DNA of 64,000 nucleotides from Tetracentron sinense (Eukaryota > Streptophyta > Magnoliopsida > Trochodendrales > Trochodendraceae), in contig CM026565.1 of NCBI GenBank assembly GCA_015143295.1, positions 27,908,052 to 27,972,051 of the forward strand, in the 5' to 3' direction. Shown here in pieces: positions 1-64,000 of this stretch; position 1 is the stretch's first letter, and each line of letters starts with the position of its first letter. The position numbers were made by a program, and so were the translations under genes. Below the pieces are notes generated by a model. The model ran no database searches. It was given only the letters and a program-made list of their open reading frames with translations, and was not told the origin of the DNA.

Positions 1-1657
1 TACGGACCATGTCATGCTTATGCTTATTCAGAATGTCATACATATGTCATGCTCATACTTATGGTCCACATGTGTGACTTGTGAGACTCTTGTCTTAACA
101 TACACGTGCTTGTGTACTTAAGTGTCTAAATTAACATTCGAGTCGGTAATTGCTTAGATTCCGATCTCCCACCATGGAAACTCCACTATATGTCTCATAT
201 CAAATAGTTAGAGAATTCCCGATTTGAGAGATGTTCCTCTAAGTTCTTACCTTTCCGACTACCAATTTCCATGCAAGTAATTAGATATACTTACCAAACA
301 ATCACATATATATATCTTATCATAATTCTTAACACAATTCATGATCTATTTACCACTATTTCATAAGAGTATAATAACATTTACCCTCTCAAGCATTTTC
401 ACAAACACCTTGAGTACACATAATATAAATACATTGTTTCTCTATCTTTTCATGCATTCATCAAATCATAATTTCATCCATACAATCCATATATTCATCC
501 ACATCCACAAATTAATCTCATCATCCATACATTTCTCATCCTCCATACATTCCATCCACATTCTAATCCACATTTCCATCCAAAATTAGCTTACTTCATA
601 GAAAATTAGGGAAAACATAATTAAGCTCTATTTCTATCATTTCTATTTCTATCATTTCTATTATCTTAACATTCACAAAACCTTAAAATAAAGTTGATTA
701 GAATAGTATATCGACCTTAGGAATCCTTCCCTTGGATTCAAAACGCTCCCGGAGTGATTTGGTGAAGCTTTCCAAGCTTTCCTTGCGCTATCCAAGCTTT
801 CCTTGCGCTATCCAAGCTATCTCCTTCTTCCCCAAGAAAGCCCTCTCTCAAAACACTAGGGTTTCTCTCCCTTTTTGCCAAATTAGGTTAGAAATAGGTA
901 GAGTACTCTAATACCCCAAAATAGGATCCCTATTTATAGCCCCAAGGTCTGAGAACCCAAAGACCAAAAAGCCCTTACTAAAATTCTGCAAAAATACGAA
1001 GGACCGAGTGATCGGTGGTTATGACCGATCGATCGGTTCTCAACTGAGCGATCGGTGTTCTTGAGTACTCTCTGGAAATTTTCTCCATACAAAATTTTGG
1101 ACCAGTCGATAGATACCGATCGATCGGTTTTGGACCGATCGATCGCTGCTTCTGACCGAGCGATCGGTGCTCTGTTTCGACTCATTTTACTGTTTTGGCC
1201 ATAACTTTTGACTCGCTCGACGGATTTTGACGATTCAATTTGGGTTGGATTCGTCTCTCGAAAACGAACATTTCTGGCGTTTAGAATTTCTAAATTCCAC
1301 TTAATTAATAGACTAAATTGTCTCTAAAGTTGACTGATCTGCAATTCCATTAAATAAAACCCACTATTGACTTGGCTTAAACTCAAAATAAGGAAAAACA
1401 TTAAACATGAACTTCGAAGAGGGTTCCAACATCTTTCTAATGGTTCAAGAATCACTCAATTCCAGTAAACGGTACCAAAACTAGAGCTTCCTAAAGTTTA
1501 GGGTGTGATATGACATCCCTTCGTTACAAGTTTGATTAAGCCTAGTTTATACCACACCAAATAAATATATAATACAATAAACATCAAAACATCACAAGGA
1601 CTATAATACCCCTAATACAATGAAGTAAAAACATGAAAAAGATTCGGGGTCTCTACA
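1..1657 (+). mobile_element. 3' part of a long LTR, cut by the window edge (Ty3/gypsy-type fossil)
   Basis: The segment ends in GGGGTCTCTACA at 1657, a normal ...CA LTR end. It resembles the solo LTR at 28.6-31.9 kb in several ways: both hold a cluster of GATCGATCGG-type words (about 1000-1180 here, 31310-31385 there), both follow it with a 'CTTTTGACTCG...GATTCAA' stretch, and both end in GGTCTCTA. No primer-binding site follows position 1657, so this is the outer end of a 3' LTR or of a solo LTR. Assignment to a long-LTR chromovirus (Tekay/Del-like) is inference from LTR length and style. Fossil; no coding part is seen. Confidence 0.6.
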
Positions 1658-4600
1658 TCGCGGTTCATACTAGTAGGTAGCAAAGTAGGTAACACTGGTC
1701 CAAATTAATGATCCTTAAGCAACATAAATCCCACTTTAGTAGTCTAACATTTTGACACGAGAGTATGATAACCATTAAAAAATAAAAGGAAAATAATCAC
1801 CTCCTTGGCCGATGACGCGACGAGGGCATCTCGGGCCCCTTCTTCTGCCATGTGTCCCCTGTTAAGTCCCTTCTTTTAATTGTGGTTAAGATTCATTCAC
1901 CCTATGGTCCCCACATCTATCCATGTTTTTTAGAAAATAAAATAAAAATTAACTATAGGGGTAAAAAAAAAAGTAACCAGAGTTCATGGCCATTGAAGGG
2001 GCTTGTGATTATTCAAAACAAAACTAGTAACTAGAGATGAATTACTAATGTCATTGATTAAAGGTTTTTAGTATTAGAAAATAGAAAGGATCTTTCCAAA
2101 CAGCCCAATAATCATTAAGTGGAACACTAATGGCAACGTGGCACTCATCTTAAAGGCCTCGAATTCTCTCTAGCAAAACCAGAAATGGTGGTCTCGGGCT
2201 ACCACAATGTGCGACATGTGGCTGGAGAAGTAATTTCATTGTTGCTCACAGATTCTCTCTGGCATGCCAGAAAAGTGGTATCAAGCCACCACACATTAAG
2301 CGCCATGGTGATCAGAAAAAAGGGGAGAAGTCATTTCATTTTCTCCTCATGATTTTGACTTCTCCCCACTTGATATCTTTCCTTCTTTTTCTCACTATTT
2401 TATCGCTAAATGTTGCAACATGTGTTTAGAAGTTAAAATCATGGGGGATAAGAATTTGACTTCTCCATCACATGGTGCTTAATGTGTGGTAGCCTGAGAC
2501 TATCTTTTAGGCATCTGTCCTAAAGAATTCAAGGGCTTCATTGTCCCATGATTTTGACTTTTTCACACATTATGCGGTATTAGAGATAAAATTATAAGTT
2601 AAGGAGGAGAGATAACAAGTGGAGGAAGTCAAAATCATGGAGAGAACATAAAATGATGAAATAATGTGTGGTACACCTAGACAACCTTTCTGGCTTCCCC
2701 ATGGACAATTATGAGCCCGCCTTAAAAGGACCTGGGCAGAGTCGTAGACACTGTCCCCATACATGAGAGGTGGAACAATTTCTCGTTAATATATCGCAAT
2801 ATTTATAGGTATTTTCTCTCGAATATATCGTAATAACTCGATATTTTCTCTTCATAATGCCGAGAACTATCCTTTTCACCAGCTTATCTCGTATCGAATC
2901 ACGTGATCCTTTTTGCATCATAAATTACCTGTGGCAGATAATGTAATATGTGGAAATGTTAGACCTAAACTAAGTAAGGCCCCGTCCGAGCAGTTTTGTC
3001 GTGCTCTTAGTCTAAGAAAAATTCCTAGAATCACGCGCATATAAATGAGCGTGAACTCATTTTCCATATCCCTGAATTTTCTCATCCGCATGATATCGGA
3101 TCACAGTCAATAGGGATTGAACTTGGAGAGAGTTCAATCGGCATTGGATTGTCTATAGATATCAAAAAAATCCTCTTGGCTTCCATGCATCATACGACAT
3201 GTGGCGATAAAGGGAAAAAATCATTTAATTTTCGTTCTCGTGTTTTGTACTTAGAACAATAGTTTGCTCCATTGCCGAGGATTACTCGCTCTCACAAAGC
3301 CACCCATTCAGCCTTCCATGAACTCGGGTTAAGTCGTTTTAACCCTATAGTTAAATTTTATATTTTATTTTTCTAAACACTAAAGGTAGAAGAGTAAACC
3401 CTAGGGGTTAATGAATCTGAACCACAGTTAAATAGAACCAAAAGAAGGACACATGACATTAAAATGGGACCTGAGACGCACCTCCTCGTGTCACCAACCG
3501 ATGAGGTGATTATTTTCCTTTTACTTATCCCCACTTGATATCTCTCCCCATTTTATCACCACGTGTCGAATGATGTGTAGAGCTCGAGAGAATTTTTTTG
3601 GCATCTCCCATAGACCATCTAATGTCATTTCAATCACACTCACAACTCAACATGTGTCCATAGTAACCCCTACTATTGTCGTTAAGATTTACGAACTCTT
3701 AGGGTTCAAGTGATTGAATCAGAACCAATTGCGATTGAATTCAGGCAAAGATCAATCACACCCACAGGCCAATACGTGCCCTTTAAAATCTTTATTAATT
3801 GTGGTTAAGATTTACTAACCCTTGGAGTTCAACACTATAACTATAACTTTTTTTTAAAAAAAATTAACCTTAAGGGTTACAAAAATTTAATTAGAGTTAA
3901 ATATCTTTAATACTTTTTCTAAAAATCAAGATTATAATGTTGAACCTTAATGTCTAGTGAATTTTAACCACTATAAATAAGAGATAAAATGGAGACATGT
4001 TAGCTTGTAGGTGCGATTGAACTCTCCTCAAATTCAATCACAATTCGAAGTGATTCGATCTCACTATTGGATTAGTTTAGCCATGATTTTTAAAAAAAAA
4101 TTAAAAAATTTAATGCTAACTAATAACTTTTAACTAGTTAATATTTTTTTTACATTCTTTCTTGAAAAAAAATTTCTCCTTTTTTTTTTGGACTTCTCTA
4201 TTGCCTCTCCTTTTTTTATTGCCACATGGTGGAAGCAAAAACAAGGCAAGACGGTCGCAAGACCAAATCCAATCCCAATTGAACTTTGAACCGCGATTGG
4301 CTATGATTAAGATCTCCATTTGCACTGGCGGTGTCTAACACGCGCTCTAAAAGCAACTGAACTAGTTTATCTTTTAATTAAAGGGACAGTTGTCTGAAAA
4401 AGATTCCGTGCCGATAAAGTCGACAAAACGTAGTCGCTCTACTGGGACCCATTTCAACTGCACTTATAACTGGTACTGTACTTATCATTTGATAAGTAGA
4501 ATAAACCCAGGAAATAAGTCCAGTAGCTTATCTTCTGCAATTTGTCGCCTCTCCTTATAAATCCTCTTTTTCTGCAACTTCGATGTCGTATTTTTATTTT
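1658..4600. other. Intergenic region with degenerate hairpin-type MITE debris
   Basis: I find no gene. The stretch holds several diverged copies of short words that recur elsewhere in the window, such as 'GACTTCTCCCCACTTGATAT' (about 2350 and 15930) and 'TTAAGATTCATTCACCC'-like text (about 1890). At about 2284-2500 the outer parts are inverted ('CACACATTAAGCGCCATGG' against 'CATGGTGCTTAATGTGTGG'), which marks a decayed MITE. The last few hundred bases should contain the promoter of the TOPLESS-family gene. Confidence 0.5.
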
Positions 4601-5116
4601 CCTCAGAAAGAGAAAGAGAAAGAGATAGAGATAGAGAGAGAGTAATTTCTCTCTCTTCTGTGTTTTTCGGTTGATTGATCTTCAAGGTAAGCTTCTTCCT
4701 CGAGTTCTTTTCTGTTCGAATCTTTGCCTTTAAATGCTGTTGTCCTTTTCATTTCTCTTGACTTTTTTTTTTCTTCTTTTCCTTTTCTCTGTATCTCGAT
4801 TCCTGATGCTCAAAAGCTGCTTTATGGTTGAAAACCCTAATTTTTCAACTTAGTTATCTTGTTTTAGTTTCTGCGTCGGCGATTGCTCAATTTTGTTGAT
4901 GATCTTGATGGAAAAGGGGGTTTTGTATGTATTTCAAATATCAGTTGAATAATCGGGTTCTGGTTCAATTCTGGACGTGTTGATTCTTGTATTGTTGAAT
5001 TTAGTTGGGGAATTTGTGGAGGTGACTTTTTGTTTTGGTTTTCGGGGAAGATTTGCTATTGTTTTTGCTAATTTTGGTTCATTTGAAGGGTTTGAAGACG
5101 AAGACGGGCCGTTACG
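4600..5116 (+). promoter_or_regulatory. Probable 5' UTR of the TOPLESS-family gene, with GA microsatellite and UTR intron
   Basis: A (GA)-rich tract lies at about 4606-4643, followed by TTCAAG|GTAAGC, with the donor at about 4687. This is a strong splice donor with no coding sequence upstream. The next 400 bases are T-rich and intron-like, ending near 5089-5100 shortly before the start codon at 5117. A leader intron is common in plant TPL/TPR genes. The exact transcription start and the acceptor cannot be fixed from sequence. Confidence 0.5.
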
Positions 5117-8100
5117 ATGTCTTCTCTCAGTAGAGAGCTTGTCTTCTTGATCTTACAGTTCCTTGATGAGGAAAAGTTTAAAGAGACTGTTCATAAGTAG
5201 GTTTTTGTTGCTAAAGTTTCCTTCTTTTTAAAAAAATTTAGGTAAATTATGATGCTTGATTGTAGTTTTTCCTCATTGTGGGGGTTCCTATCTGAATAGG
5301 CTTGAGCAGGAATCGGGGTTCTTCTTTAACATGAAGTATTTTGAGGAGGAGGTGCATAACGGAAATTGGGATGAGGTTGAGAGATACCTTTCCGGTTTCA
5401 CCAAAGTGGATGACAACCGGTACTCTATGAAGATATTTTTTGAAATTAGGAAGCAAAAGTACCTTGAGGCACTGGATAGGTAAGCATTTAATTTTCAAAG
5501 CCTCCCTTTTCTCATTATCCGTCTCAATGAAAATTTTGCCTTGCATCTGACATAATATGGTCCAAATTTTTACAGGCATGATCGCGCCAAAGCTGTAGAT
5601 ATCCTTGTAAAGGATCTGAAAGTTTTTGCTTCATTTAATGAAGAATTGTTCAAGGAAATCACTCAGCTCTTGACATTAGGGAATTTTAGGTATGAGTCTT
5701 TGATGATTTCTTTAGGTTCTCCCTTTGATTTGGTGAACTCTCATGGGCTTTATGGTAATTACATGGGTTCTGTAGGGAAAATGAACAACTCTCCAAGTAT
5801 GGAGATACAAAGTCTGCGAGAACAATTATGTTGATTGAGCTCAAGAAGCTTATTGAAGCAAATCCCCTTTTCCGTGACAAACTGCAGTTTCCCAGCCTAA
5901 AAAATTCAAGGTTACGGACTCTCATTAACCAAAGGTAATTTGTGGCTATATTTGTTGTTGCTTTAATCTTATATTTTTTTTATGCTATTTTCATCCAGTT
6001 GGAATGGATTAACTGTGTATTTATTAAAAATGAATTATTTGTATCAGTGTTTTATAAGGCATGTGAGGCTTGTGCCTCTAGGCGAGGTTCAAAGAAAGTA
6101 CATTGAGACTTATCCTAGAAGCTTAAATCCCATGAGGCTCACATCTCAAAGAGTGAGGTTGACACTAGGCACACGCCTCATGTTGAGACTCGCTTTATGT
6201 TTGAGGCGTGGCACTCATAAATTAACCATAAATAGGATTCTAAACACATAAGTACGACTTAAAAGTTAATTTTCCTTTAATCTATTTTGTTAATTTTTTA
6301 AGCTAGCATATAATTTATTATGTTTAGTTATTTACGCTTTTTGAAATCCTTTTGAGCCTATTTCATACTAGTTTTCCTAGTAGACTTTGCAAAGATCTGG
6401 AGTTACTGGCCTACAATGTAATTTCGTGACTCATTGGCAATTGTTTGTTGGAATTCAAAATCCACAACATGAATTGATGATTTGACATCATACGTCTCAC
6501 AATATGTATGTGAACAAAAATCTAAATTTCAGCTTTTGCTTGCATCTCTTAAATTATTTTTTTGATAGTTGAATAATGGAATAAATTCTATAGTATTATC
6601 TGTGTGTGTGTGTGTGTGTAAATCATAATATTTCATTAAATTTTTTTTTGAAACTTTTTGCAAATTTTCTCATTTCTTATCTATTTATTTGTTAAAATGA
6701 GGGAGCGTGGGGCTCATGCCTCATGCATATTGAGGTCATGATGCCTCGCCTCTCGCATTCTTCTTCGCCTTCTAAACACTAATTTGTAAGTAGAAATCAA
6801 CAGAAATAAGCCCTAGTTTTGTTGGAGAAGAGGAAGAAGAAGGAGAAGGAGAAGAAGAAGAAGAGGAAAGGGTACACTCTCCCTATTTTATTAATAAAAA
6901 AAGTGTGTGGACATAAATACCCTTAATAGGGTTATAAGGCATGTACACACTAACTAGAAACATAATAGCCTATGGGCTCTATGATTTAGGCCCATCACAA
7001 CACTATCAATGTATGAAAATTTGTTAAAAAACATGCTTCATAATATTGGGGCAGAGTACTCATAATTTAGTTTTGATTGAACTAGCGTTGATACTCTTCA
7101 CACTTTTTAGCTATGTTTCTTGGTTACGAAGAGAGAACTGATTTTGGTATGTAATCTGCAGCCTGAATTGGCAGCATCAGCTTTGTAAAAACCCAAGGCC
7201 TAATCCCGACATAAAAACCCTTTTTGTCGATCATACTTGTGGACAGCCGAATGGGGCACGTGCCCCATCACCTGCAAACGGTCCGTTGCTAGGATCCATA
7301 CAGAAAGTTGGGGGTTTTCCTCCATTAGGTGCACACGGGGTAAGTGATAAAGCTGGCTTAGTTGGTTATGTAATCCATTTTGTTTCATATAAATTATCTT
7401 CCTTTCTTACGATGCTTGAGAAAATGTGCTCAGCCTTTCCAACCTACGCCAGCACCAGTTCCAACTCCCCTTGTTGGTTGGATGTCTAATCCATCTACTG
7501 TTACTCATCTGGCAATTTCTGGAGGATCTATTGGCCTCAATGCTCCAACAAACCCAGGTAGTAGTTTCAGTTATATGCTAATGCTTGCCATGGTGCTCTG
7601 TATTTTTCTTTTTGATGGTAGAGATGTTATTTAGGACATTGTTGTTTTATTAACTCTCAATTTGTTCTGTTGTTTGTGATAGCTGCACTTTTGAAGCATG
7701 CTCGGACTCCGCCAACTAATAACCCTTCTCTGGATTATGCATCAGGGGATTCTGATCATGTTTCCAAAACAACGAGGCCCATTGGGATTTCTGATGAGGT
7801 AGGTTGGATTGACAGTTGACTCTTACAGGGCCCACCATTGCAAATGTTTTTCTTCTGGCCCTTTAAACTCTTCTGGTTCTGATTATGTTATTCTCAACTT
7901 ATTACCTCTCCATTGATGTTTGATTATTTTTTCTATAGGTAAATCTGCCTGTTAATATATTGCCAGTAACTTACCCTGGTCAGAGTCACAGTCAGGCTTT
8001 CCACACACCCGATGACTTGCCCAAAACTGTTGCACGGACATTGAATCAGGGGTCAAGTCCCATGAGCATGGATTTCCATCCTGTTCAACAGAATCTACTT

Positions 8101-11100
8101 CTAGGTCTGCTTTTCTGAGCTTTTGTTTTCTTATATTATACTTTGGGTTCTTATGGCGAGCAATTCCGTCTATCCCTTTTGTCTGTTAAAGCTAGCAATT
8201 GACTCATGAGTTTTATTAATGTGATGCTTCAGTTGGTACCAATGTGGGGGACATAGGGTTGTGGGAAGTTAGTTCTGGGGAGAGATTGGTTATAAGAAAT
8301 TTTAAGGTTTGGGATCTTGGAGCATGTTCGATGCCCCTCCAGGTACGTCACCTTCTTAACTGTGGTATGATTTGAAGAGATAACTGTGTTTATTATGGAA
8401 TGTGTAGTATCAATGCTTCTACCATCAGAATGATCTGAAATCTAAACCAATTCAAATGGAGTGCAGACAGCTCTATTTAAAGATCCTGGTGTATCAGTTA
8501 ACCGCATAATGTGGAGCCCTGATGGTTCTTTATTTGGTAAGCTTGAGGATATTGAAACTCCTCAATGGTAAATGTAGTTACCAACATGAATATATTTTTT
8601 TGGAGAAATTCGACTACTAGTAAACATGACACTCTTTCTTCCATTAAACAGGAGTTGCGTACTCAAGGCACATTGTGCAAATATATTCTTATCATGGTGG
8701 TGATGACGTACGACAGCACTTAGAGGTGTGAATTGTACCAACTGTACATTTGATTCTTATTTTCTCTTGCTATAACATTTGGGCTTGTTAGGTTGGTTCT
8801 GACACTGAATTTTCATCTCTAGATTGATGCTCATGTTGGTGGTGTAAATGATCTTGCATTTTCTCACCCCAATAAGCAACTTTCTGTCATAACCTGTGGC
8901 GATGACAAGACCATTAAGGTTGGTTTGTCGTGTTAAATGGTTAGTTACTAAGTTGTAGGGGAAATCACAATGCTTTTCTAATATTTGTGTAATTTTAGGT
9001 GTGGGATGCAGCTAATGGTACCAAACAGTATATTTTTGAAGGTCATGAGGCTCCTGTTTATTCTGTCTGTCCCCATTACAAGGAAAACATTCAGGTAAGG
9101 ACTCCATTGGATACTATATGCTTCTTGTTATGGTGGTTATATATAATTTGGAGCACGTCATGTTTTTTTCTCTTGCCTACTATGGCTGTTATTGTCTTCA
9201 GTATGTCCTTGAGCCTAATTTTCTGTTTACTTTTATGTCTCAGTTTATTTTTTCAACAGCACTGGATGGAAAGATAAAAGCATGGTTATATGACAATTTA
9301 GGATCCAGGGTTGATTATGATGCTCCTGGTCAATGGTGCACAACAATGGCTTATAGTGCTGATGGTACAAGGTTGATTTACTGGGCCCATTTGTTTCCAT
9401 GGCACTATGTTTCAGTCATTTGCAGAGTTCATTGACAAACTGAAATGTTGATATTTTCCTGGGAATTTGCAGACTCTTTTCATGTGGGACCAGTAAAGAT
9501 GGAGAGTCACACATTGTTGAATGGAATGAAAGTGAAGGGGCTGTGAAAAGGACCTACCAAGGATTTCGCAAACGTTCTCTGGGTGTTGTGCAATTTGATA
9601 CGAGTAAAAATCGGTTTTTGGCTGCTGGTGATGATTTTTCTATCAAATTTTGGGATATGGACAGCACTAACCTTTTGACAACTATTGATGGTGATGGAGG
9701 CCTATCAGTAAGTTCTTCATGGATATTTCTAATTAAACTGCAATCCAGTGTTTTGAAAAAAGAAAAAAGAACGGTCTAAGTTTTATGATTTTGCCTTTTC
9801 CAATTTCTAGGCAAGCCCGCGTATCCGATTCAACAAGGAGGGCACGCTACTGGCTGTTTCTGCAAAAGAGAATGGAATTAAAATCTTGGCAAATGCTGAT
9901 GGTCTCCGGTTGCTGCGCACATTTGAAAGTCGTTCTTTTGATACCTCAAGAGTTGTATCTGAGACCGTAACAAAGGTTAGCATATTAGATCTTCTCTTGA
10001 TGCCTCACCTTTATTAGTAAATGGTTCCTTCCTAATAGTGTTATTTTGTGCAGCCTACAATAGGCCAAATTTCAGCTGTTGTGGCTGCAACTAGTTCTGG
10101 ACTTGCAGATAGAGGTGCCCCTGTAGTGGCTATTGCCGGAATGGTTTGTCTTAGATTCTTGTTTTTCTCTATCCATCATAATTACATACCATATGCATCA
10201 CTTCTTGTACTCATCCTGTATTTCCCATTTCATTACCATCCTTCGCCAATATAAATTAGACCTTACTGTCATGACTTCATAGTTGTTCTACAGATTACAT
10301 TTGAAGTAACTTAGTAAACGGTTTTGCTAGAATGGGGAAACCAGAAACTTGGGGGATGTGAAACCTAAATTAACTGAAGAAGCCAATGACAAGTCAAAGA
10401 TTTGGAAGCTCACTGAAATTAATGAGCCGACTCAGTGTCGGTCATTGAGGCTCCCTGATAACTTGAGAACAACGAAGGTATTTGTTTTCACTGGTTAGCA
10501 TTTCTTTCTAAGAGATACTCTTATCTTAGCATTTTAATGGATTGGTTATCTGTCTTGGGAACATTTAGGCATTACTGTCACTTTAAGGGTGATGTGCCTG
10601 TATTTTCTGAAATACTCTGTTCCTTTGGACGTTTATTTAATATTTTGGATGTGTTATTGCTGACAACTTCCTTCACTATGCCTTACAAATATGTGCACAT
10701 TTCAGTGAAGTTATTGATGCTTCATGAATGTTATTTGGGGGCTATATTTGTCTATTGTGTATACAGCTTTGTGTTGGAAATTTGTACCATTGCATTTATT
10801 CTCCTGGGGCTATATAGCCTCTTATAATTAATGTGAATTTTCATATTTTTGCCAGTTATACACTTCTTTTGGTAACTAGTATGATTATTGTTTATTTTAT
10901 ATTCTCGCGAAGAATGAGGCAGATAACCTATTTGAAATTCACTTGATCTATGCACATATAATGATTCTTTACTCGTTGTGTTGGACGATTGCTAAAGTGT
11001 AGTTGATTAACATTTTATGATTCGAATCCCATCATTTGGCACTTATCCTGTGGAAATCTAATGAATAATCTAATTCATTCAAATAATGTTAATGGCGTAA

Positions 11101-14100
11101 GTTATTAATAATGGTTTTGAAACATATTCTATACTATGAACTGAGAAGTTGATGTGATGAAATTGCAATTAACATCTTAAGTTGACTCTTTTATATGTGT
11201 GATTGGTCTGGATGCTCCACCTAGTTGATTATTACATAGAAGTGCATATAATGTCAAAATTTGATCAAATTGGCATTTGGGATGTTAGGAGGTAGAACAT
11301 ATACCTTTTGTTCGAATGTCATTTGGGATGTTGACCAAGAAATACATCACATTTTGGATTCAAGACGGTGAAACTATCTTCTGTTTTCCGTGGTGAAGTG
11401 TGATCCATATAGGAGGGGGAGAGAGGGTCCAGATATGACCTTATAACTCCCTCAAAACTCTATAAAATTCCTCCAAACCAGATTTGAATACAAGAGGGCA
11501 TAAAACTGTCCTCATGTTATGAACATACTTCAAATTTGAAGCCCCTAAAGGCTAATAGAAATGTGGATAAAAATTATGTACACAGAGGTCCGTATTTGTA
11601 TCTAACTATGACAAAGGAACGATTAGTAGTCATCTCTGATGCCAACTTATTTATTTCTGCATTACTCTCATCTTCCTTTTTGTCTAGTTAGTTATCTGAA
11701 AAAAATGATATCTGGTTTAATGCTTCCCTTTTAATTCCTACCTCCATAGTATATGTTTTAAAGTGGACAAGAAATAGAATAGAATCCTTTCTCCCATTTT
11801 TGTTTCATAAAATGTGATTCCTTTATTAGATTGGCTGTTTTATCTACTTTAGTTGAAAGTTGTTCAATGTTACTTCTGGTATACTCACTAATGATAAAGC
11901 CCTTCATCACAATAAGATTTTTGAGGCCCCAAACTGCAATCCAAAAGAAAAGTAAATTCTCATTGGCTTCTTTTGTGACTACTGCAGATATCAAGATTGA
12001 TCTATACTAATTCAGGTACTGCCATTTTGGCATTAGCTTCAAATGCAATTCACCTTCTCTGGAAGTGGCAGCGAAATGAACGAAATTTCAGTGGCAAGGT
12101 AAAAGGGGACATACTATAGCTGCCATCCCCCACTTTAGCTTTTTTTTTCTCTTTACCTTGGAAATTGAGTTGATTTTATCATAATAGATACGTCACTGTG
12201 TAGGCGACAGCTAATGTTACCCCGCAAATATGGCAACCGACAAGTGGCATTATAATGACCAACGACATAACCGACACCAATCCTGAAGAGGCTGTGCCCT
12301 GCTTTGCTTTGTCTAAGAATGATTCTTATGTCATGTCAGCGTCAGGAGGAAAGATTTCCCTGTTCAACATGATGACATTTAAGGTAACCTATGGAACAAG
12401 AGTTACTAGGTTCTTGGATGTGGTTTCACGTTATGTTTGAGATTTGGCTAACCATTCTCAAGTTCTTCTGTGCAAGCACAGACAATGACGACTTTCATGC
12501 CTCCACCACCTGCGGCAACATTTCTTGCTTTCCACCCTCAAGACAACAATATAATTGCTATCGGCATGGAGGATTCCACAATCCAGATATATAATGTCCG
12601 TGTAGATGAGGTATGATACTGTTCATGGGCAAATTATCTTTGCTGTCTTACTGGTTTAAGAAGCAACAATGAGAAATGGTTAACCATCTTCATTGATGCA
12701 GGTTAAAAGCAAGCTGAAAGGCCACTCTAAAAGAATCACTGGCCTAGCCTTCTCTCATGTACTGAATGTACTAGTTTCATCTGGAGCGGATGCTCAGGTT
12801 AGCATTTACTCCTTTGTAGCATGTGTATTGAGTAACACCATTTTCTTTGTGAGCTCTTATTGTTCTAGTAAAGGCATTTGTCTTGTTTGGGCCCCCTATA
12901 AATTATGGTCGTTTAATCACGTTTCTTTCTCCAGCTTTGTGTGTGGAACTCCGATGGATGGGAAAAGCAGAAGAGCAGATTCTTGCAGGTTTCAGCTGGG
13001 AGGACACCCACAGCACTGTCGGACACACGTGTACAGTTTCACCAGGATCAGAAACATTTCCTGGCTGTACATGAGACTCAGCTCGCTATATACGAAACAA
13101 CAAAACTAGAATGTGTAAAGCAGGTACCTTTATCTCAAAGTACAGTTTGTTGTTAAGTAACAACAATACAACATGATATGATGATATTTTTCCTGTTTTT
13201 TTATGTTATTTGTTTTATCTTTTTAGTGGATTACACGTGAATCTTCTGCACCAATCTCCCATGCAACATTCTCATGCGATAGCCAATTAGTATATGCCAG
13301 CTTCCTGGATGCAACCGTGTGCGTATTTAGTGCAGCCAATCTTCGACTAAGATGTCGGATTAATCCTGCTGCTTATCTTCCAGCCAATGTCAGGTATTTT
13401 CTCAGTTTTACTGCTCTACTGGGATCTAATAAGACACTTCTCTATTGAGTTACCCTATTTACGAGTTTAACTAAATCAGCATCAAGGTTCAATATCTTGA
13501 ATGTATTTTTGTTCGGGGGTGAATGTGGGGTCTAGGGAAGAATGTGGGGTGTGTGTGTGTGTATAGACAGCTTACAGATCCAGGCTGATATGTGTATATA
13601 CCCACAGGACCCTTCTGATATGTGTGGTTCATGTCTTTGCATGTTTGGCTGGTACTAGTTTTTGCTGGCTACAGTTATTTGTTTGAGGTGATTTTTGACC
13701 TGGTAGACTTATGTGGGAACAACGAATGATGAGTCTTGTCATTTGTACCATGTGTATGCTTTTATGTTCATAGCTAACACTCATAATCAACAACTGTTGG
13801 AATATTAAGACGGACCTGGACCATGCTATCATGCACTAATTCCTACATAATTGATAACAGTGGATGGTTTGAACTCTTTTTCTGGTTTCCTGGCTGCAGC
13901 TCTACCATATACCCGCTCGTGATTGCTGCGCATCCACTAGAACCAAACCAGTTTGCAGTGGGACTAACAGACGGTGGGGTCCATGTCTTTGAGCCTATGG
14001 AATCTGAAGGCAAATGGGGTGTTCCCCCACCTGTTGAGAATGGGTCAGCTAGCAGCATTTCAACAGCACCTGCAGTTGCAGCTTCAGGTTCAGATCAACC

Positions 14101-14110
14101 ACAGAGGTGA
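5117..14110 (+). CDS. TPL/TPR1: TOPLESS-family transcriptional co-repressor (TPL/TPR), 25 coding exons
   Basis: Exons: 5117-5196, 5300-5479, 5576-5689, 5776-5934, 7162-7339, 7434-7557, 7683-7798, 7939-8104, 8233-8342, 8467-8536, 8652-8725, 8823-8918, 8999-9094, 9244-9371, 9473-9707, 9811-9975, 10054-10143, 10331-10477, 11988-12098, 12204-12383, 12482-12610, 12702-12797, 12935-13123, 13227-13393, 13900-14110. They total 3411 bases, 1136 residues, all GT-AG and in phase; family members are about 1130 residues. The protein starts MSSLSRELVFLILQFLDEEK. It has a LisH motif (about 4-36), CTLH/CRA region (about 34-210), proline-rich linker (about 210-290) and two WD40 propellers to the end, which reads GSDQPQR. 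N176, the residue altered in Arabidopsis tpl-1, is present in LINQSLNWQHQ. By family knowledge it binds EAR-motif repressors (such as Aux/IAA and NINJA) and recruits histone deacetylase in the nucleus. Which TPL/TPR paralogue it is remains uncertain. Confidence 0.96.
6047..6780. mobile_element. MITE-like class II element in intron 4 of the TOPLESS-family gene
   Basis: The ends are inverted: AGTGTTTTATAAGGC on the left, and ...GCCTTCTAAACACT on the right, whose complement is AGTGTTTAGAAGGC. Flanks give a near 8-bp target duplication (ATTTGTAT / ATTTGTAA). The ends are rich in short self-complementary AGGC/GCCT words. There is no coding sequence, and it carries a (GT)n tract near 6600. The size and duplication length suggest a hAT-like non-autonomous element. 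It makes this intron (5935-7161) longer than most in the gene. Confidence 0.6.
10478..11987 (+). other. Longest TPL-gene intron (intron 18)
   Basis: The intron is 1.5 kb between exons 18 and 19, AT-rich. I see no convincing mobile element, RNA gene or conserved coding stretch in it. Several open frames of 67-96 codons cross it, but none resembles a known protein. Confidence 0.6.
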
Positions 14111-14540
14111 TTGAAGAGCTGCCATGGCACAAGTTCTAATATGTGCTCAGCTTTGCTGGCTGACTGAATTTGAGTATGCTCCTCCACCATTAGCTGGCTG
14201 CGGCATTCAGTTATTAAGAGTTGATTTGCTTCTTGTTGCCTTATCTCTTTCTTATTCAGGTTTTCTTGTTTATTTCTATTCTTTTCTCCAGTTTGAGGTT
14301 CGTGGTATATAATTTACTCAAGAAGGGAAATGCAGAGGCGTAGACTTAACATATAGCATAAGGTTCTTATCAGGCAGGTATATGTTGTAGAAGTATTCTT
14401 GTGAAATTGCATCTTAGTTTCTTGATAAGATTTTTCTTTTTTTTTCCTTTCTCTTTCTTTTTTAGTTTTGTTTCTTTCATCTATGAATAGTAACAATATT
14501 CTATGTATCAAATTACGCTGTAGTATGCTATCATTATAAT
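14111..14540 (+). other. Probable 3' UTR of the TOPLESS-family gene
   Basis: The T-rich, gene-like sequence that follows the TGA at 14108-14110 contains TTTTGTTTCTTTC and AATAGTAACAATATTC-type near-upstream elements at about 14460-14510. The end is set by eye and may lie elsewhere. Confidence 0.4.
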
Positions 14541-14700
14541 TTACAGTCTTAAACCCTCTACTCTTTTGGATATTGAAGCTTCTTTAGGGCCCTAACTCTA
14601 TAAAAAAATGTAAATGTTCAGTTTTTCTTTTACTTGTATGCAAAATTTGACACTGTTTTGGCGGTTTCCATAAATGTCACTAATGGTATTTCATGAGTCA

Positions 14701-14880
14701 GTCTATAGGTACTCCCAAATATACTCCGGAATCCTACCCGTTTATAACTAAACACAAAAGGTCAGGATTTGACTCTGCTTATTTTGTCTTTTCTAATGTC
14801 ACATCAGCCCTAATCTGGACCCTTTAATAATTGAATTAAATAGTTGGGATTTGGAAGTATATTTGGGAGTACCTGTAGAC
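14701..14880. mobile_element. 180-bp MITE with 25-bp terminal inverted repeats
   Basis: The left end reads GTCTATAGGTACTCCCAAAT and the right end is its inverse with one change (GTCTACAGGTACTCCCAAAT). The arms are about 24/25 identical. The inside is non-coding. No clear target duplication was found, so I leave the superfamily open. Confidence 0.75.
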
Positions 14881-15289
14881 TAATTTGTATATCCTCTGCC
14901 GTTCAAAGTTTCCACCTTGTTAGGATTATCCCAATGCCCTCCCCATTCAGTTTTACACTGTATTTAATAAAGAACTGCTGGTTGGGTTTGAAACATTCTG
15001 TTGGGAATTGCTGATGTGATTGCTTAATGGGATAGGAAAGGATTTGATGTTCTTGAAAGAAAAAAATGTCAAACTATGGTCGATCAGCCTGGCTTGATAC
15101 TGTGATAGAATCTCAATAGTGATAATTCTTGGATGATTTACAATGACCCCAAAGGGTTTAAATAGGTTTATTTTTTGAGAAAATTATTACAAAAGCTACA
15201 CTGAAGATAAAGCAAAAACAAGGAAAATACACATCAGAGTCACAAGGTTCCCGGATCGAATAGGAATACACCCCAGGAGCTAATAGAAT

Positions 15290-15600
15290 CAGTAGTCGAT
15301 CGAATGATATCTCCCATCCTGGGTAAGGATGCTCGGAGTGCTCACCTAGCTAGACGATGGGCCTTACCGTTGCCCTCTCGGCGAACGTGAGTAACAATAG
15401 TTGGATGTGAACATCCATAATAACAGTGGACTTTTCAGAGGGAATATAGGAACTCCTCCCTTGAAGAAAGAGGAACTCCAAAGTGGACCGATATCAGGGA
15501 ATCAAATTCCAGCCAAACTTTGGTCCATCCTTTTTCGGCTCCGGCTATATCAGCATTACTTCTAAGACTCTTAACTTGGAAAGATATCCTTAAAAAGCTT
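15290..15600 (-). pseudogene. Remnant of a plant RNase H-like (RVT_3) domain
   Basis: The minus-strand translation of about 15340-15390 gives VTHVRREGNGKAHRLAR, the hallmark C-terminal motif of the RNase H domain found in plant LINEs and in domesticated 'putative ribonuclease H' genes. Upstream in the same frame, W-L-E-F-D-S fits the conserved WLE.DS strand of that domain, and a stop interrupts the stretch between the two motifs. I see no reverse transcriptase next to it. It may be a LINE tail or a broken host gene. Confidence 0.5.
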
Positions 15601-15862
15601 ATTTTTATTTTTTGGAAGGTGGTTATCCTTAAAGATGATCTTACATTTATTTTCTACATGGGGGCGAATTCTAAAAATCCTCACTCTCCCAGCCCCCAGT
15701 TCTACAAGCGAAGTACTTGCTGGTTGGTTGCTCAAGACAAGAAAAGGAGAAGTTCTAATAACGGTCTAAGGAGATAGAAACTATGACTTTCATGTGTTTT
15801 GGGTAGGTAATATTATCGGCTCAGGATTGTCTCTGGGATGCCTGGAAAACAAATCTGGTCAT

Positions 15863-15987
15863 CCACAAATCAGTGGACACGTGGCACTAAAAAGGGAGAA
15901 GTCATTTCATTTTCTCCCCATGATTTTGACTTCTCCCCACTTGATATCTCTCCTCCTTTTTAGCGCCACATGTCCACTGATTTGTGG
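15863..15987. mobile_element. 125-bp hairpin MITE
   Basis: The 33-bp ends are inverted with about two mismatches; the outer word is CCACAAATCAGTGGACA. The core (GAGAAGTCATTTCATTTTCT...GACTTCTCCCC) also occurs near 2325-2390, so this is a small dispersed family. It is non-coding, and a transcript through it would fold into one long hairpin. Confidence 0.7.
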
Positions 15988-16307
15988 AGCCAAAGAAAAA
16001 AAATCTGTAATGGCAAGTTTCTGAAGTGTATTAGAATAAGGAAAAAATTTTAGTTCCAAAATCAAGGAAAATTTTTTAGTTCCAAAATTCAAGCTTCTGA
16101 AGTGTTTTACAATTAGGAAAACTCTTAGAAGTATCTAATTCTATTAGGAGGAAAAGTATGTATTTCTAGTTTCTTCCTTTTCAAGTCTCTAACCCTATAA
16201 AGCTTTAAACTTCTTCATTCCAAAACAGACGTCCACGAATCCGTGAGTTGTGTTTATCACCATTTCCCATTGAACAAGGTTTAGAGAAAGAGCTTAGTCG
16301 ATCATCA

Positions 16308-16661
16308 ATGGAGGGGTGCAACGAAAATCCATATGTAGAATTATTTTCCGATATTACATTTGAGATTTTAATGCGAGTCTCTTTAGATACTCTTTGAAGA
16401 TGCAGACTGGTATCCAAAGAATGGCGAAAGCTTACCCAAGAATCAAATTTTATTCGCCTTCATTGTCAAAGAACAGGATCGGTATCCGGGTATTTCATTC
16501 ACAGTATGGAGAAAAACAAATACTCAACAACATTTGTATCACTTTATCACAAGTCTCCTTCCTCATCACTTGATTTCTTACCAAGAGATATAAAGATTGA
16601 AGCATGTTCAGATCAAGTGGCACAAAATTTTTTAAGCAGTGCTTACAATTTTCTGTCTTAG
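16308..16661 (+). pseudogene. F-box protein pseudogene (N-terminal piece)
   Basis: The frame from the ATG at 16308 gives FSDITFEILMRVSLDTL, a stop, then RCRLVSKEWRKLTQESNFIR, HSMEKNKYST and a TAG at 16659-16661. This matches the plant F-box consensus (D.L.EIL.R...L.RCR.VSK.WR.L...F...H). The single in-frame TGA at 16395-16397 sits inside the F-box itself. The piece has 118 codons, while full F-box proteins of this kind run to 350-400 residues, and no C-terminal FBA/kelch part follows. F-box proteins normally bind SKP1 in SCF ubiquitin ligases. As written this copy could make only 29 residues, so it is probably dead. Confidence 0.75.
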
Positions 16662-17500
16662 TTTGTATTTGATGAAAATTGTAGAATATGACTTTCCCAA
16701 TAAGATCTTATCCAATTTCTTCTGTAACAAGCAAACAAAGAATCATATATGAAAAATATTAGCAGAACCAAAAACATTGGCAGCATAAGAACAAAATTGA
16801 ACATGTTTCCGTTTTTACCTTGCAGTGTCAAAAATTGATCTCTTATGTCTAAAGTCACACAATTACAACTGTTGTGCCACACCATGATGCCTATCTTTCA
16901 AGCCTATTGGATGTAAAAGGAAATCATTTCCCACAAATTAATGTAATGTCCTAAAAGATAAGATTAAAAAAAATATACCTCAACAAATTTGGAAGCAAAT
17001 TTACAAGCAAACAAATTTAATTGGGATTGATATGCATTTTGTGGGGAATTATCATGCAATTGGGATTGATAAGCATTTTATGGACAATTATCATGCAAGA
17101 AGGATCTACTTTATGGAAACAATATTATTTCTGGTAATAGCATGACTTTAAACTCAATTAGCTGACACTGAATCTGTGTCACATGCATGAACAACACCAA
17201 ATTCATATGAAGGTTACAATCATGCCATAAATGCCACTATATATAGAGCAACAATAAGTTTTTTTTAAAAAAACATAGAATTTTGATGAGTGAATTTTTA
17301 TATATATATTTTTTTTGGTGACCTAAGATAAGATAGATCGTATAAAGCTCAAAAGTGAAGATCACAGTGGCTTGAACTGGCAGCCAGTTCCTTGGTATTA
17401 GTGTAGAGGTCCTCCACGAGGCTTTGATAATCTGAATTGATAATCACGCTTGGCCTTGTCGTTGAACAAATAATTTTGATTGTGAGGGCCTCCACTATAT
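16662..17500. other. AT-rich intergenic stretch
   Basis: I see no supported gene. A minus-strand open frame at 16658-16885 encodes a hydrophobic stretch, but it has no recognisable homology and starts inside the F-box pseudogene region. A short direct repeat (AATTGGGATTGAT.TGCATTTTGTGG-like) occurs at about 17020-17090. Confidence 0.4.
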
Positions 17501-17513
17501 ATGAGAAGCTTAT

Positions 17514-17756
17514 GGGGGCGTTTGAATTGGATTTTATTAGCAAAAAATCAATTTTGATAAAATAGATTTTGTAAAATTAATTGTTAAATAATTATTTTTT
17601 CAAATAAAAGTGTGGGAATACGAAGTTGAGTTTATAAACTATATATTCTCCTAACACTATTATTTGAAAAAGTGATTATTTGAGAATTATTTTTACAAAA
17701 TCAATTTTATCAGAATTGATTTTTGGGTAGTAAAATCCAATCCAAACGCCACTTTA
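17514..17756. mobile_element. MITE with long terminal inverted repeats
   Basis: The left end is GGGCGTTTGAATTGGATTTT and the right end, read inverted, is GTGGCGTTTGGATTGGATTTT. Pairing continues inwards (AATCAATTTTGATAAAAT against ATTTTATCAGAATTGATT), so almost all of the 240 bp can fold back. It is non-coding. The 'GCGTTTGGATTGG' start is common in plant MITEs. The target duplication is unclear. Confidence 0.75.
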
Positions 17757-17834
17757 GGATGACTTGTCATTGCATTCTATAGCAGTAATCCTGGTTCTGT
17801 ACATGTCCTTATGATTGGCCCCCTCAAATAAGAC

Positions 17835-18645
17835 CATAGTTAGTAAATTCGTGAATTATACACGAATAAAACGTGTACTCTATTATACGTACAATTTGTC
17901 TGTACAATTTGAAGATACAAGAACATTCACAATTTTTTTAAGTAAGGCGAATCGTTCACGACTTATTCGCAAATCGTTCACGACTTATTCATGAATGTTA
18001 CCAATAAGATTTAAAAATAATAATAATAATCTAAACCCGTAAGGTAAGTTCCTGAATCATCTTTTTTCTTTCTTACATTCACATGTAACTTATTTTCTCT
18101 CGACACTCAATCCATAATCTTAAGTCTGTATCTCATCGATCACATCGTCACTGAAAGCCACCAGTCCTGAAGCACTCACCGGCTACCACTTAATCTCTTC
18201 TTTTTTTCGACCATTTTTTCTTCCTAAATCTCTAACTATTTCACAGTCGTCACTTATCACAACAGCACCGTAGCCGCCAATCATCGATGATTGAATATCA
18301 GATTGTACATCCTTTTTAATGTCATCAATTGTCAACTCTCAATCTCCTTTCCAAATGTGACTCTCTCCCTCATTCTCCGAATGCACATCTTTTTTCTTCA
18401 TTTTCTACGATGTAAAGTTAAAGATTAAAAGTCATTTGTTATAAATTTTATGTATGCAAGTTTTTATGTTTAGCAAAAAATTTTAACGAATTATTAAGTG
18501 CTGGCCCGAATTATATATGTACTGCACTTTTGACATTCTCCATTTTCTTTGCCAAATTTTTAATCGAACTATTAAATAATTATTTTGAATTATACTTGAA
18601 AATTCTCACACCAAATTTTTACCGTATGCCTAATTACTAACTATG
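17835..18645. mobile_element. Class II non-autonomous element with 12-bp perfect inverted ends
   Basis: CATAGTTAGTAA at 17835 and its exact inverse TTACTAACTATG ending at 18645 bound 811 bp without coding potential. Flanks AATAAGAC / TATAAGAT are a possible decayed 8-bp target duplication. The inside holds tandem 'ATCGTTCACGACTTATTC' words; similar words (GTCGTGAATAATTCG) occur in the insertion at about 55.95-56.57 kb, so the two may be related. Confidence 0.55.
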
Positions 18646-19110
18646 TATAAGATAGTCTACTTATCATTATTTTTTTTCGGTTGAAGGAACACAACACCTA
18701 ACTTGCACACACGGTCAAACCTAAGGTTACTGCTAAGGTACCTTGAGGGTTAACCCACTCAACCACTCCAAAAGGGCCTGACTAATGGAGGGTTGTTGGA
18801 CCCTTGTAGACCCCTACAAAGTCAAGTACCCAAACGATGTGTGACTAACTAAGGGGATAGTATCACCCAACCGCTAAGCGGATTAATTATCATTATTGAG
18901 TTGCTTTAATAGTAAACACATGTAGATTGCTACAATGAAATATTCCTACGAAGCTACTTAGCAAACTTTTGTTTTGCAAGTAGCTTACTATCAACAAGTA
19001 CAAAGTAATAAAATCCATAAAAATCAGCAAACCCCCACTTAATTTGTTATAAAATAATTTTAGAAATAGAGCATGAAAAATCATGTGATGAGTACTTTAG
19101 GATTTGACTT
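18646..19110. other. Intergenic stretch with no supported gene
   Basis: AT-rich sequence with a 'GGTTGAAGGAACACAACACC...GGTTAACCCACTCAACC' segment at about 18680-18780 that looks like repeat debris. Nothing is assignable. Confidence 0.4.
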
Positions 19111-19121
19111 TCACTTAAATG

Positions 19122-19266
19122 CTCCGTTTGTTTTGATGTAAAAATAGGGGGAAACAAATGATACCCACAGAAAATAGCAATTGTCCTAAAGAAAATATAT
19201 ACAAAAAATAACATTTTCCATGAATTCATTTGTTTCCCCCTATTTTACATTGAAACAAACAGAGCC
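19122..19266. mobile_element. 145-bp MITE (fold-back)
   Basis: GCTCCGTTTGTTTTGATGTA...GGGGGAAACAAATGA on the left pairs with TCATTTGTTTCCCCC...CATTGAAACAAACAGAGC on the right. The arms are about 41 bp with few mismatches. The short size, lack of coding and GGCTC.GTTTGTTT start fit small plant DNA-transposon derivatives. Confidence 0.75.
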
Positions 19267-20429
19267 TTAGCGTAAATTAATCAAAGTTCATTTGAAAACG
19301 TAATGGACATCAGCTCTGCACTTTTGATCTATGCCAAACCCATTGTGGGGTCTTAGCTAGAGATTGTCTAAAATCTCATAGAAAGTGGTTACTAATATGA
19401 GGAGTGAAACTCTTACAAGTCATCATCCAGGAATGGATCCCACGACATCTCTCACAAGAGACGTCACAGTCTAGCATTGGAGCAAACGTCGTGTAGTAAA
19501 GATTGCCACATGGCATGTTAAAAATACATCCTAAAAAAAATTAATGAAATAAGAAAAAAATAATTACCAAATAAGTTTCAAACTCAATGGAATGAAGTGA
19601 CTCGTGTTATTATCATAACCTGTTACCTTTACAATAAGTGAAAATAATATTTTCTTCTTCTTTTAGGGTTGTTGCTTTAACGGATTACAAAAACAACAAC
19701 ATATGTTGCTTTGTCCATGAGAGTTTTGAACTCTATGTTTGGGGCTAACATTTCTCAATAAATAAATTTAAAAAGACTTGAAGGAGAATGAGGAAGGTAG
19801 GATCTAGGGCTGTCAATGGATCAAAACTGCGTCTGGACCGCACTGATTAGATGGATATTGATCTAATTGTGGATTCATCAAATCAAATACGTATCTTGAT
19901 TTTCGAATCCAATTGTAATCATATTCAATTTGAATCTATGGTGATATATATATATATATATCCTGAATACATAAAATATTATGCTTGCCTTTATTAAAAC
20001 CATTTATGAAAATTTTCACGGATTTTTTATATACTTAATAATTAAATTTTAAATATTAATCGGGTCAGATTTGAATCTAAATAATCATATTTGAACACAG
20101 ATTGACCAATCTATAGGCCAATAGACCTCGGATCAAATTCCATCTCTAAAGTTCTGTCACTAATAAGTAGATTTGTTGTAGTTTGTGATTTAAACATATT
20201 CATTGCATGGTTAGGATATGGTGTATTGCATGCACCAAAGTGTGCAAAGTTAGGTGATTAATTTTTTTTACTTATTATAAAAGATTTATTTTCTTATATC
20301 TACAAGAGACACGCTAGCCTACACCCAATCAAAAACCAACACAGGTCCTGGCTTTAATATATGTTGGTTTTTGGCAGAGTAAGGAATGCATGAGAGAGGG
20401 GTGAAGCCAGGGGCCTAAACACATGCCCC

Positions 20430-20430
20430 C

Positions 20431-20465
<35 letters not shown>

Positions 20466-20530
20466 TAGTAAAGGTGCACGTGCTTTTGCACGTATAATTT
20501 TTTCATTATTAATATAAAATATAATTTTGA
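20430..20530 (-). mobile_element. Helitron-like 3' terminus (minus strand)
   Basis: Read on the minus strand, a hairpin (CGTGCAAAAGCACG) is followed about ten bases later by CTAGT at 20467-20463, next to a (TA)n tract. Helitrons end in CTAG preceded by a short GC hairpin and insert between A and T. No other boundary or Rep/helicase sequence is visible, so how far the element extends towards higher coordinates is unknown. Confidence 0.45.
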
Positions 20531-21240
20531 AAAAAAATTAATTTTTAATATATTGTTATTAGATGTTACTCTCTTTCTATTAATTAGTTTTATAATGTAT
20601 TAGTATATTTTGGAGAATATATTTTAGTAATTAAATTTTAAAAAATTTATATGAATTTTAATTTAATATTACAAACGAGTTCCTAATAACTACTGATTAT
20701 TTATGGATCCCACTTATAAATGTATAAAAATGAAGAACTCTTTTAAATAGAGTTTTAGGGTGTTTGAAATTCGAACTAAGGAATATCTATTGGTGGGTCC
20801 TACTAATAAGACTCACTTTCTTCTCATTGTGGACTTTTTCTACTAAATTGTGATCATTAATATATTAATTAGAAAAATTAATATAGGGAGACTAAGGGTC
20901 TATAGGAAGATCACATCATAATCTCACTCGCTATTACCTTTACTGTGTTTTAAATACCGAAGACGGGCTACCAAACGGTATCCTCTCCGCCCATATTAAT
21001 ACTCAGTTTAATTTCCAGCGTATGGACTTTATGGTATACTATTAGAGATATGGGATATAAATCCCATCTTCTAACAATACCCATGGAAGGAAAGAAAGAG
21101 AGTTAGCTAGAAATGGAGAGGTTTTGTTGGAGACCTCATTGAGGAGGTTGTCTAGAGACGGTAAGAAAGAACCGGTGAACAACAACATCCCGGAACGGAG
21201 GTGGAACATTCATGTTTTTTCTCGAGTTCTTCCAAGAAGT
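20531..21240. other. AT-rich repeat-like sequence
   Basis: I see no gene. The region could be the body of the Helitron-like element ending at 20.46 kb, but its start cannot be identified. Confidence 0.3.
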
Positions 21241-21249
21241 TAAAAGAAA

Positions 21250-24060
21250 TTAAAGTCACATCATCCCTGTGAGCATGGGGTTTCAAACTCACCATGTTAT
21301 ACCCTCTCAGGTGTGAAAGTATTTAGAGTCGCCACCTATTCATTCAAAAGGGATAAGTCCCCAGGAGTTGGATAAGGTCTTGGTCTGCAATTGAGATCAA
21401 GATAAGAGGTTCGGTTAAGTCCGGGGAAGGTATTAGGCACCCCGAGGCTTCTATTTTATAATGGTTCCCTACACTCTAGGTGTAAGCCAATTAAAGTCGA
21501 TGTTTGTTTAAATGCCTAAGTTTTTAAGATAAGACTAATCTAAGAAAGAAAAGTTAAACTAGGGTCGAACCCGGGTTGGGTTGCCTACGTACTCACAAGG
21601 GTGAGATCAGACCGAGCGTAGTTCTGGCACATGAGCCTATGCTGAGGCTAGGCGAGTGTGTGTGTGCACCAAGGGTGGCTAACTAGACTAGTCCGGTAGA
21701 CTAGGGTTTGGTTGACTGAGGTAGCTCAAGTGCATAGTTCAATCCTGGTAGGCTTAGGGTTAGTCCGGTAAATTAGGGTTTGGGCCTGATAGGCCAAAAA
21801 GAGAAGCCTGGTAGGCTAAGGTGGAGTTTGACCAAGATTAGGGTTACTAACCGGGATTAGGTCAAACTAACCGTGGTTAGGGTTGCTAACCATAGTCAAA
21901 AGAGAGTAAGGTCAAGCCCGGTAGGCAAAGATTGGGTCCGGTAGGCCAAGGGGTAAGTCCGATAGACTGCATTTTAGGCCTAGTATGCCAAAATAGAAAA
22001 TAACCGAGGTTAGGGTTGCTAACCGAGGATGGTCTAACCATGATTAGGGTTGCTAACCAGGGTTGAAAATGGCCAAGATCAATTTTATGGTCCATTTGGT
22101 ATTTTTAGGGATTTTTTCAGAATTTACCAAGGGTTAAGGGTGCTTAACCATGGTTAATGAAAGATATTAAACATGGTTATACTGATTTAATCGTAGTTAG
22201 GAATGATGTTGAGTTCAGTTTGCTCACTTTCGGCATTTTCAGTTTATTTGAGAATTTTTGAGAATTTCCAGGGTTCTTCTCTCATGGTTAAGTTAGCTAA
22301 CCATAATTAAAATCTAACCAGGATTGGGTTAACCCATGGTTAAAGCTGGGGAAGGTCTGAGATGGGTCCAGGGGGTTAAGCAGAGCCTAGAGTGGCCTCC
22401 TACCAGGCTAGGCCCTTGCAAAAGCCCAGAGACTGAAAATCAACAATGGCGGTAATACGATTACCGCCATTAAAGCTAAACTTTCAGGGGGTCTTTGCGA
22501 GTTTGGGGATTAAGCTAGGGGTGAAACCAAAGGGTTCTGAACCCATGAGGTTGAAGAGGAGAGTTCAAGGAATACCCTGAGCCTATTGTGGGCCCTGGGG
22601 ATGGACTGGAGTGGGCTCCCCAGTGGGTTTAAGTCACCTTGCTCGATTGCTGATAATGGCGGTAGAATAACTATCGTCATTATTGACAGTTCTGATTTTT
22701 TGATTTTTAACCATGGTTAGTGCAAGGCAAGAACCTGGAAGGACCAGGTTAGACTCAGGGAGGTCTGGGGAGCTAGTCCAGGCCCTGGAAATGGACCAGG
22801 GCCCACCTGTAAGGGGCCATAGCTGCTGAAACATGAAATGCCAGGAATGGCGGTACTAAGTTTACCATCATTCCTGGATTTGCTCAGAACCAAGTTTGTA
22901 TCCTCAGGGGCTGTGCACTCATGGTCTCAGAGGTTCCCTCATGAAATGTGAGACCCCCAGAAGGTATGAGGTTGGCCTAAGGGGTTCAGGGAGAAAGCTA
23001 TACTCCTAGGGGTTCCCTTTACCTATGATCAAGGTGGGGGATTACCCTGTTTTGGGTTTGAACAGAAAGATAGCAACAAGAAAACAAAGAAAAAGTCCCC
23101 TGGAAGTGACCAGAGGCTCACATTGTTTGCAAACAAAAGAAAAAGGGAGGGGGCAGGGCCCTACCCTAATGCTCTGCTCCTTGCCGAGGTAATGGAGGCT
23201 GCTGTCAGTGGTGGTGCTGCACAAACGGGGGGGAGGGGGAGAATAGGGCTTAGGCCTTGATAATGCAACAGGGATTCGGAATGGAGGTTTTGCAGTCAGG
23301 TTTATGGTTATACAAGACTAGTTTTTTTATAGAGAAGCTCTTGGAGACACCATGGGGATTAAGGAAAAGGGCTAGAGGGTGTATGGACCCTGCGGAGGCT
23401 GAGTAGGAGACTTGACATGGATGGTGGAGTGTGCATGGAGGAGTGCAAGCTGTCAAACTGAAGATACAGGTAATTGTAGTAGATGATCTACTGTCATTAC
23501 CATAACATGCATAAACTAATTGGCAGTAGATGATCTACCACCAATACTGGATTTCATTAAACAGGGCCTAGCCCATGCACGCCTATGGTAAGGGGGTTGG
23601 TCTTTTGAATTTTTGAGCCCCATGGACCCCAGCCAAGGTCTTAGGCCCTAGGGGCCTTGGACTTTGGTTTGAACCCTAAGAATCTAGGGCTAGGTTAGGG
23701 CTTCAAGATCTAAGGGTTTAGGCCCTTAGGGTTTTACTAGGGTTAGGTCCTAGGGCTTAACTAGGGTTTGTCCTAGGGCTTAACTAGGGTTTGTCCTAGG
23801 GTTTAACTAGGTTTGACTAGAGTTAGGTCTTATGGTTGACTAGAGGTTTACCTAGGGTTAGGGTTTGGTTCTAGGGTTACCTAGGGTTTGACTTAGAGTT
23901 AGACCTAAGACTAACTAGAGGTTTACCTGGGGTTAGGGTTTGGTTCTAGGGTTATGTCTTAGGGTTGAGTGGACTTGGATGGGGATAACCATAGTTAAAA
24001 GACATTAACCATGATTAGCCAGGGGTGTAAAAATTGGGTGTTTACAGCTGCCCCTCATCG
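21250..24060. repeat. Repetitive non-coding block, possibly LTR-element-derived
   Basis: The left part contains 'AGAGTCGCCACCTA', 'GTCCGGGGAAGGTATTAGGCACCCCGAGG' style text and 'CCTACGTACTCACAAGGGTGAG', which I associate with non-coding parts of long plant Ty3/gypsy elements; this is inference. The middle is dense in degenerate 'TTAGGGTTGCTAACC' and 'CCGGTAGGC' words. Three diverged units of about 200 bp, each with an AATGGCGGTA hairpin, occupy about 22320-22890. From 23747 a 23-bp unit (GTCCTAGGGCTTAACTAGG...) is repeated three times. No long open frame runs through it. If it is a virus-like element it is a fossil fragment. Confidence 0.4.
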
Positions 24061-24382
24061 CCAGAGAATGTCAAGGTTGGCAATTCGAACGGTAAGGGCT
24101 GGAATCATCCTATTTTTCACCGAGATTGGACTTTGGGGATGCAGTATGAATGACAGGTATGCATGCAGTGCAAATTATGGGTGCGATGAAGTGGTATGGA
24201 CACTGTTGGGGAAATAGCAAGTTGTTTAACCTACTCACTGGGGATTGATGGATGCAAGAATAGCACAGCCCAGGGGTGCTAGCCGAAAGAGAGTGTCGTC
24301 CGGAGGCGGCAACCAGGGGTTTGACCCAATCGAACGAAAGACACACTGGGTGTCAAGAACACGCGGGGTATTGAAAGGAGAG

Positions 24383-24891
24383 ACATGCAAGAGGTAATAC
24401 TGTGGTATGATGAAATTGTCATGGAGCACACAAGATGTCAAGGACACACGAGGGTGTCAAAAAGGGACATGCAAAAGGTAATGTTGCGGTATGACGAGAT
24501 TGTCTGGGAGCACACAGGATGTCGAGGACACACAGAGGTGTCAAAGATGGGACATGTAGGAGGTAATGCTGCGGTATGACGAGATTGTCAATGAGCATAC
24601 AGGATGTCGAGGACACACGGGAGTGTCGAAGGGGGAGACATGCAGGAGGTAATGTTGTGGTATGACTAGATTATCAAGGAGCACACAGAATGTCGAAGAC
24701 ATATGGGGGTATCGAAGAGGGACATGCAGGAGGCAATGCTGCGGTATGACAAGATTGTCAAGGAGCATACAGGATGTCGATGACACACGGCGGTGTCGAA
24801 GGGAGGACATGAAGGAGGCAATGCTGGAATATGACGAGATTGTCAAGGATCATACAGGATGTCGAGGACACACGAGGGTGTCGAAGGGTTG
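24383..24891. repeat. Minisatellite, six copies of an 85-bp unit
   Basis: The word GACATG.A.GAGGTAAT starts units at 24383, 24467, 24552, 24638, 24722 and 24807, so the spacing is 84-86 bases. Each unit also has GTATGACGAGATTGTC, CACAGGATGTCGAGGACACA and GGTGTCGAAG. The unit is not a multiple of three, so the open frames crossing it on both strands are by-products of the repetition. Confidence 0.9.
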
Positions 24892-25059
24892 TGGCACGTC
24901 CAAGAGGCACTAGCCAGATTGATTTGAAATGGCCGAGTGGCGCTGGATTTTGATCAAGTTGATTGATGCTGAGGGGTTTGGTCACACGGGGTGTGACGCT
25001 ATGCAGAGTGATGTCATGCAGGGGATAAAGATGAGAATGCTTTCTCATGACTCAGTTGA

Positions 25060-25720
25060 TTGCGACTTGCGGGGATGCATGGTATCGACTTCTTCTGCTT
25101 TGTCTCGCCGGGGCTGCTCAGTGCAGGTTGGTATAACCAAGTCTGGATACCGGAAGCTTTGCTTTGAAAACATTTTTAGAAAAGTATTGGACTTTTGCAA
25201 AATGCACACCATCCTAATCTAAGAATGTTTGGTAATAAATGCATTCAGTTGGCCATATTCTGTTTGATCTCTTCTCTCGCAAACTAAAGAGTAATGATTA
25301 GCGGACCTATGGGTCCGCTACTTATCTTACCATGTGTCCCTTTTTAACACCCATTTAACCCTAGTTAAGCTTAACTAAATTAAGATTTTTGTTTTTTATT
25401 TTCTAAAAACCAAGGTTGGATTGCTTAACCCTAGGGGTGAATGAATCTTAACCACAATTGGTAAGTGTTTAAAAATGGGGTGTAGATCAATAAGGACCGA
25501 CCATTCCGTTACATAATGGAAACCATGGGTACGTTAAACCCAATGCTTCTCTACAAGGTATCTCAATCAATATTGGACTTAAATGAAATACTTAAGGCTT
25601 AGGGGTACATGGCTGTTTTCACATGAGAGGGTTATAAAAGTTAAGTTGAATTAATTGTCAAGGTCACATATGTACTCTAGAAAGACCCTGGTTCATTTAG
25701 GTGGTTTTCCTTTTTTTTTT
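25060..25720. other. Intergenic stretch with a short inverted repeat
   Basis: AGCGGACCTATGGGTCCGCT at 25299-25318 is a near-perfect hairpin, close to 'CCATGTGTCCCTTTTTAACA'. Around 25330-25480 the flanks are loosely inverted (TTAACCCTAG words), as in the MITE debris at 1.8-4 kb. No gene is supported. Confidence 0.4.
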
Positions 25721-25721
25721 C

Positions 25722-25880
25722 TTTTTTTTGGCTCATCCAATACATATGTATTATATCAAGAATAATCATGCAAGCCGTGTGTTGCACTGATCATGATCAT
25801 ATGCAAAATATTTTTTATGTAATGCGCATAAAAAATACTTCCCAATTTTTAACCCAGAAAAATATGCTTCCTGCATTGTT
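25722..25880. repeat. Dispersed repeat, empty-site copy of the one at 27.14-27.56 kb
   Basis: GGCTCATCCAATACATATG, TATTATATCAAGAATAATC and ATGCAAGCCG followed by AAAAAATACTTCC recur in the same order at 27144-27172 and 27438-27560. There they are split by a 265-bp LTR. This copy has no insertion. Confidence 0.7.
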
Positions 25881-26149
25881 TGCTCCATTCAAGGTTTGAA
25901 ATGTCAAATTTTCAACCATGGACTTTCATTATCCCATTAACTGTTCATTTTTAGAAGGCATTTTTAATTTCAGGGAAGTGGATTTCAAGACAGAATTTTC
26001 TATTTTTTCTATGGATTAAATGACAAAATTAGAAGGCAATAGCTTTTATTTGTTTAAATGAAAAAAATTGTCTTTAGTAATGACATTTTTTCTATGGATT
26101 ATGAAGCACGACACTTTTGTAATTATGGAAGTAAAGTGTTGCAGAACTT

Positions 26150-26312
26150 TCATTGCACTGATATTTATATCAGTTAATGCAAGAGCCCAATGCAAAAAAA
26201 TGCATGTTGGGTCTTTGAAACAATTCGAATCATTTCGATAATAATAAGTATGATCTGTTTTACTGAGAAGGTCTAGGGTTCGAGTCCGTATAGCCCTATA
26301 AAATTTAAAATT
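26150..26312 (+). other. trnV-UAC: Nuclear plastid DNA fragment (NUPT): trnV-UAC intron 3' end and 3' exon
   Basis: GAGAAGGTCTAGGGTTCGAG followed by TCCGTATAGCCCTA (3' exon, about 26262-26298) matches the second exon of plastid tRNA-Val(UAC) from memory, with a C changed to G in the T stem (TACGG in the plastid gene). Upstream comes the intron end as known in chloroplast genomes: CTGATATTTATATCAGTTAA, then GAGCCCAATGC, GTTGGGTCTTTGAAACA and CATTTCGATAATAATAAG. The first exon and most of the group II intron are absent, so no functional tRNA can come from here. The outer limits are approximate. Confidence 0.85.
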
Positions 26313-26499
26313 AAAAAAAATTGTTTCACCACCAATCACAAGTTTCATGTTGGACGCAGTACTCATACTAGAAATTATAATTAATGATTACTTTATCAAT
26401 TGTCATCTACTTCAAAGATCCCTTCTGAAACATTTTTCAAATAAAAAAGTTCAATATCTTCCTACGAATCAGTGAATTAGGCAGACAATAACAGAAGTG

Positions 26500-27140
26500 C
26501 TTCGTGACTCGTGAGGCAGCTCTGTATTTTAAAAAAAAAAAGCGGGAACCGAGGTTCCCTCTCTTTTGCTACAATATATAGATAAATGTAAATTTATTCG
26601 ACCGAAGAGTGCAGAAACTGTGGGTTAAATTTCACGCTCTTCTCCTCGAACTCTCGACGAAAAAATAGCAAAAGAGAGAGATAGTAGATTGCGAGAGAGA
26701 GACTGTGGGAGTTACGCAAGAAACCCTAGAAACAAGGAAATGAAAAGGAACCTTTTGAAATTTCTTCAATTGAAATATAGTATATGTAATTATATGCTAC
26801 ATATTTAATTAGTTTGCTCCAATTTCTCAATTTTAGTAAATAAAGGATTATATAATTTAAATAAATGTGTTCTAATACTCATAACTCAAACCCTAGTCAA
26901 TTTATTCATGCTAAAGTATCAAACCTTAACATATATACATAAAGGAAAATCTCATGAAAATGGAATGCAATATTAACCTGTGAACATTTGCACCATAGTC
27001 AATTGCTAATATAAGTATAGCAAATTAATCAACTAGTGAAATTGTAAAAAAAATCGCAATGAAGATGTAAAGAAAACCTTCTTTACATATTATTTGCTTA
27101 TAATAACATTCTCATGTAAAGATACGAATGCCTTTTTTTT
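26500..27140. other. Intergenic stretch
   Basis: Read on the minus strand, 26560-26740 looks like a plant promoter/leader (TCTCTCTCGC, AAACCCTAG-type text), but no coding exon follows it towards lower coordinates. I do not call a gene. Confidence 0.35.
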
Positions 27141-27172
27141 CTACTTTTTGGCTCATCAAATACCTATGTATT

Positions 27173-27437
27173 TGTTAACCATCCTCATTCACATAGCTCT
27201 CCCAGCACCAGCTCAACAACTCTAACGGAATTCCACCTGTCATAATTGTCAATCCAGCTGGCTCCTAACAGAATGAGAACTTAGTTTAGAATGTATCTAT
27301 TCAGTTATTTGTAAATCTCTATAAATAGAAACTATGATGTACTTGTTAATGCAGTCTGTGAATAAGAATACTTCTCCAGAGTTCTTAATTTCTCTCTGTT
27401 TTCAGACTTCACGTTCTTCATATTTTTCAGTTTTACT
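27173..27437 (+). mobile_element. 265-bp solo LTR (Ty1/copia-type fossil)
   Basis: The segment starts TGTTAACC and is flanked by a perfect 5-bp target duplication GTATT (27168-27172 and 27438-27442). The host sequence around it exists uninterrupted at 25.72-25.88 kb, which fixes both borders. A TATA-like CTCTATAAATAG lies inside at about 27316. The short length and style suggest Ty1/copia; this is inference. No internal region is left. Confidence 0.85.
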
Positions 27438-27786
27438 GTATTATATCGAGAATAATCATGCAAGCCGATAACCATATGAAAGTATTTATTTTATGTAACA
27501 CACATAAAAAAATACTTCCTATTTTTTAACCCCCAAAAAAAACAGTATGCTTCCTATTTATCCCACTAGATAATATCATGCGACCAAATGCATCCTGCAT
27601 GAAATGGAACGGGTCTGCATCCAGATTCGTTTTACCGTGCTTGGATCCGTAAAAAGGAAATGGATCGATACTTGGATCCGGGTCGAAATTCTGATAGTCT
27701 GAGTTGCTCCACTTTGACCATTAAATCCAAGATGCCTCTGAATGGGGCCCCATTAATCAGACAGTGTAGCCATGATACGTTAAATC

Positions 27787-28349
27787 TAGGCCTGTCAACG
27801 GAGCGGATAGGGGTATATCCGTATCCGTATCCAATCCGATTACATTTTTCGACTATCCGAATCCGGTCAATATCTACCGGATAGTGAAACATAGTATCCG
27901 AAGTTGATTCCAACTAAATTACTCGGATTATCTGGTTATCCGATTATCTGAGTAGAGAGTTAGAAAGGATAAGAAAGAGACAAGGTAAAAGGTGAGAGAC
28001 TGGTAGTATCCCAACAACGGTTTTGTTAGACAATGGTTTTAAAGGCTCATGGTTTTGCTAAATGGTGATTTTTAAGGTATCATGGTTTTAACTTTTAACA
28101 TTTAAGGGCTTCGTTTGGACCGTCGGATTAAGCATAAAACCATAAAAAGGCTAACATCTCTGTATCTTGGTGAAGCGGATATTTAGCGGAGCGGATATAA
28201 CAATATTCGACTCCGATCTGATTATAAATGGATACTCTATTATGTTATCCGAATCCAATCCGCCGGATATCGTATTCAGATATTGTCCGACTAAACGGAG
28301 TCGGATTTGGAACGGATTCGGATATTTCAAATATCCATTGTCAGCCCTA
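27787..28349. mobile_element. 563-bp hAT-like non-autonomous element
   Basis: The terminal inverted repeats are TAGGCCTGTCAACGGA and, on the other side inverted, TAGGGCTGACAATGGA. Both flanks carry the perfect 8-bp duplication GTTAAATC (27779-27786 and 28350-28357). TAGGGNTG ends with 8-bp duplications are typical of hAT elements. The ends are tiled with GGATATCCG/CGGATA words. It encodes no transposase; the open frames inside are by-products. Confidence 0.88.
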
Positions 28350-28615
28350 GTTAAATCACCATCTCTTCGTTCGGGTTAACTGTTCAACCCGGTGTTTTGG
28401 GTGCAGTCTAGGTCAAGGGTTGGATCGAAGTACCTGAATATTAGGGGTCTGCACAAGCCGGATTGGGTTATACTTGTTTTGTATCAGGGTTGGGTAAGAA
28501 ATTAACTTGAACCCAATCCGTTATATATGGGTTAGGAAACGAAACTGAACCCAATTAAATACGGAAGATCTCAACCCGCTTCCAGGTTGGGATAAGATAT
28601 ATAGGCTCACCTGTT

Positions 28616-31600
28616 TGTCACGCCCTAAAACCCCACCTTAAAAGAATGTGAGATCTTGGCACGTGACTTACTTGACTTAATCCATTTAATAAGCTTTAAA
28701 GGCATACTAAAATCTGAACTTAAAAATTTCTTCCATTAATGACATCAACTAAATCAATAATTTCTACTACAACTGAAATAAAATAAATACTAACCCTCCA
28801 TCATGATCATCATCAAACTAAACTAAACATAAATATCTATAAGGTCAATTAAAGTCTCCCTGAAATTTGACCACAAACAAATTAAATTCAAAAGTAGGGC
28901 CACGATCAAGATCCCGTTCTTCCTCGGAATAATCACCCTCCGGTTCCCCGAAGTATTCATCATCTTCCCACGGCCGGGGTGCACAAAAATCAATACCTGA
29001 ACCTACCGACAACAAAAGTCATCGGCTGAGTAAAGAGTTACTCCGCGTATATAACAGACCATAGTGAACAATATAATGAACATTAAATTACATGCATTTT
29101 ACAGATTCGTACATCAGTTCACATACATAATCAGAGTGCGGAAACAAGCAAATACATTACGTCAATTTCTTTTCTTACTTTCTTAGTTTTTTCATTTTCT
29201 TACTTTTCTTTTCTTTTTCTTACTTTTCTTACATTCTTACCTTTCTTCTTTTCTTACTTTTTATACTTCATACTTTACCATTCTATGAACAATACATTTA
29301 CATACATTAGTAATAACTTAAAATACCGCTTTATTGTATAAGAAAATGAGTTACTATACTTTACTTTACCGAGATACCACCCTTTGTACATTATCCGGTA
29401 CGACGGCTTACTTACTTTAGCATACATTTCACTCTTTTTGATGATATCCGGTGGTGCACAACACAAACATGCATTATCACTTTCGTGTGTCTTTCTTTCT
29501 TCTTCCTTCTTTCTTTTCATACTTTCTTACTTCTCTTTCTTTTCTTACTTTTCATATTTCATACATTATTATCACACTAATACTCATTTACATGCATTTG
29601 TGATAACTTAAAATACCGCTTTACCGTATAAGGAAAGGGGTTACTATATTTTACTTTACCGAGATACCACCCTTCATACATTATCCGATACGGAAGGCTT
29701 AGTACATTTTCCGATACGACGGCTTACTTACTTTGGCATATTTCTCGCCCTTTCTGATGGTATCCGGTGGTGCACAACACAACATGCATTATCTTTTTTG
29801 TGTGTCTTTCTTTCTTACTTACATACTTTTTTTACTTTACTTTTGATCTTACTTACATCTCATTAATGTCTTTAATTATTTATACATATTTTTGCCTATT
29901 TTTCATTCGTGAGTACACAATGATATACCTCTTGTTTAAATTGTACCTAAGACTAACCGTCAAAGGCCATAGGACATCTCATCATAGCATCCCATACCAC
30001 AATGTTAACCAGGCTTAGGCAGCTTGACTTTCATCAGAGGTTCGTTTACTTAAAAGTATATCAAGTATTAGGAATACAAAAGAAACATACCAACTATCAT
30101 ATTTCTAATGATTCAACAATTATAAAAAAAAATCACAGTAGGTCTTAAAATATTCCTAAATTACGATCTAATTTCATTGTCAAATTCCCTTGTTTGTTTA
30201 ATCAAGATCAATATCCTAATCGTAATCCCTTTTAATTAATAATAATTTTCTTAAATTGTTAAACATAAAATCAACTCAAACATCATCAAATATTACAATT
30301 AGATAATCCATTCAATCCATCCACCATCTCATTCTTCTTATAAATTTGCACACTTCAATAACTTTCTCAATCCCCATGTTGAATTTTAAATAAATTATAC
30401 ATAATTCTTCACATCCTAACATAATAATTTCGTGATAATAAAACAGTATCTGTAATAAGTTCTTCACATCCTATTTTAACATTCCAATGATAATAAAATT
30501 ATATCATCAATAAATCTTCTACATCAAATCAATAAATAATAAAAACTATATAACAACTGGGTTCTTTACATCCTAATTTAATCTTTCACTATTATTAAAT
30601 CATGATCATATTTACCGCTCTTCACATTCTAATTTAATAAACCAGGAATCATAAACTAAAAACTACAAATCTAGTTCTTCACATCCTATTTTTATCATCC
30701 ATAAATAATAAAATGGGAATCAAATATAGTTCTTCACATCCTATGTTAATCATTCAATAATAGATACTATAATCATAATTTTTCACATCCTATTTTTATC
30801 CATCAAAATAATGAGACAATATCTTCATTAAGTTCTTCACATCCTAATTTAACCATCAAGAATAAATAAACAATTTCATAAATGAGTTATTCACATCCTA
30901 TTTTAACAGATCAACCATAATAAACAAAAATCATAGGCATATTCATGGATCCACCCATCTTTACATCTTTCCTTTGATTCACTCATTTTTCATTCATTAT
31001 TCTAGGTTAACTATTCAAAATATTGGATACTAGATCCGTTATTTACCTCACTTGATTGCTTCCCTACGATCTATCGCTTGCGAATAAGGCTGTATATCGA
31101 TCTCCAAGCCTCCTTCTTCCTTCATTTTGATCTAATCTTTGAACTCTTCAAGATTCCCCCTTTTGATCTCTTAGGAAGCTCTTTCTTTTAGATTTAGAAG
31201 TCTATGGAAACCCTAACTCACGAATTTGAGGGTTATTTATAGAGTTTGGGGACCAAAGAGAACTTAAAAAGTCACAAATTGACGTTTTCGCACATATTTC
31301 AGCGTCCATCGATCGATCGACGAGTTTTGGCCGATCGATCCCCGCCACCACCGATCGATCGGCTCTAGTTGGCCAATCGGTCGGATCCCTCTTTTTTTTT
31401 TTCTGAACCTTGCTCCGGTATTTTGCCCGTAGCTTTTGACTCGGTTATCAGAATTGGGCGATTCAACTTGCGTTGGAACCGTTATTCGAAGGGGAACAAT
31501 TTATTATTTATAGACAAACTCCAATTTCAAGTCTATGAAGGTTAAAATTTCTCATCAAGTTGGATAAAGGTAAACACGAATCTCAAAATATTTGAGTTAA

Positions 31601-31889
31601 TATTGAGAACTCAAAGATTAAACTCCTATACTCCTAAAAGTTAGAAAATAGATACCTTAGGCTAATTTTAAGCAATGAGGTGTCCCTTAAACCCAAAACT
31701 TTTAATTTAATAATCATAATAATAATAATAATAAGTTAATCACTATTATTATTATTATATAAGAGTTTACTAATTTAGGCATCCCACATTAATTTTCATA
31801 GGAACACATGCATTTAAAATCGGATGCATATTCTAAGGAATTTATGTAAATGGCACGAATGCCGAAAAACTAAATTTCGGGTCTCTATA
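28616..31889 (+). mobile_element. 3.27-kb solo LTR (long-LTR Ty3/gypsy-type fossil)
   Basis: It starts TGTCACGCCC and ends GGGTCTCTATA. Both sides have the perfect 5-bp target duplication CTGTT (28611-28615, 31890-31894). The end matches the LTR at 1-1657. No coding domain lies inside. It contains a roughly 290-bp tandem repeat (about 29310-29830), C/T-rich tracts, and a run of units of about 60 bp carrying CTTCACATCCTA (30405-30905). The length and the TGTCAC start fit Tekay/Del-like chromoviruses; that assignment is inference. It probably arose by recombination between the two LTRs of a full element. Confidence 0.8.
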
Positions 31890-31894
31890 CTGTT

Positions 31895-32707
31895 CCAGGT
31901 TGGGATTTGAGTTCTGTAACTCCCTGTTCAGAATACTTATCTTTTATTACATTTACTTGATGTATGAGTTAACCATAATTTTTTTTTTTCAAATGTATGT
32001 ATTATTCCTCTTAATTAGGAAATTATATCCATTCTTTTTAGATGGCATGAGCTTCTTTTTGTATGGCACAGACTATTTAGGAATTTGCATTATTCTGAAA
32101 AGTGTGATGAAATTACTTTAGAGAATCTCATTCTAGCAGCAAATAAGATAATCTTGAAAAAGTTTGGACAAGTCTGAAATTCTTTTAAAAACTCTCAAAA
32201 CCACATTAGCTCTTCTCATGCAATTGATTTTTATTTATTCATAACTCGAATTTTTGGAAAGGAAAAAATCGTTATCATGTAAAAATGCTGTCATATGCAG
32301 AGCTTGCAACAATGCTATCAAATGCCAACCCTTCACACACTATTATTTCAAGTGCCCACAACTATTTAAAAATCAGACTGTTTATACTGTAAATCCAGAC
32401 TAAAATCACATATTGGAAAATGGAAATATAAACTCAAAATATGAGAATTCCTGTATTTTTGGACCATGTCAATGACATGAGGCACACCCTGCGTGAGAAA
32501 CTGGCTTTCCCAGATTTGTAAGCACCCATTTGACTTGACACGGAAATTTTGGAAGAAAAGAGAGAAATCTTAATCAATTAAAATATGGATGATGTATTTG
32601 TATGAACAGTAACAGATATAAAACGACTATAAAAAAAATTCACCTCCTATGGGAGAGACAGCACACATATCATGTGGGTACAACAGAACAGGCATTGTTC
32701 CGTTCCG
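31895..32707. other. Intergenic stretch and probable 3' UTR of the S-acyltransferase gene
   Basis: The sequence is AT-rich and no second gene is seen. The 3' UTR of the minus-strand gene should lie in the upper few hundred bases. No polyadenylation site can be fixed. Confidence 0.4.
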
Positions 32708-35700
32708 TCAGAGGCCAATGCCCAAGCCTAACGGGATCCCATTGGACTTGCCATGATTATTATGGTTGCACTGGGAGGAATGAACATGACCATGGTGGGG
32801 TCTTGTGTTCTTAGAATCTACATCAATAGAGACATGGCCATTGCCATTGGTGTGATGACTATGATTCTCCCCATTTTGCAGATTCGAATTCCTTGCCATC
32901 TGCATCATTCCAATCCCCTCGGAATGGGCTGGGTCTTCGATGCACTCCACATCCTCATTGTAGCCATTGATCAAGAAATCTGAACAGTTCTTTCGGATCC
33001 CATGATCATACGGGTTTCTGAACCGACCACCTGGGCCTCTTAGGTAGCTATAGCGCATCACGTTTGCCATTTCGTTCGTTGTAATGTTGCGAGATATCTG
33101 CAGCAAGAAAAGAAGTGGTTCAATATTACACAGTAAATTGCACAAATAATTTGTGTTAACCTCAGTTAAATCGAGTTAGATTACATCACTGTGTGATTCA
33201 TGATCCTATACTGCAGTGTTTGCCCCACTTATGTATACTTTACTTCAACCAAAAAGAAAAAAGGAAAAAAAAAGTGTCATTTTAACCTGCATCACATTAG
33301 ATGTGATACAAAATGGGCTTCGATCGACCTTCAGATAATGAATTGGATAGTGTTGGAGTCGCTAATTCATGCCTCAGCATTGGTATGCTAATCCTAACTA
33401 CTATTGTAGACGAATTATCCATGTACCTGAGAAGCTTGAACAACAGTTAAGACTGCAACACCAAAGAAGAGGAAGAACATCACAATAAGAAATGATACAG
33501 CCCCAGTATGATGAGTCCCAGCATGGCTTATCCATGCTCCAAAAGTAGATGGAGCAGTTGGATCCGTCAAGAGTCCTGCATTGAGAATAATTGTTCATTT
33601 TCTTTTAGCAGATGAAGACAACAATGTTGCTAAAAGCAACTCCAAAAAATGGCTTAAAGAGGAACACATTTAAGAAGAGGCATACTTATAGAAGTGACGG
33701 CACTGGTAATCAGCATTGCAGAAACTTCTAGAACAAGAAACCAGATGAAATCCCATTTATTTTTCTGTAATCACAAGTCAGTCAGCTGTTCAGATCAAGG
33801 AATACTACATCAATACTCATTCATAAGGGGGAAAAAGTAGCCATCAGCAAGAACATAAGGAGAGTCTAACAACTTCATTGTCATACATATGCAGTAAGGC
33901 GGGACAGACAATTCTACGAGCCACACCTAGGAAATCTCCAATCCCATAAATTTACTCAGTCAACTGATTGTAACTATCCTGACTGACATTCTTCCCAGAC
34001 TATTCGCGATACTTTTCCAGCCAGTAAAAGAATGTCATCGGAAGGATGTTTAGGATCATTCAATCTGGTTGGATTTTCACTTCAGAGATTACTACCACGT
34101 TCCATGGGTCCCACTTCATGAATGCATGTTGTAACTGTTGGTAGACCATCATTGTGGTCTACCTGATGGTTATCTTATGTCCCCGTATCCATCAAGATCA
34201 AGAGATCACACAAAAATAAGACAGGAAGATTGAAGATGCAGTTCATCAATTTCAAAGCACCTTGCCAATACAATTTGATACCCAAGGGCAGTGATGATCA
34301 AATTGTTCAACACAACGATCACAAGTGGAACAATGCTTTGAACGAAGAGGCCTGACAATCTAATAAACAAAGTAAAATGAAACCACATTAGATATTTGTC
34401 AGATGGGTAAGCACTGTTCAAAGAAACCAATCCATAAAAAGGGAAAGAAAACCAGAAGTAGAATACACCTTGCATGTTGCACAGAGCTGAGACCAATTCC
34501 CAGCCAGTAGAGCAGGATTGTTCAGCTCAGTCTTCAATAAAGGTTCCTATTAAAGAATTCAAAAAAACATAATTGTAAGCTGCTTTAGCCTTTAAGTGGG
34601 GGAAAAGGTATGTCTAAGATTCAGATTTAAGAAAATTCCAAAAAAAAATCCACAGCCCATTTAAAGGTAAAGTATCCGGATCTGAGAAATTAGTGAGCAA
34701 GAGTGAGACCAGGAATGACAATTCCAAATGGAAGAGATCAAGTAGCAAAAGACTGCAACTCACATCATCTTTTAGATTTTGTGAATCATGTACATTCCTT
34801 CTGATATAACCTGGATCTTTCCTACAAGGATAAAAAAACAAAAAAAACAAAGATCAAATAAGACCTTAACTACAAATCTATGCATGCCCATTCAATGTGG
34901 CTGATTAGTGTAAAAATCAAACTACCAATCTATGCATGCCCATGCAATGTGGCTTATTAGTGTAAAAATGTTTATTTACTAACTGAAAATATGTCCAAGG
35001 AGAAGTCTAAGCATGCTCGTTCAATGAGGCAGTCGATTAAAATGAAATATCTAAGATGTGCAAATATAAACTTACAGATTAAAAGAGCGAAAAACAAACC
35101 ACCCTGACAACACGAATACTACCACATATTATCCCCTAATCAGTCCCATTATTGTTAAATCTAGCATATAATGATAAAATAAAGACCGCGGTGGCATTTA
35201 TACATCAGGTAATAAGAAAGGTAAGCAACTCAACAGCATTTGGAATAGAAAATCGCATGGCAACAGCCAGTTTAACAATTAATCTGAAATATCCTCAAAA
35301 TGAATAACAAGACAAATAATATAAAAACAAGGAACAATGTAAATAACCGTTTGCTTGTACCACCCGATTAAAAAAAAAAAGACTTTTCGCGTGTATTATG
35401 TATAAAAAAAACATTGAAGTCCCAACAAGGCAACAATAATGAGACAATCAAGCATTGGCCATGACTTGAGAGTTGTGCTCTCCCATTCTCTTGGAGATGC
35501 AAACAAAACTCACCAATTCTTTAGCTGGAAAAGGTATGCACTTACATTGGAATTCTATTCCTTATATTTGTATTTTTATTTTCTCCATTTTGTAGTTCAA
35601 TTATTTCAAAAGCAGGAAAAAGAGGTAAATTTTCAAAACAAGTGAAATTTAATGGGAATCACATAGACCATGTCTTTATCCATGGGATTACTAGTAGATA

Positions 35701-38700
35701 ATAATTAAAAGATGTACATCATGGACATCTGTTACCACTTGGACACTAACAAGTTTTATTGAATGAGCAGGTCGAAATCATTTCGATGAAGCTAGATGGG
35801 TGGAAATCTTTATATCTCTCAAAAAAAGGCCGTCTAACTCTTCTAAGAACACACTTAGCAGTCTCCCCACCAATTTTGTCACCAATAACCATCCCAGTCT
35901 CTGTAATTGTGAAACTGGAAAGGTTACAGAAGAGATTCTTATGGAATGAGCATGTCGATATAATGAAATACCACTTGGACAAATGAAAATCTGTTACCAT
36001 GCCAATAGAGACGTGGGGTTTGAACATCCGCCCTCTAGTGGAAGTCAATAATTTTGGAAAAATGATTATGATGCTTTGGGGAAGGAGAGGGAAAGCCTTT
36101 GGAGGAAAGTAATTGCTGCCAAGTTTGGAGAACAATCTTGCTAGGTGTCCAATGAGGTAAAGAGTTCCTACGGCATGGACTATGGAAAGCTATCCGAAAT
36201 GTCCATGCCGAGTTTTTCAAGCGCGTCCACTTTAGTATGGGTAGTGGTTTGGAGATGAAATTCTAGGATGACAGATGGTGTGGCACAGATCCCCTGAAAG
36301 AGGATTTTGGGAATCTATTCTCCCTTTCTTTGTTAAAAAAAAATACTTATGTGGCTTCTTGTTTTGAGATGGGGAAAGCTCTTTTGCTTGGTCCCCAAGT
36401 TTTAGACGGAACCTCAATGACTGTGTAACATCTACCTCTTTGGCGTAGTTGCACAAGGATGATCGATTATGGTCTAGGGCCAATAAAGGTCAGTTCACAA
36501 TGAGATCCTTTTTTCATTCTTTGCGAATTTGTCCTATCTTGCCTTTTTCTCGTAGGGCTGTTTGGAATATTGGCATTCCATCTACGGCATCTTTTTTCCA
36601 TTGGTCAGAAACGATGGACAAAATCCTCACATGTGATCATTTGAAAAGTTGAGAATGGAGGATGGCTACCATTGTTTTATGTGCCTTGGGGCGAAGGAGT
36701 CGGTGAACCACCTAGAGATCGTCTCAGGAGTAAATTCCTCCTCCGACCGGAGATCGTCTAGATCTCTCCTAGGTCCTTTAAGGATTCTTTATAGGGTTGG
36801 TTATTCCTATCCTTGGTGGCTCCTGCGGCCCTGCCTCAGTTGTTTGGGCTATACTCCCAGGAGCTATAGGGTGGTCAATTTGGAAGGAAAGAAAGAGGTG
36901 AGTTTTTTACTGTTGCGCTTCTTCCGAAGCCTTGTTTACAAGAGAATTCGTAAGCTCCTGCTTGCTTGGTGTGGTGCTCGATTAGGAAGAATTTTGAAGA
37001 CAATGGTTTGTTCATGTATTTCAATAGTGCAGTATCCTCCTAGTTTCTAGGCTTTAGCTTTTTGCTATCCCTAGTCTGCTTAGTTATGTTATTTGCCTTT
37101 CGTTTCTGTTTCCGTCTTGGTTCATTCTTTGTGAATTTATATATATATATATATATATATATCATTTTACCAATAAAAAAAGGATTTTAATTTTTACATG
37201 ACAGATAGAAGTAACTTTTCAGCAAATAACTAAACTTATGGACATCCCTCACTCGTCCCTCTCTCTTTTTGTGTGTTGTATGTATAATTAAATGACACAC
37301 ACACACTTAAACCTATACTATTTTTGTTAGAATTTCTCTTATATCATTTTACCAATAAAAAAAGGATTTTAATTTTTACTCGACAGATAGAAGTAACTTT
37401 TCAGCAAATAACTAAACTAAGGAGATCCCTCACTCCCTCCCTCTCTCTTTTTGTGTGGTGTATGTATAATTAAATGACACACACACACACACACTTAAAC
37501 CTATACTATTTTTCTTAGAATTTTTTCTTCAAGAGATTATTTTTTACAGTTACATACTGATAAAAGGTCTATAGAGCATACCTGCTACACTTATAAAACA
37601 TTACTAATCCAGCAGTTGCAAGGAAAATACCCAGCCATGCAAAAAGCCCAATCCCAGCTGTTAGCTTCGGCAAGTTTGACGCTGCAGCCAAGTAGAAAAT
37701 AAACAACCACTGTAAGTACTAAAAACTTGACATAGAGTATGGTGTAATCTCACATGCAAAGACTAGATCAGTGTACCCATGATGACTGCATGAGTATAGA
37801 TCACAAGTAACACACAGATTATACACCAAAGTATAGGCGCAAGCCCTAATTTTGAAAGTCGTCCAAAGCGGCTGTTCCCATCACAACGGTTGTCAAGCAA
37901 CCTCCTTGCATTTCCCTGCAGGATTAGATATGACAATGTCATAAAATTCAGAAGTTCCATTGCAGCAAATTTTACAAGCAATGGTTCTTGAAAAGAAAAA
38001 ACTAATGCCAGAAAAATAAAAAAATTATGCCGTAAGTGTTATTATAATTGTTAAGATTCAAGGATTAATAGAACTACCTTGAGAGCTACCCCTAGCAATT
38101 CCTAAAAATTTCTTGGCATTGAGGTAGCTTTTAGTTTTTAAGATGTGATTGTATTTATATTTTTATATCTTACTCTTGTGCATATGTGCCGCTTTATCAT
38201 GCCCCAGGGCATTACTGTCCTTTCATCCATAATGAATTCTTGTATATACCATGCATACACACCAGAGAGTTATTCTGGGCTCTTTTCATGGAATCAGGAT
38301 TTCCTTCCCTGTGCCATCTCCTCGGCCTTCTCTTTCAACTCATCTCATTGTCAGTTGGCCATGATGCTAGATTTGCCACCTGTGCGGATATTCACACTCA
38401 TCAGCCTCTTCCTCCCTGCTAATATAACTCTCCTTATTTCCTTGGTTTCTCTCTCTGAGCCCATGTCTTACTCCCAGGCCTCCAAGGATCCCTAGTGTGA
38501 TGCCATGACAGGTGAATTTTTAGCCCTTATAGAAAACCATACTTGAACTCTGGTTCCTCAGAGTTATGCAATGAATTTTTTTGGAGCAAGCAGGTTTACA
38601 AAAATAAGTAAATAAAGATGATTCCACAAATCGGTACAAAGCAACTCTCAACAGTGAACGGATAAAATCAACAGCCCAGTATTTACTTAATACTGTGACG

Positions 38701-41700
38701 TGAACTTCTTCTGGTTTCTAAACCAGCTATCATTAAGATTGGTTCATTCATTGCTTTCTTTCATTTGTGGCCGATTAATCAGCTTGATGACAATAACGCA
38801 TGTCCACATTCTATTCTTTCTAAGACAGTATATATGCAGCAACCTTCAGGCTTTATTATTCCAAAGCATAGTTGTAGGGAAGCTATGTACAAGGTGGGAA
38901 GCTCGCTTCTCAGGCAGTGTAGTCAAGGCGTCTAGGCGATGCCTAGGCGTGGCCTAGGCGATAAATTTAATATAAATATATATATATATATCACGTATAT
39001 ATATAACATCCAAAAGACCAAAACTCCACACCCACATTCCACAAAAACATAAAATAAAAAGTCTTTTACAATCATTCATCACATAACCAATGACATGTTA
39101 ATATAGTGGAGTATTAAACACTTCAAAATCTAGGCAAAATACCCAAATTCGTGTCATTGTCCATGTATAATATTTGGCAGAGCCCCCTAGGATCGCCTGC
39201 CTAGAGGGGCGCCTAGGCGACGCAGGCCCAAAATCGCCTAGGCGTTGCCTTGACTACACTGTTCTCAGGAAGCGAGGACAGACTCACTTCCTAGGAAGCT
39301 CGCTTCCATCACGTCTCATTTAATAGTTAAAGGGAGCTGCATGTGTGAAGTGATGTAGTAGACCACAATTTATAGCCTAGGTTGTAGACTCTAAGCAAGT
39401 ATCATCGGTTTGAAACCTAAGGCACCTACTTTTCTACAAAAATCTCATGTAAGATAAAATCAAAGGTATAGCTACCCATAAATAACATAATGGGAATGAG
39501 GAGCTTATATCTCATTTCTCGCTTCCCATTTTCTAAGGTTTTTTTGAGACTTGCTTCCTGCTTCTCACTTTCGCTTTCCTTTTCGTTTTCGCTTCTCACT
39601 CTAGTAACTATGCTCCAAAGACTCCAAACATCCAGATCATATATGCTGCCTATTGGAGATTTATATCCTCAAGCAAGTACTCCATGCCAAGTTTCTACAT
39701 TTCTAAATCTTGGACTTCGAACATAACACAAGAAACGACTTATCCAGTTCCTAGTAAATTGAAATCTTCATATCTAAGGATGAGTATTATGGTTTTAAAA
39801 AAAGCCGAAACCGTTACGTAACGCCCGTTACGTAACAGTTTCGGTGAACACCGTTACCCGTTACCGTTACGTTACACCTACATATTTTATTTATTTATTT
39901 TTATTTATTGTGATTTTTTTGAATTTTTAAGCCAAAAAAAAAAACTCCGTAAAGGCCGAAACCGTTACGTAACGGCGTTACGTAACGGTTTCGGCCGTGT
40001 CCGTTACGGTGTCCGAAACCCTTTTTTTGAACCTTGAATTGAGTATGGACAACTCACTGATCTGCCTGACATGTGTTATCAAAGTATAATTCTTCACATC
40101 TATCTACATAAGGATGTGTGTAGCAGACATAAACTTGGTTCTTGTGAGTATACATGCCTAGGAAAATCTATAAGGAAAAGGTGAAAATCCTTTTATGTAT
40201 TTCCTAATTTCTATAATGATCACTTAACCGGAGAGTTAACCGGAGAGGCTAGCAGCACATCAAAGATTTCTATCAAAGACTTTGATTTGCCAACCAATGA
40301 TACCATTAGGCTATATCATGGGAACCTTGGGTATTCAGTATGATCCTTAAGAGAATATGAAGCCTCGACAAGGAATCCCCTGACATAAAAGGTTAGTATC
40401 ACTTTGAAGTGTGAGCATGAGCACATGTTCCATTAATTTGGGTGATCATCTTGATGAATGTATGATGTAGCCCACGATAGGGGGTCTTCCATTTTGTATT
40501 TTGTAGAATGAAATTTGGGAAAGATTCAAGATTTCTATGGCAATTAAAAATCTAGGATTCAAAAAGTACAGAATAAATCCTTAAATTATCAATTTCAATA
40601 TTCACATCCAATCACCACTTCAAAGTATCAAATCAATCCAAAGTTTCCAATTTCTATCAAAGACCGAGATATCCAAAATAACTCACTGTAGGTTTTTCTC
40701 CAAATTTGCCGAAAACCTTATCCTTAGAATATCAAACAATTGAATCAAAATAACTCAAGTCTCATCCTTAATATTTTGTCCAAAATCAACCCTAGGCACT
40801 ACGGTTTCAAAAACATTGATCTATATTAATCATTGTAGATTTAAGTTATAAGGGGAAATTGATCTCTCTTGATAAATCTGAAATAGAACTAGCTAATAAT
40901 TCAATAGGATCAACTAGTAGGCAATGATTAACCAAACTAGAATGATAGATATGGAAAAGGCGAAGTAAAATTACCTCGATTGATGGATGGAGTGATGAAT
41001 ATTGAAAATTGTTCTAGGAGAAATCAAAGATCTTTTCCTAAGGATAATAAGAAGTAAACTTCTCTTCTAATTCACCGTTAGAAAGCTTGGGGGAATTCTC
41101 TACAGAAATTTCTTCAATAATAATCTTCTTCTTTTGCTCAATGAGCTACGTGTCTATTTATAAAGAAAGAAAACTAAAAGCTCTAATTAGAAACAAACTA
41201 GAATAAGGAAACTACTGGTCCTAATAGCAATCTAACTCTAATGATAATAGAATAAGTCAACATGACTTGTCTCTATTAATTTCCTAACTCTAGTATGAAA
41301 GTAAATCAATTACTAGTTGCTGAAAATTCTGGAAATCCTGTATAGAAAACAACAGAAATTATCAAAATTCCCCTAAAAATGAGAATTGGCATGTCTCCAT
41401 AACCAATGACCTGAATGGGGCCATAGGAGTGTCACACCACTTGGGAGGTGGTCCACCGTCCACTTGCTTGCGATTTGGCTGGCTAGACTAGGGTGGGCCC
41501 ATGTGGTCCCATTCTTGAAAATCTTTTATTTTGACTTTTAATTCTCTGGAGTCTTTGGACTCTTGTTAAACTTGAATGAGGCTTTGTCTTCTCCTTTTTT
41601 TTCTCTTAGATTCACCTTGATGTCGATCTAGAGGCCAAGGCCAAGCCCAATAAATGTGGGTTGGTAAACATGCGGAGCCATTGTATTTAAGGCTATGAAT

Positions 41701-44700
41701 TATTTCAAGCCCTATTTTTGAATAATTAAAACCAATCAAAATGTCTGATTTATTTTCTTCTTGGCTCGCTTTTGCTTTGCATTAATGTAGTATTTTAATT
41801 CCTAAAGTTATGCATTAGGTTGTATATATTTTGGAAAGAAGAGAGATAGCATTCATCTAAAATACTGTTGGCCTGGATCACATAAACCAATTAGAGCTCT
41901 AGTTTTACAATGAAACATTAGTTAAAGCAAGGGCTTTATGGGACATCATTGTGCATAGACTTAAAATTTCAAAAAATTCATGGATGGGTTTACTAGATAA
42001 ACATTGTTAATTTAGGAGGTTTTGTCAGGCTATCTAAGAAAATGGGTCCCACAACTTTATAAAACCACAGAGCCCAGTCCCAGTTCCCACTCACATTTAC
42101 ATCTTTCACCAAGATTAAACAAATGGAGCATCCAAAGGAGGTGAGGGAAGGGTTAGCTTATACAGGTGTGCAAGAAAAAGGGAATGAGGGGAGTGTTGTT
42201 CAATGAAGATTGGAGATTGGCCTTTACAAGATTGTTCAGTAAGGATCACCATCTTAATCACTGTTCTTCTCTGATATGCGATAACTTTTCTACTTTTTCT
42301 TTTCTGTTTTGGAAACAGTAGTTGACAAATATGGTTGATCCAGAATGTCTAATGTAAATATAATTCTCAAAATCAGACATGACTAACTAGGTCTAACAGT
42401 CTGGATCAACGCTGCTCCAGGAGTGACTACCATGTGTTTCTTGGACTTAACCACCTCTCTTGGTTGACCAAGAAACAGCCTGACTCTCATTCTGAGTATC
42501 GCTCTCTTGCCTCAGTTGCTGCAGGGGCCATCTGACTGAGTTACCTTTTATACGGCTTAGGAATCTATCTTTTTGTTTATACCAATGACATCATCAGGAC
42601 CTCCAACCTGGTCTTTCGCGTCCCCAAACAAAGCTCATGGAGGTATATTATCATTTGTTTGATACTTGATAGAGTGCTGCCCATGGTGACATTGTTATTT
42701 GCTTCATTTTCACTTCCTAGCAGCTCGCTGATGTACTCATGAAGCTGCTTTCTTGCAACTGTCATCAGTGTCCTATGTGTAAATTGATCATGATCCATGT
42801 TCAACTTGAGAGGGAGTGTCAAATATTATTAATAATTATATTTTACTACTGTGTATATTCGTTGTACTTAATTCATGCTCCAGTGGCATGAATATGTCTT
42901 CTCCAACTGTAGTCTCATATATGTACTAATGCTTTCATGTCCACCTTGTCAATTCCAAAATCCAGATAAATTGTCACTGGAATGAGAACAGCTATAAAAG
43001 GAAATACCACCTAGTAGACTAGAACCAAATTTGTAATTCCTTCAATGATGGAGGTCTCAACCTCGTTCGAACTAGTCAAGTCAATAAGGCTCTCTTGGGG
43101 AAAATGGGTTTGGAGGTTCGGTAAAGAGAGAGTCATTGGAGAAAGGTGATTTGTAGCTAAATATGGGGAAATATCTTGTTGGAAGCCAAAGGGGTTGCGA
43201 GGATCACATGGGTTAGGTCTTTGGAAAGGGATCGTTGATGTGGTTAAGCTACTAGACCCCTACATTAGGTTGAATGTCCCTACATTAGGTTTAATGTAGG
43301 GAATGGCACTGAAATCATTTTCTAGGCAGATATTTAGTAACTGACTACGTTGAGACGGTGGGAAGTGAGTCAATTTGGTGTCCTCAATTGCAGCAGGCCC
43401 TAGAAAATTGGGAAGTTGAGGACTTATAGCGTCTTCTAATTAGATAGAGTTTCTCTCCCTCATGTGCCCAAGTTAGAGATTGTAAGATGATGTGGTCAAG
43501 AAGCAACAATGGTCAGTTTTCAGTGAGATCATTCTTAAAGTCCTTTGCCCGATTACTTACGCACTATTTCCCTCATAAGGCTATCCCTTATAAGGCTACT
43601 TGGTCCACAGTCTAACCATCAAAGGTATTTCTTCCTTTGGTCTACAACTCTGAATAAGATTCTTACTACATATCACTTGAAGAGCAAAGGGTGAAGTATG
43701 GCAACTCACTGCTACTTTTGGTTGATTGAGGAAGAGTCAGTAGATCATTTGACCCCTGCATTGTCCGGTTTTCATTGGGATTTGGGCTTTTTTCTTGTCT
43801 CGGTTAGGTGTGGAGTGGGTCTTCCAACACTCCTTCATAAGCTTCTTATCAGGCTATTGTTGACATTAGTGGGGGGCAATGAAGCAATTTGGACTATGCT
43901 ACTTAGAGCTATCTCTTGGGGAGTTTGGAAAGAGAGGAATACACACGTTTTTGACAATTTCTCATCTTCCAAACTTCGGATTTTAGCACGTATTCAGCGC
44001 TTTCTTGTGAAATGGTCATCCATTAGTCAGTTGGGAGAGGAAGTGGGGGATCTTTTGTTGTGAGGATATTCATTCCTATTATCTTTCATTTATTATGTTT
44101 ACTTTGTGTATTTCCTTCTTGTTAGATCCCTTCAGTTTACCCTCTGTAAACTGTTGCTTTTTCTACTTGCTATATGAATATACTTGATACTTACCAATAA
44201 AAAAAAAAGCTCTTCCAATAATGTCTCAACACAGTAGAGGTAAGGATGTGTGGGCTTACCCTCATCTCATGGATGGGAAACACTACATTATCCAAAGACC
44301 TGAAGCTAGATGTATCCCAGCAGATTTTTAAGACTTCATAATGAGAATACTAGTAGATAAGCATAAGGTAGTCCACAACCATAGAATAAAAATATGTTTA
44401 TGTATCTGGATATGTACATACATATACTAATACCCAAGAGTATTAGGAATACCTGTTTTGATATCTTATTGTACACATCTACATACAAAATGCCTAGGGC
44501 AATATTCTTATGAGAGAACAAAAAGACAAACTTCTGAATAAAATAAATACAAGGACCGTGATTCAAAAGGCATGAATGCACTGAGCGTATGGTAAAGTCC
44601 TAAACTGCTGAGAGGTTTGATGCCATTTAAGTTCTATGTAAGGAAATGATTTACTAAGGGCAACTGGGTGGAGAGAACCATAAGGTTGAACCCAAGACAT

Positions 44701-47700
44701 TTGCATGCTCTCTCTTACTGAAAGAATATCCAACCTTGTATCGGCATGCATCCCCTCTTGCATAAAATCTCAAACGAAGCATGATCTGGCAATTCAAGAC
44801 TCTACCACATGGCTCACTTTAGTCTTTATGAGTAAAGCTTTTTAAAATGCATCCCTAACTATATATATATAACATACAGACTTCAATTATCATTTTTCCA
44901 CAACAGTCCCCTTGCCCATTTTACACAAACATCTTAAAACTTAACTTCCGAAAATATAAAAGCATTATCAAGAACCTACTAATCAGAAAACATCTCTCTA
45001 ATCATTTTTCCTATTAGATGTTACTTATTCAGACATTTCTTCCAATCGTCTTTGTTAATTTTTTATTTTTTATTTTTAAACGGAAACAACTTCGGGTTAA
45101 CCAAGATAATATAGTGTGGAGCTCATCTAAAAGGGTATTTTAAAGTTGAAACCAAAATTAACAAACTATTAGCGAATGTTTCAAGTTCAATCCACTAATC
45201 AATATAAAAAATACTTTGGTTATAGAATACCTACAAGGAAGAAAGCAACTTGTTTATGATTCTTATCAGAAGCAAGTTGTGCTGGCGTAAAGCCAGTGTT
45301 ATCAGTCACCGTCAAGTCCTCTTTCTTCCCTGCTTGCACTAGCACTGTGCACGCCTCTAAGTTCCCCCTTATAGCAGCCCAGTGTAGAGGGGTACAACCT
45401 AAAGAAATAAGGTTGAAACAAGAGTAAGGAGTAACAGTTCATCATACAAATATTTAACTGACAAGGGAAGTCAACCTCACTCTGTTAAATAATGAAAAAA
45501 ACTGTTGAAAAAAAAAGGGAATTAGTGGAAGAAATAATATGCCATATTACCCTCTTTATCCTGTCGCCCCCTATACGCATCCAGAAATAATAGAAGGCGT
45601 ATACAATCGGGAAAACCTTTATAAGCAGCCCTACAAAGATCAGGAGAAGAACAAAGACATAATCACTTGACATGCTATAATAATGAGCGCATCTAAAATT
45701 TTTCTTAATGCAAGGACTAGTAGTCTAGTAGCCATGCTGACTCGAAGACTAAAGAAAGTCAATTTGGCTGGAATTTTTCTATAAGGTATGCACCCAAGGC
45801 CAAGGGAGCTAAGTTGTTGATGTTATTCATCGCCACAAAGAAAGGTTTTGGGTTACTTAAAATATATAAGCAGTCGAAATTGAATTGCACATCATGATAT
45901 ACTCAAACATAACAAGTACAAATATGCTAGCCACTTACATAAATGTATTTATAGCCAAGTCAACAGTTTACTTTTCACAGAAGCAAAGAGTGGAAGATTT
46001 CATGTACCAAAATAGTGGGTTTCTTCCACCTTCATAAGGGACATCTGGAGCAGCATTAACTTTGTAATATGTTGCACAGGTACGGTTTCATTCAAGCAAC
46101 GGAATCCATTAAAAGTACACAAGTTTAAATTAGGCGAACACCCCCTCCCCCCACCCAAGAAAAACACTCTGGATTTGGGAGAATATGCTTCCAATAACGT
46201 AAAAGGTAAATATAATAAAAAAGGGTGCTAAAATGGGTTATAGTGGATTATATAAATATGTGTGTGTGTGTATTATCATTTTATTTATCCGTATAAAAGC
46301 TTTCTACTAAAAGAGGTTAATTCTAGCCAAATGCCAATTAAATTATTTTCTAAGGGAATAAAATAGAAGAAAATCCTGTAGTATCATACAAAATTGTGAA
46401 ATGTTGAATACCGACTCTTGCAACATGAGTGCTATCCCCATTTAGAATACTCTAAAAGATCAATATAGAATAATAGATAGTTGAATATGACAGCCACAAA
46501 CTAAATGAGTGGTTTACGTAAATGTAACTGAAAGAGGGTGGCTGAGACAAATATTACTCAGAAAAAATAAAAAGAAACAAAGGTCAAAGCTTTCATGTAC
46601 CAGTGGAGAGGGCTTCTTCCATCATTATCAGGAATATCAGGATCAGCATTCCATTTTGTAACAATATGATATAGGAAAGCTGTCTGACCATATTGTGCTG
46701 CAACATGACTTGCCTGCAATCAAATCAAATTTGATCAGAAGAACCTTCAGGCAACTGTTTCCCAAACATTCAGCAGTAAAAAGACCACCCCTCGACCTTA
46801 CTGACACTGAAAATGATATATAAAGCCACAATCATTGAAAGTGGGAGAACAAAAGAATTCATTCCTTTTCCTATCAATAATCGACCTGATATTATGGTAC
46901 TTTTACTTTAAATTTGAGATCAAAAAGTAATTAAAGATTCAAGTATGAATAGATTTCTCCATTCTTTGTGAACACATAAATTGATAGATTCCTATTGGGC
47001 ATGCAACTTAAGCCATGGTTCAAAATATCGGTATCGGTCACCGTATCGGTTAGCCCAAAATAGGATACGTATCGGCGTATCGGTACCGTATCGGTTGGAT
47101 ACGGCGTAAAAATTCAGGATACGCTAAAAAAAGCTTGGATACGCAAAGAAAAACTTGGATACCTTATATAAAATCTCTTTTAATGCCAATATAAGCTAAA
47201 AATAGACTAAATGAAGGCTTCCAACTACATTTATAATCATACATATGAGAGTTATAAAATTTATAAGTTAAAAAAGACGTGCGCACTGATAAATATGTAT
47301 GAAAATACAAACCATAACAACTTAACCAAGTGATAAAAGCTCACTTGCATAAATTAACTAGGGTTAAAAATTATTAACCTTAGGGGTGTGATTAATAGTC
47401 ACTAAAATTAAGGGATACATGTCTAATCTTGGTTGTTAGAAATAAATATTAAAAAAATTAACTAGGGTTAAAAATTCTTAACCTGGGTGTGATTAATAGT
47501 CACTAAAATTAATGGATACCGGATACATGTCTAATCTTGGTTTTTAGAAATAAATATAAAAAATATTAATTAGGGTTAAAAATTCTTAACCTTAGGGGTA
47601 TGATTAATAGTCACTAAAAGGGACACATGTTTAACCTTGGTTTTTAGGAATAAACATTAAAAAAATTAACTTGAGTTAAAAATTCTTCACCTTAGGAGTG

Positions 47701-50700
47701 TGATTAATAGTCACTAAAATTAAGGGATACATGTCTAATCTTGGTTTTTAGAAATAAATATAAAAAAAATTAACTAGGGTTAAAATTCTTAACCTTGGTG
47801 AGGCTAGCACTCCTCGAATAAGGTCATGAATATCATAACATCTGGTTGAGTGAGGCTAACATTCTTCTAATCATAGTTCAAAATATCGATACGTATCGGC
47901 CGATACGGGCCGATACGTACCGGTTTTTCAAGGATCCGATACAGAGGCACGTTGGAAAAAATAAAATGCTCCGTATCGTGCTCGATACGACCGTATCGTG
48001 CTCGATACGACCCGATACGGATCTTTAACAGTTCAAAAAAAAAAATTTGTTTAACATCCAGAAAAAAAAAAAAAAAAAACAGGCAGAGATTCGAACAGAG
48101 ATTGAGAAGAAATTAAGAAGAAGAAATTGAGAAGAGATTGGGAAGAAGAAAAAGAAAAAAAAAATAGATTTTTTTATTGAAGGAAGATTAGGGATTAGGG
48201 TACATACCTGTGCCAGACCACTGTAGAGTGCCATCGCCGTCTTCTTCCCGTCGCAAAATCGAGGAGGAGGAGTGCTTAGCCTTGCTCCTTTGCACTGTCG
48301 TCCAGTCTCGCCCCTTTCCCTCTTTCGGCCAAGGTGAGATTTGAGAAGATAAGTCTGCGTATTTCTTTTCTACTGTTGAAGTCCTTATCTTAAGTATTGA
48401 AAGAGGAATGCTAGCATCACTCAGCCACCACATATGCATGACCTTATTAGAGGAATGCTAGCTTCACTCAGCCACCACATATGCATGATCTTATAAGAGG
48501 AATGCTAGCCTCACTCGGCCACCACATATGCATGATCTTATTAAAGGAATGCTAACCTCACACAGTCACATATGCATGATCCTATTAGAAGAATGTTAGC
48601 CTCACTCAACCAGATGTTATGATATTCATGACCTTATTCGAGGAGTGCTAGCCTCACCAAGGTTAAGAATTTTAACCCTAGTTAATTTTTTTTATATTTA
48701 TTTCTAAAAACCAAGATTAGACATGTATCCATTAATTTTAGTGACTATTAATCACACTCCTAAGGTGAAGAATTTTTAACTCAAGTTAATTTTTTTAATG
48801 TTTATTCCTAAAAACCAAGGTTAAACATGTGTCCCTTTTAGTGACTATTAATCATACCCCTAAGGTTAAGAATTTTTAACCCTAATTAATATTTTTTATA
48901 TTTATTTCTAAAAACCAAGATTAGACATGTATCCGGTATCCATTAATTTTAGTGACTATTAATCACACCCAGGTTAAGAATTTTTAACCCTAGTTAATTT
49001 TTTTAATATTTATTTCTAACAACCAAGATTAGACATGTATCCCTTAATTTTAGTGACTATTAATCACACCCCTAAGGTTAATAATTTTTAACCCTAGTTA
49101 ATTTATGCAAGTGAGCTTTTATCACTTGGTTAAGTTGTTATGGTTTGTATTTTCATACATATTTATCAGTGCGCACGTCTTTTTTAACTTATAAATTTTA
49201 TAACTCTCATATGTATGATTATAAATGTAGTTGGAAGCCTTCATTTAGTCTATTTTTAGCTTATATTGGCATTAAAAGAGATTTTATGTAAGGTATCCAA
49301 GTTTTTCTTTGCGTATCCAAGCTTTTTTTAGCGTATCCTGAATTTTTACGCCGTATCCAACCGATACGGTACCGATACGCCGATACGTATCCTATTTTGG
49401 GCTAACCGATACCAATATTTTGAACCATGCTTCTAATAGGATCATGCATATGTGACTGTGTGAGGTTAGCATTCCTTTAATAAGATCATGCATATGTGGT
49501 GGCCGAGTGAGGCTAGCATTCCTCTTATAAGATCATGCATATGTGGTGGCTGAGTGAAGCTAGCATTCCTCTAATAAGGTCATGCATATGTGGTGGCTGA
49601 GTGATGCTAGCATTCCTCTTTCAATACTTAAGATAAGGACTTCAACAGTAGAAAAGAAATAAACAGACTTATCTTCTCAAATCTCACCTTGGCCGAAAGA
49701 GGGAAAGGGGCGAGACTGGACGACAGTGCAAAGGAGCAAGGCTAAGCACTCCTCCTCCTCGATTTTGCGACGGGAAGAAGACGGCGATGGCACTCTACAG
49801 TGGTCTGGCACAGGTATGTACCCTAATCCCTAATCTTCCTTCAATAAAAAAATCTATTTTTTTTTTCTTTTTCTTCTTCCCAATCTCTTCTCAATTTCTT
49901 CTTCTTAATTTCTTCTCAATCTCTGTTCGAATCTCTGCCTGTTTTTTTTTTTTTTTTCTGGATGTTAAACAAATTTTTTTTTTTGAACTGTTAAAGATCC
50001 GTATCGGGTCGTATCGAGCACGATACGGAGCATTTTATTTTTTCCAACGTGCCTCTGTATCGGATCCTTGAAAAACCGGTACGTATCGGCCCGTATCGGC
50101 CGATACGTATCGATATTTTGAACTATGACTTAAGCTGGGCTCAACCCGAGCCCGACTTTTAATTCTGGATGAGTTGGCCGTCTCAAATGTAGGGTTGGTC
50201 TTGGGTAGAGGCATCGGGCAACCCAAACCTTCCCCCAAACTGAAGAGGGGGTAAATGCAAAATTAGCATTTTGGAGGAATGCATTGGAATTTAAGGGTTT
50301 TAAAATTAGTCGGACCAAGACAATATAAGAAACATAACTTTAGTAAAAACATAAATAGAGTGGAGATTAAATTACGGCTGATGACCAAGAGATACCCCAA
50401 AGCGACCCATTTGTATTCATAAGGATGGAGATATAGAATAGGATACTAACCACAAAATTAGAGTTGGGTGGCTAAAGTAGGTAGTGCTTCTGGAGTGTTA
50501 TGTGACTGACCCATACCTATCAAACTACAAGGAAAATTTTATAGGACAACTAAGCTTTATGGAGCAGAATATTTGGCCACTAAGAGTAAATGTATTAATA
50601 AAGTAAAATAGACAGGGTGAAGATGTAGGCTAATGCTATTAAAGAGAACTTAGGCAACTATGCTCACTTACTTCTTACCTTCGTTAACCATTCCTACATA

Positions 50701-53700
50701 AAGAGCAGATTCCTTAGAAATGATGCAAATGAACTTTTTTGTGGAAAGATCAACAGAATTCTAGAAAATATCACTTGGTGGAGTGGGATGTGTCTTGCTC
50801 CGTGAGGGATGGTGACCTTGGAGTGAGATCTATGTGACTGATGAACAAGGCCTTTCTAGGAAATGGCTTTGGGGAGTTAGGAGGAGTAGGAGCGTTTGTA
50901 TAGAAAAGTTATAGTGACTAGATATGGGAAGGAGTCAAAGTGGAGCCCTAAAGTTGTTAGAAGACCCCATGGGATGGGTGTGTGGAAAGGTATTGTGAAA
51001 ATTAAGGACTTTGACAAAAACACTAGGTTCAAGGTGGGATCGGGAGAGGAGATTAAATTTTGTGAGGATCCTTGGTGTAGCAGTTGGTCGCTTAAGAACG
51101 AGTTCCCCAACTTACATGCTTTGACTTTAGACAAACACTGTAAGGTGGATTCCTATTTTGAGCTTAGAAATGATGAGGTCCTGTGGTGTTCGAAGTTGAT
51201 GAGGGCCTTAAATGATTGGAATTGGAGATTTTTATTACGTTTTTAGGCCTATTTCTGTAATTGTGTCAAGCCTGTCTCTATGATGAGAGGATCTAGTCAG
51301 TCCATTCTAAGATCATTCTTTTCATCCTTGGGAGTTTTTTCTTTTCCTTTCAAAATAGTGTGGAATACAGGTATTCTATCTAAGGTCACCTTCTTCCTCT
51401 TGGATAAAATTCAAACTTTAGACCATTTAAAGAGTAAGGGTTGGAGAGTTGCAAATAGGTGCTTCAAGTGTATGGCTTGGGAGGAACCAGTGGGTCACCT
51501 ATTTATCTATTACCTCTAGTTAGCATGTTATGGGATTATTTTTTATTCTGCTTGGGAGTGCTTTGGGTTTTCCCTATGGACTTTCAGCTCTTAGTCTCCT
51601 ATTGGTTTTAGGGGTGCCGACATCGTTTAGGGAGGGACTTGGAAGGTTCACTTGGGAGCCATGTGCCCCGAGTGTGAGAGGAGAGAAACAAGAGAGTGAG
51701 AATTGTGCACCTTCCACGGAGCGGATGGCCTTGACAATTTCTAAGATGATTTTTGACTGTTGTTCTATTGGTTTAGATGTGGACGAGCCTCATCTTCTTT
51801 CTTTCATGCTCAATGGAGTTTGACTCCGCCTATTTTCTTTCTATTTATATGCTTTCTTATACTGTCATGTCTTTTTTCTGTTTTGTCTCTTTCTTGAAGT
51901 CACCTACTTCTCCGTATATTGATATCATTATTACCAATAAAAAATATATAGATAAGTGGAAAAATAAGTAAATATAACATCATAAATGAGCATATTCAAG
52001 GAGAATTTGAGGTGGCTCTAATACGTGATCAAATAGGGAGAGTCGATTGAGATAGTTTGGACACGTTCAACGTGTTGACAGGGGTATTTATGGTATTCTA
52101 TGTTTATGTATATCGTGTGTATTACGTGTAAAGCCGTACTATTACGCATAATACACATAAGGGTAAATGTGAAAATTTTCCACTTTTTAGTAATAATATA
52201 TGAAGGAAATGAGAGATGTGAATCATTATCACATTCTCTCTAATCCCTCTTTCCATCTTCTCCCTTTTTCCTCTTTCTCTATTATTCTCTTCTTCTTTCT
52301 ACTTGGTATCGGAACAGGTCTTGCATTAATCATAGGAGATCTAGAAAGCAAACAAAAGAAGAAGAAGAAGAAAATGAGAAGAACTGCCGTACTGACGTCA
52401 TCTCTGTCGTACGGGTAACGTCATCACCCGTACGGCTCTCCTCCTTGGTCCCTTCGATTGGTGGATCTGGAACGCCTTATTTTTTAGGGATCTAGGTTAA
52501 TTTTCTTGTGATTTTTTGGAGTATCTAGGTTGAAATTTCCTTCTCTCGAATGATTTTATTTATATAAAAATTTAATAATTCGAGTTTAAAACGTTCTAGG
52601 GGTTGTTGGACACCTAGATCTACCATGAATCATTAGATTTGAGGTTCTAAATGTGTGGATGCATAGTTTCTGAACAACGAAATAGATTTTTGGAGTTTGT
52701 TTGGTGAAAGGGTTGATTCTAAATACCCTAAAGTAGTTTTATAAGCAGTTTTTTTGTGAAAAACAGCCCTATTTCACCTCAGTAAGAGACATTGGAGGGG
52801 TTCATTGTTGCACTTTTTTGGTGAACTTTTTCTATTATTGACCTAATTGGTCAGATTTGTAAAAGGTGTGTTCCTTTGAAGTATTGGGTATTTTTTGGTG
52901 ATTTTTCAAGACCATGTCAACTTCAGAAAAATCGGATGTTTCCTCTCTTGCTTCTCGTGTTTTTAATATGAGTAATTCTCCTATGGAAAACCCTAATTTT
53001 CATATTACTACAGTAAAACTGGATGGACAAAATTACTTTGAATGGTCTCAATCAGCAAAAATGTCTATCAGAGGCTAGAGGAAATTGGGATATATTAATG
53101 GTCGGATTTGATAAGAGGTCATTCCCTGTTTCAAATCTCTTTTCTTGCCTGAAAAAAGAGAAATCCACTACTTAGATGTGGTTGATGTAATGAAGTAACC
53201 GTGACACGACAATCAAGTTTTCCCATTGCTCATACTCCTGACTCCTGACCATTTGCAAATCTCCTTTGTGGCTCAAAAATATTCCCAAACAGGGAACATT
53301 GTTCATGTTTATCAATTAAGTGAGGAAGTTTCGATAAGGTAAGAGGTCGTTGGCCGAGTTTTTTTGCCCATGTACGCAATATGTGGAAAGAGTTGGATCA
53401 CTATCGATTTTTTTAGCCTTTATGTTCTGAGGATGGAAAACTTTACAAAAAATAGGCCAATCAAACCAAAATTTGTGAGTCTCTTGTGGGACAATCTGGA
53501 TTTGAGCTGGTCAGGGTACAAATCCTTAGTAAGGATGAGTTGCCATCCCTTGGCCATATTAATACATATGTTCAAAGTGAAGTAAGCAAGAGGACTGCCA
53601 TGACACCATTTGTTGGTAATAAGAAGGCAGCTTTAGCTTCTTCACCAATGGGCCAAATGGATAATAAAAATGGGTCCAGAAAACTGCAGAGGAGTTATGT

Positions 53701-56700
53701 TAGCCTTGAAGACCGTGACAAGTTAAAGTGTAATCACTAATCATTGTGGATGGAGGATATGCACTAAGGAAAATTGTTGGGATTTGGTAGGCCGACCACA
53801 GAAGTTCAACAGGCCTGGTTAATCTACTGCTAATAATGCCTCTACAGGAGATACTACTAGTCCAGTTATCTCTCGATCTTCAACTACTTGGGCCCCCTAG
53901 GAAGCCTCACATGGTACTTTCTCCCACAAGGATATAATCGTTGTCTCTAAGGACAAAACAAAGAATATTTGGTGTTTCATGGCTCAGTTAGACAGTCCAT
54001 CAACTACTTTTACCTCCACTTCTGCTCACCATGTGTCTACTTCTTCAAATTCCTCCTAAAATATTGACTCAGGTGCTTCTGAGCATGACTGGTATGCCTT
54101 CACTGTTTCTACTTACTCTGTTTGTTCCGGTGGAGATAAGGTTCGAGTTGCAGATGGCACCCTCTCCTCTATTGTTGAGAAGAGATATGTTACTCTTCCT
54201 TTCCACCTTTTCTTAACATTTGTTCTTAATGTTCTTGATTTTGCAACAAACCTTCTATTTGTTAGTTCCCCTCACCAAAACTCTAAATTATAGTGTCACT
54301 TTATTTCCTTCTTACAATGTTTTTCAAGACTTGGTAACGAGAAAGATGATTGGTACGGGCCGTGAAGCTGCTAGCTTAGTTAAATGCGACTCCCACTATT
54401 CCTCAAGCATTTCAATCTTATAGTATAGTAGTCTTGTGTTGACATGCCCATCTTGGTCATATTTAATTTCAATACTTATGAATTATATTTCCAGATCTAT
54501 TTGCTTCTTTATCTATGTCTGAACTTCGATGTGAAGTGTGTGAACTTGCAAAGCACCATCGTGCGTCCATTTCTCCTAGTACTAATAAAAATTTTGTTGT
54601 ATTTGATATCATTCATAATGATGTTTGGGGCCCTTCGCATGTTGCTTTTATTTATAGTTATCGATATTTTGTGAGTTTCATTGATGATTATTTTACATAA
54701 ACTTAGATTTATCTCATGAAGTCGAAAAATGAGGTATATACCATTTTCAAACAATTTCATATGTTGATTCAGACCCACTTTAAAAAAATGGTCAAGATTC
54801 TTCGATCTGATCAAGGAGAATAATATATATGTGAGGGGTTGACGGAATATTTGACTACAAATGGAATAGAACATCAGTATTCTTGTCTTTGTCCCCCAAC
54901 AGAATGATTTTGAGAGAAAAAGATGTCACCTATTGGAGGTAACTTGTGCTCTTCTATTACGATGTAATGTTTTAAAGTTTTTTTGGGCTGATGTTGCACT
55001 TTCAGTCCCCGTCTCATCTCTTAAAACTCAGGAGTCCTCTGTTTCTTATTCCCCCCAAGGTGACTGGTTGTGTTTGTTATGTGGATATATTGGGTCCCAA
55101 CCGAACTAAATTGAATCCTAATACTCTTAAGTGTATTTTCTTAGGTATTCTTCTCATCATAAGGGATACAAATGCTATCATTCTCTTCCCCGAAAGAAAT
55201 TTGTCTCCATGAATGTTACATTTTTTGACTCAGTTCCCTTCTATTCCAATCATTTCTCTCTTCAAGAGGAGAGTGAGTATGAAGAGAGAAGGATTATGTT
55301 TCTCATTCCGGTTCCTCCTCTTTCATCATTGGCTCTTCATGACTCTATTACTACTGCTCAAGAATAGAACGTTACAAAACAGGGAGAGATTCAAGTCTAC
55401 CAAAGAAAGACTAAAGCAAACACAAACTCAAGTCAAATCATCTCCTCGGATCCAAGTAAAATCCTCTTTGTAAGTACTTCACCTTGCTCTCCAGTGTCCA
55501 TTGATGAATCAAATATTCCTATTACTCTCAGCAAGAGTAAGAGATTGTGTACTCAATATTCTATTGCTAACTTTGTATTGTACAAAACGTTGTCTCCTTA
55601 CATGTCATTTGTGTCTTCGCTATCATCCATTCTCATTCCATCTTTTATCACTGAAGCTCTAAAACAACAAAAGTGGAGCGAGACAATGGTAGAAGAGATG
55701 GCTGCGCTGGATAAAAATAATATGTAGAATATGGTTGACCATCCTCAAGGAAAAACACGTGGGGTGTAATGGGGTGATCATAGTCTAAGTGCAAGGCATA
55801 TAGATCAATTGAGAAGTATAAGGCAAGGTTGGTAGCCAAGGGCTACACTCAGACATATGAAATCAACTACCAGGACAAGTTTTCTCATGTGGCAAAGATG
55901 AATTCAATCTCTGTAATTTTATCATTAGCAGGTAGCCAGTTGTGGACATAACAAAGTCGGGATTCGGAATAATTCAGTTGGGTCTAGTTCGAAAAAATTC
56001 GACGGTCGGGAAAACTTCCAAAAAAAATGGAAACAATAAAAAAAATTATTATTATTATAAAGAGAAAATAACATGATACCAACCATAGTTACTAAGTCAG
56101 AGTTTAAGAATTATTCGTCCAGGAAAATTTTTGGAAATTTTGACAAAATTTAAAAATAAATTTTTTTGTGATCAGTAATCGATTGAATATATATAAAGCA
56201 AAAGGATAAACAATACACCAAAAAGAGTTTACAAGTGAGTAAACCCAAAAAAGGAAAGCAAGGATTCAAATATAACCACAGATAAGGACCCCCTTGCAAG
56301 AAAAAAATAGAGAAAACCATAAAACCTCAAACCAATTTAAAAATAAATTAGTAAACATCCGGTAAGATATGAAAAATATTAAATAAGATAACTAATTATT
56401 AAATTATAAACAAATATATTTTATATATTAGATATTTATTCGGGAAAAAGTCGTGAATAATTCGTAAAATTTGTGATGAAAAGTTATGATTTTTTCAAAA
56501 AGTCGTGGATAGTTCGGGAATTAATCGTTCGACGAAAAGTCGCATATTATTCAAGAATTTTTTAAAAATAGAACTTTCTTACTATGGTTGTGGCTACTAT
56601 ACCAACTTGGTGCAAAAAAATGGTTTCCTTCATAGTACTGTGAAGGAAGAAGTTTATATGGCTCATCCTCCAGAATTTCACTTTGAAGGGGGGAAAAGAA

Positions 56701-58343
56701 GGTGTGTAGACTAAAGAAGGCATTATATAACTTAAAGCAATCTCCTAGAGCCTGGTTCAAAAGGTTCAGTCCGGCATAAAAAGGGAATACTCACAAAGTT
56801 AGGCAGATCATACCTTATTCGCTATGCTGCTCATGCATATCAAGGAGGATATTAAAATCCTTATCATGTATGTAGATGATATAGTTGTGACAAAGAGCAA
56901 TAGAATAGAGATTGAACAACTGAAGAAGTATCTAGCAAGTAAGTTTGGTATTAAGGATCGGAGTGTTCTCAAGTACTTCTTGGGAATAAAGGTTGCTAGA
57001 TCTCGTGAATCCCAGGTAGGGAACTTTTATTTAGAAAACATTGATAAATGCGGACTGAGGCCTATCTAGATGCAAACTAGGTAGGTGCTAAAGATGACAG
57101 AAGATCTACATTAGTTACTGTACATTTGTTAGAGACAATTTGATTACATGGCGAAGTAAAAAACAAACGGTTGTTGTTGCTCGAGTGCATACGCAAAGTT
57201 TCAATCAATGGCACATGATATATGTGAGTTGCTATGGTTAAAGATCTACATTCAGGAATTAGGATTTCTTGTTGAAGGGCCTATGAATTTATACCTTGAC
57301 AATAAGACAATAATCAATATTGCTCATAATCCAATTTTACACGATAGAACCATATATATATATATGAGTGTGTGTAGGTGTGTGTGTATCATTAAATTTA
57401 TCTCGTCCTTTCATGAATCCATCTTCTAAGAATTCTTAGCCAGTTTCTAAAATTTAACTAAAACACTGTTTAAAAACAAGAAACATGGAAAATATATACT
57501 AACCTGATAACCATACAAATCAGCAGCATTTACGCGAGCACCCTCTTGGAGTAAGAGCTCGGCAACCTGAATTGCACCCCTCACAGCACACCAGTGTAAT
57601 GCCGTCTGCCCAGTGTGATCAGCTGCATGTACATCTCCCCCATGCTGGAAAATAAACAAAAAATATACTACTTGTTTAATACTAAAATTCCCCAATTACA
57701 TTTAGTAAATTTTGAACAGAAAATTAGAAAAATAAAAATAAGCATAACGTTAAGTTTCTTCCATGAGCACAAATAACAAGAAATTCCATCTAATCCAGGG
57801 TGATAAATTTTCTTTTTAATAAACTCATGAGCAATTCAAATGTATATGTACACAGTTCAACCGAAAACTTATAAAGAAACAGAAAATATAGAACAACAAA
57901 TCCCCTCTAGCAAGTTAGCAAAAACCCTCCAAAATAAGGAAAACAACGAGGAATTTTATTTTATTTTTTTGGGCAAACTAACCTACAAACTCAAATCTTC
58001 AATAAACAGATTCAAATCAAGAAACCCACCAAAAGATTATTCATTTGAAATCACAAACCTCAATTATATACTGCGCAGCCGCGGTACGATTGTTCAAAGC
58101 CGCCCACTGCAACGCATAATAGCCGAGCCCATCGGGTTGAGAAACAGAGCAATCTTCGCATTCCACCAACCTCTGCAACTTCTCCAAATCACCATAAGCC
58201 GCCGCCGTGTAAACGTCGTTCCGAAGAATCTCATCGGCGCCACCAACACCGTTCGCCTCCCCGGAAACCCCAATACCGCCGGTCCCGGCAGCCTCGCGAT
58301 CTGGACATTCTACTTCATCAACGACCTCGATCTCAGACGCCAT
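32708..58343 (-). CDS. PAT24: Ankyrin-repeat DHHC protein S-acyltransferase (TIP1/PAT24 type), 13 coding exons
   Basis: Exons in order of translation: 58343-58059, 57644-57504, 46713-46601, 45630-45551, 45398-45235, 37915-37777, 37681-37582, 34821-34764, 34546-34469, 34359-34261, 33764-33686, 33575-33427, 33097-32708. They sum to 1875 bases, 624 residues, in phase, all GT-AG; Arabidopsis TIP1 has about 620. The protein starts [12 protein letters not shown] and has ankyrin repeats (about 60-260), two transmembrane segments (about 286-308 and 317-335) and the cysteine-rich domain. That domain has C382, C385, C396, C399, C402 and the catalytic D407-H408-H409-C410. Then come two more transmembrane segments (about 424-445 and 465-492), TTNE at 501-504 and a His/Asn-rich tail ending PLGLGIGL. 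By family knowledge it transfers palmitate to cysteines of membrane proteins at the Golgi/plasma membrane; TIP1 governs root-hair and cell growth. All key residues are present. Introns 2 (10.8 kb), 5 (7.3 kb) and 7 (2.8 kb) are swollen by insertions. Confidence 0.96.
35746..37165 (+). mobile_element. 5'-truncated L1-type LINE (intron 7 of PAT24, antisense)
   Basis: Plus-strand pieces encode the end of the reverse transcriptase ([20 protein letters not shown] and [15 protein letters not shown]), the [11 protein letters not shown]-like block, and the zf-RVT region ([28 protein letters not shown], then NHL). Several frameshifts and stops separate them, so it is dead. The 5' half, with ORF1, endonuclease and RT fingers, is missing, as is usual after incomplete reverse transcription. 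The tail is (TA)n then TTTTACCAATAAAAAAAGG. Confidence 0.85.
37163..37520. repeat. Tandem duplication of about 180 bp at the LINE tail
   Basis: CATTTTACCAATAAAAAAAG, GACAGATAGAAGTAAC, CAGCAAATAACTAAACT, TCCCTCACTC and TATGTATAATTAAATGACAC recur in the same order, first from about 37163 and again from about 37343. The copies differ in the length of the (CA)n tract and at a few bases. Confidence 0.85.
38915..39261. mobile_element. 347-bp hAT-like MITE (intron 5 of PAT24)
   Basis: The perfect terminal inverted repeats are CAGTGTAGTCAAGGC / GCCTTGACTACACTG, with a perfect 8-bp target duplication TTCTCAGG (38907-38914 and 39262-39269). CAGTG fits the hAT end consensus. Both ends are tiled with GCCTAGGCG words, so each arm can also fold on itself. 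The centre is AT-rich and non-coding. Confidence 0.9.
39788..40039. mobile_element. Fold-back element tiled with GTTACGTAAC (intron 5 of PAT24)
   Basis: The left end is TATGGTTTTAAAAAAAGCCG and the right end, read inverted, is CAAGGTTCAAAAAAAGGG. Both arms are made of CCGTTACGTAACGG and GAAACCG words. TGAGTAT occurs at both borders (39781-39787, 40040-40046) and may be a target duplication, though its register relative to the ends is uncertain. It is non-coding. Confidence 0.65.
40047..42370. other. Intron 5 sequence without an assigned element
   Basis: I see no coding domain. On the minus strand CTTTCTTTATAAATAGACAC (about 41150) resembles a TATA-type promoter within an LTR-like stretch (about 40440-41500), but I cannot define its ends. 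Confidence 0.35.
42377..42850 (+). mobile_element. Ty1/copia fossil: RNase H end and start of LTR
   Basis: The stretch around 42430-42540 is recognisable as the copia RNase H region (RSDYHVFLG, then LSWLTKKQ, then SEYRSLAS). It ends in the LRGSV motif usual just before a copia 3' LTR, and TGTCAAATATTA at about 42820 could be the LTR start. Only this end of the element is left; it is broken and old. It lies in intron 5 of PAT24, antisense. Confidence 0.65.
43040..44210 (+). mobile_element. 5'-truncated L1-type LINE (intron 5 of PAT24, antisense)
   Basis: Pieces match the C-terminal part of plant L1 ORF2: [20 protein letters not shown], then WRKVI, then [13 protein letters not shown], then a zf-RVT-like and terminal region with [17 protein letters not shown] at about 43920-43970. 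Several stops and frame changes are present. The tail is GATACTTACCAATAAAAAAA. A short duplication, CCCTACATTAGGTT, lies at about 43257-43290. Confidence 0.8.
44220..45230. other. Intron 5 sequence next to exon 5 of PAT24
   Basis: AT-rich; no gene, RNA or defined element is recognised. Confidence 0.4.
46008..46082 (-). pseudogene. Decayed duplicate of PAT24 exon 3 inside intron 3
   Basis: The minus strand reads CATATTACAAAGTTAATGCT, then ATGTCCCTTATGAAGGTGG, then GGAAGAAACCC, then TGGTACATGAAA. The true exon 3 has CATATTGTTACAAAATGGAA, then ATTCCTGATAATGATGG, then GGAAGAAGCCC, then TGGTACATGAAA. The resemblance covers the 3' half of the ankyrin exon, its splice donor and a few intron bases. 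Small length changes destroy the frame, and no acceptor-side half is clear. The position about 600 bp downstream of exon 3 points to a local tandem duplication. Confidence 0.7.
47872..49429. mobile_element. Class II element (inner copy), inserted into its own kind
   Basis: CATAGTTCAAAATATCGATA opens the copy, and CATGGTTCAAAATATTGG closes it on the other strand. The 8-bp target duplication is CTTCTAAT (47864-47871, 49430-49437). The unbroken junction AACATTCTTCTAATAGGATC survives, read inverted, inside the inner copy at about 48578-48597, so the insertion point is exactly known. Subterminal arrays of CGATACGTATCGG-type words make both ends self-complementary. The copies differ at only a few positions where I compared them, so both insertions are fairly young. 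Confidence 0.9.
48190..48330 (-). other. Exon-like, possibly captured gene start within the inner element
   Basis: On the minus strand a CT-rich and GC-richer leader is followed by ATGGCACTCTACAGTGGTCT (MALYSGLAQ) and then CACAG|GTATGTACC, a good splice donor. The same segment is on the plus strand of the outer copy (ATG at 49787). Base composition differs sharply from the AT-rich surroundings. It looks like the leader plus first coding exon of a host gene picked up by the transposon. I do not recognise the parent gene. Confidence 0.55.
50690..51945 (+). mobile_element. 5'-truncated L1-type LINE (intron 2 of PAT24, antisense)
   Basis: Protein pieces include [86 protein letters not shown], then [19 protein letters not shown]. 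These are the C-terminal RT/zf-RVT part of plant L1 ORF2. It is interrupted by several stops and frame changes. The tail is TCATTATTACCAATAAAAAA. It is the best preserved of the three LINE fragments here. Confidence 0.88.
52074..57350 (+). mobile_element. Ty1/copia retrotransposon fossil (intron 2 of PAT24, antisense)
   Basis: Parts in order: a probable 5' LTR of about 230 bp (TGTTGACAGGGG to about 52302), a primer-binding-like TTGGTATCGGAACAGG, gag (from about 52914), the GAG-pre-integrase/integrase region (about 54510-54840), reverse transcriptase (about 56620-57000, with YVDDIVV) and RNase H (about 57210-57345). The order is that of Ty1/copia. A 3' LTR is not seen. The element is broken with many breaks and looks old. 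A second element of about 620 bp sits within it at about 55950-56570. Confidence 0.88.
55950..56570. mobile_element. AT-rich insertion inside the copia fossil
   Basis: Between two stretches that belong together in copia reverse transcriptase lie some 620 bases of unrelated AT-rich sequence with GTCGGGATTCGGAATAATTC, CATAGTTACTAAGTC and GTCGTGAATAATTCG words. These resemble the element at 17835-18645. The borders are approximate. Confidence 0.45.
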
Positions 58344-58620
58344 TTCTGCAAGAACGTGCTATGATTTCATTGGAGGCGTTGAGAGTTGAGGAATCTGAAA
58401 CAGATGTTTTGGAATTGAGATTGAGATTTGAAATTTCAGGGTTTTTCTTTGGAGGATTGAAGGACGGATAGAGAAAGACGTGTAGTTGCCGTCGGCGTTG
58501 ACTGAGTTTTATGCTGAACGCAGAAACACCAGAAACCAGAAGCCAAAACCCATTTGCATATGGATATCCGATAGCATTTCTATGTTGTTATATTAATTAT
58601 ACTAATTATTGTCATTTGAT
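58344..58620 (-). promoter_or_regulatory. Probable 5' UTR/promoter of PAT24
   Basis: This is the sequence directly upstream of the ATG at 58343. It is richer in G+C than the flanks and contains a leader-like stretch. No TATA box is obvious at a fitting distance. Confidence 0.4.
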
Positions 58621-58689
58621 TATATTATAATAACCCTTTTTTTTCAAAAAAAAAAAAAAAGTTAAGATATCATCATTTTAAGGTAGGAC

Positions 58690-58912
58690 GGCACCAATAG
58701 GAGTGTACCTTACATTTTGTGGGGGAAACCCCCCAATGAAATGAATGGATACTAAACACCCCGCCTCTTGCACCAGTAATGAGGTGTGGCCCTTTTGCTG
58801 AGGGAGGTTTGGGGATCCAATCCCCCCGGTATGAGTGGCAAGAGCTCAAATTCCCAAGCTAACTATTTAACCTACTGTCATGGAAATGATATCAAAAAAA
58901 AAAAAAAAAAAA
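58690..58912 (+). mobile_element. Possible SINE
   Basis: GGTTTGGGGATCCAATCC (about 58807-58824) resembles a pol III B box, and the unit ends in a run of about 20 A. An A box is not convincing and the target duplication is unclear. It could equally be another short repeat. Confidence 0.3.
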
Positions 58913-59068
58913 ATCATATCAGAATCTATGTTATTCAAAAATGATTTTAATTGTCCATTCAAAAACGAATTTCATAGGAAAACCAACTTTTAAAAAATGT
59001 GGTACAATATAGACCTACTTTTACATTGCGTCAACAACGCTAATTTTTTAAAGAGAATAATTTTGGGT

Positions 59069-59220
59069 CGGAGCTCCCTTTTTATACCGTAAGTGTGGCA
59101 GGTTTGTAATTATTGATGAAGGATGGGGTATTTTTGCAACACACCATAATTACACATTTACCACCCGATAGTGTAAAAAGGGGAGCTCCGCACAACGTGG
59201 TGATGCGGAGCTCCTCTTTA
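59069..59220. mobile_element. Small fold-back repeat with GGAGCTCC ends
   Basis: TCGGAGCTCCCTTTTTATAC on the left pairs with GTGTAAAAAGGGGAGCTCCG on the right. A further GCGGAGCTCCTCTTTATA follows. It is non-coding, about 120-150 bp. Confidence 0.55.
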
Positions 59221-59631
59221 TATTTAAACTGTTTTTTAAATTGAAATCACTATATTAGCCCCAACTTTTCTTTTATTCTTTCATAGAAGAGAACAAAGCT
59301 TTGCTTCACCAATCGTAATAGAAAATCGTTATGAAGGGTCGTCCCAACTCACAAACGTGATTGCAGAGGAGTTCGGATTTCCTCTTCGAGGGGTTTTCAA
59401 TTTTTATCGGGAGATGAAGAGATCACTCGACGTCGACAAGGATCTAACGGCCGGTGAACACAAGATGAAGATAAAGGGAGAAGATGAGGAGATACGTGGA
59501 CAGATGGGGTGTGTTTCATGCTGAGAAGAGTGGTGCCTGATCGGTTTTTCAGCAGTTCATTTGTGCTCCTAGTCCTACGAGCTGCAACAGCTTGTGCAAA
59601 GTGAATAATGAGGAGTAAAAAAAAAAAGAGG

Positions 59632-59832
59632 AACGGAAAACCACTGTCTTGGGGTAAATTAGTCATTTTATTGAAAAAATTTGATCTCTATTCGTCCATG
59701 TTTTTAAATAGCAGGCTTGGGAATGAAATTCTTTTTTAATGGGGGTACTTTAAAGTCATTCCTAAATAACTTAGGTTTTGATATGTAATTAACCATTCAC
59801 ACCATGCGACCCCACAGCTATATATATATCTA
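59632..59832 (+). repeat. Dispersed repeat, copy 1
   Basis: GGAAAACCACTGTCTTGGGG, GGTAAATTAGTCATTT, CTATTCGTCCATGTTTTTAA, GAATGAAATTCTTTTTTAAT, CATTCCTAAATAACTTAGG and CACAGCTATATATATAT occur in the same order as in copy 2 at 63387-63672. This copy lacks about 50 bases near its start that copy 2 has, and a shorter stretch near the end. Confidence 0.85.
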
Positions 59833-59859
59833 TATTATAATATAAAAAATTAGAGAGAC

Positions 59860-61095
59860 CCGTGGTAATATTTAATAATATCTAAAATTAAATAATATTA
59901 TTTATTTATTTTAATATTAAGTAATATATTTCAGGAATATTTCATAAATTTTATTTTTAATAGTATCAGTTTTTTATTATTTGATATACATTATTATTTG
60001 TATTAATTAATTAATTTTATAATAATAATAATTTTTTATTATTTTAATAACATTTATAAGAAAATCATAAGTTATTTAGTATTAAACTTAAATTAATACA
60101 CCCATGAGTTGGAGATAAGAGAGAACTCTATAATAGTGGAGATAGATAGGACTCTAGGATAAGATAGCGGGTCCCAACCTATAAGAGTTGGAGATAAAAG
60201 AGGAGTCTATAATAATGGAGATAGAGAGGGCTCTAGGATGAAATAGTTGGTCCCAAATTTGAATGGTGGAGATTAAAGAGAAAAGTCACATGTCATCTCC
60301 AAAGTATAAAAATCAAACGGCGGAGATTAAAGAGGGAAGCGACATGGCATCCCTAAGATTGAATGTATAATTGTTTTGGGAGATAGAGATGTGTAAGAGA
60401 AAATTTATGAGAGGTTAAAGGTTGTTTTATTTGTCAGTTTGTAAAGACCTATTTTTTGATAACTGATGACCTAAATCAAATGATAGAGATTAAAGAGGGA
60501 AGCCACAAGGCATCCCTAGGATTGAACGTATAGGATTCAAGATTGAAGTTTGGAGAGCAGGGAGAAAGTCTTATTTCTTTATATTATAGTATAGATAAGA
60601 CTTCTCTCTCTCCTCTCAACAACTCAATCCTTCCAATCTTATAATTTCTATTTTAGATATAACATATAGATTTTCTCTTTAATCCCTACCGTTTAGGTTT
60701 GGGACCCACTATCTCATCCTAGAGCCCTCTTTATCTCCACTATTGTAGAGTCCTCTTTTATCTCCAATTCTCGCAGGTTTGGGATCCTCTATCTCACCCT
60801 AAAGACCTCTCTATCTCTACTATTGTAGAGTTCTCTCTTATCTCCAACTATTGGGTGTATTAATTTAAGTTTAATACTAAGAATTTTATAATTTTTTATT
60901 AAATTTTATTAAAATAATAATAAATTATTATTATAAAGTCACTTAATCAATACAAATAATAATATTTATCAATTAAAAAAATTATATTATTAAAAATAAA
61001 ATTTATTAAAATATATTACTTAATATTTAAATAATAAATAATATTATTTAATTTAAAATATTCTTAAACTATTACTCATGCATCGCACAAGGTCT
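59860..61095. mobile_element. Large imperfect inverted repeat with Helitron-like ends
   Basis: The arms of about 450 bp (59860-60310 and 60630-61095) are inverted copies: TTAATACACCCATGAGTTGG, GAGATAAGAGAGAACTCTA and GCTCTAGGATGA words face their complements. The right arm ends CATGCATCGCACAAGG, then TCTCTGCTAG, then T, as a Helitron 3' end does (GC hairpin then CTAG, T after). The left arm ends with a shortened version on the other strand. It reads as two related non-autonomous elements head to head. There is no coding sequence. Confidence 0.55.
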
Positions 61096-61111
61096 CTGCT
61101 AGTATATATAT

Positions 61112-62092
61112 ATATATATAGAGTGAAGTTCCCATTAGCCCCACTGATAGGAACGTCTGGTAAGCAGTTCCATGAGAACCCTCAGATCTTAAGTTTCTTT
61201 TAATCCAACGGTGAAGCAATCCAACTCAATAAAAGGAGTGGTTTTGGTGAGAAACAACCTCTCTTTAAATGAGAAAATCTCTCTTCCTGATATCTCCTCC
61301 TCTTGCGAATGTTCTCTCCTTCATATCGTTCTCTCCTGCAGCACCTCTTCAAGCTGGTTCAGTAGTCATCCTATATGCCCTTTTTTTCATCTTCTAAAAC
61401 TCTAATTTTTTAAATCCCCAAATATTCCTTTACTTTCTGTAATCCCTCCATCATCCCTCTTATGTTGACTGATTCTTCTTTATCCAAAATGGAAGTGAAA
61501 CCATCATAATGTTCAAGACATACATTAAAGGATGAGAAGGTTTACTGTTTTGTGTGGTTTTCATATTGTATGGGACTCATTAGGAATGACACCAAAACCC
61601 TTTGGTGTTCTGACATTCAATTCCATATCCTTGGGATAGAGGAACATGGGTGCTTTATTCTTATTCCTTAGTTCTTTGTGGTTCGTGAACATGCCCAAAA
61701 CCACCAGTCACCACCAACTTCATAGAAAGCTGGTTCATTCCACAAATTTTCTGGATATCTTGTCCAGGATGTGATCCTGATATCCAAAAAGAACCGTAAG
61801 ATCAGTACCTATTTGCTCCGCAATGAGTTGGAGGAAATTATGGTGAAGGGATTTCAGGCGAGAGTGGACGACGGGAGAAGAATTTTGGAAGAGAGAACGA
61901 AAACGAGAGGAAGAGAGAGAGAAACCGATAGGAAGAGTCGTGGTTTTATGGTTTTATTAAGGTGGTTTCTCACCAAGGGAGGCTGTTTTGGGTATATGGT
62001 AGGATTTAAAAGACTTAAAGATCCAACGGCCTAAAGGGAGTCGCTTACGAGAGCCTTTAAAAGGCGTAGCTGTTTGGAACCCCACTCTATAT
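61112..62092. mobile_element. Element of about 1 kb with TATAGAGTG...GTTCC ends between (TA)n tracts
   Basis: The left end is TATAGAGTGAAGTTCC and the right end inverted is TATAGAGTGGGGTTCC. Both ends abut (TA)n, and GATC..CCAACGG words occur near each end (61200, 62020). No transposase is seen. The 87-codon open frame near 61771-62034 has no recognisable homology. Confidence 0.5.
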
Positions 62093-62099
62093 ATATATA

Positions 62100-63060
62100 T
62101 ACTAATACTAGTAAAAGTGTATGTGCTTTGCATGTATTATTTTAATAATTGTTAATTTTTATTAACTATAATATTATATAATCAATGAATATCTAAAAGT
62201 ATATATTATTATTATTATATTTTATTAACTACTATATTATATTGTCAATAGACATTTTAAAATAAATTATTATTATTAATAATTACTCATGGTTATTAAT
62301 TTGTTTTAAGTGTTCAAATAAGTTGATGTATTTTATTTTAAAGTGATATATTATTTAAAAATTTTGTACCATATGTTTACATTATATAATTTATGTTAGT
62401 AGGATTTATTTTTTATTTTTTTCGTGATCAAAATCTCATAAGCTATCTTGTAGAGTTTTATGGTGTGTGAATTTCCAATTAAGACCACCCCTTACATCTT
62501 AAGTACTTATACTTTTATTAGTAGAATAATTTTTAACTCGAGTCAAAATAAAAATTAGTAAAAAGAAAAAGGAGTAGTAAATTTGGGTTTTTATCGAAGA
62601 AGGAGATGTCTTTGTCTTGAAAAGCTGCTAGTTGGCCGAATGGCTGTTACAGTCAGGACAAGATTAGGGAAAAACATCTTATCTACATTGAGGTGTGCAG
62701 TGTGCTGTTTTGAGTTTATATTCGGTTGATTTCCCTGGAGCTTGAGGAAATCAGGCTTCTTGTGTTGGCCTTTGGAAATGTTGAACTTCTTTCTGAAAGG
62801 CTAAGACCCTTGACACAACAGTCGACATGGGTGGTCCGTAGGCCTTCACTGCCTGAAATTGTTTTGGCTTTCCCAGTAAATGTTTCCAAGTTCTAAGTCC
62901 TCATGGTATAGCACTTGGGACTGAACGACTCTCGTCTTTTCCTTAGATTTAAGAGCATTGTTGATTGGACCCACATGGTACAAATTGGTAGCTTAAGAAT
63001 GTCAATGGGTTGGGCCAAGATCAATCTGGGCTTCCTATATTTCATGGGCCCAAATCTCTT
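62100..63060. other. AT-rich stretch with a second Helitron-like end
   Basis: ACTAGTAAAAGTGTATGTGC (about 62108) followed by TTTGCATG is, on the minus strand, a hairpin plus CTAGT like that at 20.46 kb. The remainder to 63060 shows no gene. Confidence 0.4.
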
Positions 63061-63062
63061 AT

Positions 63063-63302
63063 CCACGTGTCTCCTTTGACACCCCTTAACCGTGGGTAAG
63101 ATTCACCCGCCCATCCTTAGTTTTTTTTTTTTAACTATTAATTCTTTTTTTTAAATTAAAAAACTGTTTTTAGAGTTTTTTTAATATTAAAAACAGTTTT
63201 TTAATTTTAAAAAAAAAATTAATATTAAAAAAAAAAAAAAAAAAACAAGGATGGGTGGGTGAATCTTACCCATGGTTAAGGGGTGTCAAAGGAGACACGT
63301 GG
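63063..63302. mobile_element. 240-bp near-perfect hairpin MITE
   Basis: The ends of about 58 bp are inverted (CCACGTGTCTCCTTTGACAC against GTGTCAAAGGAGACACGTGG; CACCCGCCCATCCTTAG against AGGATGGGTGGGTG). The middle is complementary oligo-T and oligo-A, so almost the whole unit pairs with itself. It is non-coding. Confidence 0.85.
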
Positions 63303-63386
63303 CGACCTCTAGGGGTGATAACCGGATTTGCCAAATCCGGTTATCACCTTAGATGATTTAAGCTGGATAAAAATAAAATAAAGAGA

Positions 63387-63672
63387 AACGGAAAACCACT
63401 GTCTTGGAGTTTACTTAAATCTAAAACTTATTGTACAATAAACTGGGGTAAATTAGTCATTTGAGTGAAAAAATTTGACGTTGTTACTGCAATTTAACGG
63501 GAGTTCTCTATTCGTCCATGTTTTTAAAAAGCAGGTTTGAGAATGAAATTCTTTTTTAATGGGGGTACTTGAAAGTCATTCCTAAATAACTTAGGTTTTG
63601 ATATGTGGTTAACCCAAAAAAAGATAGTAGTTTTCGTTCACACCATGCGAGCCCACAGCTATATATATATAT
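63387..63672 (+). repeat. Dispersed repeat, copy 2
   Basis: Same order of words as 59632-59832, in the same orientation and about 3.76 kb downstream, with two extra stretches. Both copies end in CACAGC followed by (TA)n. Confidence 0.85.
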
Positions 63673-64000
63673 ATAATTTTTTTTAATAATCGCTATTATT
63701 ATTTTCATTGAACATAACAATGTTAAACCATAACTTAGCTATGAACTTCTATTTAAGTTGTGTCTTCTGTGGTGGAAGTAATGATTTCATAACCAACCAG
63801 CTATTGAACTGTTTGAGTGGCTGTTTTCTAGTTTGACCGGTTCGATCGTGTCTTTTTATCATTAAAAAAAAAAAAAAATTCCTTTCATAACACATTCTTC
63901 TAGTTCTTACCGGTTTTTACCACCGGTTCTCCGGTTGAACCGATCAATTCTTCTAATTCCCGATTTCCAGGCCAGGTTTGAAGAAAGTCCGATTTTATGG

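Follow-up and report, generated by a model that had tools for sequence, protein, structure and literature searches.

A hAT transposon nested in inverted orientation within a near-identical copy: a natural structure resembling maize double Ds

In maize double Ds a hAT element lies inverted inside a near-identical copy, and its directly oriented ends break chromosomes; it has been central to research on transposon-driven chromosome breakage. Sister-chromatid transposition acts on directly oriented Ac/Ds ends, as described in the accessible part of PMC3744419. In Ac/Ds this arrangement also gives rise to bridges and breaks. The accessible sections of a maize B73 survey state that the chromosome-breaking double Ds was not detected, suggest that selection acts against nested Ds and report a single Ds-l4 within a Ds-l3 (PMC3260210). 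The same sections describe Ds2, which has about 200 bp per end in common with the autonomous element and an unrelated interior (PMC3260210). Mu killer, another related system, is an inverted duplication of transposon sequence for which read-through was proposed to yield a hairpin RNA, as given in the accessible part of PMC3440606. In the literature searched, which covered few subscription papers, only PMC3260210, as far as its accessible sections go, bears on natural double-Ds-like structures. The nested kind is already known; the point of interest of the locus described here is that it is a natural, persisting instance, and an intact natural case in another hAT family makes it possible to study the rarity of these structures and the survival of one of them.

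The window analysed here, a 64,000-nucleotide stretch of Tetracentron sinense DNA, contains the composite detailed in Table 1. The original prediction read interleaved inverted repeats (order B-A-B'-A') as an inner element of 1558 bp (47872-49429) lying within an outer element (47014-50127), and alignment together with the target duplications confirms these borders. The crossed repeats comprise a pair of 829 nt and another pair of 532, 122 and 87 nt, and the inverted nesting holds. After subtraction of the insert the outer element measures 1548 bp, in agreement with the length of about 1548 bp expected for it. Both target duplications are intact, as had been claimed, with CTTCTAAT exact on both sides of the inner element and ACTTAAGC exact on both sides of the outer element; the left duplication of the inner element constitutes the final 8 bases of the outer left part. 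Aligned with the reverse-complemented inner copy, the outer copy is identical at 1531 of 1536 bases, and the near identity noted earlier thus amounts to 5 substitutions and 3 indels with gaps of 12, 2 and 20 bases. The unbroken target, 58 bases in length, is legible in the inner copy (58/58), as predicted, and also in the independent copy on C2 (56/58). The exact duplications and the close third copy (C2) make the order of events readable: both elements were inserted, and the inner one went into the outer one. A fold-back or single inversion is rejected, since the two elements carry separate duplications and two copies, inner and C2, preserve the target whole.

Long near-identical inverted repeats assemble poorly and the structure is known from the assembly alone. 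An assembly artefact or a recombination product (inverted duplication, fold-back) in place of two insertions is nevertheless hardly credible, given the exact 8-bp duplication of each element, the empty target in an independent copy, the indels that distinguish the two copies and a left flank with no other close match. A search for an empty outer site or second haplotype found none with the left flank (46200-47013), whose other matches, on C9 and C5, are diverged at 73-79%. The right flank returned its self-match and otherwise only matches of 67-79% among the best 40 of 854 candidates.

Table 1. Positions in the window of the nested elements, their duplications and repeats, and the putative host-gene segments.
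Feature	Position	Strand	Detail
Outer target duplication, left	47006..47013		ACTTAAGC
Outer element, left part, 858 bp	47014..47871	+	Starts with R-type (CATGG) end
R-type terminal repeat of outer element	47014..47033	+	CATGGTTCAAAATATCGGTA
Inner target duplication, left	47864..47871		CTTCTAAT
Inner element (1558 bp), opposite in orientation to outer	47872..49429	-	L-type (CATAG) end at 47872; R-type end at 49429
Inner target duplication, right	49430..49437		CTTCTAAT
Outer element, right part, 690 bp	49438..50127	+	Closes with L-type (CATAG) end
Outer target duplication, right	50128..50135		ACTTAAGC
Longest inverted repeat, arm 1, 829 nt	47043..47871	+	Mostly paired in predicted RNA fold
Longest inverted repeat, arm 2, 829 nt	48584..49412	-	Partner of 47043..47871; predicted RNA fold
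Putative ankyrin-like exon, open frame	46558..46719	-	Pfam Ank 20.7 bits, cut-off 21.1; low-coordinate side of element
Putative ankyrin exon, open frame	57447..57695	-	Opposite side of nested element
Additional putative ankyrin exon, open frame	45220..45438	-	
DHHC palmitoyltransferase motif	34264..34323	-	Same strand as ankyrin frames

The terminal consensus of hAT elements is YARNG, and DUF659 occurs in many plant hAT transposases. The termini of the present family read CATRGTTCAAA, and CATRG fits the consensus at 4 of 5 letters, the third base being T, neither A nor G. A genome search for the 20-bp terminus gives 2111 occurrences, and a reversed-pattern control gives 0. The borders would be in doubt if other copies ended elsewhere or lacked 8-bp flanks; 29 of the 40 genome loci fetched keep both the ends and an exact 8-bp duplication, while 2 show a duplication with one mismatch, 2 with two mismatches and 7 none. 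Six of these seven have no facing end pair in the fetched stretch, and the remaining one, L038, is an exception with both ends and no duplication. In all 29 exact cases the longest exact flanking repeat is 8 bp (lengths of 5 to 11 tried). Together with the terminus count and its control, the 29 exact loci indicate that the borders are not due to chance.

The search for an autonomous partner, which had been proposed with the original prediction, found two longer elements whose ends match the family, L057 (6718 bp, duplication GTAGAGAC) and L079 (6916 bp, duplication ATCATTGC). Both contain DUF659 (E=1.5e-54 and 1.7e-55; 184.2 and 187.3 bits, cut-off 34.7) and Dimer_Tnp_hAT (PF05699; E=6e-11 and 1.1e-10; 42.4 and 41.5 bits, cut-off 21.4), the two domains falling in separate frames. 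A BED zinc finger scores 20.5 bits in L057 against a cut-off of 20.6, with no L079 entry at E 0.001. The termini had been regarded as unassignable to a known family; by the matching ends and transposase domains of these partners, the elements belong to the hAT superfamily. A superfamily other than hAT is disfavoured by the 8-bp duplications and the hAT domains of the partners. The Ac/Ds family proper is rejected since CATRGTTCAAA does not match the 11-bp Ac termini, given as C/TAGGGATGAAA in the accessible sections of PMC3260210. As regards a published family name, the word GGTTCAAAATATCGG is absent from the literature searched, which covered few subscription papers.

Both partners share with the inner element its first 71 bp (94%), its last 325 bp (88%) and its tandem array (roughly 77-83% in longer matches), and the remaining matches are short upstream pieces that do not cover the transposase frames. 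The arrangement resembles the Ds2 type in that terminal stretches are held in common with an autonomous-type element around an unrelated interior. It differs in extent: the shared stretches measure 71 bp and about 325 bp at the two ends, the tandem array is shared as well, and other interior matches are short. The genome also contains family copies with open transposase frames, and the partner transposase probably mobilises the non-autonomous elements.

The composite consists of a whole element within a whole near-identical copy, in inverted orientation, as in double Ds. Its ends run in the order R(+) 47014, L(+) 47872, R(-) 49429 and L(-) 50127, and opposite end types (R, L) point the same way on both sides, at spacings of 858 and 698 bp. 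It shares with maize double Ds the hAT affiliation, the 8-bp duplications, the inverted insertion into a self-like copy and the direct orientation of opposite ends. In contrast, its termini and transposase are different, and it is a copy in a sequenced genome, probably intronic, rather than a genetic stock. Maize double Ds breaks chromosomes, whereas for the window composite breakage is read from the layout; by this analogy the composite could break its chromosome if transposase were supplied. Strong breakage in recent generations is disfavoured because the composite survives.

By substitution divergence the inner and outer copies (0.33%) are closer to each other than either is to C2 (0.96 and 1.03%), their distance being about one third of that to C2. 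With the C7 copy as polarity reference, 8 derived substitutions are common to inner and outer and absent in C2, two of them in arrays and one in an A run; one contrary array site groups the outer copy with C2. Changes private to the inner copy are 2 substitutions and a 12-bp loss, and those private to the outer copy are 3 substitutions and a 20-bp loss. Among the best 40 of 89 candidates, close matches (99-100%) to a 481-bp interior segment are confined to inner, outer and C2, and the next best reaches 83%. Copy counts rest on best-scoring candidates, the best 40 of 3965 and, in the interior search, the best 40 of 89. The proposal that both events are recent stands in part: the divergence of 0.33% supports it in relative terms only, and the outer insertion is dated solely by its perfect duplication.

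The family is large, with 2111 exact termini, and two of its members could have become nested by chance. This is highly improbable, since inner and outer are the mutual closest relatives found within three close copies (best 40 of 89), a three-copy subfamily that disfavours chance, and among 100 listed of 121 CATAG-type ends no pair other than that of the window comes within 10 kb, as judged by eye. The computed odds of a random insertion striking one of two same-subfamily targets are about 2.7e-6, a figure that exaggerates the surprise because hAT elements favour linked target sites.

The composite probably arose when a non-autonomous hAT transposon inserted, inverted, into its own copy, giving the double Ds architecture. 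The outer copy itself would have been the donor of the inner one. Replication of the outer copy would produce two sister copies, one of which would probably be excised by the family transposase and enter the other in inverted orientation, duplicating CTTCTAAT. Replicated Ac/Ds elements transpose to unreplicated sites, as described in the accessible part of PMC4270019. A possible but doubtful alternative is that a sibling copy elsewhere, likely linked, entered the outer copy and was later lost by excision, which would be local transposition and no self-insertion. Cut-and-paste transposition need not leave a donor copy. The private changes in both copies, including the 12-bp loss in the inner and the 20-bp loss in the outer, agree with such a donor, and because of them inner and outer possibly differed already at nesting. 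However, no equally close copy was found in the assembly (best 40 of 3965 and best 40 of 89 candidates), and the private substitutions are near-even, 2 versus 3, as expected if both copies diverged after nesting.

The open frames on the minus strand suggest an ankyrin/DHHC gene whose intron between 46558-46719 and 57447-57695 would hold the nested element; the host gene presumably resembles TIP1. Irrespective of its origin, and compatible with any of those considered, the composite might double as a hairpin-RNA locus, in which transcription of the intron would give a dsRNA of ~830 bp and siRNAs against the ends of the family. This is rather improbable, although the probable intron belongs to a minus-strand gene with ankyrin and DHHC segments and the Mu killer proposal provides a precedent in the accessible part of PMC3440606. 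The inner element matches the ends, the array and short upstream pieces of the partners and none of their transposase frames, and spliced-out intron RNA may just be degraded. The window composite and Mu killer are alike in the inverted duplication of transposon sequence and in a potential hairpin by read-through. They differ in that Mu killer derives from Mutator and includes transposase gene sequence, whereas the window composite is hAT, none was found in it and its hairpin is a predicted fold only. Very unlikely, too, is a wild double Ds in which a self-made breaker in an intron is transcribed with the host gene and silences the family ends through siRNAs from its ~830-bp hairpin; within such a reading the structure would therefore curb the transposase that would break it. 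The predicted fold itself is stronger for the minus-strand RNA of the composite, at -1814.9 kcal/mol with 865 pairs that span over 500 nt, than for the single control, an adjacent stretch of 3130 nt, at -697.3 kcal/mol.

The genome searched comprised 1,161,278,568 bases in 1479 contigs, with the window at C15:27908052-27972051; its size, together with an ankyrin/DHHC gene and fragments of Copia-type reverse transcriptase, is consistent with a plant. Alignment confirmed the nested inverted elements of the original prediction, with their borders and a target duplication for each. The near identity claimed for the two copies is borne out by 1531 of 1536 equal aligned bases between the outer and the reversed inner copy, with 5 substitutions and gaps of 12, 2 and 20 bases. 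The repeat finder returned crossed arms of 829 nt and another pair of 532, 122 and 87 nt. Joined together, the sequences on either side of the inner insertion agree with the inner copy itself at 58/58 bases and with an independent close copy on contig C2 at 56/58; the unbroken target is thus readable in both, confirming the predicted order, in which the inner element inserted into a pre-existing outer element.

Features of the composite, its probable host gene and the autonomous-type partners
Feature	Position	Strand or orientation	Details
Inner element	47872-49429	inverted vs outer	1558 bp; flanking duplication CTTCTAAT
Outer element	47014-50127		1548 bp minus insert; flanking duplication ACTTAAGC
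Ankyrin frame	57447-57695	minus
Ankyrin frame	46558-46719	minus	just below Pfam cut-off
Ankyrin frame	45220-45438	minus
DHHC motif	34264-34323	minus
L057 partner	L057:499-7216		6718 bp; both ends; duplication GTAGAGAC
L079 partner	L079:566-7481		6916 bp; both ends; duplication ATCATTGC

The 20-bp terminus has 1046 and 1065 exact matches genome-wide and none when reversed as a control; exact CATAG-type ends number 121. Elements were called at 40 fetched loci (20 around element matches and one terminus pair, 20 around C1 termini), allowing up to 4 mismatches per terminus and testing duplication lengths of 5 to 11. The predicted borders recur, the same ends being accompanied by an exact 8-bp duplication at 29/40 loci, and 8 is the longest exact duplication in 29/29. 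One mismatch was found at 2/40, two mismatches at 2/40 and no duplication at 7/40, six of these having no facing end pair in the fetched stretch and one, L038, having both ends. L068 (C1:12453979) and L069 (C1:12486618), both among the 29, are non-independent: 33 kb apart, they share duplication GAGATAGT and flank, so that the element was probably duplicated along with its surroundings. At L053 and L058 the duplication-bearing element is a smaller one, ~1 kb, inside the requested stretch.

The genome-wide search proposed for an autonomous partner yielded two fetched loci, L057 and L079, with matching ends and hAT domains. Their transposase domains place in the hAT group termini that were originally not assigned to a known family. 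Profile searches detected DUF659 (E=1.5e-54) and Dimer_Tnp_hAT (E=6e-11) in L057, which has a stop within its coding frame and a BED finger scoring just below cut-off. L079 carries DUF659 in a 613-aa and Dimer_Tnp_hAT in a separate 425-aa open frame, with no BED finger among its listed domains. Both contain counterparts of the inner element's first 71 bp (94%) and last 325 bp (88%), along with its tandem array (roughly 77-83% in longer matches). The window elements, sharing these parts with L057 and L079, are therefore non-autonomous members of their hAT family, with the CATAG end type. A DUF659 piece gave at least 131 genomic matches (131 of 2216 candidates scored), among which 13 reach ≥96% over essentially the whole query: 11 in stop-free 607-617-aa open frames, one with a TAG, and L057 itself. 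Eleven of the 13 fall on contigs covered by the CATAG ends listed; by position, an exact and correctly oriented CATAG-type end lies 3.1-4.8 kb upstream of nine of these, and the C14 and C8 matches have none among the ends listed.

Among the best 40 of 89 candidates, a 481-bp interior segment has matches of 99-100% in the inner copy, the insertion-split outer copy and C2:27302449, the next match being 83%. When the C7 copy (L032) serves as outgroup, 8 derived substitutions unite inner and outer relative to C2. Six of them, including one within an A run, lie outside the arrays, whose limits were set roughly; C2 has 5 derived substitutions of its own, and one array site contradicts by grouping outer with C2. 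Distances are 0.33% (inner-outer), 0.96% (inner-C2) and 1.03% (outer-C2). Relative to C2, 2 substitutions and a 12-bp loss are private to inner, and 3 substitutions and a 20-bp loss to outer. A random insertion into one of two such targets has a chance of ~2.7e-6, computed without preference for linked sites, and the window pair are by eye the only CATAG-type ends ≤10 kb apart among 100 listed of 121. The simplest account of these sequences is that inner derived from outer via its sister chromatid, the sister copy having acted as donor of an inner element that would then have inserted into outer. At plant mutation rates of 1e-9 to 7e-9 per site and year, the inner/outer split would have taken place some 0.2 to 1.6 million years ago, provided that it marks the nesting; any gene conversion between the arms would lower its apparent age.

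The ends (R, CATGG; L, CATAG) run R(+) 47014, L(+) 47872, R(-) 49429 and L(-) 50127, giving two directly oriented R/L pairs spaced 858 and 698 bp. PMC3744419 describes how directly oriented 5'/3' ends of closely linked Ac/Ds elements on sister chromatids lead to sister-chromatid transposition, bridges and breaks, and PMC4270019 the movement of replicated elements into unreplicated sites. The maize B73 survey (PMC3260210) detected no chromosome-breaking double Ds and suggests selection against nested Ds. With nested inverted hAT copies and directly oriented opposite end types, the window composite is a new natural case of the known double Ds-type element and, by analogy, may break its chromosome.

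The minus-strand ankyrin frames and DHHC motif probably belong to one gene, which resembles plant TIP1-type palmitoyltransferases; given this likeness, an intron probably separates the first two frames and would hold the composite. RVT_2 fragments (Copia-type reverse transcriptase) lie between those frames at 55784-57069. As minus-strand RNA, 47006-50135 has a predicted fold of -1814.9 kcal/mol with 865 pairs >500 nt apart, compared with -697.3 for one adjoining 3130-nt control stretch and -410.3 for the inner copy alone (1558 nt). The composite could possibly play a role like that proposed for Mu killer, the maize silencing locus (PMC3440606).

The tandem array, of ~100-108-bp units, occupies 47351-47798 and 48657-49104 in the window elements and 1548-2796 in L079, upstream of the transposase frame opening at 3577. 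Longer arrays occur elsewhere, e.g. C18:9273191-9275605 and C9:34601350-34603641. A second tandem repeat, of ~47-bp units (48385-48657 and 49452-49620), contains the inner insertion site with its duplication CTTCTAAT. Among the autonomous-type copies C9:34599696, C18:7927456 and C985:17848, the spacing of array matches is nearly alike from copy to copy, a likeness perhaps reflecting a haplotig or else segmental duplication or transposition of recent date.
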